Assembly: GCF_002028425.1 (NCBI RefSeq)
Contig: NZ_CP020042.1
Coordinates: 3,472,001-3,536,000 of the forward strand
Direction: 5' to 3'
DNA: 64,000 bases
DNA from: Streptomyces katrae
Lineage (GTDB): Bacteria > Actinomycetota > Actinomycetes > Streptomycetales > Streptomycetaceae
This document shows positions 1-64,000 of this stretch, piece by piece. Both the position numbers and the translations under genes were made by a program. Within the stretch, counting starts at the first letter, position 1, and every line of letters begins with the position of its first letter. Below the pieces are notes generated by a model that saw only the letters and a program-made list of their open reading frames with translations, was not told the origin of the DNA and made no database searches.

Positions 1-1306
1 CGGCGATGTTGCCGCGCAGGACGGCGAGGCCGCCGTCCTTGGAGTAGGCGTGCTGCACGGAGCGGATGCAGCCGCCCTCGGCGTCGAGGTCGAGGGTCTC
101 CCAGCGCTCGGACTGGGAGAAGGCGGTCGCGGAGCGCTTGCAGCCGGGGGCCGCGTGCCACAGCTCCATGGCCTCCTCGGACGCCGTGCCGGAGCGGGCG
201 TCCCACTTCGCGAGCCAGTCCTCCAGGCCCTTCGAGTGGACGGTGGTGACGTCCTTGTTGAGGAGCCCGCCGCGGTGCAGCTCGCCGAGGATGGCGGGGA
301 TGCCGCCGGCGCGGTGCACGTCCTCCATGTAGTACGTGCCGCCGGGGGCGACGTTCGGGGCGACCTTGGCCAGGCAGGGGACGCGGCGCGAGACGGCGTC
401 GATGTCCTTGAGGTCGTAGTCCAGGCCCGCCTCCTGCGCGGCGGCCAGCAGGTGCAGGATCGTGTTGGTCGAGCCGCCCATGGCGATGTCCAGGGCCATC
501 GCGTTCTCGAAGGCCTCGCGGGTGGCGATGTTGCGCGGCAGGACCGACTCGTCGCCGTCCTCGTAGTAGCGCTTGGTGATCTCCACGACCGTGCGGCCGG
601 CGTCCTCGTACAGGGCGCGGCGGGCGGTGTGCGTGGCGAGGACGGAGCCGTTGCCGGGGAGGGCGAGGCCGATGGCCTCGGCGAGGCAGTTCATCGAGTT
701 GGCGGTGAACATGCCGGAACAGGAGCCGCAGGTCGGGCAGGCGTTCTCCTCGATGCGCAGGATGTCCGCGTCCGAGACGTTCTCGTTGGAGGCGTCGACC
801 ATGGCGTCGATCAGGTCGAGCTTGCGGACGGTGCCGTCGACGAGGGTGGCCTGGCCGGCCTCCATCGGGCCGCCGGAGACGAACACGACGGGGATGTTGA
901 GGCGCATCGCGGCCATCAGCATGCCCGGGGTGATCTTGTCGCAGTTGGAGATGCAGATCAGCGCGTCCGCGCAGTGCGCCTCGACCATGTACTCGACGCT
1001 GTCCGCGATCAGGTCGCGGGAGGGCAGGGAGTACAGCATGCCGGCGTGGCCCATGGCGATGCCGTCGTCGACGGCGATCGTGTTGAACTCGCGCGGGATG
1101 GCGCCGGCGGCGCGGATGGCGTCGGAGACGATGCGTCCGACGGGGGCCAGGTGGGTGTGGCCGGGGACGAACTCGGTGAAGGAGTTGGCGACCGCGATGA
1201 TCGGCTTGCCGATGTCCTCGCTCGCTACGCCCGACGCGCGCATCAGCGCACGAGCGCCTGCCATGTTGCGGCCGTGGGTGACGGTGCGGGACCTCAGCTC
1301 GGGCAT
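1..1306 (-). CDS. ilvD: Dihydroxy-acid dehydratase, 3' end missing
   Basis: IlvD dehydrates 2,3-dihydroxy-isovalerate and 2,3-dihydroxy-3-methylvalerate to 2-oxo acids in valine and isoleucine synthesis, using a cytosolic Fe-S enzyme. The translation opens [17 protein letters not shown], then shows [13 protein letters not shown] and the cysteine motif [20 protein letters not shown], all typical of the IlvD/Edd family. The start is the ATG at 1306. About 435 codons are present out of roughly 615 expected. The C-terminus runs off the left edge, so this is truncated by the window, not broken. A TetR gene lies upstream on the same strand, and an inverted repeat at 1397-1417 sits in the intervening leader. 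Family assignment is firm; which cluster type it carries cannot be seen. Confidence 0.95.
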
Positions 1307-1396
1307 GCGGTTTCACTCCCCATGAGTGCGGCTGCGCGTACGGTCAGCCGCGACTGCGGATATGGCTCGGTTACGAGGCTACGCCCAACGCCCGCG

Positions 1397-1417
1397 ATCC
1401 GGACACCTGGTCCGGAT
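1397..1417. promoter_or_regulatory. Perfect 8-bp inverted repeat upstream of ilvD
   Basis: Arms ATCCGGAC and GTCCGGAT are separated by the 5-nt spacer ACCTG. The repeat lies between the TetR stop at 1456 and the ilvD start at 1306. Its size suits a dimeric repressor operator, possibly for the adjacent TetR protein. It could also be a weak terminator for the TetR gene, but no T-run follows. Confidence 0.35.
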
Positions 1418-1455
1418 GCCGGGACGGCGGGGTCGCTCCTCGGTCACCGTCCCGC

Positions 1456-2079
1456 TCAGGCCTCGGTGAGGTAGCGCTGGAGGGTCGGGGCCACCAGGGC
1501 CACGATCTCCTCCGGGTCCGCCGACGCGAGGGGCTCGATCTGCACCACGTACCGCACGAAGGCGATCCCGATCAGGTGCGAGGCCGCCAGCTCGGCGCGG
1601 AAGGTCGGCTCCGGGACGTCGAGGTCGGCGGCGACCCGCTCCAGGACCCGCCGCAGGATCAGCCCCCGCAGCACCTTCGCGGCCGCCTCGTGGGTGAGCG
1701 CGGAGCGGATCACGGCGAGGAGGGGGGCGCGCGTGGCCGGGTTCTCCCACACCCCGAGGAAGTAGCGGGCCAGCCGCTCCCCGATGCCGTCCGGGCCCTC
1801 GCCGACGACGGCCGGGACCACAAGGGCGGGCTCCATGGTGACCTCGATGGCGGCGGCGAACAGGTCGTCCTTGCTGCCGAAGTAGTGGTGCACCAGCGCC
1901 GGGTCCACCCCGGCCACCTTCGCGATGCCGCGCACGGAGGTCTTGTCGTACCCGCGCTCCGCGAACACCTCGCGGGCGGCGAGCCGGATCCGCTCCTGCG
2001 TGCCCGGCCCCTCCTCCGCCTCGTCCTGCCGGGGCCGCCCGGGCCCGCGCCGCCGCCGGACCGGCTCGGCGCCGCTCAT
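1456..2079 (-). CDS. TetR/AcrR-family transcriptional regulator
   Basis: A one-component repressor-type regulator of 207 aa. After a basic, Pro/Gly-rich N-terminus, residues ~28-75 form the TetR helix-turn-helix: [19 protein letters not shown], then [19 protein letters not shown]. The rest is a helical ligand-binding domain with no recognisable specificity. The start at 2079 is chosen because its ATG overlaps the TGA of the upstream isomerase-like gene (ATGA, 2076-2079), which indicates translational coupling. An in-frame extension further upstream would lie inside that gene and is not coding. Its target could be its own operon or ilvD downstream. The ligand is unknown. Confidence 0.9.
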
Positions 2080-2885
2080 CGGGGCCCGACCGCCAGGTGC
2101 CGGCGCGTGAAGGCCAGGGCCTCGGCGAGATCGGCCTCGCGCTCGGCGGCGGACATGGCGCGCCGCGTGTTGACCTCGATGACGATGTGCCCGTCGAAGG
2201 TACTGCGGGCCAGGCCGGCCAGCAGCTCGGCGCAGGGCTGCGTACCGCGCCCGGGGACGAGGTGCTCGTCCTTGGCGGAGCCGTTGCCGTCGGCGAGGTG
2301 GATGTGGGCGAGGCGGTCGCCCATGCGGTCGATCATGGCGGTGGCGTCGGTGCGGGCGGTGGCGGTGTGCGACAGGTCGACGGTGAAGTGCCGGTAGTCG
2401 TCCTTGGTCACGTCCCACTCGGGCGCGTAGGCGAGCATCTCGCGGTCGCGGTAGCGCCAGGGGTACATGTTCTCGACGGCGAACCGGACGTCGGTCTCGT
2501 CCGCCATCCGCCAGATCCCGGTCACGAAGTCCCGCGCGTACTGGCGCTGCCACCGGAACGGCGGGTGCACGACGACGGTGGACGCCCCCAGCTTCTCGGC
2601 GGCGGCCTGGGCGCGCTGCAGCTTGGTCCAGGGGTCGGTGGACCACACCCGCTGGGTGATCAGCAGGCAGGGCGCGTGCACGGCGAGGATCGGCACCTGG
2701 TGGTGGTCCGACAGCCGGCGCAGGGCTTCGATGTCCTGACTGACCGGGTCCGTCCAGACCATGACCTCGACGCCGTCGTAGCCGAGGCGGGCGGCGATCT
2801 CGAAGGCCGTCGCCGTGGACTCCGGGTAGACGGAGGCGGTGGACAGGGCGACTTTCGGGGCACTGCTGCTCGGATTACGGACCAC
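2076..2885 (-). CDS. Sugar phosphate isomerase/epimerase (xylose isomerase-like TIM barrel)
   Basis: A 269-aa protein of the AP-endonuclease-2/sugar-phosphate-isomerase TIM-barrel superfamily. These are metal-dependent enzymes that interconvert sugars or act on inositol-type substrates. Visible are [11 protein letters not shown] near the N-terminus, [18 protein letters not shown] (strand-end Glu), FTVDLSHTA and HIHLADGNG (Asp and His metal ligands), and HIVIEVNTR near the C-terminus. Length fits the family. It shares a 4-base overlap with the downstream TetR gene, so the two form an operon. The substrate cannot be told from sequence. Confidence 0.85.
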
Positions 2886-3096
2886 GGAGCCAGATTACGG
2901 TCCTGCCGCCCGCGCCCCGGCACACAAACCCACTCTCGTCATACTTTTCACATCGACCCGCCGCCCGTGCCTGCGGCCCCGGTGAGGGAATCGGCCACGC
3001 ACGGCGGAATCGAGCAGTCTGCGACGATCCGCCCCCTCCCTGCGGCCGCGCCCACCGTCCTGGAGCCCCTGACCAGCCACCGGGACGGAGCAACCC

Positions 3097-3284
3097 ATGG
3101 CCCCCCTGATCCCCTTCGACGCCGTGGTCCACTGTCGTTCGAGTTCGGCCCCGAGGGCCACACCCTCGGCGTACGGGTGACCGAAACCCCCGGGACGGTC
3201 CTCGCCGCCTGCCAGACCCGCGACCTGGCCCGGCACTTCGCGATCCCGACGGCCGAGTTCGTGGCCCAGACCCCTTCCTCCTAG
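3097..3284 (+). pseudogene. Small gene apparently split by a frameshift
   Basis: An ATG at 3097 follows a good ribosome binding site (GGGACGGAG, 6 nt away) and reads MAPLIPFDAVVH with GC-rich third positions, then drifts and stops near 3180. From about 3132 another frame takes over (SFEFGPEGHTLGVRVTETPG... to a TAG at 3284), again with strong Streptomyces codon bias but without its own start. Joining the frames near 3131-3135 would give a protein of about 60 aa. I do not recognise it. It is either a recent pseudogene, a sequencing error, or two unrelated short readings. It lies just downstream of the convergently read XRE regulator. Confidence 0.4.
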
Positions 3285-3301
3285 GGAGTCCCGCTCCCCC
3301 A

Positions 3302-4645
3302 TCACCCCTTGAGCGCGCCCACCGCCCGGGCGCGTTCGCGGAGGTCGCGGACCGCGCGGACGGAGGCGTGGGGGCGCAGGCGGAGGTTCATCACCTCGAA
3401 GTGCTCGTCCCCGCGCGCCGACGAGAGCACCTCGTACTCGTCGAGGAACCTCGCCCACGACTCGCAGGCCGCCTCCACGTGCCCGATCGACAACTGCCGC
3501 TGGGCGAGCAGCCCGTACGCGTGCAGGCGGCCCTGCCGCTCCTGCGCCGGCTGGACCCGGATCGACTCCCGGAGTGTACGGACCGACCCCGGGACGTCCT
3601 TGGTCTCGTTCAGCACGTGCGCGACGTGGAAGAGATACGCCGTCCGGTCGTACCCGCCCACCGACTCCCGCCGGTCGTCGGCCCGGGCCAGCGCCTCCTC
3701 GGCCTCCCGCAGCCGGGCGAAGGCCTGCCGCTTGTCCCCCACCATCGCCGCCCCGTGCGCCTGCTGCCCGCGCAGGAACGCGACCAGGCGCGGCCCGGCG
3801 ACGGGGGCGGCCTCGGCCGCCGAGTCCGCGAGCTCCAGGGCCCGGCGGCCGTAGCCGAGGTTGGAGGCCTGGAGGGACATCCCGCGCAGGGTGCGGCAGT
3901 ACGTGACGTGGTCCTCCGCCTCCCCGGCGAGCTTGAGTGCGGACACGTAGTAGTCCTGCCCGAGCCGGTGCCGGCGCTCGTACATCGCCATCCACCCGGT
4001 CAGGTACACGAGGTCGGAGGCAGCCGCGAGCAGGCTCCGCCGCACCGGCGCCGCGGCCTCCGCCTTCAGCCAGGGCCCGACCGTGTTCACCAGGAAGGCC
4101 GCCGCCATCGGCCGGGCGTGCCCGGCGCCGAGCTCGTCGAGGATGTCGGCGATCCGGTCCGTCATCGCCGCCACGGCATCCACCTGCGCCTGCCCGACCC
4201 GGGTCGTTGCCTTGCCGGGCCTTACCGGCTCGGGGCTGTCGGCCCGTGCCAGGGTCGGGAAGAGGGGGATGGCGAGGGCGGCGGAGAAGACACCCGCCGC
4301 GATCACCCGCCGCCGCGAGGGGTCCATGTCGGCCCGCCCCAGGTCGACCAGTTCCCGCACGGTGTCCTCGTCCTCCACCGCGCCCGGCGGCGTGAGACCG
4401 GCCTCGGCGTAGCTGACCGGGCGGGCGAGCTTGCGCTCGAACACCTCGATGATCAGAGCCCTGACCTGTGGGCGGGGCTGGTGCCCCGCCACCCACTGGG
4501 AGACGGCCGGCTGCCCGTACTTGAGGGTGAGCCCGGCCTCCGCGCCGACGCGGTTCACGATCGAGGCGAACTGGCTTCTCGACCATCCGGCCTGCTCGAG
4601 CAGGAGGTTCAGACCGGTGTTGGGCGTACGTGAGCGTCGAGCCAT
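3302..4645 (-). CDS. XRE-type helix-turn-helix regulator with long helical C-terminal domain
   Basis: A 447-aa cytosolic regulator. The first ~75 residues carry a Cro/C1-like DNA-binding region: LLLEQAGWSRSQFASIVNRV and QPAVSQWVAGHQPRPQVRAL. The remaining ~350 residues are Ala/Arg/Leu-rich helices resembling the TPR-like domains of many Streptomyces regulators, with a short hydrophobic stretch near VIAAGVFSAALAIPLF. The start is the ATG at 4645 (MARRSRTPNTG); an upstream extension to 4675 lacks support. It is divergent from two very small genes, an arrangement common for Streptomyces regulators paired with small partners. Ligand and targets are unknown. Confidence 0.8.
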   Translation of the reverse strand: MARRSRTPNTGLNLLLEQAGWSRSQFASIVNRVGAEAGLTLKYGQPAVSQWVAGHQPRPQVRALIIEVFERKLARPVSYAEAGLTPPGAVEDEDTVRELVDLGRADMDPSRRRVIAAGVFSAALAIPLFPTLARADSPEPVRPGKATTRVGQAQVDAVAAMTDRIADILDELGAGHARPMAAAFLVNTVGPWLKAEAAAPVRRSLLAAASDLVYLTGWMAMYERRHRLGQDYYVSALKLAGEAEDHVTYCRTLRGMSLQASNLGYGRRALELADSAAEAAPVAGPRLVAFLRGQQAHGAAMVGDKRQAFARLREAEEALARADDRRESVGGYDRTAYLFHVAHVLNETKDVPGSVRTLRESIRVQPAQERQGRLHAYGLLAQRQLSIGHVEAACESWARFLDEYEVLSSARGDEHFEVMNLRLRPHASVRAVRDLRERARAVGALKG

Positions 4646-4794
4646 GACAACTCCCCACACGTGCATGACATGCATGCTTCTCCGACTCCTCCACGGTACT
4701 CGCGCCGGGGGTGCGCGCGGTTACCTCTTCACATCACGCAGTGACGGGACGGAAGTTGGCCGTCCCACCGACGAGGGCAGGGAGCAACCCACCC

Positions 4795-4953
4795 ATGACC
4801 AGCCGCACCACCGAAGGCCACTCCCGGGGCGTACTCGGCATCGACACGTCGGACGGCCCCGAGCCGAGCCATGACCTCCTCGAGCGGGCGCGGCGCGGCT
4901 GGGTCCGCTTCGTCGCCTCCCTGGAGGAGGGGGCGACGTCCGATGAGCGCTGA
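4795..4953 (+). CDS. Small hypothetical protein, 52 aa
   Basis: Reads MTSRTTEGHSRGVLGIDTSD and ends VASLEEGATSDER. A purine-rich site (GGCAGGGAG, 4776-4784) precedes the ATG by about 10 nt. Composition is polar, with no signal or membrane segment. It overlaps the start of the next small gene by 11 bases, so the pair is probably translated together. I do not recognise the family. The divergent XRE regulator suggests a regulator with accessory small proteins. Confidence 0.55.
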   Translation: MTSRTTEGHSRGVLGIDTSDGPEPSHDLLERARRGWVRFVASLEEGATSDER

Positions 4954-5155
4954 GCGGTACGAATACGTGCCCCACCGCCTGCTGCGTCGTCGGGTGCGCG
5001 ACATCGCGTCGGGGGTGGAGGGGGAGCTGATGGCCGTGATCAACGAAGACGTCTCGAACTCACCGCTCCAGGAGCACTGGGTGGAACTGGCCTACATCCG
5101 CAACGCCTCAGGCCGCGAGTTCACCACAGCGGCGGCCAACGTCGTACCTGCCTGA
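4943..5155 (+). CDS. Small hypothetical protein, 70 aa
   Basis: Reads MSAERYEYVPHRLLRRRVRD and ends with ASGREFTTAAANVVPA. The GGAGGAGG run at 4923-4930 is a strong ribosome site 12 nt before the ATG. The gene overlaps the preceding 52-aa frame. It looks like a compact beta-rich cytosolic protein (HWVELAYIRNASGREFTT), but no family is recognised. It is the last gene before repeat array 1. Confidence 0.6.
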   Translation: MSAERYEYVPHRLLRRRVRDIASGVEGELMAVINEDVSNSPLQEHWVELAYIRNASGREFTTAAANVVPA

Positions 5156-5205
5156 CCCGGGGATGGGCGGCGGGACGGGGCCGGGGGAGGGCGGGGTCTG
5201 AGCCT

Positions 5206-5493
5206 GGCGGTCTCAGGGACGGGTTGGGGCTTTCCCGTCAGTCTCATCGTCCTTCCGCGTCGGGCCGCCCTGTCAAGGGCGCTCCTTCGTCGCGTCGCTT
5301 CGCGATCGCCTGCGGCGACCCTTGACAGGCCGTCCCGCCACGGAAAAACGAAGACTGCCGGGAAACCCCCAAACGAACGGGACGGACGTTCATAGGACAT
5401 ACGGCGGACTCAGCGACCAGCCGGGCGGTCGGGGGCCGCCACGCCAAGCGTCCGGGCCGACAGGATTGCCATCCGGGGCCGCGATCCGCGACA
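5206..5493 (+). repeat. Hairpin end element, copy A (left end of array 1)
   Basis: About 290 bp beginning GGCGGTCTCAGGGA and recurring in four places in this window (also 36452-36740 in the same orientation; 6245-6541 and 38142-38430 inverted). Its core, about 5226-5376, is a near-palindrome. The left arm (GGGGCTTTCCCGTCAGTCT and on) pairs with the right arm (ACTGCCGGGAAACCCCC) and closes on the 11-bp arms CCTGTCAAGGG (5269-5279) and CCCTTGACAGG (5319-5329). Such long inverted repeats without a transposase resemble a MITE or other passively mobilised hairpin. The copies differ by a few percent. Confidence 0.8.
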
Positions 5494-6244
5494 GATCGCT
5501 ACGCGCTCCTCCCGTCTCAGCGTCCGCCGCCTGTCTGGGGTCGTTGCCCGCACCCAAGGGCGACGGAATCGGTATCGGGGTCCGGCAGGCGCGGCAAATC
5601 GCTACGCGCTCCTCTCTCCTCGGCGTCCGGCGGCCGTCCGGGGTCTCTGCCCGCAGGAAAGGGCGACAGATTCGTCATCCAGGACTGGTGGGCGCGGCAG
5701 ATCGCTACGCGCTCCTCGGATTCCGGCGTCCGCGACCCGTCTGGGGCTGATGCCTGCACCCAAGGGCGACGGGATCGGCACCGGGGCACGGCAGGCGCCC
5801 CAGATCGCTACGCGCGCCTCGAATTCCGGCGTCCGACGACCGTCCGGGGCCGCTGCCCGCACGAAATGCCAACTGGGCCGTCATCCGGGGCCGATGGGCG
5901 CGGCAGATCGCTACGCGCGCCTCTCTCCTCGGCGTCCGCTGCCCGTCTGGGGCCGCTGCCTGCACCAAATGCCAACCAGAGGAACAACCGGAAGCAATAG
6001 GCGCCCAAGATCGCTACGCGCTGCCGAGATCTCGGCGTCCGGGCGCCGTCTTGGGCCGGTGGCGGCACCAAATGCCGGACCGCAGGGCATCCCGGCCCAA
6101 GACGGCCGCCGGACGCCGAGGAAACAGAAGCGCGTAGCGATCTTGGGCGCCTGGGGTGGCCGGATGGGCCTCTCATCGGCATTTGGTGCAGGTATCAGCC
6201 CCGACGGCCGTCGGACGCCGGGACGGGAGGAGCGCGTAGCGATC
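5494..6244. repeat. Repeat array 1: 103-bp units, six forward then two inverted
   Basis: The core GATCGCTACGCGCTCCTC begins at 5494, 5597, 5700, 5803, 5906 and 6009 (exactly 103 bp apart, minor variants). It then appears reversed, ending at 6142 and 6244. Each unit also has a second conserved block (CCGTCTGGGGC, then TGCCTGCACCAAATGCC) separated by variable sequence. A 103-bp period shifts the frame every unit, so the open frames here are not protein repeats. The turn from forward to inverted units (about 6001-6150) forms a large palindrome. I do not know a described family for it. Confidence 0.85.
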
Positions 6245-6541
6245 TGCGGCGGGACGGCCGGGCCCCCGGCCCCGGCGCTTGGGCCGAGGGCCCGGATGCC
6301 CGGCGAGGCGGCCCCCGACCTCCCCGCCTGGGCGCTGATCCCGCCGAATGTCCGACTCTGGACCGGACCGTTCCTCTGGGGGCTTCCCGGCAGTCCTTGT
6401 CTTTTCGGTCCGGGACGCCCTGTCAAGGGTCGCCGCAGGCGATCGCGCAGCGACGCGACGAAGGAGCGCCCTTGACAGGGCGGCCCGGACCGGAAGGACA
6501 GTGGGACTGACGGGAAGCCCCAGCCCCTCTCTGAGACCGCC
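6245..6541 (-). repeat. Hairpin end element, copy B (right end of array 1, inverted)
   Basis: An inverted, more diverged copy of the element at 5206-5493. It keeps the CCTGTCAAGGG / CCCTTGACAGG arms (about 6419-6478) and ends in CTGAGACCGCC at 6541. With copy A it brackets array 1 like a pair of terminal inverted repeats. Downstream, 6542-6750 is GC-rich non-coding DNA in which I see nothing further. Confidence 0.75.
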
Positions 6542-6750
6542 CGGCCGGGACCCCGCCCACCCCAGGTCCCGCCCGGCCCTCCGCTGCCGTCCGGCGGGGT
6601 CGGCGCCCCGCGCCGCCCCGCACCCGGGGAGGCGGGTGGGCAGCCACCGCCCGGCCCCCGGCCCGTCGAGGGGGAGATGGCGGGCCCGCGCCGCGAGCTC
6701 CGTATCGGCGGCGGGCCCACGCCGCGAGGGCCCGGGCCGCCGGCCCGGCC

Positions 6751-7677
6751 CTACGGCAGGTGGTCCAGGCGGCGGAGGATGACGCCCTCGCGGAGGGCCC
6801 AGGGGCAGATCTCCAGGGTGTCCACGCCGAAGAGGTCCATCGCCGCCTCCGCGACCAGGGCGCCCGCCAGGAGCTGGGAGGCGCGGCCGTCCGAGACGCC
6901 CGGCAGGGTGGAACGTTCCGCCGTCGTCATCGCCGTCAGGCGGGGGACCCATTCCTCCAGGGACTTCCGCGTCAGGTCGCGCTGGACGTACAGGCCGTCG
7001 GCCTCGCGGGCCGCGCCGGCGATGCGGGCCAGCTGCTTGAAGGTCTTGGACGTGGCCACCACGTGGTCCGGCACCCCGAAGCGGCTGAACTCGCCGACCG
7101 TCCGGGCGATCTGGGCCCGCACGTGCCGCCGCAGCGCCTTCACGTCCGCCGGGTCCGGCGGGTCGGCCGGGAGCCAGGCGGAGGTGAGGCGGCCCGCGCC
7201 GAGGGGGAGGGAGACGGCGGCGTCGGGGTCCTCGTCGATGCCGAACGCGATCTCCAGCGAGCCCCCGCCGATGTCGAGGACCAGCAGCTTGCCCGCCGAC
7301 CAGCCGAACCACCGCCGGACGGCGAGGAAGGTCAGCCGGGCCTCGTCCTCCCCGCTGAGCACCGGCAGCTCGACGCCGGTCTCGGCCTTGACGCGGGCCA
7401 GGACCTCGTCGGCGTTGGGAGCCTCGCGGACGGCACTGGTCGCGAAGGGGAGGACGTCCTCGCAGCCCTTGTCCTCGGCCGCCTGCACGGCCTCACCGAT
7501 GACGGAGACCAGGCGCTCGACGCCCTCCGGGGTGATCGCTCCGCGCTCGTCGAGCAGCTCCGCGAGCCGCAGCTGCTCCTTGTGGGAGTGCGCGGGCAGC
7601 GGGCGCGCGCCGGGGTGCGCGTCCACCACCAGCAGGTGGACCGTGTTCGAACCCACATCCAGGACACCGAGTCTCAT
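6751..7677 (-). CDS. Ppx/GppA-family phosphatase
   Basis: A 308-aa member of the exopolyphosphatase/guanosine pentaphosphate phosphohydrolase family, which hydrolyses polyphosphate or pppGpp in the cytosol. The ASKHA phosphate-binding motifs are clear: [13 protein letters not shown] at residues 7-19 and [13 protein letters not shown] near 140-152. [13 protein letters not shown] is the usual linker motif. The length matches the short actinobacterial form without the C-terminal HD domain. Start ATG at 7677. It is divergent from the gene at 7734 across a 56-bp gap. The sequence does not tell Ppx from GppA activity. Confidence 0.9.
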
Positions 7678-7733
7678 ACGGGAAACGCTACTGGGCCGGA
7701 CGCGGGGCAGTGGAGTAAGGGGCGCTTAGGCTG

Positions 7734-8540
7734 GTGTTTGTGCCAAATACGAAGAAGGCCAGCAAGAACCAGTCGAAGAAGAACAAGGACAAAGTGGCGG
7801 ACGAGAAGGGGCTCGACTTCCCCCGGGCCTGGGTGGAGTTCCCCGATCCCGCCGACGAGGAGCAGGTCTTCCGCTGTGACCTGACCTGGCTGACCTCCCG
7901 CTGGACGTGCATTTTCGGCAGCGGCTGCCAGGGCATCCAGGCGGGCCGGGCCTCGGACGGCTGCTGCACGCTGGGCGCGCACTTCTCCGACGAGGACGAC
8001 GAGCAGCGGGTCGCCGAGCACGTGGCGCGGCTCACACCGGAGCTGTGGCAGTTCCACGACGTCGGCAGCGAGAGCGGCTGGACGCAGCTCGACGACGACG
8101 GGGAGAAGCAGACCCGCCGCTGGGACGGGGCGTGCATCTTCCTGAACCGGCCCGGCTTCCCGGCCGGGGCGGGCTGCTCGCTGCACATCCTGGCGCTCAA
8201 GAGCGGGCAGGAGCCGCTGGAGACCAAGCCGGACGTGTGCTGGCAGCTGCCGATCCGGCGTACGTACGACTGGATCGACCGGCCGGACGACACGCGGGTG
8301 CTCCAGGTGTCGATCGGGGAGTACGACCGGCGTGGCTGGGGGCCGGGCGGGCACGACCTGCACTGGTGGTGCACGTCGGCGACGTCCGCGCACGGGGCCG
8401 GTGAGCCGGTGTACGTGTCCTACCGGGCGGAGCTGACGGAGCTGATGGGGCCGCAGGCGTACGCGGAGCTGGTGAAGCTGTGCGAGGCGCGGCTGGCGTC
8501 GCTGCTGCCGATGGCCCCGCACCCCGCCGATCCGGCGTAG
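7734..8540 (+). CDS. Conserved cysteine-rich protein (DUF3109/YkgJ-like)
   Basis: A 268-aa cytosolic protein with a lysine-rich N-terminus ([14 protein letters not shown]). Cysteines in [22 protein letters not shown] and [10 protein letters not shown], plus later ones in CSLHILAL and DVCW, recall the zinc/iron-chelating YkgJ/DUF3109 proteins, whose biochemical role is poorly known. The GTG at 7734 follows GGAGTAAGGGG by about 11 nt; a second GTG at 7740 is nearly as good. The gene shares a short promoter region with the divergent Ppx/GppA gene and converges on the sigma-like gene. Confidence 0.65.
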
Positions 8541-8562
8541 CTCCACGGCCCCCGCTCCCCCT

Positions 8563-8580
8563 GCGCCGGGGGCCCGGCGC
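8563..8580. terminator. Convergent-gene hairpin
   Basis: GCGCCGGG and CCCGGCGC are perfect 8-bp arms around two G residues, lying in the 52-bp gap between the convergent genes ending at 8540 and 8593. It probably serves both directions. There is no T-run, as is common in Streptomyces. Confidence 0.5.
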
Positions 8581-8592
8581 CCCCGCCCCGCC

Positions 8593-10680
8593 TTACGGCG
8601 TGGGGGGCGCCGGGTCAGAGGGAACCGTTCCTCCTGGGCCCGCCGACCCTCCCGGGTCCGTGGGCTGGGTCGGGGTCGGGGTCGGAGTGGGCGTCGGGGT
8701 CGGAGTGGGGTCCGTCGGGGGCGTCGGTGTGGGGGTCGGTGTGGGCGTGGGGGTCGGCGTCGGGGTGGGGTCCGGGGCCGGCGGGGTCGGTTCGGGGGCG
8801 GGGCGGCCCCGGCCGGAGAGGGAGACGACGGCCCCGCTCGGCTCGATGCCCACGCGGGCGCTCCAGGCTCCGACGGGCTGGGCTTCGGCGTCGACGGTGA
8901 TCCGCAGGGTGACCGATTCTCCGGGGGCGAGGATGCCCGCCCTCTGGCTCGCGCGCAGCCAGGGCGCGTCGGACCAGAGCCGCCAGGCGACGGGGCTGCC
9001 GCCGGAGGCGCTGAGGGTGAGCAGGGTGGTGCCGCCGCGGGTGGCGGCGGAGACCGTGAGCCGGCCGGGGGCGCCGGGGCCGGCGGCGTCGGGGGTGGCG
9101 GGGGCGCCGCTGCTGATGACCTCGACGGAGACGTCGGGGGCGGCGCTGGCGGAGGCGAAGCCGGGTTCGCCGGTGGTGCGGGCGGTGTTGCCGGTGTTCT
9201 CGTACGCGGTGAGCGGGCGGCCCTCGGCGAGCGGGGGCGGGATCCGCGATTCGCCGGCGGAGATGCGGGTGCCGTCGCCGACGGGTTCGCCGACGGTGGG
9301 GGCGCCCCGGTAGGCGGCCCACAGGGCGATGACGGGGGCGGCGACGACGGTGGCGACGACCGTGGTGGTCACGGCCCGGGCCCGGAACCGGTCGCGGCGG
9401 GCGGCCCGGTCCTTGGGGTCCATGGGGAAGCCGGTGCGGTCGAAGCGCGGGCCGGGGCGGCCGCCGCGGCGCCGGCCGGAGCGCAGCATGGCCGCGCGGA
9501 CGGCGCCGCGGGGGGCGGCGACCAGGGGGAGCGCGGCGTGCAGGCCGCCGGAGCCGGGCCAGGGTGCGCCGGCGCCGACGCGTTCGGCGACGCGGCGGCA
9601 GCGCGGGCAGTCGTCGACGTGGCGCACGAGCTCGGCGCGCAGGGTGCTGGACAGCAGGACGTCGCGGTCGCCGCCCTCGCCGGTGAGGCGGGAGACGGCG
9701 GGGCAGTGGCCGGTCTCGACGACGGCGAGGGCCGCGCGGGTGCGTTCCACCTCGCAGGCGGCGGCGGACAGCAGCTCGCGGGCGGTGTCGGGAGCGGTGC
9801 CGAGGACGGCGGCGAGTTCGGTGACGCCGAGGCGGTGGCGGACGGCGAGTTCGAGGGCCTCGCGCTGCTCGGGGGTGGTGCCGGCGGCCTCGGGCCAGGC
9901 GAGGCGGGCGAGTTCGGTGCGGCGGTAGGCGTTCACGTCGAGGGAGCCGTGCGGGCGGTGCGCCTGGGGCGCACGCTCGGCTTCTGTGTGCTCCGGCGTG
10001 CGCCGGGCGGAATGCGCCCCCTGCCGGGCGCGCCGCTGCTCGGCGAGCCGGCGCAGGCAGGCCCAGCGGGCGAGGGCGTACAGCCAGGCCCGGCGGTCGC
10101 CCTCGCCGGGACATCGGCCGGGGTGCCGGTCGGCGACGGCGAGGACGTCGCCGAGCACGTCGGTGGCGGCGTCGTGGTCGCACAGGACGGAGAGGCAGTA
10201 GGTGAACAGGCCGTCGAGGTAGGGCTCGTACCGGGAGGGCGGCGCCTCGGGGCCGGCGGCCCGGTCGCGGCGGCTCTCCGGGCCCCCTGCCCCCGGGTGC
10301 GCGGCGGCCGCGTCACCGGCCCGCGGGCCCTGCGCCCAGGGCTCCCCCGGCTCTCCCGGCTCCCCCGGCGGTGGGGGCCAGGGAGCCCCCGTGCCCGTAC
10401 GGCCCGCGGGGGGATGCGGCCGTGCCGGTCCTGCCGCCGAGGGCATGCGGACGGTCGTGCTCTCCTGCGGCGTCTCGTCGCCCCCGGCGGCCCCGGTGTC
10501 CCACGGCGCCCCGAACGCACCCGAGGTCCCGGGCGCACCCGATGTCCCGGGCGCACCTGACGTCCCGGGCGCACCCGGCGTCACCGCCCTGTCCTCCGGC
10601 GCCCCTGCACGGGGCGTGCGCCTGTGCGCCGGGTGTGCGCCGGTGCGTGATGCGGGGTCTCCCTGGTCGCTGCTGTCCAC
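8593..10680 (-). CDS. Sigma-like HTH protein fused to zinc-finger, membrane and BACON-like domains
   Basis: A 695-aa multidomain protein. Residues 1-155 are Gly/Pro-rich disorder with GAPGTS repeats. About 156-300 look like an ECF-type sigma core: region 2 (YLDGLFTYCLSVLCDHDAA) and region 4 (LAVRHRLGVTELAAVLGTA). A zinc-finger-like HVDDCPRCRRVAERVGAG follows, as in zf-HC2 anti-sigma factors. One membrane span (TTTVVATVVAAPVIALWAAY) leads to an exported domain whose VAWRLWSDAPWLRASQ and LAPGESVTLRITVD resemble BACON domains, then a long (PT)n tail. The region 2 signature is weak, so it may be a DNA-binding adaptor and not a true sigma factor. The GTG start at 10680 is the weakest part of the call. 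Confidence 0.7.
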   Translation of the reverse strand: MDSSDQGDPASRTGAHPAHRRTPRAGAPEDRAVTPGAPGTSGAPGTSGAPGTSGAFGAPWDTGAAGGDETPQESTTVRMPSAAGPARPHPPAGRTGTGAPWPPPPGEPGEPGEPWAQGPRAGDAAAAHPGAGGPESRRDRAAGPEAPPSRYEPYLDGLFTYCLSVLCDHDAATDVLGDVLAVADRHPGRCPGEGDRRAWLYALARWACLRRLAEQRRARQGAHSARRTPEHTEAERAPQAHRPHGSLDVNAYRRTELARLAWPEAAGTTPEQREALELAVRHRLGVTELAAVLGTAPDTARELLSAAACEVERTRAALAVVETGHCPAVSRLTGEGGDRDVLLSSTLRAELVRHVDDCPRCRRVAERVGAGAPWPGSGGLHAALPLVAAPRGAVRAAMLRSGRRRGGRPGPRFDRTGFPMDPKDRAARRDRFRARAVTTTVVATVVAAPVIALWAAYRGAPTVGEPVGDGTRISAGESRIPPPLAEGRPLTAYENTGNTARTTGEPGFASASAAPDVSVEVISSGAPATPDAAGPGAPGRLTVSAATRGGTTLLTLSASGGSPVAWRLWSDAPWLRASQRAGILAPGESVTLRITVDAEAQPVGAWSARVGIEPSGAVVSLSGRGRPAPEPTPPAPDPTPTPTPTPTPTPTPTPPTDPTPTPTPTPTPTPTQPTDPGGSAGPGGTVPSDPAPPTP

Positions 10681-10897
10681 CTGGCGAAGGTAGGCGGCAG
10701 GCCCGTGGCCCTCCGGAAGCCTTCACCGGTTTTAGCCCTTACGGGTGAACAGATCGCCATCGCGCTGACCGCGGCCCTGACGCCGACAGATGCCTGGGTA
10801 TGCCCCGGGATGCCCCGGGATGCCTGCGGACACCCGGGGACGGCCGCGGACACCCGGCCCGCACCGCGTTGTCAGTGGCGCCGGATACCGTGGCGGC

Positions 10898-12322
10898 ATG
10901 GCTGCCCGTACCTCTCGCTCATCCGCCAAGGACCGTCCGTCCTTCCGCTGCTCCGAGTGCGGCTGGACGACGGTGAAGTGGCTCGGCCGCTGCCCGGAGT
11001 GCCAGGCGTGGGGAACCGTCGAGGAGATGGGCGCCCCCGCCGTGCGCACCACGGCGGCCGGCCGCGTCACCGCCGCCGCCCTGCCCATCGCACAGGTCGA
11101 CGGCAAGACGGCGACGGCCCGCAGCACCGGCGTGGACGAGCTGGACCGCGTCCTGGGCGGCGGCCTCGTCCCCGGCGCGGTGGTGCTCCTCGCGGGCGAG
11201 CCGGGCGTCGGCAAGTCGACGCTGCTGCTCGACGTCGCGGCGAAGGCGGCCTCCGGCGACCACCGCACCCTGTACGTCACCGGCGAGGAGTCGGCGAGCC
11301 AGGTGCGGCTGCGGGCCGACCGGATCAACGCCCTGGACGACCACCTCTACCTCGCCGCCGAGACCGACCTGTCCGCCGTCCTCGGCCACCTCGACGCGGT
11401 GCGGCCCTCGCTGTTGGTGCTGGACTCCGTACAGACCATCGCCTCCCCCGAGATCGACGGCGCGCCCGGCGGCATGGCCCAGGTCCGGGAGGTGGCGGGC
11501 GCGCTGATCCGCGCCTCGAAGGAGCGGGGCATGGCCACCCTCCTCGTCGGCCACGTCACCAAGGACGGGGCCATCGCCGGCCCCCGCCTGCTGGAGCACC
11601 TGGTGGACGTGGTGCTGAGCTTCGAGGGCGACCGGCACGCACGGCTGCGCCTGGTGCGCGGCGTGAAGAACCGGTACGGCGCGACCGACGAGGTCGGCTG
11701 CTTCGAGCTGCACGACGAGGGCATCACCGGGCTCGCCGATCCCAGCGGCCTGTTCCTGACCCGGCGCGCCGAGGCGGTGCCGGGGACGTGTCTGACCGTG
11801 GCCCTGGAGGGCAAGCGTCCGCTGGTCGCGGAGGTGCAGGCGCTGACCGTGGACTCCCAGATCCCCTCCCCGCGGCGCACCACCTCCGGCCTGGAGACCT
11901 CGCGCGTCTCGATGATGCTGGCGGTGCTGGAGCAGCGCGGCCGGATCACGGCGCTGGGCAAGCGGGACATCTACAGCGCGACGGTGGGCGGGGTGAAGCT
12001 GACGGAGCCGGCCGCCGACCTGGCGATCGCGCTGGCGCTGGCCTCCGCCGCGAGTGACGTGCCGCTGCCGAAGAACCTGGTCGCCATCGGGGAGGTCGGA
12101 CTGGCCGGCGAGGTGCGGCGGGTGACGGGGGTGCAGCGGCGCCTCGCGGAGGCGCACCGGCTCGGGTTCACGCACGCGCTGGTGCCGGCGGACCCGGGGA
12201 AGGTCCCGCCGGGGATGAAGGTCACCGAGGTCGCGGACATGGGGGACGCGCTGCGGGTCCTGCCGCGCGGCCGGTCCCGTACCCCGGCCAGGGAGCGGGC
12301 CGCGGCCGCCCCGGCGGAGTGA
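10898..12322 (+). CDS. radA: DNA repair protein RadA (Sms)
   Basis: RadA is a RecA-like helicase that promotes branch migration in recombination repair. The 474-aa product has the N-terminal C4 zinc finger (FRCSECGWTTVKWLGRCPEC), the Walker A GEPGVGKSTLLLDVA, Walker B LLVLDSVQ, the RadA-specific KNRYG motif (VKNRYGATDEVG) and a C-terminal Lon-protease-like domain. The start is the ATG at 10898 (MAARTSRSSAKD); extensions upstream enter Pro/Gly-rich shadow sequence. It lies 188 bp before disA, a neighbour pair conserved in many Gram-positive bacteria. RadA is known to interact with and inhibit DisA in some species. Confidence 0.97.
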   Translation: MAARTSRSSAKDRPSFRCSECGWTTVKWLGRCPECQAWGTVEEMGAPAVRTTAAGRVTAAALPIAQVDGKTATARSTGVDELDRVLGGGLVPGAVVLLAGEPGVGKSTLLLDVAAKAASGDHRTLYVTGEESASQVRLRADRINALDDHLYLAAETDLSAVLGHLDAVRPSLLVLDSVQTIASPEIDGAPGGMAQVREVAGALIRASKERGMATLLVGHVTKDGAIAGPRLLEHLVDVVLSFEGDRHARLRLVRGVKNRYGATDEVGCFELHDEGITGLADPSGLFLTRRAEAVPGTCLTVALEGKRPLVAEVQALTVDSQIPSPRRTTSGLETSRVSMMLAVLEQRGRITALGKRDIYSATVGGVKLTEPAADLAIALALASAASDVPLPKNLVAIGEVGLAGEVRRVTGVQRRLAEAHRLGFTHALVPADPGKVPPGMKVTEVADMGDALRVLPRGRSRTPARERAAAAPAE

Positions 12323-12510
12323 GCCGGAGCCGCCCCGGCGGAATGAGAGGCTCCGGTGCGCGGGGCGGGTAGGCAGGTCAGCGGGGCCGTACGGGCTGCC
12401 GCCGCGGCGCTGCAGGTCGACGCCCGGCGGGCGCACAGGCGGCGCCGGTAGACTTTGTGCTGGTCCGCCCGGCCTAGGCAGGCGGCGCAACCCGCGACCG
12501 GAGGAGTGCA

Positions 12511-13635
12511 GTGGCAGCCAAGGACGGGGCAGCAGCATCCGGGAAGTCGGGCGCGAGCTCCAAGCACGAGGCGTTGATGCGCGCCTCCCTCACCGCGGTC
12601 GCACCTGGTCAGCCGCTGCGTGACGGTCTGGAGCGGATCGTCCGCGGCAACACGGGCGGGCTCATCGTCCTCGGCATGGACAAGACGGTCGAGGCCATGT
12701 GCACCGGCGGCTTCGTCCTGGACGTGGAGTTCACCGCGACCCGGCTGCGGGAGCTGTGCAAGCTCGACGGCGCGCTGATCCTGGACAAGGACCTGACGAA
12801 GATCCTGCGGGCCGGCGTGCAGCTGGTGCCGGACGCGTCGATCCCCACGGAGGAGACGGGCACCCGGCACCGCACGGCGGACCGGGTGTCGAAGCAGTGC
12901 GGGTTCCCGGTGGTGTCGGTGTCCCAGTCGATGCGGCTGATCGCGCTGTACGTGGACGGGGAGCGGCGGGTCCTGGAGGAGTCCGGGGCGATCCTCTCCC
13001 GTGCGAACCAGGCGCTGGCCACGCTGGAGCGGTACAAGCTGCGGCTGGACGAGGTCGCGGGCACGCTGTCGGCGCTGGAGATCGAGGACCTGGTCACGGT
13101 GCGCGACGTGACGGCGGTCGCGCAGCGGCTGGAAATGGTCCGCCGGATCGCGACCGAGATCGCCGAGTACGTGGTCGAACTGGGCACGGACGGGCGACTG
13201 CTGTCGCTCCAGCTGGACGAGCTGACGGTGGGCATCGAGCAGGAGCGGGAGCTGGTGATCCGGGACTACGTTCCGGAACCGACGGCGAAGCGTTCCCGCA
13301 CGGTGGAGGAGGCGCTGCCGGCGCTGGACGCGCTGACGCATCCGGAACTGCTGGAGCTGGCGATCGTGGCGAAGGCGCTGGGGTACACCGGCTCGCCGGA
13401 GACCCTGGACTCGGCGGTCTCGCCCCGCGGTTACCGGCTGCTGGCGAAGGTGCCGCGGCTGCCGGGGGCGATCATCGAGCGGCTGGTGGAGCACTTCGGG
13501 GGGCTGCAGAAGCTGTTGGCCGCCAGCGTGGACGATCTCCAGACCGTGGACGGTGTCGGCGAGGCCCGCGCCCGGAGCGTCCGCGAGGGCCTGTCCCGCC
13601 TGGCGGAGTCCTCGATCCTCGAACGCTACGTCTGA
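12511..13635 (+). CDS. disA: DNA integrity scanning diadenylate cyclase DisA
   Basis: DisA makes c-di-AMP from two ATP and scans DNA for branched structures. The 374-aa product has the DAC domain with the catalytic D86-G87-A88 (KLDGALILD) and R119-H-R-T-A123 motifs, a helical spine, and a C-terminal helix-hairpin-helix (LQTVDGVGEARARSVREGL). The GTG start at 12511 follows GGAGG (12500-12504). Size matches the family (about 360 aa). It probably sets c-di-AMP levels for any c-di-AMP riboswitch in this genome; one candidate leader is at 21632-21684. Confidence 0.97.
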   Translation: MAAKDGAAASGKSGASSKHEALMRASLTAVAPGQPLRDGLERIVRGNTGGLIVLGMDKTVEAMCTGGFVLDVEFTATRLRELCKLDGALILDKDLTKILRAGVQLVPDASIPTEETGTRHRTADRVSKQCGFPVVSVSQSMRLIALYVDGERRVLEESGAILSRANQALATLERYKLRLDEVAGTLSALEIEDLVTVRDVTAVAQRLEMVRRIATEIAEYVVELGTDGRLLSLQLDELTVGIEQERELVIRDYVPEPTAKRSRTVEEALPALDALTHPELLELAIVAKALGYTGSPETLDSAVSPRGYRLLAKVPRLPGAIIERLVEHFGGLQKLLAASVDDLQTVDGVGEARARSVREGLSRLAESSILERYV

Positions 13636-13687
13636 CCGCCGCGCGGGGCCGCCTCCCGGCCCCCGCAGCGGCCCCCCGCAGCGGCCC

Positions 13688-14476
13688 CTAGTCCTGCTTC
13701 AGGACGAAGGACGTGCGGGCCACCGGGAGGCCCGGGGTGCGGGCTTCCACCACGTAGGTGTCCGGGGCCGGGGTGCCCGCCGGAGGCGACTGGCACTGGT
13801 CGGCCGCGCTCGGCTTGCGGTCCCATTCCAGCGACTGCTTCGCCTCGCCCTGGGCGGGCAGGCGGAAGTACGCGTTGGCCGGGCCCGTCGGGCAGTCGGC
13901 CGAGGACCAGACCTGCTTGGCGCCGGTCGTCTGGAAGATCGTCACGACCGCCTGCCTCGGGCCGAGCCCGAACTTGCAGGTGCTGCCCGAGATGTTGCGG
14001 ACGATCAGTTCGAGGCGCGGCTTCTCGTTGGTCTCGTACTCGTTCTTCACGCTCTTGACCTCCCACTGCACCGCGCTCGGCGCGCAGGTCGGTAGGGGGG
14101 AGTCCGCCGGGAGGGCCGCCGGGGCGCCCGCGGGGCCGCCGGAGGAGCCGGAGGCCGCACCGCCGCCCTGGCCGGGGTCCTTCGGCGTGCCGCCGTCCGA
14201 GCCGGAGGCCGAGCCGGCGCCGGCGCCCGACTCCGCGCGTCCGCCCGGGGCCTGACTGATCGCCGGGCCGGAGCCGGAGGGGCCGGGGGTGATCGTGCGG
14301 ACCGGGCCGGAGCCGTCGCCGCCGCCCTTGCCGTTCGTACTCGTGCCGCCCCCGCCGGAACTGACGAACCATACGGCGAGCAGCGCCGCGAGCGCGGCGA
14401 CGGACGCCAGAACAGCCCTCCGCCGCCAGTAAATGGAGGAGGGAAGCGGCCCGACCGGATTGCGCAGAGATCCCAC
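13688..14476 (-). CDS. Membrane-anchored extracellular protein, unknown
   Basis: About 262 aa from the GTG at 14476, which follows AAGG by about 9 nt; the frame stays open to 14554. A single N-terminal membrane span (VLASVAALAALLAVWFVSS) is followed by a Gly/Ser/Pro-rich linker (about 100 aa). The exported C-terminal domain begins LPTCAPSAVQWEVKSVKNEY and contains paired cysteines (STCKFG, SADCP, ADQCQSPP), suggesting disulfides. The fold looks like an Ig/beta-sandwich (LELIVRNISG, ESLEWDRK-like strands). It converges on disA. The function is not known. Confidence 0.75.
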   Translation of the reverse strand: MGSLRNPVGPLPSSIYWRRRAVLASVAALAALLAVWFVSSGGGGTSTNGKGGGDGSGPVRTITPGPSGSGPAISQAPGGRAESGAGAGSASGSDGGTPKDPGQGGGAASGSSGGPAGAPAALPADSPLPTCAPSAVQWEVKSVKNEYETNEKPRLELIVRNISGSTCKFGLGPRQAVVTIFQTTGAKQVWSSADCPTGPANAYFRLPAQGEAKQSLEWDRKPSAADQCQSPPAGTPAPDTYVVEARTPGLPVARTSFVLKQD

Positions 14477-14635
14477 GTACCGAACCTTACGAGAACTCGC
14501 GCCGCGATCCGTGCCCCACATGCCGCGCATACGGCGGGTTTTGCCGATGATCATCTTGGGGCCCGGGGCGGGAGCGGCGAGATCAGGCCAGGGGCTGACA
14601 CGGCCTCGACCTGGGGTTGAGTACGGTCAGTCACC

Positions 14636-15250
14636 ATGGACACCTCCGACCTCTACCGCCACATCACCGACTTCGCCCACGACACGCCCCCCTGGGTGCA
14701 GTCGGCCTTCGAGGTCTGGACCGAATACGGGCTCCTCGTATTCGGGTTGCTCTACATAGCCGCCTGGTGGCGTGCGCGCGGCCGGCGCGATCCGCGGGAC
14801 GTGGCGCGCGCCGTGCTCGCACCGCTGGCCACCGCGCTGGTGTACGTCGCCTCCGAGCTGGTGAAGTCGACCATCGACGAGGAGCGGCCCTGCCGGGCGG
14901 TGGCCCGGGCGGCCGCGTCACTGGTCCCGTGTCCGCCCTACGGGGACTGGTCCTTCCCCAGCAACCACTCCGCCATCGCGGGCGCCGCGGCCGTCGCACT
15001 GGCACTGGCCGTGCCGCGCCTGGCGGTGCTGACCCTGCCGATGGCCGTGCTCATGGCCTTCTCCCGGGTGTTCGTGGGCGTGCACTACCCGCACGACGTG
15101 GGGATGGGCCTGCTGCTCGGCGCCTCGCTGGGCGCGCTGGCCGTGGCCCTGCTGACCGGGCCGATGAGCCGGGTGATCGCCGCCGTGCAGGGGAGCGGGA
15201 TCAGAGCGGCCGTCTGGTTCACCGGTCCGGGCCCGGCGCGCCACCCGTAG
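14636..15250 (+). CDS. PAP2-family membrane phosphatase
   Basis: A 204-aa polytopic membrane protein of the phosphatidic acid phosphatase 2 superfamily, which dephosphorylates lipid phosphates such as undecaprenyl pyrophosphate. The three catalytic motifs are present: KSTIDEERPC (KX6RP), FPSNHSA (PSGH-type, with Asn for Gly) and SRVFVGVHYPHD (SRX5HX3D). About five hydrophobic segments are visible. It is followed 22 bp later by mutY on the same strand. The substrate cannot be assigned. Confidence 0.88.
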   Translation: MDTSDLYRHITDFAHDTPPWVQSAFEVWTEYGLLVFGLLYIAAWWRARGRRDPRDVARAVLAPLATALVYVASELVKSTIDEERPCRAVARAAASLVPCPPYGDWSFPSNHSAIAGAAAVALALAVPRLAVLTLPMAVLMAFSRVFVGVHYPHDVGMGLLLGASLGALAVALLTGPMSRVIAAVQGSGIRAAVWFTGPGPARHP

Positions 15251-15272
15251 AACGTGCCAGGATGCCTCTGAC

Positions 15273-16214
15273 ATGACTGCATCCGCCGAATCCGCCGCTT
15301 TCTCCGCTTCCGCGGCCCCCGCACCCCCGTCGCCCGCTTCCGCCCGCGCCCTGCACGAGCCGGTCATCGCGTGGTTCGACGAGCACGCCCGCGACCTGCC
15401 CTGGCGCCGCCCCGAGGCCGGCCCCTGGGGGGTCATGGTCAGCGAGTTCATGCTCCAGCAGACCCCCGTCAGCCGGGTCCTGCCGGTGTACGAGCAGTGG
15501 CTCGCCCGCTGGCCCCGGCCCGCCGACCTGGCAGCCGAGGCGCCGGGCGAGGCGGTACGGGCCTGGGGGCGCCTGGGCTACCCGCGCCGGGCGCTGCGCC
15601 TGCACGGCGCGGCCGCGGCGATAACGGAACGCCACGGCGGTGACGTGCCGCGCGACCACGCGCAGCTGCTCGCGCTGCCGGGGATCGGCGAGTACACGGC
15701 CGCGGCGGTGGCCTCCTTCGCGTACGGGCAGCGGCACGCGGTGCTCGACACCAACGTGCGCCGGGTCTTCGCCCGCACCTCCACCGGCGTGGAGTACCCG
15801 CCGAACGCCACCACCGCCGCCGAGCGGCGCCTGGCCCGGGCCCTGCTGCCCGAGGACGAGGCCACGGCGGCCCGCTGGGCGGCGGCCTCGATGGAGCTGG
15901 GCGCGCTGGTCTGCACGGCCAAGAGCCCGGACTGCGTCCGTTGCCCGGTGGCGGAGCTGTGCGCCTGGCGGCTGGCCGGGAAGCCGGCGCACGACGGGCC
16001 GCCGCGGCGCGGGCAGACGTACGCGGGCACCGACCGCCAGGTGCGCGGCCGGCTGCTGGCCGTCCTGCGCGAGGCGACGGGGCCGGTGGCGCAGGCGCAG
16101 CTCGACGCGGTGTGGGACGAGCCGGTGCAACGGGCCAGGGCGCTGGACGGACTGGTGTCGGACGGGCTGGTGGAGCCGCTCGCCCGCGGGATGTACCGCC
16201 TCCCGCAGGGCTAG
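15273..16214 (+). CDS. mutY: A/G-specific adenine DNA glycosylase MutY
   Basis: MutY removes adenine mispaired with 8-oxoguanine in base-excision repair. The 313-aa protein shows the catalytic Glu in SEFMLQQTPVSRV, the helix-hairpin-helix LPGIGEYTAAAVASFAYG, the Asp in VLDTNVRRVFAR, and a complete 4Fe-4S loop (CTAKSPDCVRCPVAELC, spacing C-X6-C-X2-C-X5-C). Only the C-terminal NUDIX-like 8-oxoG recognition domain looks reduced, which is usual in Streptomyces. It is likely co-transcribed with the PAP2 gene and lies upstream of the sigE operon. Confidence 0.95.
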   Translation: MTASAESAAFSASAAPAPPSPASARALHEPVIAWFDEHARDLPWRRPEAGPWGVMVSEFMLQQTPVSRVLPVYEQWLARWPRPADLAAEAPGEAVRAWGRLGYPRRALRLHGAAAAITERHGGDVPRDHAQLLALPGIGEYTAAAVASFAYGQRHAVLDTNVRRVFARTSTGVEYPPNATTAAERRLARALLPEDEATAARWAAASMELGALVCTAKSPDCVRCPVAELCAWRLAGKPAHDGPPRRGQTYAGTDRQVRGRLLAVLREATGPVAQAQLDAVWDEPVQRARALDGLVSDGLVEPLARGMYRLPQG

Positions 16215-16230
16215 GGCCTGTCGTCAAAGT

Positions 16231-16274
16231 CCCGCACGCCGGAATCCGCAGGCCCGCACGCCGGAATCCGCAGG
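16231..16274. repeat. Perfect 22-bp tandem duplication upstream of sigE
   Basis: Two identical copies of a 22-bp unit that starts CCCGCACGCC and ends GGAATCCGCAGG, at 16231-16252 and 16253-16274. They lie between the mutY stop (16214) and the sigE start (16492). The 277-bp interval should hold the sigE promoter and its CseB site. Tandem direct repeats are the usual form of OmpR-type binding sites, but 22-bp spacing and distance are not diagnostic. Confidence 0.6.
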
Positions 16275-16491
16275 CCGGACGGGCCCTCCCCGGCACCCCG
16301 CGAAGTTGACCGGGACATTCCGCTTCGTGCCGGGAAACCGCAGTTCACGGGCACTGTTACACAACCTACGGGTGTCCGTGCGCCCACCGCAGGCTGACCC
16401 GCACAGTGCCGTGACAACCCGTCCGTACCTTCGGATCCGTAAGGCGGCGGTGACGCAGCGGGTGACGGGGACGGCAGCGGAGGCGGTCTGG

Positions 16492-17052
16492 ATGGCGCAC
16501 GGAGATGTACTCGAGTTCGAGGAGTACGTACGCACCCGGCAGGACGCCCTGCTGCGCAGCGCCCGGCGCCTGGTCCCGGACCCCACCGACGCGCAGGACC
16601 TCCTGCAGACCGCCCTCGTGCGCACCTACGGCCGCTGGGAGGGCATCGCCGACAAGTCCCTGGCCGACGCCTACCTGCGGCGCGTCATGATCAACACGCG
16701 GACCGAGTGGTGGCGGGCCCGCAAGCTCGACGAGGTCCCCACCGAGCAGCTCCCGGACGCCTCCGTCGAGGACGGCTCCGACCAGCGCGCCGACCGGGCC
16801 CTGCTCATGGACATCCTCAAGGTCCTCGCGCCCAAGCAGCGCAGTGTCGTGGTGCTGCGACACTGGGAGCAGATGAGCACCGAGGAGACGGCCGCGGCGC
16901 TCGGAATGTCGGCGGGAACCGTGAAGAGCACCTTGCACCGCGCGCTGGCCCGGCTCCGCCAGGAGCTGGAGAGCCGGGACCTGGACATGCGTGCGCTCGA
17001 ACGCGGTGACCACACCACGCGGTACGAGAGGCGGGAGCGGTGCGCGGCCTGA
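16492..17052 (+). CDS. sigE: ECF sigma factor SigE
   Basis: SigE directs cell-envelope stress transcription in Streptomyces. The 186-aa product opens MAHGDVLEFEEYVRTRQDAL, with region 2 (DPTDAQDLLQTALVRTYGRW) and region 4 (QMSTEETAAALGMSAGTVKS) typical of SigE/SigL-like ECF factors. The start ATG at 16492 follows GGAGG by 8 nt; upstream frame is open but not supported. The gene is followed immediately by cseA, cseB and cseC in the order known from S. coelicolor. There, no anti-sigma is present and sigE transcription is switched on by the CseB/CseC pair in response to wall damage. Confidence 0.96.
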   Translation: MAHGDVLEFEEYVRTRQDALLRSARRLVPDPTDAQDLLQTALVRTYGRWEGIADKSLADAYLRRVMINTRTEWWRARKLDEVPTEQLPDASVEDGSDQRADRALLMDILKVLAPKQRSVVVLRHWEQMSTEETAAALGMSAGTVKSTLHRALARLRQELESRDLDMRALERGDHTTRYERRERCAA

Positions 17053-17744
17053 ACGGCCCGAGCCTGAGCGGCAGAAACTCGCTGGTACTGACGTCGGCGG
17101 GGACGGTCGTCCTCGTCGGCACAGTGCTGTTCGCGGCCGGCTGTTCCGCCGGCGGCACCGGCCTGCGCGACGGCGGCCCCGCCCGTACGGACTCGGTGTC
17201 CCGCAACAACCAGCCCACCGCCGCGCCGAGCGGCCCGGTGGCCCTGGGCCACACCCCCGCCGCGGGGACGGGCAACCCCCTCAAGAAGGTCGACCCGGTG
17301 GCCCTGCTGAAGGCGGACCCCAAGGTCAGCGCCGAGATCAAGCGGGACCTCAAGCCCTGCACGGGCAAGGAGTACCCGGTCGACGTCAGCTACGGGAAGG
17401 TGACCGGGAACAGCGTGGCCGACATCGTCGTCAACGTCCTGTCCTGCGCCGACGCCCTGGGCCGGGGCTCCTACGTGTACCGGTCGGACGGCGGGAAGTA
17501 CGAGAATGTCTTCGCCGACGAGCAGCCGCCCGTCTACGCCGAGATCGACCGGGGCGACCTGGTGGTCAGCAAGCCGGTCTACGGCAAGAGCGACGCCCTC
17601 TCCTACCCCTCCGGCGAGGACGTGATCACGTACCGCTGGAACGGGGAGAATTTCGCCGAGCAGGACCGCGTCCACTCGGAGTTCAGCAACGTCGGTGACG
17701 GCGGGGCCCAGCCGGCCCCCGCCGTCACCCCCCCGAAGAACTGA
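17040..17744 (+). CDS. cseA: Lipoprotein CseA, negative modulator of the sigE system
   Basis: The 234-aa product has a signal peptide ending in a lipobox (TVLFAAGC, Cys35), so it is tethered outside the membrane. The mature part contains TDSVSRNNQPTAAP and a C-terminal domain ending VITYRWNGENFAEQDRVHSE. In S. coelicolor, loss of CseA raises sigE expression, so it acts as a negative modulator. The GTG start at 17040 overlaps the sigE stop by 13 bases, showing translational coupling. Assignment rests on synteny and the lipoprotein features. Confidence 0.9.
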   Translation: MRGLNGPSLSGRNSLVLTSAGTVVLVGTVLFAAGCSAGGTGLRDGGPARTDSVSRNNQPTAAPSGPVALGHTPAAGTGNPLKKVDPVALLKADPKVSAEIKRDLKPCTGKEYPVDVSYGKVTGNSVADIVVNVLSCADALGRGSYVYRSDGGKYENVFADEQPPVYAEIDRGDLVVSKPVYGKSDALSYPSGEDVITYRWNGENFAEQDRVHSEFSNVGDGGAQPAPAVTPPKN

Positions 17745-17783
17745 CCGCACAAGCACACGCACAAGACCGGAGTGAGGCTGGGC

Positions 17784-18497
17784 ATGGCCGAGACCCACGT
17801 GCTGTTCGTGGAGGACGACGACGTCATCCGCGAGGCCACGACCCTGGCGCTGGAGCGCGACGGGTTCATGGTCACCGCCATGCCCGACGGCCTGTCCGGA
17901 CTGGAGTCCTTCCGGGCGAACCGGCCCGACATCGCCCTGCTGGACGTCATGGTGCCCGGCATGGACGGCGTGAGCCTGTGCCGGCGCATCCGTGACGAGT
18001 CCACCGTCCCGGTGATCATGCTCTCGGCGCGCGCCGACTCCATCGACGTGGTCCTGGGCCTGGAGGCGGGCGCGGACGACTACGTCACCAAGCCCTTCGA
18101 CGGCTCGGTCCTCGTCGCCCGGATCCGCGCGGTCCTGCGCCGCTTCGGACACGCGGGCGGCGCGCAGAACGGCGGCAACGGGCCGGGGGACGACGACGGC
18201 GCCGACGAGCGCGGGGTGCTGTCCTTCGGCGACCTGGAGGTCGACACCGAGGGCATGGAGGTCCGCCGGGCGGGCGCCCCCGTCGCCCTGACCCCCACCG
18301 AGATGCGGCTGCTGCTGGAGTTCTCCTCCGCTCCCGGCACCGTCCTGTCCCGCGACCGGCTCCTGGAGCGGGTCTGGGACTACGACTGGGGCGGCGACAC
18401 CCGCGTCGTGGACGTCCACGTCCAGCGGCTGCGCACCAAGATCGGGCAGGACCGGATCGAGACGGTCCGCGGCTTCGGATACAAGCTCAAGGCATGA
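17784..18497 (+). CDS. cseB: Response regulator CseB (OmpR family)
   Basis: A 237-aa response regulator that activates sigE transcription when phosphorylated by CseC. The receiver domain has the acidic pocket VEDDD at residues 9-13, phosphoacceptor D54 (ALLDVMVPGMDG) and the conserved Lys in DDYVTKPFD. A linker is followed by an OmpR winged helix (LTPTEMRLLLEFSSAPG, RVVDVHVQRLRTKIG). The ATG at 17784 is preferred over the GTG at 17772 because GGAGTGAGG lies 6 nt before it. It ends 10 bp before cseC. Confidence 0.95.
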   Translation: MAETHVLFVEDDDVIREATTLALERDGFMVTAMPDGLSGLESFRANRPDIALLDVMVPGMDGVSLCRRIRDESTVPVIMLSARADSIDVVLGLEAGADDYVTKPFDGSVLVARIRAVLRRFGHAGGAQNGGNGPGDDDGADERGVLSFGDLEVDTEGMEVRRAGAPVALTPTEMRLLLEFSSAPGTVLSRDRLLERVWDYDWGGDTRVVDVHVQRLRTKIGQDRIETVRGFGYKLKA

Positions 18498-18507
18498 GAA
18501 CCACAGC

Positions 18508-19821
18508 ATGAGGCGTTTCACCCTGCGCACGGGGATCCGCTGGAAGATCACGCTCGCCATCGCCGCCGTCGGCGCCCTCACCGCGCTCGCCCTGAGCCTG
18601 GTGGTGCACAGCGCCGCCCGCGTGTCGATGCTGGAGAGCGCCCGCGACTCCGAGCTGGAACGGGTGCAGTACATCGCCCGCACCCCCGACGCCGGCCGCA
18701 AGCCCATCTGGGGCGCCAAGCTCAACGACCCCGACCTCCCCGCCCAACTGCGCGAGAAGGCCCGCTCGGGGCGGCGCGGCACCTACATCCAGGAGGCCCC
18801 CAAGCGGGCCCCCGAGGTGTGGGCGGCCGTACCCCTCGGCAACGGGCAGGTGCTCTCCATGCACCACGAGTTCCGCGAGAGCGCCAACATGGTGCGCGAC
18901 CTGGACCGGGCCCTCGTCATCGGCTCCCTCGCCGTCGTGATCGGCGGCTCGGCCCTCGGCGTGCTCATCGGCGGGCAGATCTCCAGCCGGCTGCGCAAGG
19001 CCGCGGCCGCCGCCCAGCGGGTGGCGCACGGCGACCCCGAGGTCCGCGTGCGGGACGCGGTGGGCGGCGTCGTGCGCGACGAGACGGACGACCTCGCCCG
19101 GGCGGTGGACGCCATGGCCGACGCCCTCCAGCAGCGGCTGGAGGCCGAGCGGCGGGTCACCGCCGACATCGCGCACGAACTGCGCACCCCGGTGACGGGG
19201 CTGCTCACCGCCGCGGAGCTGCTGCCGCCGGGGAGGCCGACGGAGCTGGTGCGCGACCGGGCGCAGGCGATGCGGGCCCTGGTCGAGGACGTCCTGGAGG
19301 TGGCCCGGCTGGACGGCGCGTCCGAGCGTGCCGAGCTGCAGGAGGTGGCGCTGGGCGAGTTCGTCAACCGCCGGGTGACGGCGCTGATGCCGGAGGCCTC
19401 GGTACGGGTGGTCGCGGACGAGATCGTCAGCACCGACCCGCGCCGCCTGGAGCGGATCCTCGGCAACCTGCTGGCCAACGCCGCGCGGTACGGGCAGGCG
19501 CCGATCCAGGTCGACGTCGAGGGCCGCGTCGTCCGCGTCCGGGACCACGGGCCGGGCTTCCCCGAGGCCCTGCTGCGCGAGGGCCCGAGCCGGTTCCGCA
19601 CCGGTTCGACGGACCGGGCGGGGGTCGGGCACGGGCTCGGCCTGACCATCGCCGAGGGGCAGGCCCGCGTCCTGGGCGCCCGCCTCACCTTCCGCAACGT
19701 CGCGGCCCCGGGCGGCGCGGACACCGAGGGGGCGGCGGCCGGGGCGGTGGCGGTCCTGTGGCTCCCGGAACACGCCCCGACGACGACGGGCAGCTTCCCG
19801 ATCGTCCAGCTCCCGGGCTGA
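18508..19821 (+). CDS. cseC: Sensor histidine kinase CseC
   Basis: A 437-aa membrane sensor. Two spans (ITLAIAAVGALTALALSLVV, and LVIGSLAVVIGGSALGVLIG near 130-155) enclose an extracellular domain of about 100 aa, followed by HAMP, a HisKA helix with the phosphorylatable His in TADIAHELRTPVTG, and an HATPase with N (GNLLANAARYG) and G boxes (VRDHGPGF, GVGHGLGLTI). It senses envelope stress and phosphorylates CseB; the exact ligand is not known. The gene completes the sigE-cseABC operon. Confidence 0.95.
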   Translation: MRRFTLRTGIRWKITLAIAAVGALTALALSLVVHSAARVSMLESARDSELERVQYIARTPDAGRKPIWGAKLNDPDLPAQLREKARSGRRGTYIQEAPKRAPEVWAAVPLGNGQVLSMHHEFRESANMVRDLDRALVIGSLAVVIGGSALGVLIGGQISSRLRKAAAAAQRVAHGDPEVRVRDAVGGVVRDETDDLARAVDAMADALQQRLEAERRVTADIAHELRTPVTGLLTAAELLPPGRPTELVRDRAQAMRALVEDVLEVARLDGASERAELQEVALGEFVNRRVTALMPEASVRVVADEIVSTDPRRLERILGNLLANAARYGQAPIQVDVEGRVVRVRDHGPGFPEALLREGPSRFRTGSTDRAGVGHGLGLTIAEGQARVLGARLTFRNVAAPGGADTEGAAAGAVAVLWLPEHAPTTTGSFPIVQLPG

Positions 19822-19881
19822 CCCCCGGCAGTGTCGGTCCGGGGGCTTCCGGGTTCGCGGTGATGTTCTAGCATCCGTGCC

Positions 19882-20970
19882 ATGACTGACGGTACGGATC
19901 GCCCTGACAGCCCCCAGCCCGGCCCCGCCTCCGGCGGGTACGGCTATCCCCAGCCCGGGCCGTCCAACCCCTACCAGCCGGAGCCCGTGCCGGGGCAGCC
20001 GGGGCAGGGCTTCGGGCCGCCGCCCACCGCCGGGGAAACGTTCCCGCCCCCGATACCGGAGACCTTCGCCGCCGGCCCCACCCCGGACTGGCAGGCGATG
20101 GCCGACGCCTCCGAGTCGCAGCGCAAGAAGCGCCGGATGCTCACCATCGGCGGCGGGGTGCTCGCCGTGCTGCTGGTGGCGGGGGGCGCGACGTTCTTCG
20201 TACTGCAGGGCGGTGACAAGCCGGACAAGCCGGCGGCCTCCTCCTCGGGCTCCCCCACCCCCTCGGGCGGGGCGAAGTCCCCGACCCACAACCCCGACGA
20301 CGACTACCCGACCCTCCCCGGCGAGCCGAACGTCCTGCGCGACTACAACGGCAAGACGGGCATCGCCCTGGGCCCGGGCGCCTCGCTGGGCGAACTGTCC
20401 ATGCGCACCGAGGTCCGCTTCAAGGGCGCGCCGGACTCGTACGCGCAGGGCGCCGAGGCGGCCGTGGACGTCACGAAGAGCTTCAGCGTCTCCACCCGCG
20501 TCTACAACACCACCGAGGGCGGCTCACACATGGCGATCAGCCAGGGCGACGGGGACTCGTACTCGTTCGAGCTGGGCTTCGAGGTGGTGAACGGCAAGAA
20601 GGCCTGGGTGTTCCGGGTGCAGACCGGCGACAAGGGCCAGGCGGCCACGGCCCAGCAGGTCGTCGTGGACAACGTGGACACCACGAAGAAGTGGGCGCTG
20701 CTGACGGGGACCTACGACGCGGAGAAGAAGACCATCGCGCTGTGGGTGGACGACAAGCAGGCCGGCCAGGCGCAGGTCTCCGGCATCTGGGCCGGCCCCG
20801 GCCCGCTCCAGCTGGGCCGGGCCCGCCACCACGGGATCTGGAGCGCGTCGTGGGAGGGGGCCCTCGACCACATCCGGGTCTTCGACCAGGTCCTGAACCA
20901 GGAGCAGCTCACGGTCGTGAAGACCAACAAGCTCGGCAAGATCAAGCCGACCCACGCCTGGCTCGTCTGA
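19882..20970 (+). CDS. Membrane-anchored LamG/concanavalin-like protein
   Basis: 362 aa with a proline-rich cytoplasmic N-terminus (PNPYQPEPVPGQPGQGFGPP), one membrane span (MLTIGGGVLAVLLVAGGATF near 100-120) and an exported LamG-like beta-sandwich (VTKSFSVSTRVYNT, SYSFELGFEVVNGKKAWVF, WALLTGTYDAEKKTIALWVD, GALDHIRVFDQVLNQEQL). These domains bind carbohydrate or protein ligands at the surface. The gene lies 60 bp after cseC on the same strand, and could be part of the envelope regulon, but its own promoter may lie in that gap. It converges on the M23 gene with only 10 bp between stops. Confidence 0.85.
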   Translation: MTDGTDRPDSPQPGPASGGYGYPQPGPSNPYQPEPVPGQPGQGFGPPPTAGETFPPPIPETFAAGPTPDWQAMADASESQRKKRRMLTIGGGVLAVLLVAGGATFFVLQGGDKPDKPAASSSGSPTPSGGAKSPTHNPDDDYPTLPGEPNVLRDYNGKTGIALGPGASLGELSMRTEVRFKGAPDSYAQGAEAAVDVTKSFSVSTRVYNTTEGGSHMAISQGDGDSYSFELGFEVVNGKKAWVFRVQTGDKGQAATAQQVVVDNVDTTKKWALLTGTYDAEKKTIALWVDDKQAGQAQVSGIWAGPGPLQLGRARHHGIWSASWEGALDHIRVFDQVLNQEQLTVVKTNKLGKIKPTHAWLV

Positions 20971-20980
20971 GCCAGGGGGG

Positions 20981-21601
20981 TCAGACGGTGACGCCGACGG
21001 TCCGCAGGAAGGCCACGGGGTTGATCGCGGAGCCGTAGTCCGGCGTCGTGCGGATCTCGAAGTGCAGGTGCGGACCGCTGGAGTTGCCGGTGTTGCCGGA
21101 CAGGGCGATCTTCTGGTCGACGGAGACCTTCTGGCCGATCGTGACCAGGATCTTCGACAGGTGCGCGTACTGGGAGTACGTGTTGTCCGCGTGCTTGATC
21201 ACGATGGCGTTGCCGTAGGCCGGACCGTCGCCGCCGCCGTTGGGGCCGGCCTTGACGACGGTGCCGGCGGAGGCGGCGTGCACGGGGGTGCCGACGGGGA
21301 CGGCGAAGTCCTGGCCGGAGTGCTTGTGGGCCCACATGCTGCCGCCCTTGCCGAAGGTCGCGGAGAGCGTGTAGCTCTCGACGGGCTTGTCCCAGAGCCC
21401 GGCCTTCCCGGCGGCGGCCTGGGCGGCCTGGGCCTGGGCCTGCGCCTGGACGGCGGTCAGCTCGGCGGTGGCGGACAGGGCGGTGGGGGCCTCGTCGGCG
21501 AAGGCGGCGGTCGTCCCGGCCCCGAGGGCCAGCGCCGCACCGAGGGCGGTGGCGGCGAGGGCGGTACGGGTACGACGGGTGCTGACGCGCTTCGCGGACA
21601 T
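20981..21601 (-). CDS. Secreted M23-family peptidoglycan endopeptidase
   Basis: A 206-aa exported protein with a signal peptide (LAATALGAALALGAGTTAAFA) and the M23 LytM domain. Zinc ligands are in HKHSGQDFAVP (HxxxD) and HLHFEIRTT (HxH), with SNGNTGNSSG-type loop before the second motif. M23 enzymes cut peptidoglycan cross-bridges or stem peptides during growth and germination. The ATG at 21601 is preferred over the upstream extension, which is GC-rich shadow. The leader at 21632-21684 folds into a nested stem, consistent with RNA-level control, as known for several Streptomyces wall hydrolases. Confidence 0.9.
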   Translation of the reverse strand: MSAKRVSTRRTRTALAATALGAALALGAGTTAAFADEAPTALSATAELTAVQAQAQAQAAQAAAGKAGLWDKPVESYTLSATFGKGGSMWAHKHSGQDFAVPVGTPVHAASAGTVVKAGPNGGGDGPAYGNAIVIKHADNTYSQYAHLSKILVTIGQKVSVDQKIALSGNTGNSSGPHLHFEIRTTPDYGSAINPVAFLRTVGVTV

Positions 21602-21631
21602 GCGGGACCTCCGGGGCCGGGGACAGGATGC

Positions 21632-21684
21632 GGGCAAGAAAGATCCCGGCACTGCGGCCTGCGCCGCGACTGCCGGGCTTGCCC
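21632..21684 (-). promoter_or_regulatory. Nested stem structure in the leader of the M23 peptidase gene
   Basis: On the mRNA strand the outer stem pairs GGGCAAG with CTTGCCC (21678-21684 and 21632-21638). Inside is CCCGGCA with TGCCGGG, then GCGGC with GCCGC. This lies about 30 nt upstream of the M23 start codon. It could be the expression platform or part of a c-di-AMP (ydaO/yuaA) riboswitch, a class frequently found before Streptomyces wall-hydrolase genes. I cannot match all conserved riboswitch positions by eye, so the class is an inference. Confidence 0.4.
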
Positions 21685-21874
21685 CACCTTGGTAACCCGC
21701 GCCCCCACCCTTCCCCAAACGTCCGATTTACTACGCCCCCTCGTAGCCGCATGAGCCTTCCGGCCCCCCGTTGACGGCCCCCATCCAGGCCCAATGCGGG
21801 GACAAAAGGGGCACCAACCCCTACGGCGGCGGATAGTAGGTCCGTTTTGTTCTGTGCGGCTTGTCACGACGCCA

Positions 21875-21916
21875 AAGGGGCGGCCCCGGAACCGAATGGT
21901 CCCGGGGCCGCCCCTT
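21875..21916 (-). terminator. Terminator downstream of clpC
   Basis: A perfect 15-bp stem: AAGGGGCGGCCCCGG (21875-21889) pairs with CCGGGGCCGCCCCTT (21902-21916) around a 12-nt loop, 30 bp after the clpC stop. It reads as an intrinsic terminator for clpC on the minus strand and isolates the M23 gene. Confidence 0.85.
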
Positions 21917-21945
21917 CGCGTGCAGCTACGGCTTCCGCTGACGCG

Positions 21946-24471
21946 TTACGCGCCCTTCGACAGGTCCGGGCCCGAGCCCGTGGCCTCAATCGGGGGGAGG
22001 TCGGGCAGGGCCGACTTCTCCTCGCCGCGGAAGGTGAACTTGGCTTCCTCACCCTCACCCTCGACACCGACCACCACGATGTGACCGGGGCGCAGCTCGC
22101 CGAAGAGGATCTTCTCCGACAGCAGGTCCTCGATCTCGCGCTGGATGGTCCGGCGCAGCGGGCGGGCACCCATGATCGGGTCGTAGCCGCGCTTGGCCAG
22201 GAGCAGCTTCGCCTCACCGCTGAGCTCGATGCCCATGTCGCGGTCCTTGAGGCGCTCGTCCACCTTGGCGATCATCAGGTCGACGATCTGGATGATGTCT
22301 TCCTGGCTGAGCTGGTGGAAGACGACCGTGTCGTCGACGCGGTTGAGGAACTCAGGCCGGAAGTGCTGCTTGAGCTCTTCGTTGACCTTCGCCTTCATCC
22401 GGTCGTAACCGGTCTTGACATCGCCCTGGGCGGCGAAGCCCAGGTTGAAGCCCTTGGAGATGTCCCGCGTACCCAGGTTGGTCGTCATGATGATGACCGT
22501 GTTCTTGAAGTCGACCACCCGTCCCTGGGAGTCGGTCAGGCGACCGTCCTCCAGGATCTGCAGCAGCGAATTGAAGATATCCGGGTGCGCCTTCTCGACC
22601 TCGTCGAAGAGGACGACGGAGAACGGCTTCCGGCGGACCTTCTCGGTCAGCTGGCCGCCCTCTTCGTAGCCCACGTAGCCGGGGGGCGAACCGAAGAGAC
22701 GCGAAACCGTGTGCTTCTCGCTGAACTCCGACATGTCGAGGGAGATCAGCGCGTCCTCGTCACCGAAGAGGAATTCGGCGAGGGTCTTCGACAGCTCGGT
22801 CTTACCGACACCGGACGGGCCGGCGAAGATGAACGAGCCGCCGGGGCGCTTCGGGTCCTTCAGGCCGGCCCGCGTACGGCGGATCGCCTGCGAAAGGGCC
22901 TTGATGGCGTCCTTCTGCCCGATGACGCGCTTGTGGAGCTCGTCTTCCATGCGGAGCAGTCGCGAGGACTCCTCCTCGGTCAGCTTGAAGACGGGAATGC
23001 CGGTCGCGGTCGCCAGGACCTCGGCGATGAGCTCGCCGTCGACCTCGGCGACGACGTCCATGTCGCCGGCCTTCCACTCCTTCTCGCGCTTGGACTTCGC
23101 GGCGAGCAGCTGCTTCTCCGAATCACGGAGCGAAGCCGCCTTCTCGAAGTCCTGGGAGTCGATGGCCGACTCCTTGTCGCGGCGCACGGCCGCGATCTTC
23201 TCGTCGAACTCGCGCAGGTCCGGCGGCGCGGTCATCCGGCGGATGCGCATCCGGGAGCCGGCCTCGTCGATCAGGTCGATCGCCTTGTCCGGCAGGAAGC
23301 GGTCCGAGATGTACCGGTCGGCCAGCGTGGCGGCCTGCACCAGGGCCTCGTCCGTGATCGACACGCGGTGGTGGGCCTCGTACCGGTCACGGAGACCCTT
23401 GAGGATCTCGATGGTGTGCGGCAGCGACGGCTCCGCGACCTGGATCGGCTGGAAGCGGCGCTCCAGCGCGGCGTCCTTCTCCAGGTGCTTGCGGTACTCG
23501 TCGAGCGTCGTGGCACCGATGGTCTGGAGCTCACCACGGGCCAGCATGGGCTTCAGGATCGAAGCCGCGTCGATCGCGCCCTCGGCGGCGCCCGCACCGA
23601 CCAGCGTGTGGAGCTCGTCGATGAACAGGATGATGTCGCCGCGGGTGCGGATCTCCTTGAGGACCTTCTTCAGGCGCTCCTCGAAGTCACCGCGGTAGCG
23701 GGAACCGGCGACCAGTGCACCCAGGTCGAGGGTGTACAGGTGCTTGTCCTTGAGGGTCTCGGGCACCTCGCCCTTGACGATGGCCTGGGCCAGCCCCTCG
23801 ACGACGGCGGTCTTGCCGACGCCGGGCTCGCCGATGAGGACCGGGTTGTTCTTGGTCCGGCGGGACAGCACCTGCATGACCCGCTCGATCTCCTTCTCGC
23901 GCCCGATGACCGGGTCGAGCTTGGATTCGCGGGCAGCCTGGGTGAGGTTGCGGCCGAACTGGTCGAGGACCAGCGAGGTCGAGGGGGTGCCCTCGGCCGG
24001 GCCGCCTGCGGTGGCCGACTCCTTGCCGCCCCCGGTGTAGCCGGAGAGCAGCTGGATGACCTGCTGCCGGACCCTGTTCAGATCGGCGCCCAGCTTCACG
24101 AGGACCTGGGCGGCGACGCCCTCGCCCTCGCGGATCAGGCCGAGCAGGATGTGCTCGGTGCCGATGTAGTTGTGGCCGAGCTGGAGGGCCTCTCGGAGCG
24201 AAAGCTCCAGGACCTTCTTCGCCCGCGGCGTGAAGGGGATGTGGCCGGACGGGGCCTGCTGGCCCTGGCCGATGATCTCCTCAACCTGCTGGCGAACAGC
24301 CTCGAGCGAAATCCCGAGGCTCTCCAGGGCCTTAGCGGCGACACCCTCACCCTCGTGGATCAAGCCCAGGAGGATGTGCTCGGTGCCGATGTAGTTGTGG
24401 TTGAGCATCCGGGCTTCTTCCTGAGCCAGGACGACAACCCGCCGCGCGCGGTCGGTGAACCTCTCGAACAT
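21946..24471 (-). CDS. clpC: ATP-dependent protease ATP-binding subunit ClpC
   Basis: ClpC is the AAA+ unfoldase that feeds ClpP protease. The 841-aa product starts [20 protein letters not shown] (two Clp-N repeats, each with [14 protein letters not shown]), then AAA1 with Walker [14 protein letters not shown], a UVR/M domain (about 410-460, [20 protein letters not shown]), AAA2 with Walker [13 protein letters not shown] and the ClpP-contact region. Size and order are canonical. Two ClgR-type inverted repeats lie in the long upstream region (24695-24711 and 24801-24817). A strong terminator follows the gene. Confidence 0.98.
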
Positions 24472-24694
24472 CGTTTATCGCTCCTCAGAGCGGTCGGGCA
24501 GTTCGGGGTCGGTCCCCGCCCTGTCCTTCCGCATGCTAGTCCCGCGGGACGGGACAGCTCATTCCAACTGCCGACATCCGTCCACGGCTCACCCCCACGT
24601 CGGTGAGGAAAACCGGCTGTAAGAGCCGACTACTGCTCCAACCTGATGGTGCGAGACGATGTTCCCGCAGGCCAGGCAGATACCCGTCACACGT

Positions 24695-24711
24695 GTACGC
24701 CGATGGCGAAC
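24695..24711. promoter_or_regulatory. ClgR-like operator, proximal
   Basis: GTACGC-CGATG-GCGAAC; on the clpC strand it reads GTTCGC-N5-GCGTAC, 11 of 12 matches to the palindrome GTTCGC-N5-GCGAAC bound by the activator ClgR in actinobacteria. It lies 224 bp upstream of the clpC start. Confidence 0.45.
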
Positions 24712-24800
24712 GGAAGCCGCTCAAATCAGCGTGTCGCCCCGATCCACTAGGAATGTCTTACCCGTAAGGACTGACACTCCATGCCGGTCAGCACGGTTCC

Positions 24801-24817
24801 CTCCGCTACGGGCGAAC
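24801..24817. promoter_or_regulatory. ClgR-like operator, distal
   Basis: CTCCGC-TACGG-GCGAAC; on the clpC strand GTTCGC-N5-GCGGAG. It keeps both GCG half-site cores with the right spacing. Lying 330 bp upstream of clpC and 106 bp from the divergent gene, it could serve either. Confidence 0.4.
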
Positions 24818-24922
24818 ACGCTTGTGTCCCGAATGTGGGACTCCGCTCCACGGATGTTTACGTTCCGCATTGATTCGGGTGCACTCCGTAACCCGGTGGC
24901 GGTGCCCGGAGTTCATCCGTTC

Positions 24923-25534
24923 ATGGCCGTCGTCAACACCGTGAACGCCGTTCCCCCGCCCCGCGCTCCTTCCGGGACGGACGCCCGGGCTTTACGCGCG
25001 GACACCCGTACCTGGTACGAGCGGGTGCTCGGCTGGGCCACGGTGGCCGGGCCGCCCGTGCGGCTGGTCACCGGGGTCCGGTTCGACGTGCTGGAGCTTC
25101 CGGCGGAGGCCGGGGCCGGGCTGCTGCGCCGCCCCGGCCTGGCCACCGGTCCGGTGGCGCTGGAGGGGCGCAGGATGCGCTTCCTGGTCGCCCCGGGGGC
25201 CGCCGACGAGCTGGAGGGGCTGCTCGACTGGCTGGAGTGGGGCGGGGTGGCGCTGGAGCTCACCGCCCTGGGTGCGGGGGGCGGGATCACCGCCCCCGTG
25301 CCGCCCGGGCGCGAGCCGGGAGGGGATCCCGGGAGGGCCGCCGTGTGGCTGCGGCCCCCCGAGCTGGGGTGCGAGGCCTCGCTGCCGGCCCTGCCGGGTC
25401 CGGGGCGGGGCGCCGGGGCCGGACCCGGGGGGTCCGGCGGGCCCGACCTCGTACGCCTGGTGGCCGCGGCGGCGACGGAATGCCACCGCGCCCGCCTGTG
25501 GCGGCGTACGCGTCAGCCCTTGGCCTTCTCGTAG
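24923..25534 (+). CDS. Conserved Streptomyces protein with a TTA codon, unknown
   Basis: A 203-aa cytosolic protein with no signal peptide. Core motifs are WYERVLGWATVAGPPVRLVTG, FDVLELPAEAGAGLLRR and GRRMRFLVAPGAADELEGLL. This pattern recalls the N-terminal region of bifunctional DNA primase/polymerase-like proteins of Streptomyces, but catalytic residues are not evident. A leucine TTA codon at 24992-24994 makes translation depend on the bldA tRNA, expected only during late growth. The start ATG at 24923 (MAVVNTVNAV) lies after CCCGGAG; longer starts read through intergenic DNA. Its 3' end overlaps the lsr2 3' end by 22 bases, tail to tail. Function is not known. Confidence 0.7.
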   Translation: MAVVNTVNAVPPPRAPSGTDARALRADTRTWYERVLGWATVAGPPVRLVTGVRFDVLELPAEAGAGLLRRPGLATGPVALEGRRMRFLVAPGAADELEGLLDWLEWGGVALELTALGAGGGITAPVPPGREPGGDPGRAAVWLRPPELGCEASLPALPGPGRGAGAGPGGSGGPDLVRLVAAAATECHRARLWRRTRQPLAFS

Positions 25535-25851
25535 GCCTCGCGGATGTCCGCGGGGACGCGGCCGCGGTCGTTCACGTTGTAGCCGTTCTCCTTGGCCCAC
25601 GCGCGGATCTCGGCGGTGTCGGGGTTGCCGGCCGAGGCCGCGGCGCGGCCCTTGACGCGGCCGGCGGAGGCGCGTCCACCGGTGCGGCGGCCGCCCTTGG
25701 TGTACGGGTCGAGCAGCCCGCGGAGCTTTTCGGCGTTCGCGGTGGTGAGGTCGATCTCGTAGGTCTTGCCATCCAGAGCGAACGTCACGGTCTCGTCCGC
25801 CTCGCCACCGTCGAGGTCGTCGACAAGAAGGACCTGAACCTTCTGTGCCAC
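25513..25851 (-). CDS. lsr2: Nucleoid-associated xenogeneic silencer Lsr2
   Basis: Lsr2 binds AT-rich DNA and silences horizontally acquired and specialised-metabolite genes. The 112-aa product has an N-terminal dimerisation domain (QKVQVLLVDDLDGGEADETV, FALDGKTYEIDLTTANAEKL) and a C-terminal DNA-binding domain with the AT-hook-like NDRGRVPADI following WAKENGYNV. The start is the GTG at 25851 after AGGAAA; a longer ATG start at 25866 adds four residues that are not usual. It overlaps the converging gene by 22 bases. Confidence 0.97.
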   Translation of the reverse strand: MAQKVQVLLVDDLDGGEADETVTFALDGKTYEIDLTTANAEKLRGLLDPYTKGGRRTGGRASAGRVKGRAAASAGNPDTAEIRAWAKENGYNVNDRGRVPADIREAYEKAKG

Positions 25852-26014
25852 CGGATTTCCTTTCATCGAAAATGCAGTACGCGGAAAGGAAACCGCTTTT
25901 GCGTGGAAAACACAAACCCCCGGGAGAGGTTCAGGAGCTCAACAAGGCGGGAAACGTACGCGATTCGGACATAGGCCACGGGCGGCTGCGGCCTGGAATA
26001 GCCCTCGCGACCGA

Positions 26015-26545
26015 TCAGAGGTGCAGCAGCATCCGGCTGTTGCCCAAGGTGTTCGGCTTCACTCGTTCGAGACCGAGGAACTCGGCGACTCCCTCGTCAT
26101 AGGAACGCAGGAGCTCCATGTAGACATCGGTCTCCACGGCGGTCTCGCCGATCTCGACGAACCCGTGCTTCGCGAAGAAGTCGACTTCGAAGGTCAGGCA
26201 GAATACCCGGCTCACCCCGACCCGGCGGGCGGTCTCCAACAACTTGGCGAGCAGCTGGTGCCCGACTCCGGCGCCCTTCAGGTCGAGGTCGACCGCGAGC
26301 GTGCGCACTTCGGCGAGGTCTTCCCACATGACGTGGAGAGCTCCGCAGCCCACCACCTGGCCGTCGGAGAGGCGTTCCGCGACCCAGAACTCCTGGATGT
26401 CCTCGTAAAGGACGACCGGGGCTTTGTCGAGGAGGATCCGCTGCTGCACGTACTGGTCCAGCAGGCGGCGCAGGGCCGGAACATCTCCGGTGCGCGCGCG
26501 GCGGATGGTCACTGTTTTCGCGTCTGTGGTGGAAAGCTCTCCCAT
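26015..26545 (-). CDS. argA: Amino-acid N-acetyltransferase (short N-acetylglutamate synthase type)
   Basis: A 176-aa GNAT protein matching the short actinobacterial ArgA, which acetylates glutamate (or glutamine) as the first step of arginine synthesis. Acetyl-CoA motif A is LAVDLDLKGAGVGHQLLAKLL; FCLTFEVDFFAKHGFVEIG is motif B. VVLYEDIQEFWVAE in the N-terminal half is typical of this family. The ATG at 26545 lies 10 bp after the BlaI gene stop, so the two are co-transcribed. No arginine-box was sought beyond eye inspection. Confidence 0.85.
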   Translation of the reverse strand: MGELSTTDAKTVTIRRARTGDVPALRRLLDQYVQQRILLDKAPVVLYEDIQEFWVAERLSDGQVVGCGALHVMWEDLAEVRTLAVDLDLKGAGVGHQLLAKLLETARRVGVSRVFCLTFEVDFFAKHGFVEIGETAVETDVYMELLRSYDEGVAEFLGLERVKPNTLGNSRMLLHL

Positions 26546-26555
26546 AGGCCGGACG

Positions 26556-27038
26556 CTATCGCCCCGGCTCGCTCCGGCGCGCGCCGGAACCCCCTTCTTC
26601 CCCGGGAGCGGAGGGGGCCGTGCCCGGGCCGGCGGCGGGGGGCGCGGGGGCGTCGGCGGCGGCCGGGGGCTCGGGCTCGTCGTGCTGGACGATGCGTACG
26701 GCGTCGCGGAGGGCCTCGCGCTGTTCCGGGGACATCATGCCGAAGAAGGCGACGAGGGCGGCCGCGGGGTTGTCGCTCGTCGACCAGGCTTCGTTCATCA
26801 GTGCGGCCGAGTAGGCGGCGCGGGTGGAGACCGCCGTATATCGATAGGCGCGGCCTTCCGCTTCCCGGCGGACCCAGCCCTTCTGATGGAGATTGTCCAT
26901 AACGGTCATGACCGTGGTGTACGCGATGGACCGTTCCTGCTGGAGGTCTTCCAGGACTTCCCGAACGGTGACCGGGCGGTTCCACTGCCACACCCGCGTC
27001 ATGACTGCGTCTTCGAGTTCTCCCAAGGGGCGAGGCAC
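26556..27038 (-). CDS. BlaI/MecI/CopY-family transcriptional regulator
   Basis: A 160-aa winged-helix repressor. PLGELEDAVMTRVWQWNRPV, SIAYTTVMTVMDNLHQKGWV and EGRAYRYTAVSTR are the BlaI-family signature; a Pro/Ala tail follows residue 125. The GTG at 27038 (VPRPLGELEDAVM) is the usual start; the frame upstream is not supported. Members control beta-lactamase or copper systems when paired with a membrane protease. No BlaR1-type gene is adjacent; instead a 54-aa membrane protein precedes it and ArgA follows. Its target is unknown. Confidence 0.9.
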   Translation of the reverse strand: MPRPLGELEDAVMTRVWQWNRPVTVREVLEDLQQERSIAYTTVMTVMDNLHQKGWVRREAEGRAYRYTAVSTRAAYSAALMNEAWSTSDNPAAALVAFFGMMSPEQREALRDAVRIVQHDEPEPPAAADAPAPPAAGPGTAPSAPGEEGGSGARRSEPGR

Positions 27039-27117
27039 AGCAGCACGATAGTGCGGAATGGGCGGAATTGCCCGACTATTCGTGGTGCAACGCGCGGCCA
27101 ATACCCGGGCGGCGGTC

Positions 27118-27282
27118 CTACTTCTGCGGCTGTCCCGCTTCGGCGCGGGCGAGCACGGCGTCCACGGCCGCGTCTTCCTTGGCCTTGTTGGCGCCGCCCT
27201 GGCTCTTCACGATCGTCCTCACGAGGAAGATGAAGAACGTGGCCATCACGATGGGGGGCACGAGCGCGGAAACGTAGTCCAT
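27118..27282 (-). CDS. Small single-span membrane protein, 54 aa
   Basis: Reads MDYVSALVPPIVMATFFIFL and ends ARAEAGQPQK, with clear GC-rich third positions. Residues 5-25 form one transmembrane helix; the rest is a charged cytosolic tail (QGGANKAKEDAAVDAVL). It lies 14 bp after the Pro-rich protein and about 80 bp before the BlaI-type gene, so it is probably co-transcribed. Its function is unknown; its position could suggest a partner of the BlaI regulator. Confidence 0.8.
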   Translation of the reverse strand: MDYVSALVPPIVMATFFIFLVRTIVKSQGGANKAKEDAAVDAVLARAEAGQPQK

Positions 27283-27296
27283 GCCCCCCAGCGTAG

Positions 27297-28031
27297 CTAC
27301 ACCGCCTCGCGGCCGGCCGCCGGGGGCGCGGCGGGCCCCCGGCGGGGCGGGAAGACCTCCCCCGGGGTGGGCACGGGCCGTCCGGGCCGCGGGGGCTCCT
27401 TCGGCGAGGGGGCCTTCGGGTCGGGGGTCCTCGGCGCGGGCTCCTTCGGTGAGGGGCCCTTCGGCGACGGCTCTCTCGGTGCGGGCTCCTTCGGCGACGC
27501 GTCCTTCCGGGACGGCCCCGTCGGCGCGGGCTCGGGGCCGGGCCGCTCGGGGCGCGGTGCGGCGGCGGCCGGCTCCCCGCGGCCGCCGGCCAGGGCGAGC
27601 AGGCGGGTGCGGGGCGCGGGGGCAGCGGCCGCGAGCCGGCGCCGTACGGAGCGCCCCGCGACGCCCTGGGCCCGTTCCAGCACGGCGGCGGCGACCGGGT
27701 TGGCCCGCAGGGCGCGCAGGGCGGAGAGGTCGTCGGGGTCCGGCTCGTACCCGGCGGCGAGGGCGTCCTGGAGCAGTTCCAGGTAGCCCGACAGGCTCCC
27801 GGGCAGGGCTCTGCGGTAGCGGGCGAGGTCGTCGAGCAGGAAGGCTCTGAGCCGTCCCGCCTCCCGGACCGCTTCGTCCACCGACGCCGCGAGGCGCAGG
27901 CAGTCCTGGACCTCGGCGGCCGTCAGCGGGGCCGTGGAGGACTGGAGGGCGTGGGCGAGGCTCCGCCTGAGCACGAGCAGCTCGGCGGCGCTGAAGGCCA
28001 TGCCGCCGCGGGATCCGTAGGGCGTGGGCAT
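27297..28031 (-). CDS. Conserved Streptomyces protein with Pro/Lys/Ser repeat tail
   Basis: 244 aa. The N-terminal ~130 residues are helical (FSAAELLVLRRSLAHALQSS, DEAVREAGRLRAFLLDDLAR). The C-terminal ~90 residues are disordered with repeated (S/A)PKEPAP units. Reads as a cytosolic protein with no enzyme motif. It is upstream of the 54-aa gene in the same direction. I do not know its function. Confidence 0.7.
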   Translation of the reverse strand: MPTPYGSRGGMAFSAAELLVLRRSLAHALQSSTAPLTAAEVQDCLRLAASVDEAVREAGRLRAFLLDDLARYRRALPGSLSGYLELLQDALAAGYEPDPDDLSALRALRANPVAAAVLERAQGVAGRSVRRRLAAAAPAPRTRLLALAGGRGEPAAAAPRPERPGPEPAPTGPSRKDASPKEPAPREPSPKGPSPKEPAPRTPDPKAPSPKEPPRPGRPVPTPGEVFPPRRGPAAPPAAGREAV

Positions 28032-28118
28032 GCGCCGAAGATACGCGCTAATCGGACAAAATCCCCTGATGGCGGGAAGGTGCGGCGCGGCGTGCGCGCG
28101 CCGCGGGCCCCGCCGGGA

Positions 28119-28307
28119 TCAGCCCGTCTCCTTCACGGCCTCGACGAAATCGGCCCAGGCGGCGTGGGTGGTGGCCATCACGAAGTGCGCGGGGTCGGCC
28201 CGGTCGGCCACCCGTACGAGGGTGCCGGGGGCCGCCGCCACGTAGACGCAGGCCTCCCCCTCGCCGCAGTACGACGATTTGCGCCACTCGGTCGGGGCGT
28301 TCGTCAT
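28119..28307 (-). CDS. DUF397 domain protein
   Basis: A 62-aa protein with the DUF397 signature EWRKSSYCGEGEACVYVA and FVMATTHAAWADFVEAVK. DUF397 genes of Streptomyces usually follow XRE regulators and behave as small partners or antitoxin-like proteins. The ATG at 28307 is preceded by GGAGGAGAC at 8 nt. Here the upstream regulator on the same strand is GntR-type, not XRE. Confidence 0.9.
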   Translation of the reverse strand: MTNAPTEWRKSSYCGEGEACVYVAAAPGTLVRVADRADPAHFVMATTHAAWADFVEAVKETG

Positions 28308-28406
28308 GGTGTCTCCTCCGTTGTGGACGAGGTCACGTTGCCTCTCCAGCGGGACGCTACCTTCGTCTGAGTCACACTCCGGCCACTTCCCGTAAAAAAA
28401 CACGGC

Positions 28407-28418
28407 TGATAAATATCA
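28407..28418. promoter_or_regulatory. AT-rich 12-bp palindrome before the DUF397 gene
   Basis: TGATAAATATCA has 5-bp arms around AA. It sits between the GntR stop (28437) and the DUF397 start (28307), in a stretch with TAAAAAAA-like composition unusual for this genome. It could be an operator for the GntR protein or mark a promoter. Confidence 0.4.
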
Positions 28419-28436
28419 CTCCGCCGTCACGGGCCG

Positions 28437-29189
28437 TCACTCGACCGGGAAGGCGTAGGCGATCTCGTAGCGGGAGTCGGGGATCACGAGGTCGGCGGTC
28501 TCCACCGGCCGGCCGTCGGAATCGATGTAGGTCCGCTCGATCCGGGTGATCATCGAGCCGAGGCTGATCCCGAGCAGGTTGGCCTGGTCCTGGTTGGCGC
28601 GGGCGGGGCGCGGCACCTCCACGACGGAGGTGACCGTGATGCCGATGGAACGCATCCGCGCCACGACCCCGGCGCCGCGCATCTCGCCGACCTCGGGCAG
28701 CACGACCGGCGTCCCGGAGGTGATCGCGAGGGGCTCCCAGGACTCGGAGAGCTCGGCGGGACTGCCGTCGGCCATGAACTCGTAGCGGGTCATCACGCAG
28801 GGCGCGCCGGGTTCGATGGCCAGGCGGGCGGCGATCCGCTCGGGCGCGGGGACCTGGGGGTGGGTCCGGGAGTCCCAGGAGGCGGCGATGCCGTGCGCGG
28901 CGGCCTCGGAGCGGAAGGTGTTGCCGGAGCCGGGGACCCGGCGGCGGGTGCGGAGCATCCGCATGCGGCGGCGCGGGGTGCGCACGTAGGTGCCGGAGCC
29001 GGCGCGGCCCTCCAGGAACCCCTCGATGATCAGCTGCTCCATCGCCCGCTGGGTGACGCCCTGGCCGACCCCGTACTCCTCGGCGAAGCGGGCGCGGGAG
29101 GGGAGCCGGTCTCCGATCTTCCACTCGCCCGCCTCGATGCGGGCCCGAAGGGCTTCGACCACCTGCAAGTACGGTGATTCACGGGGCAT
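28437..29189 (-). CDS. GntR-family (HutC/UTRA) transcriptional regulator
   Basis: A 250-aa regulator with an N-terminal GntR winged helix (YLQVVEALRARIEAGEWKIG, DRLPSRARFAEEYGVGQG) and a UTRA effector domain in the C-terminal 150 residues (CVMTRYEFMADGSPAELSES, ETADLVIPDSRYEIAYAFPV). UTRA domains bind small ligands such as amino sugars. It is downstream of coaX but separated by a strong terminator, so it has its own promoter in 29190-29340. The effector is unknown. Confidence 0.9.
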   Translation of the reverse strand: MPRESPYLQVVEALRARIEAGEWKIGDRLPSRARFAEEYGVGQGVTQRAMEQLIIEGFLEGRAGSGTYVRTPRRRMRMLRTRRRVPGSGNTFRSEAAAHGIAASWDSRTHPQVPAPERIAARLAIEPGAPCVMTRYEFMADGSPAELSESWEPLAITSGTPVVLPEVGEMRGAGVVARMRSIGITVTSVVEVPRPARANQDQANLLGISLGSMITRIERTYIDSDGRPVETADLVIPDSRYEIAYAFPVE

Positions 29190-29340
29190 CCGGGCCGTCC
29201 TCTGCCGTCTCGACCGTGCCGCTCGGGAGCGTGTGCGTCCGACGCCGACAAGCTAACCGATCAGCTCGGAGCTGAGGATTCGGAATGACGGTGGGTACGG
29301 ACGACTCCCGTACGCGGAGGGGCGGTTGGGCCCGAACAGC

Positions 29341-29382
29341 ACTCCGCCCGCCGCACCCCGGGCAGGGCGCGGCGGGCGGAGT
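29341..29382 (-). terminator. Terminator of the pan-nad-coaX operon
   Basis: A perfect 14-bp stem: ACTCCGCCCGCCGC (29341-29354) pairs with GCGGCGGGCGGAGT (29369-29382) around a 14-nt loop, 10 bp beyond the coaX stop on the minus strand. Confidence 0.85.
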
Positions 29383-29391
29383 CCCGTGCGC

Positions 29392-30201
29392 TCAGTCGAA
29401 GTTGGGCGCGTTGCGCTCGTACACCAGCCGCAGGCCGATCAGGGTCAGCCAGGGCTCGTGCTCGTCGATCACCGTGGTCTCGCCGAGGACGATCGGGGCC
29501 AGCCCGCCGGTGGCGATCACCCGGACGTCGTCCGGGTCGCCGTCCGGGCCCACCAGGTCCCGGGCCATGCGGTGCACGATCCCGTCGACCTGGCCCGCGA
29601 ACCCGTAGACCACGCCCGACTGCATCGCCTCGACCGTGGACTTGCCGATCACGTTGCGCGGCCGGGCCAGCTCGATCTTGCGCAGCTGCGCGCCGCGCAT
29701 CCCGAGCGCCTCCATCGAGATCTCGATGCCCGGGGAGATCACCCCGCCCACGTACTCGCCGCGCACCGAGATCGCGTCGAAGGTGGTCGCCGTCCCCATG
29801 TCGACGACGATCGCCGGTCCCCCGTACAGCTCGACGGCCGCGACCGCGTTGACGATGCGGTCCGCGCCGACCTCCTTGGGGTTGTCCATCAGAATGGGCA
29901 CGCCCGTCTTGACGCCGGGCTCCACCAGCACCGACGGCACGTCGCCGTAGTAGCGGCGGGTGACCTCGCGCAGCTCGTGCAGGACGGAGGGGACCGTCGC
30001 GCAGATGGCGATGCCGTGGATCCCGTCGCCCAGCTCGCTGCCGAGCATCGGGTGCATGCCCATCAGGCCCTGGAGCAGGACGGCCATCTCGTCGGCCGTG
30101 CGGCGCGGGTCGGTCGAGACCCGCCAGTGCTCGACGATCTCCTCGCCGTCGAACAGACCCATGACGGTGTGGGTGTTGCCCACGTCGATGGTGAGCAGCA
30201 C
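29392..30201 (-). CDS. coaX: Type III pantothenate kinase CoaX
   Basis: CoaX phosphorylates pantothenate, the first step of CoA synthesis. The 269-aa ASKHA-fold protein has DVGNTHTVMGLFDGEEIV at the N-terminus, GADRIVNAVAAVELYGGPAI, DMGTATTFDAIS and VIATGGLAPIV. The GTG start at 30201 lies 3 bp after the nadC stop. It ends a five-gene operon with panC, placing two CoA-precursor steps next to de novo NAD synthesis. Confidence 0.96.
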   Translation of the reverse strand: MLLTIDVGNTHTVMGLFDGEEIVEHWRVSTDPRRTADEMAVLLQGLMGMHPMLGSELGDGIHGIAICATVPSVLHELREVTRRYYGDVPSVLVEPGVKTGVPILMDNPKEVGADRIVNAVAAVELYGGPAIVVDMGTATTFDAISVRGEYVGGVISPGIEISMEALGMRGAQLRKIELARPRNVIGKSTVEAMQSGVVYGFAGQVDGIVHRMARDLVGPDGDPDDVRVIATGGLAPIVLGETTVIDEHEPWLTLIGLRLVYERNAPNFD

Positions 30202-30204
30202 CGG

Positions 30205-31182
30205 CTACACCGCCTCGCGCAGGTCGAGGCCGATGTCCAGGATCGGAGAGGAGTGCGTGAGCGCGCCCACCGCCAGGTAGTCCACGCCGGTCTCGGCGTA
30301 GGCGCGGGCGGTCTCCAGGGTGAGGCGGCCCGAGGACTCCAGGGCGGCGCGGCCGGCCACGAGGGTGACGGCCTCCTCGGTCTCCGGGACGGTGAAGTTG
30401 TCCAGGAGGATCAGGTCGGCGCCCGCGTCGACGACCTCGCGGACCTGGTGCATGGTGTCGACCTCGACCTCGACCGGCAGGTCCGGGAAGGCCTCGCGGA
30501 CGGCCTTGAAGGCCTGGGCGACGCCGCCGGCGGCGATCACGTGGTTGTCCTTGACCAGCGCCGCGTCCGACAGGGACATGCGGTGGTTGACGCCGCCGCC
30601 GCAGCGGACCGCGTACTTCTCCAGCGAGCGCAGGCCGGGGGTGGTCTTGCGGGTGTCGCGGACCTTGGCCTTCGTGCCCTCCAGCACGTCCGCCCAGCGG
30701 CGGGTCGCCGTCGCGATGCCGGACAGGCGGCACAGGAGGTTCAGGGCGCTGCGCTCGGCCGTCAGCAGGTCGCGGGTGCGGGCGCGGACCGACAGCAGCA
30801 GCTGCCCGGCCTCCACGCGGTCGCCGTCCTCGGCGTGCCGCTCCACCTCGAACGCCTCCGTACAGACCACGGAGAACACGGCCTCGGCGATCCGCAGCCC
30901 GGCCACGACCCCGGCCTCGCGGGCCACGAAGTCGGCGACGGCCTCGGCCTCTTCGGGGACGGTGGCGGCGGTGGTGACGTCGACACCGCCGTCCAGGTCC
31001 TCGGACAGCGCCATGTGCGCGATGTCCTCGACCTCGATCGGGTCGAGGCCCGCGTCCGCGAGCAGCTGGGCGAGCGCCGGGTCGAGGCCGCTCTCCTCTC
31101 CCTCGCCGCAGCCGCAGTCGTCGCCGCAGCCGCCTTCGTTCTGCTCGATCAGGGGGAGTTCGGGGAGTTCGGGGGTGCTCAC
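30205..31182 (-). CDS. nadC: Quinolinate phosphoribosyltransferase NadC with Cys-rich N-terminal extension
   Basis: NadC converts quinolinate and PRPP to nicotinate mononucleotide. The 325-aa product contains TTAATVPEEAEAVADFVARE, ALNLLCRLSGIATATRRW, DTRKTTPGLRSLEKYAV, KDNH (VKDNHVIAAGG) and EVEVDTMHQ, all NadC motifs. It is about 35 aa longer than usual at the N-terminus, where NEGGCGDDCGCGEGEESG carries three closely spaced cysteines. GTG start at 31182, after AGGAG. It follows nadB by 40 bp. The extension is unexplained. Confidence 0.95.
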   Translation of the reverse strand: MSTPELPELPLIEQNEGGCGDDCGCGEGEESGLDPALAQLLADAGLDPIEVEDIAHMALSEDLDGGVDVTTAATVPEEAEAVADFVAREAGVVAGLRIAEAVFSVVCTEAFEVERHAEDGDRVEAGQLLLSVRARTRDLLTAERSALNLLCRLSGIATATRRWADVLEGTKAKVRDTRKTTPGLRSLEKYAVRCGGGVNHRMSLSDAALVKDNHVIAAGGVAQAFKAVREAFPDLPVEVEVDTMHQVREVVDAGADLILLDNFTVPETEEAVTLVAGRAALESSGRLTLETARAYAETGVDYLAVGALTHSSPILDIGLDLREAV

Positions 31183-31222
31183 GGTCGGTGCTCCTGGCTT
31201 GAGGGGTGGGCGTGGGGAACGT

Positions 31223-33019
31223 CTACGGGCGCCGGGCGCCGGAGGGGGCGTCCGCGTCCACGGGCGGGAAGTCCGCCGAGTCGGTAGGGGTGACGACCAG
31301 CGCGCGGCGCTCCGTCGCCGAGAGCCGCACCACCAGGTGGCGGCGCCAGGCGTCGTCGCGGTCGGGGTGGTCCTCGCGCCAGTGGCAGCCGCGGGTCTCG
31401 GCACGCCGCTGGGCGGCGGCGACCAGGACGCGGGCCACGCAGAGCAGGTTGGTCGCCTCCCAGGTGTCCACGCCCGGTTCGGCGGTCTTGCCGTGGGTCT
31501 CCAGCTCGCCGAGGGCCGTCGTGTACAGGGTCTCCAGGGCCTCGGAGGCCTCGCTCAGGGACTCCGCGGAACGCAGCACGCCCGCGCCCTGGGACATGAT
31601 CCGCTGGATCTCGTAGCGGGCCGTCGCGGGCTGGAGCGGGCCGGTCGCGGGCACGGGTATGCCCGGGCCGCTGCCCTCGGGGGCGCGGGAGACGATGTCC
31701 TCGGCGATCCGCTCGGCGAAGACCAGGCCCTCCAGGAGGGAGTTGGAGGCCAGGCGGTTGGCTCCGTGCACGCCGGTGCAGGCGACCTCGCCGCAGGCGT
31801 ACAGGCCCGGGACGGTGGTGCGGCCGTGCAGGTCGGTGCGGACGCCGCCGGAGGCGTAGTGCGCGGCGGGCGCGACCGGGATGGGCTCGGTCACCGGGTC
31901 GATGCCGTGGGAACGGCAGGCGGCGAGGATGGTGGGGAAGCGGTTCTCCCACATCTCGGCGCCGAAGTGCCGGGCGTCGAGGTACATGTGCCGGGCGTCC
32001 TGCTCCTGCATGCGGCGCATGATGCCCTTGGCCACGATGTCGCGCGGGGCGAGCTCGGCGAGCTCGTGCTGGCCCACCATGAAGCGGACCCCGTCGGCGT
32101 CGACGAGGTGGGCGCCCTCGCCCCGTACGGCCTCCGAGACCAGGGGCTGCTGGCCCTCCGCGTCCGGGCCCAGGAACAGGACGGTCGGGTGGAACTGGAC
32201 GAACTCCAGGTCGGAGACCTCGGCGCCGGCGCGCAGCGCGAGGGCGACGCCGTCGCCGGTGGAGACGGACGGGTTGGTGGTCGCGGAGAAGACCTGGCCC
32301 ATGCCGCCGGTCGCGAGGATCACGGCGGGCGCGTGGACGGCGCCGACGCCGTCGTGCTGGCCCTCGCCCATCACGTGCAGGGTGACGCCGGCCGTGCGGC
32401 CCTCGGCGTCCTGGAGCAGGTCCAGGACCAGCGCGTTCTCGACCGTCTCTATGCCGGCGGCGTGGACGGCCTCCACGAGGGCGCGGGAGATCTCGGCGCC
32501 GGTGGCGTCGCCGCCCGCGTGCGCGATCCGGCGGCGGTGGTGGCCGCCCTCGCGGGTCAGCTCGATCTCGCCGGTCTCGGCGGAGGTGTCGAAGACGGCC
32601 CCCGCCGCGATGAGCCGGCGCACCGCGCCCGGGCCCTCGGTGACCAGGAGCCGTACGGCGTTCTCGTCGCACAGTCCCGCACCGGCCACCAGGGTGTCGT
32701 CCAGGTGCTGCTCGGGGGTGTCGCCCTCACCGAGCGCGGCGGCGATGCCGCCCTGGGCCCAGCGGGTCGATCCGTCGTCGAGGCGGGCCTTGGTGACCAC
32801 GACCGTACGGCGGCCCGCGGCGGCGCAGCGCAGCGCGGCGGTCAGGCCCGCGACGCCGGATCCGACGACCACGACGTCCGCGTCGACGGCCCAGCCGGGG
32901 GCGGGGGCGTCCAGCCGTATGCCGGTGCCGGGGCCGGCGGCGTCCGGGGTGCCTGCGCTGCCCGGGGTGCCTGGGTTGCCGGGGGTGCCTGGGTTGCCGG
33001 GAGTGCCTGTGGTGCTCAC
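31223..33019 (-). CDS. nadB: L-aspartate oxidase NadB
   Basis: NadB oxidises L-aspartate to iminoaspartate with FAD, feeding NAD synthesis. The 598-aa protein begins with a low-complexity [13 protein letters not shown] stretch, then the FAD-binding [48 protein letters not shown] and [20 protein letters not shown], as in NadB. The GTG at 33019 overlaps the panC TGA (GTGA, 33016-33019). NadA is not in this window. The N-terminal repeat makes it longer than the usual ~540 aa. Confidence 0.95.
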
Positions 33020-34023
33020 GCGTGTGCTCCGAACTCCAATGGGATGTTGTCGATCAGCCGGGTCGTGCCGACCTTCGCCGCGACGGCCAGCACGGCCTGT
33101 CCGGTGAACTCGGGGCCGACGTCGGTGAAGTCCTGCGGGTCCACCAGCGCCAGGTAGTCCAGGACCAGCGGCGGGTCGTGGCGGGCCGCCTCCTCCAGGA
33201 CGTGCCGGGCCGCGGCCCGTACGGCGTCCGGCAGGCCGCTGCCGGCGGTGACGGCCGCCGACACGGCGTGGGCGTCGGCGGAGGCGCGGATCTCGCCCAG
33301 CCGGGCCAGGGCGGTGGCCCGCTCGTCGCTGGCGGGCGCGGCCTCGGCGCGGGCGCGCAGCGCGGCCTGCGCCGCGAGCCGGTCGCGGCCGGCGAACAGG
33401 GCGCGGGAGAGGGCGAGGGCGGCGGGGCGCTCGGCCGGGGTGAGGTAGCGGTTGCGGGAGGACAGGGCGAGCCCGTCGTCCTCGCGGACGGTGGGGACGC
33501 CGACCACCTCGACGGGGAAGTTGAGGTCGGTCACCATGCGCCGGATCAGCGCCAGCTGCTGGGCGTCCTTCTGCCCGAAGAGGGCCAGGTCGGGGCGGGT
33601 GAGGTGGAGCAGCTTGGCGACGACGGTGAGCATGCCGTCGAAGTGGCCGGGGCGGGTGGCGCCCTCCAGGCGTTCGCCCATCGGCCCGGCGGTGATCCGC
33701 ACCTGCGGGTCGCCGCCCGGGTAGACCTCCTCCACGGAGGGCGCGAACACGGCGTCGGCGCCCGCGGCTTCGGCGATCACCAGGTCGGCGTCGAGGGTGC
33801 GCGGGTAGCGGTCGAGGTCCTCGTTCGCCCCGAACTGGAGCGGGTTGACGAAGACCGTCACCACGACCTGCCCGTCGGGGCCGGCCTGCTCGCGCGCGGC
33901 GCGCACCAGGGTGGCGTGGCCCTCGTGCAGGGCGCCCATGGTCATCACGACGGCACGGCGGCCGGTGCGCGGCAGCTTGTGGAGCTCTTCGGCGGTGTTC
34001 AGCAGCTGGAGCGGGCCGGTCAT
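33016..34023 (-). CDS. panC: Pantothenate synthetase PanC
   Basis: PanC joins pantoate and beta-alanine to make pantothenate, using ATP. The 335-aa product has [19 protein letters not shown] (MGxLHxGH), [40 protein letters not shown] and [20 protein letters not shown], all canonical. Start ATG at 34023 overlaps the stop of the DUF2520 gene (ATGA). A slightly long C-terminal region is usual in Streptomyces. Confidence 0.97.
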
Positions 34024-34949
34024 CGCTCCCCACCCTTCGGATCGGCGGTGTCGGTGGTGCCGTCGTCGGCGAGGACGCCGAGCAGGTCCTCGGCGAGCTC
34101 GGGCTTGAGCAGTCCGTGCGCGAGGGCCCGGTCGGCGGTGATGCGGGCCATGGCGAGGTAACCGGCGACGGTGCCGGGGGCGTACTTGCGCAGCTCGGAG
34201 ACGTGCGCGGCGACGGTGCCGGCGTCACCGCGGGCGACGGGGCCGGTCAGGGCGGCGTCGCCGGAGCGCAGGGCGTTGTCCAGGGCGGCGCCGAGGAGCG
34301 GGCCGAGCATCCGGTCGGGGTGCTCGACCCCGGCGGTGCTCAGCAGCTCCATCGCCTGGGCGACCAGGGTGACCAGGTGGTTCGCACCCAGGGCGAGGGC
34401 CGCGTGGTAGAGCGGACGGCTCTCCTCCGCGATCCACTCGGGCTCCCCGCCCATCTCGATGACCAGCGCTTCGGCGGCGAGCCGCAGCTCGTCGGGGGCG
34501 GTCACGCCGAAGGAGCAGCCGGCCAGCCGCTGCACGTCCACCTCGGTACCGGTGAAGGTCATCGCGGGGTGCAGGGCCAGCGGCAGGGCGCCCGCACGGC
34601 GCGCCGGGTCGAGCACGGCGGTCCCGTACCGGCCGGAGGTGTGCACGAGGAGCTGCCCGGGACGCACGGCCCCGGTCGCGACGAGGCCCTCGACCAGCCC
34701 GGGCAGGGCGTCGTCGGGGACGGTGAGGAGCACCAGCTCGGCCCGCTCCAGCACCTGCGCGGGGGTGAGGAGGGGGACGCCGGGCAGCATCCGGTCGGCC
34801 CGGCGCCGGGAGGCGTCGGACACGCCGGAGACGGCGACGGGGTGGTGCCCGGCCTGCTGCAGGGCGCGGGCCAGCGCGGGCCCGACGCGGCCGGCGCCGA
34901 CGACTCCGACGGAGAGCCGGGCGGGGCGCTCTTGCTGCGATGAGTTCAC
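34020..34949 (-). CDS. Rossmann-like and DUF2520 domain protein
   Basis: A 309-aa NAD(P)-binding protein. [20 protein letters not shown] is a Rossmann GxGxxG motif; the C-terminal half ([39 protein letters not shown]) is DUF2520. In actinobacteria this gene family often precedes panC. It may reduce ketopantoate, or perform a related reaction, since panE is not seen here. That role is inferred from neighbourhood only. The GTG start at 34949 follows GGAAGG. First gene of the five-gene operon. Confidence 0.85.
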
Positions 34950-35043
34950 GCGGGGAATGCCTTCCGTTCCAGTCCGCGGGGGGTACCGGACGATACGTCG
35001 CCATGCTAGGCCCTCGGGGCGGGAGGGCGCCGGTCAGGCCTGG

Positions 35044-35071
35044 GGGGTGCGGGGTGCGGGGTGCGGGGTGC
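35044..35071. repeat. Heptanucleotide microsatellite (GGGGTGC)x4
   Basis: Four perfect copies of GGGGTGC, with a partial fifth, between divergent starts at 34949 and 35120. It lies in the shared promoter region, so copy-number slippage could alter expression. Confidence 0.7.
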
Positions 35072-35119
35072 GGGGTAAATGGTTCGGGGTGGCCGGGGGG
35101 TGGGGGGCATGATCGTGGG

Positions 35120-36316
35120 ATGGATGGTGTGACGGACGAAGACGTGAAGGAAGACGGGGGCGTCGGGGACATGGCGGACACGGCGGACACGGCCGACGAG
35201 GCGGCGGAACGGACGAAGCGGGCCGTGGAGGCCTGGCGGGCGGCCACGCGGGTGCTGACGCGCAGCCCCCGGGCCGAGACCGTCGGGGAACTGCTCGCGG
35301 AGCTGGCGGACGCCCCGTACGACATGGACGCGTCCGCCGACCTCTACGGGGACGGGGTCGTCGCCGAGCTGGAGCGGCGGGTCGCCGACCTGCTGGGCAC
35401 CGAGGACGCCGCCTTCTTCCCCACGGGGACGATGGCCCAGCAGATCGCCCTGCGCTGCTGGGCGGGCCGCACCGGGAACCCCGTGGTCGCGATGCACCCG
35501 ATGGGCCACCCCGAGCGGTGGGAGGGCGGCGCGCTGTCGACGGTGTCGGGGCTGCGCACGGTCCACCCGGTGGAGGAGCTGCGCCAGCCGACGCCGGAGG
35601 AGGTCCGGGACCACCCCGAGCCCTTCGGCACGCTGATGCTGGAGCTGCCGCTGCGCGACGCCGGGTTCCTGCTGCCCTCGTGGGAGGAGCTGACGGGGCT
35701 CGTGGACGCCGCCCGGGAGCGGGACGCGGTGGTCCACTTCGACGGGGCCCGGCTGTGGGAGTGCACCGTCCACTTCGGCCGCCCCCTGGCGGAGATCGCC
35801 GGGCTGGCCGACTCGGTCTACGTGTCCTTCTACAAGTCCCTGGGCGGCCTGAGCGGGGCCTGCCTGGCGGGGGCCCGCGGCTTCGTGGAGGAGACCCGCG
35901 TCTGGCGCCACCGGTACGGGGGCCAGATCTTCCGCCAGTTCCCCCAGGCCCTGTCGGCCCTGGCCGGCCTCGACCGGGAGCTGCCCCGGCTCCCGGCGTA
36001 CGTCGAGCAGGCCCGGATGGTCGCGGGAGCGCTGCGCGAGGGCTTCGAGGCGGCCGGGGTGCCGTGGTTCCGGATCAACCCCGGGGTACCGCACACGCAC
36101 CAGTTCCAGGTGTGGCTCCCGCACGAGCCGGACCGCCTGACCGAAGCGGGCACACGGCTGGCGGAGGAGGAGGGCACGGTCCTGTTCGGGCGGTGGAGCG
36201 CGGAGGGGGTCGCGCCGGGCCTGTCGATGACGGAGGTCACGGTGACGCAGCCGGGGCTGGCGTGGACGCCGCAGGACGTCCGGGAGGCAGTGGCGGGGTT
36301 CTTGGCGCGGGTGTAG
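35120..36316 (+). CDS. Threonine aldolase-like PLP-dependent beta-eliminating lyase
   Basis: A 398-aa fold-type I PLP enzyme of the low-specificity threonine aldolase/beta-eliminating lyase family. Visible are DMDASADLYGDGVVAELERR, AAFFPTGTMAQQIALR, HFDGARLWECTVHFGRPLAE and the PLP-lysine SFYKSLGGLSGACLAG. The Thr aldolase reaction gives glycine and acetaldehyde, but other C-C cleavages are possible. The start ATG at 35120 lies after GATCGTGGG; upstream frame is repeat-derived. It is divergent from the panC operon and precedes array 2. Confidence 0.85.
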   Translation: MDGVTDEDVKEDGGVGDMADTADTADEAAERTKRAVEAWRAATRVLTRSPRAETVGELLAELADAPYDMDASADLYGDGVVAELERRVADLLGTEDAAFFPTGTMAQQIALRCWAGRTGNPVVAMHPMGHPERWEGGALSTVSGLRTVHPVEELRQPTPEEVRDHPEPFGTLMLELPLRDAGFLLPSWEELTGLVDAARERDAVVHFDGARLWECTVHFGRPLAEIAGLADSVYVSFYKSLGGLSGACLAGARGFVEETRVWRHRYGGQIFRQFPQALSALAGLDRELPRLPAYVEQARMVAGALREGFEAAGVPWFRINPGVPHTHQFQVWLPHEPDRLTEAGTRLAEEEGTVLFGRWSAEGVAPGLSMTEVTVTQPGLAWTPQDVREAVAGFLARV

Positions 36317-36451
36317 GGGGTGGGGCGCGGGCCCGCTTTTGCCCCCGCGAGGGGCCGGGGCGGGTCGGCGGCTGCCCACCCGCCTCGGGCGGGGTCCGCG
36401 CGGACCGGCAACGGCCGGCGGACCGGGGGCGGGGAGGGCGGGACCACACTC

Positions 36452-36740
36452 GGCGGTCTCAGGGATGGGTTGGGGCTTTCCCGTCAGTCTCATCGTCCTT
36501 CCACGTCGGGCCGCCCTGTCAAGGGCGCTCCTTCGTCGCGTCGCTTCGCGATCGCCTGCGGCGACCCTTGACAGGCCGTCCCGCCACGGAAAAACGAAGA
36601 CTGCCGGGAAACCCCCAAAGGAACGGGACGGACGTTCATTGGACATGCGGCCGTATCAGCGACCCTTCGGGGTCGTCGGGGGCTGGCAGACAGGGCATCC
36701 GGGCCGACATCGACCGTAATCGGGGCCGTAATCCGCGCCA
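36452..36740 (+). repeat. Hairpin end element, copy C (left end of array 2)
   Basis: Nearly identical to copy A and in the same orientation, beginning GGCGGTCTCAGGGAT. It has the same CCTGTCAAGGG ... CCCTTGACAGG arms and outer arms. Copies A and C are direct repeats about 31 kb apart, with housekeeping genes between them. Confidence 0.8.
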
Positions 36741-37150
36741 GATCGCTACGCGCTCCTCCCGTCTCAGCGTCTACCAGCCGCCTGGGGCCGCTGCCCGCAC
36801 CAAAGGCCGACAGAATCGTCATCCGGGGCCGGTGGGCGCCACAAATCGCTACGCGCTCCTCCCGTCCCGGCGTCCGACGGCGTCTTGGGCTGATACCTGC
36901 ACCAAATGACGAACAGGTCGGCATCCGGGCTTGCGGGCGCGCCAGATCGCTACGCGCTGCCGAGATTCCGGCGGCTGCCGGTCGTCCGGGGCTGTTGCCT
37001 GCACCAGAAGACGAACAGAGCAGTGTCCGGGGCACCCGGGCGCAACAGATCGCTACGCGCTCCTCTCGTCTCGGCGTCCGGCCGCCGTCTGGGGCTGATA
37101 TCCGCACCCAATGACGAACAGGGGGGCCTGACGAGGAGGTTGACCAGGCA
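36741..37150 (+). repeat. Repeat array 2, left arm: four forward 103-bp units
   Basis: The GATCGCTACGCGCTCCTC core begins at 36741, 36844, 36945 and 37048 (spacings 103, 101, 103), with the second block TGCACCAAATGACGAACAG in each unit. The fifth position is lost where the cargo gene region starts. The units match those of array 1 in length and in both conserved blocks. Confidence 0.85.
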
Positions 37151-37281
37151 AGTTGTTGCGCACACCCCCGGTCGACATGTCTCGACGGGCAGGAGAGCAT
37201 GAGGGTAGGGACTCCTGGGCTGGTCGTCATGGGCGTGGTCCGAGTCCCTCTCGATCCCTCCCCCTCAGGTGAGGAATTCTG

Positions 37282-37869
37282 ATGAACCAGCGAACCCGTA
37301 GAACCCTGTGCACCACCCTCATGGCCTGTTCACTCGCCGTCGGGCCGGTCACCGCCGCACGGGCCGTCAACGCCCCGGCGGCGGGTCCGTCCGGTTCGGA
37401 GTGCTTCGTCGAAGCCAAGGCGGGCGATGCGACGAAAGCGACGGTCACGGGCGGGGGCTTCGCAAAGGCCAAGGGAAAGGTCTTCCTCGACCAGACCGAC
37501 GGCGACGGCGGCGGCACCGCCACAGTGGGCGACGACGGTACGTTCACCTCCGGCGAGGTACCGGCCGGTAAATACGTCGCCTTCCAGCAAGGTGGTCCGC
37601 GCGTGAACTGCGTGGGTGGACAGGAAGCCCAGGACATCGTCAACCAGAAGCTGATCCTCTCCGAGCAGACCCGCGGCACCAACGAGGGCTGGGCCCAGGG
37701 GAGGAAGCTGGCCAAGTCCGGTGCCTGTGACGCGAAAGCCGAACCGCGGACGCCGAACCTTCATGGGCTTGCCGCCGATTCAGAGGCCCAGAAGAAGGCC
37801 GAAGAGGCCTACAAGAACGCGTACTCCGCCTCCTTCGGCAAAGCCATCGACTTCTACTGCCACCACTAG
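37282..37869 (+). CDS. Secreted protein inside repeat array 2, unknown
   Basis: 195 aa with a clear signal peptide (TTLMACSLAVGPVTAARA, cleavage near residue 28). The mature part has a beta-rich segment (ATVTGGGFAKAKGKVFLDQT, DDGTFTSGEVPAGKYVAF) with cysteines in GSECFVEA and RVNCVGGQ, then a helical end (EEAYKNAYSASFGKAIDFYC). The ATG at 37282 follows GTGAGGAA. Third positions are less GC-biased than in neighbouring genes. No family recognised. It sits where the 103-bp units change from forward to inverted, as though carried by the repeat structure. Confidence 0.8.
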   Translation: MNQRTRRTLCTTLMACSLAVGPVTAARAVNAPAAGPSGSECFVEAKAGDATKATVTGGGFAKAKGKVFLDQTDGDGGGTATVGDDGTFTSGEVPAGKYVAFQQGGPRVNCVGGQEAQDIVNQKLILSEQTRGTNEGWAQGRKLAKSGACDAKAEPRTPNLHGLAADSEAQKKAEEAYKNAYSASFGKAIDFYCHH

Positions 37870-37874
37870 CCGGT

Positions 37875-38141
37875 CGGGTGCGGATATCGGCCCCAGACGG
37901 CGGCCGGACGCCGAACGAGAGGAGCGCGTAGCGATCTGGCGCGCCCGCAAGCCCGGATGCCGACCTGTTCGTCATTTGGTGCAGGTATCAGCCCAAGACG
38001 GCCGTCAGACGCCGGGACGGGAGGAGCGCGTAGCGATTTGTGGCGCCCCCCGGCCCCGGATGACGATCCTGTCGGCCTTTGGTGCGGGCAGCGGCCCCAG
38101 GCGGCTGGTAGACGCTGAGACGGGAGGAGCGCGTAGCGATC
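37875..38141 (-). repeat. Repeat array 2, right arm: three inverted 103-bp units
   Basis: Inverted cores end at 37936, 38038 and 38141 (spacings 102 and 103). The first starts directly after the cargo gene stop at 37869. Together with the left arm it forms a split inverted array around the gene. Confidence 0.85.
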
Positions 38142-38430
38142 TGTTGCGGATTACGGCCCCGGATGGCAATCCTGTCGGCCCGGATGCCTGGCGAGGCGGC
38201 CCCCGACGACCCCGAAGGGTCGCTGATACGGCCGCATGTCCAATGAACGTCCGTCCCGTTCCTTTGGGGGTTTCCCGGCAGTCTTCGTTTTTCCGTGGCG
38301 GGACGGCCTGTCAAGGGTCGCCGCAGGCGATCGCGAAGCGACGCGACGAAGGAGCGCCCTTGACAGGGTGGCCCGACGCGGAAGGACGATGAGACTGACG
38401 GAAAAGCCCCAACCCCTCCCTGAGACCGCC
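38142..38430 (-). repeat. Hairpin end element, copy D (right end of array 2, inverted)
   Basis: Inverted near-identical copy of copy C, with the CCTGTCAAGGG / CCCTTGACAGG stem at about 38308-38370 and ending TGAGACCGCC at 38430. It closes array 2. Beyond it, 38431-38525 is C-rich non-coding DNA with nothing recognisable. Confidence 0.8.
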
Positions 38431-38525
38431 CCGCCGGGACCCCGCCCTCCCCACCCCCGCTCCGCCGCCCCGCTCCCGCCCCACGGGGACCCTGCGCCTC
38501 GGCCCCCCACCCCCACCCCACCCCC

Positions 38526-38738
38526 TCAGCACGTCCGCGTCCCGTGGACGAACAGCCGGGTCAGGGCGTGGCGCCAGGGGTGGGTGGTGGGGGCGCCCTC
38601 GACGGCGGCTTCGAACTGGGCCGCCGTGCGCAGGGAGCGCAGGACGGCCAGGTCGTCGCGGCCCGGGGGCGGGGGCATGGGGGTGCCGTGCTGGGAGGCG
38701 CGGTAGGTGTCGACGAGGTACTGCTCTATCGCGGTCAT
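38526..38738 (-). CDS. Small hypothetical protein, 70 aa
   Basis: Reads MTAIEQYLVDTYRASQHGTP and ends TRLFVHGTRTC. Helical and charged with no signal or span. Codon bias is typical. It is divergent from the DUF5937 regulator, sharing the palindromic operator candidate at 38773-38801, so it may be the regulator's target. I do not recognise the family. Confidence 0.7.
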   Translation of the reverse strand: MTAIEQYLVDTYRASQHGTPMPPPPGRDDLAVLRSLRTAAQFEAAVEGAPTTHPWRHALTRLFVHGTRTC

Positions 38739-38772
38739 GACTCCACCCTCACCCCGTCGGCCGCGGTCCGCG

Positions 38773-38801
38773 CGTCGATTGACGCGAGGCGTCAATCGAC
38801 G
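38773..38801. promoter_or_regulatory. Perfect 13-bp inverted repeat (operator candidate)
   Basis: CGTCGATTGACGC and GCGTCAATCGACG are separated by GAG. It lies 34 bp upstream of the 70-aa gene and 114 bp upstream of the DUF5937/ArsR-type gene. This is a textbook dimer-binding site for a winged-helix repressor. Confidence 0.7.
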
Positions 38802-38915
38802 CCTCCCACCTGCGGCGGAGCCCCCGCCCGGCCACCCGGACGGCCCCGGGGTCGGGCGTGTCGGCGGGGCCACCCCGGGGGTCCGGGCGGGGGTGGCGGC
38901 CGACAGAATGGGGCG

Positions 38916-40040
38916 ATGAGCGTGACCATCGACATCGCCGGGCTCCCCGTGGAGCGGATCGCCTTCGCGCCCTCCCCGCTCGCCGAGCTCTGCATGACCC
39001 TGCACGCGCTCTCGCAGCCCGCCCACCATCCGGCGCTGCATTCCTGGACGAGGACGACCAGGGCCTCGCTCGACCCCTGCTTGGCCGAGCGGCTCCTTGA
39101 GGCCGATTTCATGTGGCGCAGTTCCTTCTCCGACGTCTTCATGGCCTTCGCCGGTGTCCCGGGCGGCAGCGGCCGCCCCGGGGCGACCCTGGCCGAGGAG
39201 CTGGACGTCCTCGACCGGTTGGACGACGAGCGGTTCGTGCTGGCCGCGCTGGAGCACTGCTGGCTGGCGCTCTACAACGAGGGCGGCGCCCCGTCCCCGC
39301 TCACGGACGCCGGCGCCCGGGCCAAGGCGCTGGAGACGGCGGCCGCGCGCGGTCCGGGGCGGCTGGAGTTCACCCGGCGGCTGCTGGACGACCCCGTGTC
39401 CGTGCGGGTCTGGCTGAGGCGGCTGCTGGAGGACTGTGACGAGGCCTTCTTCGCCGAGACCTGGCGGCGGATCGAGCCGCGGCAGACGGCGGACGCCCGG
39501 CACAAGACGGAGGTGCTGCGCCACCGGGGGCTGTCGGCCGTGCTGAAGGAGGTGTCCTCGGCGCTGAGCGTGGACGAGGCGCACACGGTGATCACCGCCG
39601 ACAAGATGGTCAACGGCCAGGCCACCGCCACCGATCCGGAGGTGGGCCACGGTCTGCTGTTCGTCCCGACCAACTTCGGCTGGCCGCACCTGCTCGTGCT
39701 GCACGCACCGGGCTGGATGCCGGTGGTCCACTACCCCCTGGAGTCGCCGGAGCTGCCCTCGGAGCCGCCGTCGGTGGAGCTGGTGCAGCGCCGGATGGAG
39801 GCGCTGGCGCACCCCATGCGGATGCTGCTGTGCCGCAGCCTGGCGCGGGCCCCGTACACGACCAGCGAGCTGGCCCGGGTGTACGGGATATCCGCGCCGG
39901 AGGTCTCCCGGCACCTGGCCGTCCTGAAGAGGGCGGGGCTGATGCAGACCCGGCGTCAGGGGCGCTACGTCCAGCACCAGTTGGACCTGTCCGTGGTCGC
40001 GCGGATAGGCCCCGACCTCATCGAGGGCATCCTCCGCTGA
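38916..40040 (+). CDS. DUF5937/ArsR-type winged-helix transcriptional regulator
   Basis: 374 aa. Residues 1-270 form the DUF5937 domain (ERIAFAPSPLAELCMTLHAL, GRLEFTRRLLDDPVSVRVWL), and the C-terminal 85 residues an ArsR-like HTH: MEALAHPMRMLLCRSLARAP, YGISAPEVSRHLAVLKRAGL. Such proteins are common in Streptomyces and mostly uncharacterised. Start ATG at 38916 (MSVTIDIAGLP). It reads away from the palindrome at 38773-38801, its probable own operator. Confidence 0.9.
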   Translation: MSVTIDIAGLPVERIAFAPSPLAELCMTLHALSQPAHHPALHSWTRTTRASLDPCLAERLLEADFMWRSSFSDVFMAFAGVPGGSGRPGATLAEELDVLDRLDDERFVLAALEHCWLALYNEGGAPSPLTDAGARAKALETAAARGPGRLEFTRRLLDDPVSVRVWLRRLLEDCDEAFFAETWRRIEPRQTADARHKTEVLRHRGLSAVLKEVSSALSVDEAHTVITADKMVNGQATATDPEVGHGLLFVPTNFGWPHLLVLHAPGWMPVVHYPLESPELPSEPPSVELVQRRMEALAHPMRMLLCRSLARAPYTTSELARVYGISAPEVSRHLAVLKRAGLMQTRRQGRYVQHQLDLSVVARIGPDLIEGILR

Positions 40041-40260
40041 CCTCCCGCCGCCGACCTCCCGGCGCCCCCGGTCCGGGGTCCGGACGGTGGCCGGATTTCG
40101 CCGTTACCCGTCGGCGCGGACCGACCGATATCCGGATTTCACAAACCGGAAGCAGTGAAAAGCCTGGCGACGGCGGCGGATTGCTGCCTAACGTGCCCCC
40201 ACCGCTCACCCCGCAGGCCGCTCCACCCCGCAGTCGCTCCCGTGCCGTGAAAGGACTTTC

Positions 40261-41811
40261 ATGCCTTCTCGCCGTATAGCCGCAGCAACCGCCGCCCTGG
40301 CGGCCGCGGCCCTCGTCTCCCCGCTGCTCCTCGCCGGCCCGGCCGGCGCGTCGAGCCCGCAGAGCGACGCCGCCCGGGGCGACGCCCTGGCCAGGAAACT
40401 GGTCAAGGAGGCGACCGGCAAGGGCGCCAACAACCACCTGAAGGTCTTCCAGTCGATCGCCGACTACAACAACGGCACCCGCGTCGCCGGGTCGAAGGGG
40501 CACGAGCAGTCCGCCAAGTACGTCGAGGGCGTGCTGAAGGCCGCCGGGTACGAGGTCTCGCGGCACGAGTTCGACTTCGTGTACGTCGAGACGATCGCGG
40601 AGACCCTGAAGGTCAACGGCGCGAACGGGCGCGACGTCCCGCTCAAGCTGATGACGTACACCGCGAGCGGCCCGGAGGGCGGGGTCACCGCCCCGGTCGC
40701 GGTCGTACCGGTCGACGCGGACGGCTCCAACGGCTGCGATGCCGCCGACTTCGCCCCCGGCGCGTTCACCGGCAAGATCGCCCTGGTCAAGCGCGGCGGC
40801 TGCACCTTCGCCGTGAAGCAGGCGAACGCGGCGGCGGCCGGCGCGGTCGGCGCGGTCATCTACAACAACACCGCGGGCGCCCTGAACGGCACCCTCGGCG
40901 ACCCGAACGCGGGCAAGGTCCCCACCGGCGGCATCAGCCAGGCCGACGGCGAGAAGCTGGCCGCCGAGGCCGCCGCCGGGCCGGTGGAGGTGACCCTCGA
41001 CGTCCGCCAGTTCCGCGAGAACCGCAAGACCTGGAACGTCATCGCGGAGACGAAGGGCGGCGACGCGGACAACACGGTCTTCCTCGGCGCCCACCTGGAC
41101 TCGGTCGCCGCGGGTCCCGGCATCAACGACAACGGCTCCGGCTCGGCCGGCATCCTCCAGGTCGCGCAGCGCCTCGCGAGCGAGCAGAAGAAGATCAAGA
41201 ACAAGGTCAAGTTCGCCTGGTGGTCGGCGGAGGAGTTCGGCCTGCTCGGCTCGGAGGCGTACGTGGCCTCGCTGACCCCGGAGCAGAAGAAGCAGATCAA
41301 GCTCTACCTGAACTTCGACATGATCGCCTCGCCCAACGCCGCCTACTTCGTCTACGACGGCGACGACTCCGACAAGGTCGGTTCGGGCCCGGGCCCGGAG
41401 GGTTCGGCGCAGCTGGAGAAGCAGATCACCGACTTCCTCGACGCGCAGAAGATCCCGCACGAGGGCAGTGACTTCACCGGCCGCTCGGACTACGGCCCGT
41501 TCATCGAGGCGGGCATCCCGTCCGGTGGCACGGACACCGGCGCCGAGGGCATCAAGACCCCGGCGCAGGCCGCGAAGTTCGGCGGTCAGGCGGGTGTCGC
41601 CTACGACGTCAACTACCACGGCAAGGGCGACGACATCGGCAACATCGACCAGAAGGCCCTCGACATCAACGTCGACGTGATCGCGAACGCGGTGGGCCAC
41701 TACGCCTACGACCTGGCGCCGCTGTCGCAGCCGGTCGTCTCGAAGCCGACCACCGGCTCGGGCAACGGCGGCGGTCTGCGCCCGGGCCACGACCACGAGG
41801 CCGCCGAGTAG
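40261..41811 (+). CDS. Secreted M28-family zinc aminopeptidase
   Basis: 516 aa with a signal peptide (AAATAALAAAALVSPLLLA), a PA domain insert (GRDVPLKLMTYTASGPEGGV) and the M28 catalytic core. Zinc ligands and the catalytic pair are in GAHLDSVAAGPGINDNGSGS (H, D), WWSAEEFGLLGSEAY (E-E), LNFDMIASPNAA (D) and VAYDVNYHGKGDDI (H). It resembles the Streptomyces aminopeptidase that removes N-terminal hydrophobic residues, extended with a PA domain. The start ATG follows GAAAGGA. A long leader (40041-40260) suggests its own promoter. Confidence 0.92.
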   Translation: MPSRRIAAATAALAAAALVSPLLLAGPAGASSPQSDAARGDALARKLVKEATGKGANNHLKVFQSIADYNNGTRVAGSKGHEQSAKYVEGVLKAAGYEVSRHEFDFVYVETIAETLKVNGANGRDVPLKLMTYTASGPEGGVTAPVAVVPVDADGSNGCDAADFAPGAFTGKIALVKRGGCTFAVKQANAAAAGAVGAVIYNNTAGALNGTLGDPNAGKVPTGGISQADGEKLAAEAAAGPVEVTLDVRQFRENRKTWNVIAETKGGDADNTVFLGAHLDSVAAGPGINDNGSGSAGILQVAQRLASEQKKIKNKVKFAWWSAEEFGLLGSEAYVASLTPEQKKQIKLYLNFDMIASPNAAYFVYDGDDSDKVGSGPGPEGSAQLEKQITDFLDAQKIPHEGSDFTGRSDYGPFIEAGIPSGGTDTGAEGIKTPAQAAKFGGQAGVAYDVNYHGKGDDIGNIDQKALDINVDVIANAVGHYAYDLAPLSQPVVSKPTTGSGNGGGLRPGHDHEAAE

Positions 41812-41850
41812 GCGGAACAGGCGTCGTAGGCAGAGCGAGCGGCAGCACGG

Positions 41851-41884
41851 AGGGGCCGGCATCCCGCGGGGGTGTCCGGCCCCT
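41851..41884. terminator. Convergent terminator after the M28 gene
   Basis: A 9-bp stem AGGGGCCGG (41851-41859) with CCGGCCCCT (41876-41884), loop 16 nt, between the convergent genes ending at 41811 and 41908. Confidence 0.65.
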
Positions 41885-41907
41885 TCGCCGCACCCCGCCC
41901 CGCGGGG

Positions 41908-42972
41908 CTACGCCCCCGCCCACCCCGCCGTGACGTACGCGATCGCGCGTGCCACCTCGTCGCGCCGGCCGGGGTCCGCCCGGACGGAGCGGGCGAGTTC
42001 CAGGTGGAGGAAGCGCGTTGCGAGCTCGGCGGCCAGCCGGCCCTGGGCGTTGCCGCGGCCCGACATCCGGCAGCCGGTGCTCCATGCCCGGCAGGGGCGG
42101 ACGCCCCGGGAGGCCAGCTCGTCGGCGAGCCGTGCGGCGTCGGCGGCCGCCGCGTCGCCCGCCCCGGTGGAGACGACGGCTCCGGCGCCGGGGACGGTGG
42201 AGTCGGCGAAGCCGTGCAGCTGGATGCCGGGCAGGCCCCGCCGGGTCAGCTCGGCGATGACGGCGTGGAAGACCGAGTCGGTGCGGTGCGCCATGTCGGC
42301 CTCCCCGGTGCCACCGCCGCCTCCACCGCCGCTCCCCGCTCCGGCCCCGGCCGCGTTCGCGTCCCCGGCCCCGTCGCCCTCCTCCCCCTCACCGTCGCCC
42401 CCGCCCGGGCCGCCGGCCGCTTTGCGGTGGGCGCCCGCCAGGACCATGACCCCGCCCGGGGTCCCGCGCAGTACGGCGACCCCGAGCCGTTCGGTGTCCT
42501 GGTCGGCGATCGGGTGCGGGACCTGTACCGACCAGCGCACCGGGGCACCGAGGTCGACGTAGACCCGGCCCCAGCCCCGGTTGGCGGAGCCGGAGCGGGC
42601 AGCGGCGTCCGCGACCTCCGCGTAGCGGCGGCCGCCCGGGCCGTCGGTGAAGGTGTCGAGGCGGTAGTCCACCCCGGCGAGGCGGGTCCGTCCCTTTTCG
42701 ACATCCCCGTCCAAAAGGGATGAAATACCCGCAAGCACGGCGGACCTCTCCGCCTCGGTGGGGGTGCGATAACCGCCCCGCACCCCGAATTCGGAGGTGA
42801 ATCGGGTCACCCGGTCGAGCAGATCGGTGGCCTGCGCCACAGGCGCCGGAACGGATGCCTCCGCCTTTTTAGCCGAATTGGTCGGGCGAAAAGCGGCATA
42901 ACCGACGATCATCATGATCATTAGGCAAATGATCACCGGGATCGTTATGTTTTTCGTCAATTTCACCGTCAT
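41908..42972 (-). CDS. Membrane-anchored protein, putative hydrolase, next to the poly-gamma-glutamate locus
   Basis: 354 aa with one N-terminal span (IPVIICLMIMMIVGYAAF). The exported domain has conserved-looking polar motifs: VPHPIADQDTERLGVAV, VMVLAGAHR, then a Gly/Glu/Asp-rich insert, DMAHRTDSVFHAVIAEL and GIQLHGFADSTV. The His-rich motifs hint at a zinc hydrolase, perhaps in poly-gamma-glutamate turnover, but I cannot confirm a family. The ATG at 42972 is used (a GTG lies one codon before it); only 20 bp separate it from the divergent capA start. Its first ~120 bp are more AT-rich than the neighbourhood. Confidence 0.6.
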   Translation of the reverse strand: MTVKLTKNITIPVIICLMIMMIVGYAAFRPTNSAKKAEASVPAPVAQATDLLDRVTRFTSEFGVRGGYRTPTEAERSAVLAGISSLLDGDVEKGRTRLAGVDYRLDTFTDGPGGRRYAEVADAAARSGSANRGWGRVYVDLGAPVRWSVQVPHPIADQDTERLGVAVLRGTPGGVMVLAGAHRKAAGGPGGGDGEGEEGDGAGDANAAGAGAGSGGGGGGGTGEADMAHRTDSVFHAVIAELTRRGLPGIQLHGFADSTVPGAGAVVSTGAGDAAAADAARLADELASRGVRPCRAWSTGCRMSGRGNAQGRLAAELATRFLHLELARSVRADPGRRDEVARAIAYVTAGWAGA

Positions 42973-42992
42973 CACTGGCTGAAAATAACCGA

Positions 42993-44267
42993 ATGAACCC
43001 CCGCCCCACCCGACTGGTCTCTCCCAGGGCCCTCACCGCGCTCCTGTGCGCGTCGCTGAGCCTCGCCCTCGCGGGATGCGGCCTCCTCGGCAGTGCCACC
43101 GGCGGCGGTGCAGGCGGTGACGGCGGCGACGGCGGCGACGGCGTCAAGGGCGGCGGCCGGTCCTTCTCGGTCGCCGCGGCCGGCGACATCCTCATCCACC
43201 CCCAGCTCACCGACCAGGCGGCCCGGGACGCGCGGGCGGCCGGGCGCACGGGGTACGACTTCGACCGGATCATGGCGGGGGTCAAGCCGGTCATCAGCAA
43301 GGCCGACCTCGGCATCTGCCACATGGAGCCGGTCCTGGGCGAGCCGAACGGCCCCTTCCAGACCTATCCCGATTTCCTCGTCCCGCCCCAGATCGCGAAG
43401 ACGGTCAAGAGCATCGGCTACGACACCTGCTCCACGGCCTCCAACCACACCCTCGACCACGGCCCCGAAGGCGTGTACCGCACCCTCGACACCCTGGACC
43501 GCGAGGGCCTCCGGCACACCGGCTCCGCCCGCAGCCAGCAGGAGGCGGACAAGCCGAACATCCTGGACGTCAAGGGCGTCAAGGTCGCCCAGATCTCCTT
43601 CGCCTCCGGCTTCAACGGCCGCCAGGTCCCCCAGGACAAGCCCTGGCTGGCCAACCTGGTCAGCGTCAAGGCCGTGGCCGCGGCCGAGAAGCGGGCCCGC
43701 GCGGCCGGCGCCGAGGTGGTGATCCTCTCCGTCCACTGGGGCCGCGAGCACCAGCCCGACCCCAGCGGCCCCCAGCTGGAACTGGCCCGCCAGATCGCCA
43801 GGGAGACCGGGGTCGACCTGGTCATCGGCCACCACGCCCACGTCGTCCAGCCGATGGAGAAGATCGACGGCACCTGGGTCGCGTACGGGCTCGGCAACCA
43901 GCTCGCCCGCCACGACGTGCCCAGCGGCCTCACCGAAGAGGGCGCCATCGGCTGGTTCGACTTCACCGAGAAGAGCGGCAAGTGGGAGGTGCGGGCCCGC
44001 TACGTGCCGACCTACACCGACATCCCGCCGGACCCCGAGAGCGCCCCCGGCACCGCCCTGCCCGGAGCCGGGACCGCCCCCGTCCGCGACCACCGGCTGG
44101 TCGACGTCGCCGCCGCCCTCGCCTCCGGTACCACCCCCGACGGGAAGGAGCTGCTGCCCGAGCAGCGCGCCCGCTACCGCCTGGCCTTCGAACGCACCCG
44201 GGGCACGCTGCTCAACCGCGGCGCCGCCAAGGACGGACTGCGCCCGCTTCGGGAGCTGCCCGACTGA
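42993..44267 (+). CDS. capA: CapA/PgsA-type lipoprotein
   Basis: 424 aa with a lipoprotein signal (SLSLALAGC, Cys29) and a metallophosphatase-like CapA domain: AAAGDILIHPQLTD, KADLGICHMEPVLG, TASNHTLDHGPEG, HWGREHQPDPSG, GHHAHVVQP. In Bacillus, CapA/PgsA is a membrane-anchored component of the poly-gamma-glutamate synthase. Here it is lipidated, starts a run with PgsB and PgsC, and lies divergently to an unknown membrane-anchored protein. Start ATG 42993 is close to the divergent start, so the mRNA may have little leader. Confidence 0.88.
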   Translation: MNPRPTRLVSPRALTALLCASLSLALAGCGLLGSATGGGAGGDGGDGGDGVKGGGRSFSVAAAGDILIHPQLTDQAARDARAAGRTGYDFDRIMAGVKPVISKADLGICHMEPVLGEPNGPFQTYPDFLVPPQIAKTVKSIGYDTCSTASNHTLDHGPEGVYRTLDTLDREGLRHTGSARSQQEADKPNILDVKGVKVAQISFASGFNGRQVPQDKPWLANLVSVKAVAAAEKRARAAGAEVVILSVHWGREHQPDPSGPQLELARQIARETGVDLVIGHHAHVVQPMEKIDGTWVAYGLGNQLARHDVPSGLTEEGAIGWFDFTEKSGKWEVRARYVPTYTDIPPDPESAPGTALPGAGTAPVRDHRLVDVAAALASGTTPDGKELLPEQRARYRLAFERTRGTLLNRGAAKDGLRPLRELPD

Positions 44268-44376
44268 CCCCGCACGGCACCCGCCCGTAAGCCCGCAAGC
44301 CCGTACGACCTGAGCCCGCCGGAGACCCCCACCCGCCCCGGGCCCAAGACCTCCCCCACCAGGAAGGACCCCCGCT

Positions 44377-46716
44377 GTGGCCGCTTCGCCTGCCAAGCGA
44401 CGGCGCAAGGCCCGCCGCAGGGCCGACATGTCCCTGCTCGGCGGCATCAGGCCCCCGATCACCGTCCTGTCGGTCCTGCTGCTCGCCCTGGCGGGGTTCA
44501 CCGCGATGAGCCTCGGCAGTGTCCGCGAGGACCGGCTGCCCCAGGCCGTGCTCACCTCCCAGCAGCACTTCGCCGAGGACGGCGCGATCGCGCTGCGCGC
44601 CTCCCTGGACGAGAGCGTCACCGACCTGAACCGGGCCGCGGCCCTCTTCTCCGCCGGCAAGCCCGTCGCCCCCGACGCCGTGCTCGACCGGATCGGCAGC
44701 GTCTACCAGAAGTGGCGCGGCACCGCCGTCGTCGAGATCGGCTCGGGCCGGCTGCTCGCCGCGCGCGGCGAGAACCTCCCGCTGACGGCCGTCGACCGCA
44801 CCAAGCTCTCCGGCGAGGGCGGCCTGGCCCCCCGCATGGTCACCCTCGCCAACGGCGAGACCCGCCTGCTCACCCTCTCCCTCCTGACCTGGAAGGACCA
44901 GCCCCAGCAACTGCTGGTCGCCTCCAGCAGCCTGCGCTTCCCCGGCATCAGCCTCGGCAACCTCCGCAGCATCGCCGTCGTCGGGGCCGACGGCACCGTC
45001 CTGAGCACCGACGGCATACCCGAGCCCGAGATGCTCCTCAGCGACAACCGGCGCGCCGACGTCAAACGGGACACGAAGCAGCTGGCCTCCTTCGCCAGGA
45101 CCGCCGCCAAGAAGGCCGCGGCGAACCCGCTGACCGTCAAGGAGCCCGGCTCCGGCGGCTTCCCCGGCGTCAGCGGCAGCCTGATGGGCGGCGAGACGAG
45201 CGGCGAGCGCGCCGCCGCCGGGTACGCCCGCCTCTCCGGACCGGAAGCGGGTGTCGGCACCAGCGCCACCAGCCTGGAACTGACCGTCGTCGCGATGATC
45301 GACATCGCCCAGAACCCCTCCCGCGCCACCGACGCCTTCGCCGGACTGGTCCTCGCCGGCGCCCTGCTCCTGGTCGGCGCGCTCGTCATCGCCCTGCTGG
45401 TCGCCACCGTGCAGCGGCCACTGATCACCCTGTTCCTGGAGAGCCGCCGGCTGACCCGCGGCGACCTCACCCGCCCCGTGGCCATCCCCCGCGGCGGCGA
45501 GGCCGCGCGGATCGCCCTCGCGCTGGACCGGCTGCGCGGCCAGCTCCGCGACCGCGACCGCGACGGCGGCAGCGCCCCCGCCGCGCCCGGCGCCCGCGGC
45601 AGGGACAAGCGGCGTACGGGCGCCCGTACGCTCGTCGCGGTCTGCGCGGTGCTGCTCCTCGCCTGGTGCCTGCCGCTGGGGCTGCTCGTCAACCGGGCCG
45701 GGGACTCCGTCGTCGTACCGCAGCAGCTGGTCAACGACCAGCGCGAGCGCACCGACACCCTCAACGACCGGGTCCGGCGCGCCCTCAACGAGGGCCAGGC
45801 CGACCTGCTGTCCGTGGCCGCGCTGATGGGCGCCGACGCCGGGCCCGACCGCATGTCCGACGTCCTGGAACACACGGTGCGGGAGCACGCCCGCTACGCC
45901 TCCCTGTACGTGCTCGACGACTCCGGCAAGGCCCTCGCCCAGGCGGGCGGCCACCCCCGGGCGCCCTTCGGCAAGGGCCCCCGCAAGGAGCCCGTCGCCC
46001 TCTACGACGGCGCCAAGGAGCCCGTCATCATCGCCACGGCCGAGATCCCCGGCCGGGCCGGCACGGCCGTCGTCGGCGAGTTCCGCATCGACTTCCTCAA
46101 CGCCCTCCTCAAGCGGCCGGGTCTCGGCGAGATCCGGGTCGTGGACTCCAGGCACCGGGTCATCGGCTCCAACAACGGCTACCGCGCCTTCCAGGACCTC
46201 GGCGACGAACGCCTCGACGCCCTCGTGCAGGGCTCCTCCCTCAAGGTCGGCATGGCCCCCCGGCCCGGCGGCGTCCTCTACCGCAGCGGCGGCGACCACG
46301 TCATCGCGGCGGCCGCGCCCTTCTCGGGCGGCGGGGCGGCCGGGGACCTGAAGTGGACCGTGGTCAGCTGGCAGCCCGCCAAGGGCCTGGCCATCCGCGA
46401 GTACAGCCTCCAGAACCGCACCGTCCTCGCCGGGCTCCTCGGCTTCGCGGTCGGCGCGGCCTGCCTGGGCTGGCTCCAGATCATCGTGGTCGCCCCGCTG
46501 CGCGAGCTCGCCCGCCGCGCCGAGGCCCTCGCCGACGGCGACCGCCGCACCGTCCTCTACCCGCGCCACCACGACGAGGTCGGCGCCGTGACCCGCAGCC
46601 TGGAGATCATCCGCCAGCAGCTCCAGCAGGGCGGCCGGCGGCGCGGGCCGCAGCGGACGACGACCGACACCGGGGGAGCGGGAGCCCCCTCCGCCACCAC
46701 GGCCGGAAGGAACTGA
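44377..46716 (+). CDS. Two-module sensor-like membrane protein with HAMP domains and no output
   Basis: 779 aa in which a membrane span (VLSVLLLALAGFTAMSLGS), an extracellular sensor-like domain, a second span (LVLAGALLLVGALVIALLVA) and a HAMP-like segment (PLITLFLESRRLTRGDLTRP) are followed by a second copy of the same layout (span VAVCAVLLLAWCLPLGLLV, sensor domain with YRSGGDHVIAAAAPFSGGGA, span, HAMP-like PLRELARRAEALADGDRRTV). There is no kinase, cyclase or methyl-accepting domain. The sensor parts resemble Cache domains. The GTG start at 44377 follows AGGAAGGA. It lies 6 bp before pgsB, so it probably works with PGA synthesis or secretion, perhaps as a surface sensor or scaffold. Confidence 0.75.
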   Translation: MAASPAKRRRKARRRADMSLLGGIRPPITVLSVLLLALAGFTAMSLGSVREDRLPQAVLTSQQHFAEDGAIALRASLDESVTDLNRAAALFSAGKPVAPDAVLDRIGSVYQKWRGTAVVEIGSGRLLAARGENLPLTAVDRTKLSGEGGLAPRMVTLANGETRLLTLSLLTWKDQPQQLLVASSSLRFPGISLGNLRSIAVVGADGTVLSTDGIPEPEMLLSDNRRADVKRDTKQLASFARTAAKKAAANPLTVKEPGSGGFPGVSGSLMGGETSGERAAAGYARLSGPEAGVGTSATSLELTVVAMIDIAQNPSRATDAFAGLVLAGALLLVGALVIALLVATVQRPLITLFLESRRLTRGDLTRPVAIPRGGEAARIALALDRLRGQLRDRDRDGGSAPAAPGARGRDKRRTGARTLVAVCAVLLLAWCLPLGLLVNRAGDSVVVPQQLVNDQRERTDTLNDRVRRALNEGQADLLSVAALMGADAGPDRMSDVLEHTVREHARYASLYVLDDSGKALAQAGGHPRAPFGKGPRKEPVALYDGAKEPVIIATAEIPGRAGTAVVGEFRIDFLNALLKRPGLGEIRVVDSRHRVIGSNNGYRAFQDLGDERLDALVQGSSLKVGMAPRPGGVLYRSGGDHVIAAAAPFSGGGAAGDLKWTVVSWQPAKGLAIREYSLQNRTVLAGLLGFAVGAACLGWLQIIVVAPLRELARRAEALADGDRRTVLYPRHHDEVGAVTRSLEIIRQQLQQGGRRRGPQRTTTDTGGAGAPSATTAGRN

Positions 46717-46722
46717 TCCCCC

Positions 46723-48504
46723 GTGCTCTTCCTCTACTGCGTGCTGCTCGTCAGCTGCCTGATCATGCTGGTCGCGGGCATCGTGGAGCAGCGTCGGCAC
46801 TTCGCCAACCTGGACCGGATACCGAACCGGGTGCTGGTCAACGGCATCCGCGGCAAGAGCTCCATCACCCGGCTGTGCGCGGGCGCGCTGCGCGGCGGCG
46901 GTCTGACGACGGTCGCCAAGACCACCGGCACCGCGGCCCGGTTCATCCACCCGGACGCCACCGAGGAGCCGGTCTACCGCAAGTTCGGCATCGCGAACGT
47001 GGTCGAGCAGATCGGCATCGTGCGGCGCGCGGCCGCCTACCGGCCGGACGCGCTGGTCATGGAGTGCATGGCGGTCATGCCGGCGCTCCAGGAGATCAAC
47101 CAGTCCAAGCTGATCCAGTCGACCATCGGCGTCCTGTGCAACGTCCGCGAGGACCACGTCGCCGAGATGGGCCCGACCCTGGACGACATCGCGCGCTCGC
47201 TGTCGCGGTCGATGCCGTACGGGGGGATCTGCGTGACCGCCGAAAAGGAGCGCTTCGACGTGCTCCAGGAGGAGGCGGACGCACGGGACTGCGAGCTCGT
47301 CTACGCGGACCCGGAGACGGTCTCGGACGAGGAGCTGCGCGGGTTCAGCTGGTTCACGTTCAAGGAGAACGTGGCGATCGCGCTCACCGTCGCCGAGCTC
47401 CTGGGCGTGGACCGGGCCACGGCCCTGAAGGGCATGTACGAGGCCCCGCCGGACCCGGGCGTGCTGTCGGTGGAGCGGTACCTGGCCCCGGGCGGCAAGC
47501 GGCTGCGGTTCGCGAACGTCTTCGCGGCGAACGACCCCGAGTCCACGCTGATGAACATCAACCAGCTGCTGGACCTGGGCGCGGTGGACCGCCCCCTGAA
47601 CGTGGTGATCAACTGTCGGCCCGACCGGGTCGAGCGCAACGGGCAGATGGGCGCGATCGTTCCCGATCTGCGGCCGGACCGGGTGTTCGTGATCGGGCAC
47701 CCGGCGAAGAGCGCCATCGACGCGATCCCGGCCGAGTGGCGCGACCGCGCGGTGGACCTCGGCGGCGAGCAGCGCGACGGCGAGGAGTTCATGCACGAGC
47801 TGCTCGGCCACCTCGGCGAGAGCTCCTCGCTCGTGGCCATCGGCAACATCCACGGCCAGGGCGAGGTGCTGCTGGAGCACCTCGCGGAGCTGCCGCCGGA
47901 CGAGGCGGAGGACGCCCCCGCGTCGGCGCCGGCCGGGGAGGAGCCCCCGGCCCCGGTCTTCGGCCGGCCCTTCGACCCGTACGCGGACGACCCGCACGGC
48001 CCGGACCCGTACGCGGGGTTCCCGGGCGGGGAACAGCCGTATGCGGGCGCGGCGTACGGCCAGGTCCCGCACGCCCAGGGCCCGCACGCCCAGGGCCCGC
48101 ACGCCCAGGGCCCGCACGGCCAAGGCCCGCACGCGCAGACCGCGTACGGGCAGGCCCCTCACGCACAGGCCCCGTACGGGCAGGCCCCTCACGCGCAGAC
48201 CGCGTACGGGCAGGCCCCTCACGCACAGGCCCCGTACGGGCAGCAGGTCTACGGGCAGCGGCCCGCGCAGGACCCGTACGCGTACGGGCAGCCGCCGCAG
48301 CCCCGCCCGCAGGCAGCCCACCCGTACCCGCAGCAGTCTCAGCCGCCCTCCGGCCCCCGCCCCGGGGAGCCGTACGGCGGTGGCGGGCCGCCGCAGCGGC
48401 CCGCCGACCCGTACGGGATCGCCGCCGCCACCCCCGTACCGGCCTGGCCGCAGCAGGCACCGCAGCCGCAGCCGCACCCGTACACCCCAGGAGAGCCCCG
48501 TTGA
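46723..48504 (+). CDS. pgsB: Poly-gamma-glutamate synthase subunit PgsB (CapB) with a long repeat tail
   Basis: PgsB is the Mur-ligase-like ATPase that activates glutamate for the polymer. Residues 1-~390 match PgsB: a membrane anchor (LFLYCVLLVSCLIMLVAGIV), the phosphate-binding VNGIRGKSSITRLCAG, AKTTGTAARFIHPDATEEPV, MECMAVMPALQEINQSKLIQ, NVREDHVAEMGPTLDDIA and NCRPDRVERNGQMG. The family ends at ~393 aa in Bacillus; here about 200 extra residues of Pro/Gln/Tyr/His-rich repeats follow (YGQAPHAQ, QGPHAQ units). The GTG at 46723 follows GGAAGGAACTG. The stop overlaps the pgsC start codon. Confidence 0.92.
   Translation: MLFLYCVLLVSCLIMLVAGIVEQRRHFANLDRIPNRVLVNGIRGKSSITRLCAGALRGGGLTTVAKTTGTAARFIHPDATEEPVYRKFGIANVVEQIGIVRRAAAYRPDALVMECMAVMPALQEINQSKLIQSTIGVLCNVREDHVAEMGPTLDDIARSLSRSMPYGGICVTAEKERFDVLQEEADARDCELVYADPETVSDEELRGFSWFTFKENVAIALTVAELLGVDRATALKGMYEAPPDPGVLSVERYLAPGGKRLRFANVFAANDPESTLMNINQLLDLGAVDRPLNVVINCRPDRVERNGQMGAIVPDLRPDRVFVIGHPAKSAIDAIPAEWRDRAVDLGGEQRDGEEFMHELLGHLGESSSLVAIGNIHGQGEVLLEHLAELPPDEAEDAPASAPAGEEPPAPVFGRPFDPYADDPHGPDPYAGFPGGEQPYAGAAYGQVPHAQGPHAQGPHAQGPHGQGPHAQTAYGQAPHAQAPYGQAPHAQTAYGQAPHAQAPYGQQVYGQRPAQDPYAYGQPPQPRPQAAHPYPQQSQPPSGPRPGEPYGGGGPPQRPADPYGIAAATPVPAWPQQAPQPQPHPYTPGEPR
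48069..48243 (+). repeat. Tandem repeats within the pgsB tail
   Basis: Three to four copies of the 15-bp unit CACGCCCAGGGCCCG are followed by alternating units of about 30 bp (CCGTACGGGCAGGCCCCTCA and similar) up to about 48243. The unit lengths are multiples of three, so copy-number changes keep the frame. Confidence 0.75.
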
Positions 48505-48983
48505 TCCCCGCCGTCCTCACCCCCGAGATCGCCGCGATCGGCATCGCGCTGGGCCTGCTGTTCTCCCTGCTCTGCTACCTCACCACCAACCTCTCCCCCG
48601 GCGGCATGATCACCCCGGGGTGGCTGGCGCTCACCCTCGTCGAGGACCTCCAGCGCGCGGCCCTGGTCGTCGGCATCACCGTCATGACGTACGTGCTGAC
48701 CCTCCTCACGCAGCGGTTCGTGATCCTCTACGGCAAGCGCCTGTTCGCCGCCGTCGTCCTGATCGGCGTGCTGCTCCAGGCCACCGTGGTGATCGTGCTC
48801 CAGCTGGAGTTCCCGCTCCTCTACGCGAACCAGACCCTCGGTTTCATCGTCCCCGGCCTGATCGCGTACCAGCTGGTCCGCCAGCCGAAGGGCGCCACCC
48901 TGCTCGCCACCGGCAGCGCCACGCTCATGACGTACGTCGTCCTGACCGCCGGGATCCTGCTCGGCGTCATGCCCACCGCCTGA
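48501..48983 (+). CDS. pgsC: Poly-gamma-glutamate synthase subunit PgsC (CapC)
   Basis: PgsC is the small integral membrane partner of PgsB. The 160-aa product has four to five membrane helices (EIAAIGIALGLLFSLLCYLT, AALVVGITVMTYVLTLLTQR, LFAAVVLIGVLLQATVVIVL) and the family motif NLSPGGMITPGWLAL. The TTG start at 48501 overlaps the pgsB stop (TTGA) and follows AGGAGAG; no better start exists. Length matches Bacillus PgsC (149 aa). Confidence 0.92.
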   Translation: MIPAVLTPEIAAIGIALGLLFSLLCYLTTNLSPGGMITPGWLALTLVEDLQRAALVVGITVMTYVLTLLTQRFVILYGKRLFAAVVLIGVLLQATVVIVLQLEFPLLYANQTLGFIVPGLIAYQLVRQPKGATLLATGSATLMTYVVLTAGILLGVMPTA

Positions 48984-49014
48984 CCCCGCACCGCCCCACC
49001 CCCGGAGCCCCCGT

Positions 49015-50100
49015 ATGACCGCCAAGCCGAAGAGCCGCCGCCGCACCCGCCCGGTACTGCACACGGTCACCGTGCTCGCGCTGCTGGCCGGCAGCGCCTA
49101 CTTCACCTACGCGCTGCGCGCGCAGGAGCAGGCCAAGGCGCCCTCCGTGCAGATGGTGCAGGACAAGAACATCACCGCGGCCCTCAAGGGGGGCGACGCC
49201 GGCGGCCAGAAGTGGGAGCGCGTGCAGAGCCCGAACCGGTCGGTGCTGCGCGACGCCACCGGTCAGGTCCTGGCCACCTTCACCGACGGCGCCCGCACGG
49301 CCACCCTCACCGGCCCGAGCCGTACCTTCACCGAGCCCGCCAACACCACCACCCGGGTCGTCACCGAGAACTGGGTGCGGCTGATGCCCGAGCCGTGGAA
49401 GCAGGGCGCGGAGAGCGCGCCGTGGTTCAAGGAGTGGTTCAAGAAGTACTTCGGGAGCCAGGAGGACGACATCTTCGCGATCGCCTTCCAGTACGGCGAC
49501 CAGGCCCCGGTGAAGAAGGACGCGCAGGGCGTCTCGTACGCGGGCGACGCCTCCTTCGGCCCGCTCAACCCCAACGGCTCCGAGGGCAACGACCTGCGGC
49601 TGGAGCAGTCGGACTTCTTCGACTACCTCGGCGCCCCGTACACCTTCCGCAACGGGGTGAAGAAGCAGCCGCAGAGCGCCCGTTACCGGTCGATGGACTG
49701 CTCGGGCTTCGTCCGCACGGTCTTCGGCTACCGGGCCCGCTACCCGCTGATGCCCGACGACGTCCCCGGTCCCGGCCTGCCGCGCACCGCGAACGGCATC
49801 GCCCGCTCCGCGCTGGGCGCGGACGTCATCCCGCTCAAGGGGGTGGGGGCGGAGTTCCGGCCCGCGTCCGTCGACGTGATCCAGCCGGGCGACCTGCTGT
49901 TCTTCAAGCTCGACGCCCGGACCAAGGACCGCCTGGACCACACGGGCATCTACCTCGGCACCGACACCGACGGCCACCAGATCTTCATCTCCAGCCGGGA
50001 GGAGGCCAACGGCCCCACCATCGGCGACAAGGGCGGCACCTCGCGCCTCGACGGCAACGGCTACTACGCGACGACCCTGCGCAGCGTGAAGCGGCTCTAG
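49015..50100 (+). CDS. Membrane-anchored NlpC/P60 hydrolase, possible PGA or wall hydrolase
   Basis: 361 aa with an uncleaved N-terminal anchor ([20 protein letters not shown]) and a C-terminal NlpC/P60 domain: catalytic Cys in [16 protein letters not shown], His in [15 protein letters not shown], and [11 protein letters not shown]. NlpC/P60 enzymes cut gamma-glutamyl linkages; Bacillus PgdS of this class depolymerises poly-gamma-glutamate. It follows pgsC by 31 bp, so it may release or trim the polymer, although a peptidoglycan substrate is possible. It overlaps the convergent methyltransferase by four bases (CTAG). Confidence 0.82.
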
Positions 50101-51110
50101 CCCAGGATCCCGCCGGTGATCGCGACCGGCTGGAGCAGCCAGCCGAAGTCGCCGAGACCCCCGCGCGCGGTGAGCTCGGCCGCCTCGCCCGCCGAGGCCA
50201 GGGCCCGGACGTAGCCGGCCGGGTCGGTGGAGGCCAGGGCCAGCGGCGGCCGGCCGCCCGAGACGCCGAGGGCGGTCAGGGCCTCGCGCTGGGTGAGCAG
50301 ACGGGCGCCCGGGCCGGCGCAGGAGTCGAGGGCGACGTGCGCGGTGACGTCGCAGCGGCCGTCCGGGACGGGCGCGACCTCGCGGCCCTCGCGGAAACCG
50401 GTGAGGGTGCCGTACGGAGGGCGGGCGTCGCGGGTGTGGGCGTAGTCCACGGCCACTGCCAGGCCCCGCTCCAGGGTGGCGACGGCCCCGGCCCAGGCCT
50501 CGTCGCGGGCCCGGCCGATCTCCGCCCGTCCCTCCCGCTCCCCGCCGGGCCACCACCGCTCCAGCCAGGCCCGGTCGGCGGCCTCCAGCGGGGCGCCCGG
50601 GGTCTCCGTCCCGTCGGGGGCGACCAGGACGTACCGTCCGTCCTCGGCGATCTCCAGCGGTACGTTGTCCAGCCACTCGTTCGCGAAGAGCAGGCCCGTC
50701 GCCCCCGCGGGCGGCGCGTCCACCCAGCGGATGCGCGGGTCCAGCCCCCCGGGGGCGGCCGCGCGCTCGACGGCGTACGGAACGACCCGCGCGGCCGTCG
50801 CCTCCGGCAGGGCGGCGAGCACCCCCGCGAGCAGCTCGCCCCGTCCGGCGCCCACGTCCACCAGGTCCAGCCGCTCCGGATGCCCGAGCTCCGCGTCCAC
50901 CGCGACGAGCAGCCGGGCCACGGCCCCCGCGTACAGCGGCGAGGCGTGCACGGAGGTCCGGAAGTGCCCGGCGGGCCCGGCGCCGCCGGGGCGCACGTAG
51001 AAGCCCCCCGGCCCGTACAGCGCGGCCTCCATGGCCGCCCGCCACCGGACCGGCCGCGCGACCCCGACGGGGCCCCCGGCCCGTTCCCCGACACCACCCT
51101 GAGCGTTCAT
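50097..51110 (-). CDS. MidA-family SAM-dependent methyltransferase
   Basis: 337 aa. [19 protein letters not shown] is the SAM-binding motif [21 protein letters not shown] and [20 protein letters not shown] are typical of the MidA/NDUFAF7-like family (DUF185). MidA proteins methylate an arginine on a complex I subunit in eukaryotes; the bacterial substrate is less clear. The ATG at 51110 is preferred; a GTG at 51137 is in frame. The substrate cannot be assigned. It is divergent from the two-component system. Confidence 0.82.
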
Positions 51111-51140
51111 CCCGCCCAGGTTAAGGTCACCCTCCACCTT

Positions 51141-51154
51141 GGGGAGTACTCCCC
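51141..51154. promoter_or_regulatory. 14-bp perfect palindrome in a divergent promoter
   Basis: GGGGAGTACTCCCC, between the MidA-type gene (start 51110) and the kinase gene (start 51218). It has dyad symmetry as expected for a dimeric regulator; the NarL-type response regulator encoded nearby is a candidate. Function is not shown. Confidence 0.45.
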
Positions 51155-51217
51155 CGTCACAGGGATCGCACCTGTGGTTGACTCCAGCACCTATCCCCTT
51201 TCCCTACTCTGGGTTAC

Positions 51218-52426
51218 GTGCAGCGCCTCTACGACTTCATCCGCAGACACCCGACGGGCGTCGACAGCTTCTGGGCTGTCCTCTTCTTCGGGATCTCGAT
51301 GCTGAACGTCGCCGACCTGGGCGACGGGGCGAGCACCGCACTGCGGCTGGCCACCGTGCCCGTCGTGGCCGCCCTGACCGCCGTCATCGCGCTGCGCCGC
51401 AAATGGACCGGGCAGATGTACTGGCTGACGGTGGGCGCGGGCCTCTACCAGCTGGCCATCGGATCGCCGACGCAGTTCTGCGACCTCGCGATGCTGGTCA
51501 TCCTGTTCACGGTCGCCGCCTCCGGCGACATCCCGCGCTGGGTCTCGCGCACCGCCCTGGTCTCCGGGCTGCTGGCTCCCCCGCTCTACTTCCTGCGGCT
51601 CGGCGTCGACAAGAACGCGAGCACCGTGCAGGAGACGCTGTTCGTCGTCTTCACGATCGTGCCCTTCGCCCTGGCCTGGGTCATGGGCGACTCGCTGCGC
51701 ACCCGCCGCGCCTATTACGCCCAGCTCGTGGAGCGCAACCAGCGGCTGGAGAAGGAGCGCGAGGCGCAGGCGAAGGTGGCGGTGGCCGCCGAGCGGGCCC
51801 GCATCGCCCGCGAGCTGCACGACGTCGTCGCGCACAACGTGTCGGTGATGGTGGTCCAGGCCGACGGGGCGGCCTACGTCATGGACGTGGCGCCCGAGCA
51901 GGCCAAGGAGGCCCTGCAGACCATCTCCGGGACGGGCCGGCAGGCCCTCGCGGAGATGCGCCGGCTGCTGGGCGTGCTGCGCACGGGCGAGCCGCAGGAG
52001 TCCGAGGACTACGTGCCCCAGCCGGACGTGGAGCAGATCGAGGTCCTGGTGGAGCAGGTCCGGGCGGCCGGGCTGACGGTGGACTTCGAGGTGGAGGGCG
52101 CCCCGCGCAAGCTGCCCAGCGGGGTGGAGCTGACCGCGTACCGGATCGTGCAGGAGGCGCTGACGAACACGCGCAAGCACGGCGGCCCGGACGCGAAGGC
52201 GAGCGTACGGCTGGTCTACTTCGACGACGGGCTGGGCCTGCTGGTCGAGGACGACGGCCGGGGCGCCGCACACGAGTTGTACGAGGACGGCGGCGCGGAC
52301 GGCGCCGGGCACGGACTGATCGGCATGCGCGAACGCGTCGGTATGGTCGGAGGCACCCTGGACGCGGGCCCCCGGCCCGGCGGCGGCTTCCGGATCAGCG
52401 CGCTGCTCCCGCTCAAGAAAAGTTGA
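51218..52426 (+). CDS. Sensor histidine kinase, NarL-system (HisKA_3) type
   Basis: 402 aa with five to six N-terminal spans (SFWAVLFFGISMLNVADLGD, LATVPVVAALTAVIALRRKW, LAMLVILFTVAASGDIPR), a coiled linker, the phospho-His in ARIARELHDVVAHNVSVMVV and an HATPase (LTNTRKHGG, VEDDGRG, GHGLIGMRERVGMVGGTL). The GTG at 51218 has no ribosome site, and a TACTCT sits just before it, so the mRNA may be leaderless. Its partner regulator begins at 53003, after an IS remnant. The signal is unknown. Confidence 0.9.
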   Translation: MQRLYDFIRRHPTGVDSFWAVLFFGISMLNVADLGDGASTALRLATVPVVAALTAVIALRRKWTGQMYWLTVGAGLYQLAIGSPTQFCDLAMLVILFTVAASGDIPRWVSRTALVSGLLAPPLYFLRLGVDKNASTVQETLFVVFTIVPFALAWVMGDSLRTRRAYYAQLVERNQRLEKEREAQAKVAVAAERARIARELHDVVAHNVSVMVVQADGAAYVMDVAPEQAKEALQTISGTGRQALAEMRRLLGVLRTGEPQESEDYVPQPDVEQIEVLVEQVRAAGLTVDFEVEGAPRKLPSGVELTAYRIVQEALTNTRKHGGPDAKASVRLVYFDDGLGLLVEDDGRGAAHELYEDGGADGAGHGLIGMRERVGMVGGTLDAGPRPGGGFRISALLPLKKS

Positions 52427-52431
52427 AACCT

Positions 52432-52445
52432 CCCCCGTACGGGGG
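52432..52445. terminator. Hairpin at the start of the IS remnant
   Basis: CCCCCGTACGGGGG is a perfect palindrome directly after the kinase stop. It could be a terminator or a subterminal hairpin of an IS200/IS605-type element, the kind that marks single-strand transposon ends. Confidence 0.45.
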
Positions 52446-52454
52446 ATTCCTGGC

Positions 52455-52840
52455 TCAGGCAGCCCGGCGGACCGGCGGTCCGTCAGGTCTTCCGCGATCA
52501 ACGCCAGCCGGGTCGAGACCAGCCCGGACGAGCATCACGCGTGCAGAGTTCTTGTCTCGGGGGGAGACGGCTCCGCACTCGGTGCAGGTGTAGGTACGTT
52601 CCGACAGCGGCAGTGCGTGCTTGGCTCTCGCTCCGCACCGGCCGCAGTCCGTGGTGGTATGTGCCGGGTTCACCAGGTAGAGGGCCCGACCGTGCTTGCG
52701 CGCCATGTTGATCAGCTCGCGCTTGGTAGCGGAGAGGCTGCCTGACCGCGTCCGGGCTTCCGCCGGGACATCATCCGCTGGTAGCGGGCGAGCGCCCCGG
52801 CGGCCTTCCTCCCGTGCTCGGGGTGCGGAAGATGTGAACC
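52455..52840 (-). pseudogene. IS605-family TnpB remnant
   Basis: The C-terminal part reads ALYLVNPAHTTTDCGRCGAR, then TYTCTECGAVSPRDKNSARV: the TnpB four-cysteine zinc finger and the last RuvC aspartate. Another frame between about 52750 and 52840 reads PEHGRKAAGALARYQRMMSR, the internal arginine-rich region. The middle of the RuvC domain is missing and the frames are shifted, so the element is dead. No TnpA was seen. It is inserted between the sensor kinase and its response regulator gene. Confidence 0.8.
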
Positions 52841-53002
52841 GGGCGTACCCGGCGTCCCCGACTTCGCTTGATGCCGTCACAGCGCCAACGTAAGGCCAGG
52901 TGCCGACCGTCTCCCGATAGTCGCCGCACCGCACACGAACGAGTGACCGAGCCCTCGCACGCGCGACAGCCCGCACCGTCATCGGCTGCGTACCCTGGCT
53001 GC

Positions 53003-53710
53003 ATGACTGCCTCTCATGCAACCGCTTCGGGAAACTCCATCCGAGTGATGCTGGTCGACGATCAGGTGCTGCTGCGCACGGGCTTCCGTATGGTGCTCGC
53101 CGCCCAGCCGGACATGGAGGTCGTCGCGGAGGCCGGGGACGGCCTGGAGGCACTGGAGGTGCTGCGGGCCACGAAGGTGGACGTGGTGCTGATGGACGTG
53201 CGCATGCCCCGGCTGGACGGGGTGGAGGCGACGCGGCGGATCTGTGCGCCGGACGAGCACCCGAAGGTGATCATCCTGACCACCTTCGACCTGGACGAGT
53301 ACGCCTTCTCCGGGCTGAAGGCGGGGGCGAGCGGCTTCATGCTGAAGGACGTCCCGCCCGCGGAGCTGCTGGCGGCGATCCGGTCGGTGCACAGCGGGGA
53401 CGCGGTGGTGGCCCCGTCGACGACGCGGCGGCTGCTGGACCGGTTCGCGCCGATGCTGCCGACGACCGCGCAGGAGCCGGAGAACAAGGAGATCGAGCGG
53501 CTGACCGAGCGGGAGCGGGAGGTCATGCTGCTGGTGGCGCAGGGCCTGTCGAACGGGGAGATCGCGGGGCGGCTGGTGCTGTCGGAGGCGACGGTCAAGA
53601 CGCACGTGGGCCGGATCCTGACGAAGCTGGGGCTGCGCGACCGGGTGCAGGTGGTGGTGCTGGCCTACGAGACGGGCCTGGTGCGGGCCGGGGGCGGCCC
53701 GCAGCTGTAG
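53003..53710 (+). CDS. NarL/FixJ-family response regulator
   Basis: 235 aa. Receiver domain with phosphoacceptor D65 (VVLMDVRMPRLDGVEATR) and conserved Lys (GFMLKDVPPAE); C-terminal LuxR-type HTH (LTEREREVMLLVAQGLSNGE, LSEATVKTHVGRILTKLGLR). It is surely the partner of the kinase at 51218, from which it is now separated by 576 bp of IS-derived sequence. The ATG at 53003 gives the usual N-terminus. A promoter must lie in the remnant region or transcription reads through. Targets are unknown. Confidence 0.92.
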   Translation: MTASHATASGNSIRVMLVDDQVLLRTGFRMVLAAQPDMEVVAEAGDGLEALEVLRATKVDVVLMDVRMPRLDGVEATRRICAPDEHPKVIILTTFDLDEYAFSGLKAGASGFMLKDVPPAELLAAIRSVHSGDAVVAPSTTRRLLDRFAPMLPTTAQEPENKEIERLTEREREVMLLVAQGLSNGEIAGRLVLSEATVKTHVGRILTKLGLRDRVQVVVLAYETGLVRAGGGPQL

Positions 53711-53761
53711 CCCGGCGGGCGCGGTGGGCGGGGCGGCGCGTGGCGGGCGCGGTGGGGCGGG

Positions 53762-54376
53762 CTAGCCGCGCCGGACGTACTCGCAGGTGTTCGGGACGAG
53801 GTGGTCCAAGGTGGCCTCGTCGGCCAGGAGGATGTCGAGGTCGGCGAGGCTCTCGCCGCAGTCGATCTTGTCGTAGCCGCCGTTGCGGCTGACGATCGTG
53901 TCGTTGCCGCCGCGCCCGTCGAAGGTGTTGGAGCCGGGTGCGGCGTTCCAGCCGTCGGAGTCGATGAGCCGGTCGGGGCCGCTGCCGCCGATGAGCACGT
54001 CGTCGCCCGGCCCGCCGGTCAGGTCAGCCGGGATGGACGTCTCGTTCCTGACCACGTCGTCCCGGTCGCCCAGCGAGGCCTGGAGGCGGGTGACGGCCGC
54101 CGAGTGTCCGCAGCGGATGATGTGCGGGTCGTTGTTGAACCGGGAGCAGCCGGAGCCCGGGACCATCCTGCTGGTCTTGTCCTCCACTTGGAGCCAGCCG
54201 CCGGGGGTGCTGAAGGTGACGGTGTTCGTCTCCCCGGGCTGCGCGGTGAAGACCACCTGGTTGTTGTCGCGGGACACGACCGCGGGGGCGGCGGAGGCCG
54301 GGCCGGCGAGGACCGTGGTGAGGGCGAGCGCGGCCACGGCGGGGGCGGCGAGGCGGGCCGGGCGGGAGAGGTGCAT
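53762..54376 (-). CDS. Secreted RTX-like calcium-binding protein
   Basis: 204 aa with a signal peptide (AAPAVAALALTTVLAGPASA). The mature protein carries degenerate RTX nonapeptides (GGPGDDVLIGGSGPDRLIDS, FDGRGGNDTIVSRNGGYDKI) and three or more cysteines (GSGCSRF, HIIRCGHS, IDCGESL, NTCEYV) that may be paired. RTX repeats fold on Ca2+ after export. The ATG at 54376 follows AAGGA; an earlier start adds non-signal sequence. It is convergent with the response regulator. Confidence 0.82.
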   Translation of the reverse strand: MHLSRPARLAAPAVAALALTTVLAGPASAAPAVVSRDNNQVVFTAQPGETNTVTFSTPGGWLQVEDKTSRMVPGSGCSRFNNDPHIIRCGHSAAVTRLQASLGDRDDVVRNETSIPADLTGGPGDDVLIGGSGPDRLIDSDGWNAAPGSNTFDGRGGNDTIVSRNGGYDKIDCGESLADLDILLADEATLDHLVPNTCEYVRRG

Positions 54377-54489
54377 CGGCGCTGTCCTTCGGTTGCGGGG
54401 CGCGGACCGGATCGAGGGTCCGTCCCGTCCGGCCCTACCCCGAACAGCCGTCGGATTCATGTGTTCATAAGCGAGTTACCCCGGCCGGC

Positions 54490-55905
54490 CTACGGCAGCG
54501 GGGGGACCGCCGTGCGCAGGTGGGTCAGCAAGGTGGAAAGGGCCTCCCACGCCTCGGGGCCGGTGCCGTCGCCCAGCGGGTAGTGCAGGCCGGGCCTGCG
54601 CTCCGGGCCCACCTGTACGGGCTTGAGCGCGAGCGGGGGCCGCCGGGCCTGCGTGAGGGTGACCTCGGTGACGCCCCGGGCCCCCAGGGTGTAGGACACC
54701 GGTACGGCGGGGGCGGTGAAGCGGGGGGTCAGGCTCAGGTCGCGCCGGCCGGGACCCACCGAGACCAGCATGCTGACCAGGCCGTGCCCGCCGACCAGGG
54801 CCTCGGCCAGCTCCTCGACCGCGCCGAGCGGCACTTCCTCGGCCGGCCCGTACCCGAGGGACAGGGTGACGTCCTCCTCGACCCCGGTCGCGGTGCGGGT
54901 GACGCGGACGGTGGCCAGCGCGGGCCGCTCCGGCCGCCCGACGGCGGTGACGAGGGTGGGCTCGGGCATCCGGCTGCGGGCGAGGCCGGTGAACTGGCGC
55001 GGGGACCAGGGCAGGTTGACGGGTTCGGCGGTGCCCCAGCCGGCCGGGCCGGCGCCGGTGAGGGTCTGCCAGGCGGTCTCCAGCGCGCCGCCGAGCAGGG
55101 TGTCCGCCTCGGCGGGGTGCTCCGTGCGCAGGTGGACGGTCAGCCGCCGCTCCCCGGCCGCGGCGGCGGGCCGCTGGAAGGCTCCGGCGAGCCGGGCCTG
55201 GCCCTGTTCGTCGCGGGCGGGTGCGAAGGTGCCGTCCTGCCAGGCCAGTACGGCTCCGGAGAGGCCGTCGTAGTAGCCGCAGTCGGGGTCCTGGACCACC
55301 CACCGGTTCGGCGCGCCGGTCAGCACGGTGCGCAGCGGCAGGCTGAGCCGGCAGTGGGCGGGGGTGACGATGTGCAGGGCCGCGCCGAAGGCGGCCGTGG
55401 TGCGCAGGACGTCCGACAGCCAGGCGGTCAGCGGGACGACGGGCCGGTCGGCGAGGACGACGGCGGTGGATTCGGTGACCACGTCGACGGTGGGCAGGGC
55501 TCCGGCCGGTGCGGGCGCCGCCGAGGCCTCGGAGGTGACGGGCACGGTCGTGACCCGGCCGGCCCCCTCGGGCCAGACGGACCCGCCCAGGACCTCGGCG
55601 AGCCGTCCGGCGACGGCCCCGGCGAGCTCCGCCGCCTCGGGCACGGCCGTGGAGGCGCGGGTCTCGGTCCACCAGACGGGGGTTTCGGCCGGGGTGCCGA
55701 GGAGCCGCTGGGCCTCCCCGGGTACCTGGACGAGCACCGGCGCCTCGACCGAGACCAGGGGCCGGCCGCCCGCGCCGAGCAGCTGGACGACGGCCCCCTC
55801 GCCGGTGCTCGCCGCGTCCAGGTCGGCGCCGCCGGCCGCGAGGGCCACCAGCAGGGCGGCGGCGTCGGGCATCTTCGGGGTGAGGGCGATGACGTCCTTG
55901 GTCAC
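54490..55905 (-). CDS. DUF6177 protein of the type VII secretion locus
   Basis: 471 aa, opening TKDVIALTPKMPDAAALLVA and containing RPLVSVEAPVLVQVPGEAQR and VKPVQVG-type motifs near the C-terminus, typical of the Streptomyces DUF6177 family, which is found next to ESX/type VII genes. No signal peptide or membrane span is clear, so it is probably cytosolic and could handle cargo or assemble the channel; this is inferred. Start GTG at 55905. It is read after eccC across 116 bp of GGGGATCCGTCA-type short repeats. Confidence 0.75.
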   Translation of the reverse strand: MTKDVIALTPKMPDAAALLVALAAGGADLDAASTGEGAVVQLLGAGGRPLVSVEAPVLVQVPGEAQRLLGTPAETPVWWTETRASTAVPEAAELAGAVAGRLAEVLGGSVWPEGAGRVTTVPVTSEASAAPAPAGALPTVDVVTESTAVVLADRPVVPLTAWLSDVLRTTAAFGAALHIVTPAHCRLSLPLRTVLTGAPNRWVVQDPDCGYYDGLSGAVLAWQDGTFAPARDEQGQARLAGAFQRPAAAAGERRLTVHLRTEHPAEADTLLGGALETAWQTLTGAGPAGWGTAEPVNLPWSPRQFTGLARSRMPEPTLVTAVGRPERPALATVRVTRTATGVEEDVTLSLGYGPAEEVPLGAVEELAEALVGGHGLVSMLVSVGPGRRDLSLTPRFTAPAVPVSYTLGARGVTEVTLTQARRPPLALKPVQVGPERRPGLHYPLGDGTGPEAWEALSTLLTHLRTAVPPLP

Positions 55906-56021
55906 GGTGTCGGGGCGCTTCCTGGTCGGCGGGGCTGGGGGGCTGCCGGGTCTCCGTGGCGTCGTGGGGATCCGTGATCCGTCGGGCGTCGTGGGGATCC
56001 GTCAGGTATCGCGGGGATCCG

Positions 56022-59000
56022 TCAGGGGCTCCCCAGGGCGGTCTGGACGACCTGGTGGGGGCGGCCGCGCCGCACCAGCGTGCCCCGGCCGGGCGGCTGG
56101 GCGCTCGCGTACAGCTGCGGGAACAGCTGGCCCTCCGAGCGTTCGCCGTTCATGACGAGCGCGGCGGTGCCCGATTCGCGCAGGGTGGTCAGCAGCGGTT
56201 CGTACAGGGCCCGGGAGGAGCCGGCGACGCGGCGGGCGATGACGAAGTGCAGTCCGATGTCCTGGGCGGAGGGCAGGTACGGCACGAACGCCTGGAGCGG
56301 CTGCTGTCCGGCGGTGGTGAGGATGTCGTAGTCGTCGACGAGGACCACGATGCGCGGTCCGGCGAAGCCGGGGCCCTCGCCCGGATCGGCGTCGGGGTCG
56401 AGGCCGTCCTCGGGGAGCCGCTTGTCGAGTTCCTTGGCGATCCCGGCCGACAGCGCGGCGGCGATCTTCGCGTTGTGCGCGTAGCCGCCCCGGTAGGGCT
56501 CGGGAACCACGCCGCGCAGCCCGCGCCGGGGGTCGTAGACGGCGAAGACCAGTTCGTCCTCGCCGTAGCGGGCGATGAGCTGGCGGGCGACGAGGGCGAG
56601 GAGGTTGGTCTTGCCGCACTCGTTGTCGCCGAGGATCAGCAGGTGCTGGTCCTGGCCGAACAGGTCGAGGAGGACGGGCGCGAGGACGTCCTGGTCGACG
56701 CCGACGGGAATGCGGTGCGGTTCCTCGTCGGCGGAGGGCAGCCGGTCGGCGGGGAGCCGGGAGGGCAGGACGCGTACGGGGGAGGCGAGTTCGCCGTGCC
56801 AGGTGGCGCTGACGGTGCCGGCGGCCTCTTCCAGGGCGGCGGCCAGGTCGGTGGTGCCGTCGCGGGAGTCGATGCGCGGCAGCGCGGTCTGGGCGAAGAG
56901 CTTGCCGTCGGTGAGGACCCGGCCGGGGGTGTCCGCGGAGATGGTCGCGGACAGTTTGCGGTCGATGGCCGAGTCGGAGGGGTCGCCCAGGCGCAGTTCG
57001 ACGCGGCCGCCGAAGAGCGACTGGTTGGCGATGCGGACGTCGTTCCAGCGCAGCATGCCGGCGACGACGTGGATGCCGTAGCCGCCGCCGCGCTTGAGCA
57101 GGTCGGTGACGGCGTCGTCGAGGGAGTCGAACTCCTCGCGCAGGGCCCCGTATCCGTCGACGAGCAGGACGATGTCGGTGGAGCGGAGCTCGGGCAGCAG
57201 GCCCTTGGCGCGCATCGCCCGGAGCTGGTCGACGGAGTCGATGGAGTGCTCGCGGAACAGCTGCTCGCGGACGGCGAGCATGGCCCGTACCTCGGCGACC
57301 GTGCGGGCGGCCCGCTCGCGGTCGGCGCGGCCGGCGATGCCGCCGACGTGCGGGAGTCCGGCGAGGGCGGCGAGGCCGCCGCCGGCCAGGTCGAGGCCGT
57401 ATATCGCGATGTCCTGCGGGGTGTGGGTCAGGGCCAGGGAGAGGGCGAGGGTGCGCAGCAGGGTGGTCTTGCCGGACTGGGGGCCGCCGGTGACGGCGGT
57501 GTGCCCGCCGGCGACGGTCAGGTCGAGTTCCCAGGGGCCGCGCCACTGCCGGGCCGGGTCGTCGAGCACGCCGAGCGGTACCCGCAGCGGGGCGCGGCGC
57601 GGCTTGTCGAGGGGGCCGGTGCCGCCGGGGCCGAGCCGGAGCCCGTGCTCGGTGACGGACAGGGGGCCGGCGGCGACGTCGAGGGGGATGGCGTCGGGCA
57701 GCGGGGGCAGCCAGATGCGGCGGACGGGCGGGGCGGCGTCGGCGAGCTGGTCGACGATGACGGAGAGCACGCTGGGCCCGGTCTCGCGGGCGGTGGCGGT
57801 GGGCTTCTCCTCGGCGGGCCCGGCGGGGCCGGTCTCGTCCTGGAGGGTGTTGAAGGTCGGGTAGGCCAGGGCGAGGGGGCCCTCTTCGGCGGCGCCGGGC
57901 CCGGCGGCCGGGCCCCGGTAGCGGCCGGAGACGTAGCCGGCCTTGAAGCGGGTGTAGGTGGAGGTGTCCACCTTGAGGTAGCCGAAGCCGGGCAGCGGCG
58001 GCAGCAGGAAGGCGTCGGTGGTGTCGAGGACGGTGCGGGACTCGTCGGCGGAGAAGGTGCGCAGGCCGAGCCGGTAGGAGAGGTAGGTGTCCAGGCCCTT
58101 GAGCTTGCCGCCCTCGATGCGCTGGCTGGAGAGCAGCAGGTGCACGCCGATGGAGCGGCCGATGCGGCCGATGGACAGGAACAGGTCGATGAAGTCGGGC
58201 TTGGCGGTGAGGAGTTCGCCGAACTCGTCGATGACGACGAACAGGTGCGGCAGCGCCTCCAGTTCGGGCTTCTCGGCGCGCAGGACCGCGTAGTGGCCGA
58301 TGTCGGCTACGTTCCCGGCGTCCTTGAGGACCTGCTGGCGGCGCTTGACCTCGCCGGCGAGGCTGGTGTGGACCCGTTCGACCAGCCCGGCCTGGTTCTC
58401 CAGGTTGGTGATGACGCCGGCGACGTGCGGGAGCTTTTCGAAGGGGGCGAAGGTGGCGCCGCCCTTGTAGTCGACGAGGACCATGGCGAGGTCCTCGGGC
58501 GCGTGGGTGGCGACCAGGGCGAGGACGAGCGTGCGCAGCAGCTCGCTCTTGCCGGAGCCGGTCGCGCCGACGCACAGGCCGTGGGGGCCCATGCCGAGCT
58601 GGGAGGACTCCTTCAGGTCGAGGAGTACGGGGCCGTGGCGGTCGTCGATGCCGACGGGGACGCGCAGGAAGTCCCGCTCGCTGCGGGGCGCCCACAGCCG
58701 GTCCACGTCGAGCCGGGCCGGGTCGGTGATGCCGAGCAGGCCCATGAAGTCGACCGTGCCGGAGACGGGGGTGCCCTCGGCGACGGACTCGGCGGACAGC
58801 CGCAGCGGGGCGAGCATCCGGGCAAGGCCCTCGGCGGTGGCCGGGCCGAGGGCGTCGGTCAGGCCCTCGGCGGCGGGGGCCTGCGGGGTGCGCAGGTCGC
58901 GGACGGTGACGTGGCAGCCGTCGGGGCCGCCGGAGCCGGTGACGGTGATCCGTATCGCCACCTCGTCGGGTTCGTGGACCTGTTCGGCGAGGAGGTGGAT

Positions 59001-60056
59001 GACGGTGGTGTTCATGTCGGCCAGGCCCACCGCGGTGTCGGGGCGGGGCAGTTCGACGGCGTTGCCCCCGTACTCGTCGCTGACGACGAGCAGCCGGCCG
59101 GCGAGCCGCAGGGCGCCCCGGTCGGACAGGCCGCGGCGCACCTCGGCGGCGTACGAGGCGCGGCGGCGCAGGTCGGGGGCGAGGACCCCGGCGGCGAGCT
59201 GGGGCAGGCTGGGGGCGATCCGTCGGGCGGCGACGGGCCCGTCCTGTTCCTGCTGGTCGAGGACGTGCGGCAGCCACTTGGCCCACTCCCAGTCGTCCAG
59301 CCGCTCCCCGGGCACGCCGAGGGCGATGGCCACGTCGTCGGGGGCGTGCAGGACGGCGGTGTGCGCGAGGAGGGCGCGGGCGACGCTCAGGACGCCTTCG
59401 CGGTCGCCGATGATGCTGACGTTCCCGGCCCGGTCGAGGGGGACGGTCAGCGGGAAGTCGCTGGCGCGGGCGAAGCGGGCCATGAGGGCGCCGGCCTCGT
59501 TGAGCATGAACCGGTCGGGCGGGGTGAGGACGTTCCCGGCGCCCGACGCGAGGGCGATCTCCTGGACGGCGACGGCCCCGGTGCCCAGGCGGGGGCACAG
59601 GAAGTCGGCGTCGGTGCGGCGGCGTTCCCACAGCCGCGCGGGGCTGCGTACGAGGTCGTAAAGGGCCTCCGGCGGCGGGTTGAGGCGGCGGGCCTCCTCG
59701 CGCAGCGCCTTCTCGCGGGCGCCCAGTTCCTCGCGCTGCTCCTCCAGGTACTCCAGGTAGCGCTCGCGCTGGGCGCGGCGGGTGCGCTGGGCCTTGCCGC
59801 GCTGGGACCAGAACAGGGCGATGGCGCCGATCAGCGCGAAGACCAGGACGATCGCGCCGACGGCGGCGAACTGGCTGTTGCGGACGACGGTCATCATCAC
59901 GACCGAGCCCATGACGCCGGCCATCGGCAGCAGGGCGGTGGCCGGGCTGCCGATCTTCCCCTCGGGGAGGTTCGGCGGGGCTTCGACCAGGCGGGGTTCG
60001 CCGGGGGCGAGGGGCAGGGTGCCGCGGGCCGGGCGGTGGACGAGCTGCTGGGTCAC
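56022..60056 (-). CDS. eccC: Type VII secretion ATPase EccC (three FtsK/SpoIIIE ATPase domains)
   Basis: EccC is the motor of the ESX/type VII apparatus. The 1344-aa product has two N-terminal spans (AALLPMAGVM-type at ~45-60 and AAVGAIVLVFALIGAIALFW) and three ATPase domains with Walker A motifs GATGSGKSELLRTL (~500), TGGPQSGKTTLLRTL (~855) and LGDNECGKTNLLALV (~1141). The first has Walker B LFVVIDEFGELL. CapA-like cleavage or splitting into EccCa/EccCb is not seen; the gene is a single fusion. GTG start 60056 overlaps the MinD-like gene stop (GTGA). Confidence 0.95.
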   Translation of the reverse strand: MTQQLVHRPARGTLPLAPGEPRLVEAPPNLPEGKIGSPATALLPMAGVMGSVVMMTVVRNSQFAAVGAIVLVFALIGAIALFWSQRGKAQRTRRAQRERYLEYLEEQREELGAREKALREEARRLNPPPEALYDLVRSPARLWERRRTDADFLCPRLGTGAVAVQEIALASGAGNVLTPPDRFMLNEAGALMARFARASDFPLTVPLDRAGNVSIIGDREGVLSVARALLAHTAVLHAPDDVAIALGVPGERLDDWEWAKWLPHVLDQQEQDGPVAARRIAPSLPQLAAGVLAPDLRRRASYAAEVRRGLSDRGALRLAGRLLVVSDEYGGNAVELPRPDTAVGLADMNTTVIHLLAEQVHEPDEVAIRITVTGSGGPDGCHVTVRDLRTPQAPAAEGLTDALGPATAEGLARMLAPLRLSAESVAEGTPVSGTVDFMGLLGITDPARLDVDRLWAPRSERDFLRVPVGIDDRHGPVLLDLKESSQLGMGPHGLCVGATGSGKSELLRTLVLALVATHAPEDLAMVLVDYKGGATFAPFEKLPHVAGVITNLENQAGLVERVHTSLAGEVKRRQQVLKDAGNVADIGHYAVLRAEKPELEALPHLFVVIDEFGELLTAKPDFIDLFLSIGRIGRSIGVHLLLSSQRIEGGKLKGLDTYLSYRLGLRTFSADESRTVLDTTDAFLLPPLPGFGYLKVDTSTYTRFKAGYVSGRYRGPAAGPGAAEEGPLALAYPTFNTLQDETGPAGPAEEKPTATARETGPSVLSVIVDQLADAAPPVRRIWLPPLPDAIPLDVAAGPLSVTEHGLRLGPGGTGPLDKPRRAPLRVPLGVLDDPARQWRGPWELDLTVAGGHTAVTGGPQSGKTTLLRTLALSLALTHTPQDIAIYGLDLAGGGLAALAGLPHVGGIAGRADRERAARTVAEVRAMLAVREQLFREHSIDSVDQLRAMRAKGLLPELRSTDIVLLVDGYGALREEFDSLDDAVTDLLKRGGGYGIHVVAGMLRWNDVRIANQSLFGGRVELRLGDPSDSAIDRKLSATISADTPGRVLTDGKLFAQTALPRIDSRDGTTDLAAALEEAAGTVSATWHGELASPVRVLPSRLPADRLPSADEEPHRIPVGVDQDVLAPVLLDLFGQDQHLLILGDNECGKTNLLALVARQLIARYGEDELVFAVYDPRRGLRGVVPEPYRGGYAHNAKIAAALSAGIAKELDKRLPEDGLDPDADPGEGPGFAGPRIVVLVDDYDILTTAGQQPLQAFVPYLPSAQDIGLHFVIARRVAGSSRALYEPLLTTLRESGTAALVMNGERSEGQLFPQLYASAQPPGRGTLVRRGRPHQVVQTALGSP

Positions 60057-61654
60057 CGGGCGCCGCCGGCCGCCGGGAGGGCCACGGCCCGCTGCAGGAC
60101 CTCGGCGGCCAGCCGGACGGCGGCCTGCCGGGTGCCTTCGCCGAGGAGGTCGGTACGGACGGCGCCGCCGGAGGCGAGGTGGCGGTCGTAGGGCAGGACG
60201 ACGACGCCGGCGCCGGTGGCGGCGAGCCTCTCGGTGGCCTTGGCGAGGTCGACGGCCGGGTGCGGGGACTGCACGGTGAGCACGACGACCGTGCGGGGCA
60301 GGACGGGCACGGGCAGGGAGGCGAGCCAGTCGAGGACGGCGTGGGTGGAGACGAGGCCCTCGGCGGTGGCGGGGGTGGTGAGGACGCGGGCGTGCGCGGT
60401 GTCGAGGGCGGTCCGGGCGACCTCGCCGGGAAGGGTCTCGCAGTCGACGACGGTGACGCCGAAGTAGCGGCGCAGGGCGACCATGACGGTCCGGTAGGTG
60501 GCGACGTCGACCTGGGCGCCGATGCGGCCCTGGCTGCCGGGCAGCAGCCAGCCGCCGTCGGGGAGCGGGACGAGGTAGCCGGTGATGTCGGTGAGCTGCA
60601 TGGAGGGGCGGACGATCTGGGCGAGGTCGCCGCAGGTCCAGCGCAGGGACTCGACACCGAGCCGGACGGGCAGGGTGCCGAGGGCGGCGTCGGCCTCCAG
60701 GGTGAGCACCGGGTCGTGGCGGAAGTGGTTGTAGGTGCGGCTGAGGAGGGCGGTGACGGTGGTCTTGCCGGAGCCGCCGCGGATGCTGGTGACGACGATG
60801 TGCCGCCCGGTGGTGACGGGCTGCTGCACCTGAGCGGCGAGCCCGGTCTCGGCGGCGACGGCCTTGGCGGCGGAGGACCCGAGGGCCCCGCGCAGGGTCC
60901 GCAGGGTGCGCCGCATCAGGGGGTCCCCGTGCCGGGGCCGCCCGAGGGGCGCGCCGGCCCCGAGGACGGGCACGGTCTCGGGTGCGGCCCGGCGGCTGGG
61001 GCGGGGCTGCGGCTGGGGCTGCTGGTAGGCGGGCTGCTGGTGACGCGGCCCGGGGACGGGCGCTGCGGCCTCCTCCCACGGCCCGGCACCGGCGGCGGAC
61101 GGCGCGTACGCCTGGCCGGGGGCCGGGTACGCCTCGCCCGGCCGGGGGCCCTGGCCGGGACCCGCTTGCGGGACGGGCCCGCCAGGCGCCGGATACGGCC
61201 GGCCGGCGGATGCCGGGAAGGCCTCGCCCGGGCGGGGGCCCTGGCCGGGGGCCGGGTACGCCTCGCCCGGCCGGGGGCCCTGGCCGGGACCCGCCTGCGG
61301 GACGGGCCCGCCGGGCGCCGGATACGGCCGGCCGGCGGACGCCGGGAAGGCCTCGCCCGGGCGGGGGCCCTGGCCGGGGGCCGGGGCGCCCGGGCGGGGG
61401 CCCTGGCCGGGACCCCGGTCCGCGACCGCCCCGCCGGGGGCCTCGTACGCCTGGCCGGGGGCGGGGCCGCCCGAGGCCGGGAAGGCATCGGCCTGAGCCG
61501 GGTGGCCGGTCTGCGGCGGTACGGGGGCGGCGGGCGGGGCGGTCTCCGTCCAGCGGCCGTCACCGGTCGGCGGGGTCGCGGCGGAGGGGCCCGTGCCCGT
61601 CAGTTCACCGAGAACGCCGGCCTGCCAGTCGTCCTGGCGGTTCGTGTCTGACAT
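60053..61654 (-). CDS. MinD/ParA-like ATPase of the type VII locus with repeat-rich N-terminus
   Basis: 533 aa. Residues ~1-235 are Pro/Gly/Ala-rich disorder with a duplicated 43-aa unit. The C-terminal 290 residues are a MinD/SRP-like ATPase with deviant Walker A TSIRGGSGKTTVTALLSRTY (~290), TLEADAALGTLPVRLG and VVDCETLPGEVARTALDTA. Such ATPases lie beside eccC and eccD in Streptomyces ESX loci and may position or energise the machinery. Start ATG 61654 (MSDTNRQDDWQAG); it lies 16 bp after the eccD stop. Confidence 0.9.
   Translation of the reverse strand: MSDTNRQDDWQAGVLGELTGTGPSAATPPTGDGRWTETAPPAAPVPPQTGHPAQADAFPASGGPAPGQAYEAPGGAVADRGPGQGPRPGAPAPGQGPRPGEAFPASAGRPYPAPGGPVPQAGPGQGPRPGEAYPAPGQGPRPGEAFPASAGRPYPAPGGPVPQAGPGQGPRPGEAYPAPGQAYAPSAAGAGPWEEAAAPVPGPRHQQPAYQQPQPQPRPSRRAAPETVPVLGAGAPLGRPRHGDPLMRRTLRTLRGALGSSAAKAVAAETGLAAQVQQPVTTGRHIVVTSIRGGSGKTTVTALLSRTYNHFRHDPVLTLEADAALGTLPVRLGVESLRWTCGDLAQIVRPSMQLTDITGYLVPLPDGGWLLPGSQGRIGAQVDVATYRTVMVALRRYFGVTVVDCETLPGEVARTALDTAHARVLTTPATAEGLVSTHAVLDWLASLPVPVLPRTVVVLTVQSPHPAVDLAKATERLAATGAGVVVLPYDRHLASGGAVRTDLLGEGTRQAAVRLAAEVLQRAVALPAAGGAR
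61112..61369 (-). repeat. 129-bp tandem duplication in the MinD-like gene
   Basis: The segment 61112-61240 is repeated at 61241-61369 with only a few mismatches. 129 bp is 43 codons, so the frame is kept. A partial third copy follows from 61370. The unit encodes GQGPRPGEAFPASAGRPYPA and similar. Confidence 0.85.
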
Positions 61655-61670
61655 GTCTGAGTCGCAACCC

Positions 61671-63020
61671 CTACGCGAAGGTGCCGAGCAGCCGCCCGTA
61701 CACGCCGAACACCCCGATGAGCAGCGGGAACAGCACGATGACCCCGAAGGACTCCGCGGCGTCCCCGAACCGGCGCAGCCGGACCCGTACGTGCTCGGGC
61801 GGCTGGACGGCCAGCACCCCGAGCGCCGCCAGGGCCAGCGCCAGCAGCACGGCCAGCGGCCCGGCCGCACCGGCCCGCCCGGCCCACACCAGCAGGGCGG
61901 CCACGGTGACGGCGGCCCCCGCCAGCAGCAGCGCGACCACCTCCACGACCAGCGGGAACGCCCGCGCGCGCAGCCACAGCACGGCGGCGACCGCCGAGGC
62001 GAGGGAGACCGTCCAGACGTCGGGTTCCGTCAGCGCGAGGACCCCGGCCGCGCCCGCCGAGACGGCGGTGGCGAGGGTGGCCAGGGCCAGGCCCCGGTGG
62101 GTGGCGCCGAGGGCGGTGGCGACCTTGTACCGGCTGACGGAGGCCCCGCGGGCCCGCTGGTCGTCGAGCCCGGTGAGCCCGGCCGCGGCCAGCGCGAGCC
62201 TCGGCAGCAGTCCGAGCAGGACGACGCAGACCACGGCGAGCACGGCTCCGGTACGGGCGCCCGCGTGCCCCTGGACCAGGGCCACGCCCTCCCAGATCAC
62301 GGTCAGCCCGGCCACCGCGGCGGCCCCGACGAACCCGCCCCGCCCCAGCCGCGTGAACCACCCCAGCAGCACGAGCCCCACGGCCAGCGCGAGCGCCACG
62401 GCACCCAGCCGGCCCATGGCCCCCCAGTGCTGCGCGTCGCCCAGGGTCCACGCCCCGAGCACCCCGACGGTGCCGGCGGTCGCGAGCAGCGCGGCGGCGA
62501 GCCCGGAGCCCTTCATCCGGCCCGCGACGGCCCCGGCGATCCCGCACCCGGCGGCGGTCGCCAGCAGCACCCCGGCGACGGTGCCCGGCGCGAACGCGGC
62601 CCGGGCGAACCAGCCGGCGACCAGGGCCCACAGCACCATCCCGGCCCCGGCGGTGACCCGCCGCGCGGACGGCCGCCAGCGCCAGGCCCGTACGTCCAGG
62701 TCCTCGGCGGCCTCGTCGGTGACGTCGTGCACCACGGGCGCGGACGGCACGTCCTGCACCCGCACGAGCCGCAGGACGGCCCCGTCGGCGACGCCCGCGT
62801 CCTCCAGCGAGACCCCGTGCTCCAGTACGGACCCGTCGGCCGTGACCAGATGACGCAGCATCGGCTGCGCGGCCACCCGGTCGTCCAGCATCCGTATGAC
62901 GTCGGGCAACAGCCGCCCGACAGGCTCCTGGGAGGGCAGGACGAGATCCATCCGCCGCCGCTCACCGACCAGGGTGATCCGGCTGAGTGCTGTACCGCTT
63001 CCCGCCCCCATGCTCACCAC
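61671..63020 (-). CDS. eccD: Type VII secretion integral membrane protein EccD
   Basis: EccD forms the membrane pore core of the ESX apparatus. The 449-aa product has an N-terminal ubiquitin-like domain (RITLVGERRRMDLVLPSQEP, VGRLLPDVIRMLDDR) followed by 11 hydrophobic segments (VLWALVAGWFARAAFAPGTV, GVLLATAAGCGIAGAVAG and on to FGVIVLFPLLIGVFGVYG). GTG at 63020 is the first start; an ATG at 63011 is equally possible. Next downstream gene is the MinD-like ATPase. Confidence 0.93.
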   Translation of the reverse strand: MVSMGAGSGTALSRITLVGERRRMDLVLPSQEPVGRLLPDVIRMLDDRVAAQPMLRHLVTADGSVLEHGVSLEDAGVADGAVLRLVRVQDVPSAPVVHDVTDEAAEDLDVRAWRWRPSARRVTAGAGMVLWALVAGWFARAAFAPGTVAGVLLATAAGCGIAGAVAGRMKGSGLAAALLATAGTVGVLGAWTLGDAQHWGAMGRLGAVALALAVGLVLLGWFTRLGRGGFVGAAAVAGLTVIWEGVALVQGHAGARTGAVLAVVCVVLLGLLPRLALAAAGLTGLDDQRARGASVSRYKVATALGATHRGLALATLATAVSAGAAGVLALTEPDVWTVSLASAVAAVLWLRARAFPLVVEVVALLLAGAAVTVAALLVWAGRAGAAGPLAVLLALALAALGVLAVQPPEHVRVRLRRFGDAAESFGVIVLFPLLIGVFGVYGRLLGTFA

Positions 63021-63033
63021 GCGCTCGAACCTA

Positions 63034-63276
63034 TCACCGAGTACGGACCTGCCCCGGCGTTCCGACCTTGCCGATCAGCCGGTGCGAGACGAACGACCAG
63101 CCGACGCAGCCGGCGCACAGCACGGCCGCGATCACCAGCCCGGCGACGGCCTTGCCGATCCGCTCGTCGGCCACCCGCCGGCCCCGCTGGGCCCCGAACA
63201 GCACGGCGTCCCGCAGCCTGCGCCGCCGCACCGCGACGGACTCCAGCAACTGGCTGTCGTAGTCCTCAGCCGCCAC
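63034..63276 (-). CDS. Small membrane protein of the type VII locus
   Basis: 80 aa with a charged N-terminus (SQLLESVAVRRRRLRDAVLF) and one span (AVAGLVIAAVLCAGCVGWSF) near residues 43-63. The GTG at 63276 is preceded by GGGAGG. It lies 13 bp before eccD and is probably part of the secretion complex. No family name recalled. Confidence 0.8.
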   Translation of the reverse strand: MAAEDYDSQLLESVAVRRRRLRDAVLFGAQRGRRVADERIGKAVAGLVIAAVLCAGCVGWSFVSHRLIGKVGTPGQVRTR

Positions 63277-63365
63277 CCCGGCCTCCCTTCTCCCTGTCGG
63301 CCCCGAACGCTAGTAGGCCCCTGGCGACGGCGAAACCCGCTCCTCCGGCTGCGCCGCACGGCCGG

Positions 63366-63950
63366 CTACAGCAAGTCGGTGAGATCGGTGCCCCGGCCGT
63401 CGACGAGTTCCACGCCCTCAAGCCCGTAAGCCTTGGCCATGCCGAAATAGCCGGGTTCCCCCGGCTCGGCCTCGACCCCCAGCAACGCGTCGAGCTCCCG
63501 CAGCGCCGCGGCGAGGCGGGGAGCGTTGCGCGCGTGCACGGCGGGATGCGGATTGCCGCGGAAGTCGCAGGTGGCCCACACGTCATGGTGCACGGACACC
63601 TCCGCCGACGGTCCGATGGCGTCCGGCGACACCAGGAGCTCGACCAGGCGCTCCTCCCGGCGGGCGGTCCCCTCGGCGTCGAACCACACGCCCGTTCCGA
63701 CCACGACGAACCCCGTCATCTCCGCGCGGGGGTGCCCGACCGGCCGACAGCCGCGGATCTCGTCCGCGAGCTTCTCATCACCCAGGGACCTGCTGACGAG
63801 GCTCAGCCCGCTGTCGATGCCGAGACCGCCCTTGCCGACCTCGAACCAGCTCCACTCCAGGGCGTGTGGATCGAGCAGACCGTGTGCGGACAGGACGGCG
63901 GACATCCGTGCGGCCGTCGCGAGCGCCGGCTCCAGTCCGGGCTCGATCAC
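63366..63950 (-). CDS. Unknown protein upstream in the type VII locus
   Basis: 194 aa, cytosolic by composition. Recognisable strings include EWSWFEVGKGGLGIDSGLSL, RAEMTGFVVVGTGVWFDAEG and VSVHHDVWATCDFRGNPHPA. No motif I know. The GTG start at 63950 overlaps the stop of an upstream frame (GTGA, 63947-63950), suggesting coupling. Position suggests a secretion chaperone (EspG-like) or an immunity protein for an ESX substrate; neither is shown by sequence. Confidence 0.7.
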   Translation of the reverse strand: MIEPGLEPALATAARMSAVLSAHGLLDPHALEWSWFEVGKGGLGIDSGLSLVSRSLGDEKLADEIRGCRPVGHPRAEMTGFVVVGTGVWFDAEGTARREERLVELLVSPDAIGPSAEVSVHHDVWATCDFRGNPHPAVHARNAPRLAAALRELDALLGVEAEPGEPGYFGMAKAYGLEGVELVDGRGTDLTDLL

Positions 63951-64000
63951 GTCGGGCCTCCGTGACGTCGGCTTCGCGTTCGGGCGCCATCTTGCCCAAG
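63947..64000 (-). CDS. End of an upstream gene, cut by the window edge
   Basis: The last 17 codons, ending GARTRSRRHGGPT before a TGA that overlaps the GTG of the next gene. The frame is supported only by this overlap. It would be the preceding gene of the type VII operon, perhaps a substrate. Confidence 0.4.
   Translation of the reverse strand, partial: LGQDGARTRSRRHGGPT

Follow-up and report, generated by a model that had tools for sequence, protein, structure and literature searches.

Foldback-like elements with cloverleaf hairpin ends, tandem units and variable cargo in Streptomyces katrae

Introduction

REP, BIME and REPIN palindromes are dispersed, intergenic and arranged as inverted pairs, and the RAYT enzymes are Y1 transposases. 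MITEs and mobile insertion cassettes are non-autonomous, are bounded by terminal inverted repeats and may carry genes without carrying a transposase. The single-strand origin (sso) of rolling-circle replicons is a non-coding hairpin that is active only when single stranded and that primes the complementary strand. Among eukaryotes, Foldback (FB) transposons such as Tm1 have, according to excerpts of one account, long composite inverted ends built of several domains and variable tandem repeats; their centre is variable and contains genes in some, and Tm1-type elements are described there as hot spots of ectopic recombination (PMC3169594). For Streptomyces itself, passages of a paper on telomere palindromes bound by Tap describe hairpins of folded single-stranded DNA whose GCA (GNA-type) loops are closed by sheared G-A pairs, and liken these palindromes to parvovirus ends (PMC4513846). 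Passages of an article on AICEs mention a cluster of mdp, nud and xre that is common to several of these elements, in which Nudix genes are frequent (PMC3218068).

Here we describe a family of elements first seen in a window of 64,000 nucleotides from Streptomyces katrae (a window position is the C1 position minus 3472000). The family is real, structured, dispersed and gene-carrying, and it is matched to no described class; in the open-access literature, judged by titles and abstracts, we found no recognisable description of it. As with Foldback transposons, 21 elements in S. katrae combine long inverted ends with 1 to 6 internal units per arm, and insertion polymorphism occurs between species. 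Unlike those transposons, the elements are bacterial and have hairpin-tipped ends, and neither a transposase-bearing copy, in the cargo examined, nor, by eye, a target duplication was found. They share with REP, BIME and REPIN sequences the form of dispersed inverted palindromes, but their arms measure some 300 to 900 bp and come with unit arrays and cargo. In contrast to MITEs and mobile insertion cassettes, their ends consist of cloverleaf hairpins followed by direct arrays; no duplication was seen, and a parent insertion sequence was not found. A related cloverleaf stands beside repSA, xis or int of pSAM2-type AICEs in some genomes, and Nudix, XRE and HD gene types are shared, as far as the AICE passages go (PMC3218068), whereas in the foldback elements we saw no replication, transfer or integration genes and there are two inverted hairpins instead of one. 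The hairpins described here share GNA-type loops with the telomere palindromes, but they lie at internal chromosomal sites and the palindromes at replicon ends. The tip may also be likened to an sso, which it fits by position and structure only.

Results

The window contains two elements (Table 1). In element 1, the exact unit core, the 12-mer ATCGCTACGCGC, starts on the + strand at 5495, 5598, 5701, 5804, 5907 and 6010, giving five steps of exactly 103 bp each, and on the - strand at 6130 and 6232, a step of 102; the tally of seven units for this element counts one one-mismatch match. The termini are GGCGGTCTCAG at 5206 and its inverse copy at 6541, and inside them an inverted repeat of 199 nt (5227-5425 / 6323-6521, 83% complementary) includes the hairpins at 5244-5354 and 6398-6500. 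The sequence-only reading, made before this analysis, had described six units at exact 103-bp steps, two inverted units, bracketing inverted hairpin elements and an alternation of conserved with variable blocks. Each of these held, with the arms ending to the base at 5206 and 6541 and with the first ~60 bp of the unit better kept than the rest. The left hairpin folds better than 200 of 200 shuffles (z of -4.7 as DNA and -5.3 as RNA); one unit folded alone as DNA does no better than shuffles (z +0.6).

Table 1. Coordinates of the two elements in the window
Feature	Positions	Strand	Remark
Element 1, left hairpin arm (H+), terminus GGCGGTCTCAGGGA at 5206	5206..5425	+	Closest other copy stops matching at 5206
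Element 1, left hairpin cloverleaf tip	5257..5341	+	TCAAGGG/CCCTTGA stem, three mini-hairpins
Element 1, six direct units	5487..6060	+	Period 103; sixth retains only conserved ~60-bp half
Element 1, central spacer	6061..6091	none	Cargo-free element
Element 1, two inverted units	6092..6251	-	
Element 1, right hairpin arm (H-)	6322..6541	-	Cloverleaf core ~6407-6491; terminus 6541
Element 2, left hairpin arm	36452..36671	+	
Element 2, four direct units	36734..37121	+	Cores 36742, 36845, 36946, 37049
Element 2, cargo gene	37282..37869	+	195 aa; signal-peptide-like start (by eye)
Element 2, three inverted units	37877..38180	-	Cores 37924, 38026, 38129
Element 2, right hairpin arm	38211..38430	-	98% identical to element 2 left arm

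The same reading had judged the array to be neither coding nor a CRISPR, and we agree. A codon-model gene caller called zero genes in 5206-6541, where the listed open reading frames are mechanical, and a period of 103 with inverted halves suits neither class; against a CRISPR, moreover, double units are 68-77% alike to the reference and the second half of the unit is conserved too. An Rfam scan returned 0 matches at the gathering score across the window and nothing near threshold by E-value over 5100-6650. A viral origin was discarded after a phage search without a match and the finding of no exact 24-mer in viral_contigs. Pfam and NCBIfam gave no match for the cargo protein of element 2. To the left of element 1 lie a gene for an NsdA-family TPR regulator (NF053720; 3302-4675, -) and a small conserved gene (4871-5155, +) with relatives inside the G205 element and in L032. 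Two other tandem repeats in the window, at 61111-61415 (129 bp) and 48053-48243 (60 bp), are strong, have periods that are multiples of three and are probably coding.

Many hairpin-bounded copies, which the earlier reading had named as support for its view, were found. The S. katrae genome (G000) has at least 33 places with element parts, namely 21 two-armed elements, one of them on the 349-kb contig C2, two solo hairpins (L033, L054) and 10 single arms or fragments. These places come from hairpin, terminus and unit searches (29 stretches fetched in addition to the two sites in the window); the hairpin search scored 40 of 84 candidates, and hairpins without units may be missed. Exact copies of ATCGCTACGCGC number 150 (76 + 74), against 0 + 0 for the backward-read pattern, and all 150 fall within the fetched stretches. 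Two-armed elements run from a hairpin through direct units, a centre and inverted units to an inverted hairpin, apart from L031, which has kept its left terminus without the hairpin, and L056, which has an additional inverted unit near its left arm. Neighbouring units are spaced by 103 bp in 73 of 99 cases and by 102 bp in 19.

The centre is either a spacer of ~32 bp or ~0.6-2.6 kb of varying DNA, usually with genes. Ten of the 21 two-armed elements are cargo-free, a count that leaves out L059 and the mixed L056. Nine of them have a separation of exactly 120 bp between the starts of the innermost + and - cores, and L058, the tenth, deviates through a mismatch in its last + core; the short centre is inverted in L052 and L056. 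Compared with the unit consensus, innermost units (n = 42) have kept positions 1-60 (mean identity 0.68-0.97) and lost positions 61-96 (0.38-0.45), whereas the other units (n = 102) have kept both parts, the second at 0.71-0.82; a few wrong innermost assignments are included in this comparison. Since the innermost units keep only positions 1-60, the centre, whether spacer or cargo, begins at about one point of the unit. By eye, the stop codon of the cargo gene immediately follows the GGGCTGG of a unit in L048 and L049, and the frame of a small gene extends into a unit in L032. Within single elements, the identity between the left and the right hairpin is 75-98% (median 0.85, 17 elements), and the arms of one element can have different closest relatives.

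The hairpin, of ~150 nt, is imperfect and has a branched tip, in which three mini-hairpins sit on a TCAAGGG/CCCTTGA stem. Among 47 aligned tips, 26 of which came from a pattern that fixes most of two mini-hairpins, the 16 tip pairs hold in 99.1% of 751 cells, with 7 cells unpaired. Seven pairs vary on both sides, accounting for 24 cells against 3.5 in shuffles and 0-5 in slid controls, and none of the tip pairs shows a one-sided change. Tips collected with a covariance model add more TCCAGGG/CCCTGGA rows and a TCAC-TNC-GTGA version. The triloop TNC is present in mini-hairpin 2 of 99 of 102 tips and in mini-hairpin 3 of 91 of 102, its T and C being fixed wherever the pattern search found the tip; on the opposite strand it reads C(GNA)G. 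Across 53 aligned hairpins, A-C mismatches, which are G-T when read on the other strand, are more numerous than G-T mismatches (134 against 55), an excess that depends on the method and hints weakly that the other strand may be the folded one.

Similarity between copies ends sharply at the element ends. The 50 ends compared give 88 pairs with an identity of 95% or more across the first 200 bases inside the element; beyond the end, their identity is 0.685, 0.690 and 0.654 (outer 20, 50 and 51-150 bases), close to the 0.661, 0.674 and 0.644 of the other 1137 pairs, and the outer 20 bases are at least 85% shared in 9 of the 88 and 61 of the 1137. Arms that are 95-99.5% alike thus stand in unrelated flanks, and because relatives, in addition, lack elements at the same sites, the sequences support the view that the elements are mobile or once were; their structure is supported as well. 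The outer ~60 bp at most ends form a degenerate inverted repeat too; these flanks may belong to the element, whose true end would then be further outward. Flanks are only slightly more alike within than between elements (0.70 versus 0.66; permutation p 0.06, 0.03 and 0.02 for 30, 45 and 60 bp), and we dropped the idea of a distinct difference. No target-site duplication was seen by eye in 20 flank pairs, whose ends are placed provisionally. A pattern meant to reveal empty palindromic targets, SGGGRCCWCACTC, occurs at 14 places, 11 of which adjoin known ends, the others being C1 4428722, 4825965 and 5176108. A second degenerate repeat (TGCCCACCCGCC, CCGGGTGCGGGTGGG) is often present ~50-90 bp beyond the ends, including outside 5206 and 6541.

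Element 1 itself looks like a chimera of two other copies. Window 5206-6246 is 96.5% identical to L045 2364-3404, the match beginning exactly at 5206, and window 6203-6543 is 97% identical to L044, so that the left part would be closest to one copy and the right part to another.

The sequence-only reading had named insertion polymorphism between close relatives as support for its view, and copies at one site in all relatives, with ordinary decay and no bounding hairpins, as grounds against it. Most of the relatives examined lack an element, the polymorphism at both sites being one between species. The close relative G205 has elements at both, which agrees in part with the grounds against, but they have hairpins. 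At site 1, that of element 1, all 20 fetched relatives match both flanking genes and four (G205, G042, G301, G259) have hairpin or unit matches; inside the G205 element are a HAD-type gene and a small gene whose protein is 75% identical over 68 aa to that of the small gene left of element 1. At site 2, that of element 2, 16 relatives were fetched, eight with both flanks, and seven of these eight are devoid of hairpin or unit matches. In G038, which has many elements elsewhere, the flanking matches lie 44 bases apart, the intergenic sequence being too diverged for an exact junction. G205 has at site 2 an element with different cargo, a Nudix gene 81% identical (DNA) to one that adjoins a left arm of S. 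katrae at 2.79 Mb, and the order hairpin-unit-gene is the same in both. At the site of L044, G205 has no hairpin. Since both window sites are occupied in G205, some copies seem to have been inherited in place. The G205 hairpins are 0.88-0.92 alike among themselves and 0.78-0.85 alike to the two window elements; this grouping, which follows the genome and not the site, is as compatible with concerted evolution at old sites as with new insertions.

With at most 10 candidates scored per genome, a hairpin match by DNA was obtained in 18 of 81 genomes, S. katrae included. A pattern scan for tips gave at least 119 loci. Among the matches listed (80 loci), carriers are mainly Streptomyces, for example S. 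lavendulae, S. virginiae, S. goshikiensis and S. xanthophaeus, with scattered carriers in other actinobacteria, and in each of the 16 loci with two matches a + match precedes a - match at a distance of 0.7-3.5 kb. Of the class, 394 genomes were searched with the covariance model of the tip; 87 have a match, and they represent 30 of 137 genera. Plasmids also carry copies; two of them, L080 and L081 (NZ_CP108163, NZ_CP034352), have the same genes beside the arm, for GNAT, 4a-hydroxytetrahydrobiopterin dehydratase and a Tat-signal protein.

The cargo is diverse. Pfam identified Nudix proteins in L034, L040, L042 and G205 site 2; GntR-UTRA in L038; SDR and MerR in L047; a flavoprotein in L039; glyoxalases in L048, L049 and L059, with DUF4097 in L048 and a mycothiol transferase in L059; HTH_3 in L037; methyltransferases in L034 and L038; and an HD protein in L083. 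The loci L034, L037, L038, L040 and L083 are single-armed or open-ended, and their genes are therefore beside an arm and not proven to be inside an element; G042_W1 and G259_W1 are left out of these calls. Pfam had no match for 6 of 20 and 2 of 10 proteins in two scanned sets, and it lent no support to DUF397 as the identity of a protein of ~70-95 aa. Four Nudix, one HTH_3 and one HD protein inside or beside arms correspond to gene types of the AICE mdp-nud-xre cluster, as presented in passages of the AICE article (PMC3218068). No transposase appeared in the listed cargo open reading frames or in the 24 proteins, from cargo or from beside arms, that were compared with Pfam, and no repSA, FtsK-like transfer gene or xis/int was seen in element cargo.

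In some non-Streptomyces actinobacteria the tip adjoins repSA, xis or int of pSAM2-like AICEs. In a comparison of 24 locus groups that are not of the S. lavendulae type, no other protein next to tips is shared as widely as RepSA (PF20199, E 1e-90 to 1e-107), which was confirmed in five groups (G080, G684, G445, G522 and a Nocardioides MAG). Tip loci with RepSA have an FtsK-like, HTH_17 or integrase gene nearby, and the tip has repSA on one side and int on the other in L272, L276 and L277 (the int of L272 by eye). Listed tips within 10 kb of a RepSA match make up 4 of 4 in G522, 2 of 2 in G445, 4 of 6 in G684 and 1 of 5 in G080, together 11 of 17 listed places; G499 (0 of 4) and G543 (0 of 5) bring the figure for all six non-Streptomyces genomes to 11 of 26. 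Units were not found at the non-Streptomyces loci, those in AICEs included. G543 (L266-L270) has 11 tip matches in a 4.7-Mb genome and no RepSA match.

Within Streptomyces, RepSA has no match in S. katrae, none is near the tips listed in G205, and its presence in 12 of 13 hairpin-bearing and 12 of 13 hairpin-free genomes gives no separation. Y1_Tnp, the RAYT domain, has 0 matches in S. katrae and occurs in 2 of 13 hairpin-bearing and 1 of 13 hairpin-free genomes; its absence from S. katrae and from 11 of the 13 hairpin-bearing genomes led us to reject a RAYT as the mover. The Y2 transposase of IS91/ISCR was matched in 0 of 26 genomes, its control likewise matching nowhere.

Discussion

We tentatively favor an account in which element 1 is a cargo-free member of a non-autonomous Streptomyces foldback family, with ends descended from a single-strand hairpin of the AICE type, and in which this family owes its spread to the rolling-circle functions of AICEs or to recombination of arm with arm. 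The tip would act in the form of a folded DNA single strand, comparable to a single-strand origin or another single-stranded site of a rolling-circle AICE, and two inverted tips could let AICE functions copy or move the enclosed DNA in trans. We infer that the enzyme of movement is of AICE type; the factor acting in trans might be a RepSA-type initiator, or else host priming on the displaced strand. Several results count against this account: the lack of a RepSA match in S. katrae, the equal frequency of RepSA in Streptomyces with and without a hairpin match, the figure of 11 of 26 listed tips near RepSA over the six non-Streptomyces genomes, its confirmation in 5 of 24 locus groups, the missing units at AICE loci, the lack of a target-site duplication by eye, the possibly more distant true end and the grouping of G205 hairpins by genome. 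Units may serve as protein-binding or recombination sites for swapping the centre, while homologous recombination between arms would shuffle ends and cargo and homogenise copies within a genome. A bolder version, which we consider unlikely, makes the family a gene-capture element with parvovirus- or telomere-like end hairpins, copied by AICE rolling-circle functions as a self-folding single strand, in which the ~60-bp unit cores would be exchange sites for the insertion and swapping of cargo genes, much as integron cassettes are exchanged but without an integron.

A strong rival to a mobile foldback family is that of inherited sites with gene conversion, in which these are old, mostly immobile inverted-repeat loci, recombination platforms and not transposons, where copies are kept alike and cargo is exchanged through homologous recombination of one arm with another. 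This is a serious possibility, although we doubt it. It would account for the occupation of both window sites in G205 with arms grouping by genome, for arms of one element with different closest relatives (L045 on the left of element 1 and L044 on the right), and for one site with different cargo, as at site 2 in G205 and S. katrae. Conversion tracts should end variably, however, whereas the outer bases of most near-identical pairs are as unlike as those of random pairs; the L044 site without a hairpin in G205, the patchy distribution and the plasmid copies also speak against it.

Two further alternatives were weighed. That the hairpins are a family of structured non-coding RNAs or transcription terminators, working in the transcripts of preceding genes, is improbable. 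Their ends do lie 15-257 bp downstream of a stop codon in 21 of 23 two-armed or solo elements (by our own gene caller), and the hairpin is highly stable as RNA, but tip pairs vary without the one-sided (G-U) changes, the GNA loops are on the complementary DNA strand, Rfam has no match, arms are inverted around cargo and related tips occur in AICE modules. On these grounds we regard as unsupported the second half of the proposal, in the sequence-only reading, of a composite mobile or structured-RNA element, and retain the first, a mobile type with structured ends, many copies and presence or absence between relatives. Nor did the neighboring genes yield a strong rule, being convergent at 9 of these 23 elements, tandem at 11, divergent at 2 and undecided at 1, so a preference for convergent genes was abandoned. 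Least credible to us, and very improbable, are arrays that organise the chromosome or bind proteins and that are maintained for a function in the host, their units being phased at close to ten helical turns: the spacing of 103 or 102 bp in 92 of 99 neighboring units and the position of 29 of 32 chromosomal places within 2.0-5.7 Mb of 7.5 Mb (KS p 0.047, the interval having been chosen afterwards) would suit them, but the unit step in G042 is 64 bp, 63 of the 81 genomes have no hairpin match by DNA and about half of the elements have cargo in the centre.

If the foldback account is true, bacteria possess elements of the foldback type that bring genes along while lacking their own transposase, and the hairpin tip is an unrecognised cis-acting single-strand DNA site common to AICEs and chromosomal repeats across actinobacteria. 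The S. katrae genome offers some thirty natural replicates for testing element movement and gene pickup, and the repeats may partly account for assembly breaks in related genomes.

Several further arrangements were observed. In G079 and G061 (L125, L135) the tip is part of direct repeats of 340-500 bp between small genes, with no inverted pairs. The centre of a G038 element contains a 20-bp perfect palindrome around TTT (L084:2900-3010), and that of L099 holds another inverted pair. In contigs of Alphaproteobacteria (L182:4327, L237:1570, L246:1403), the tip lies ~330-370 bp from a gene that we take to encode an IS110-like transposase.
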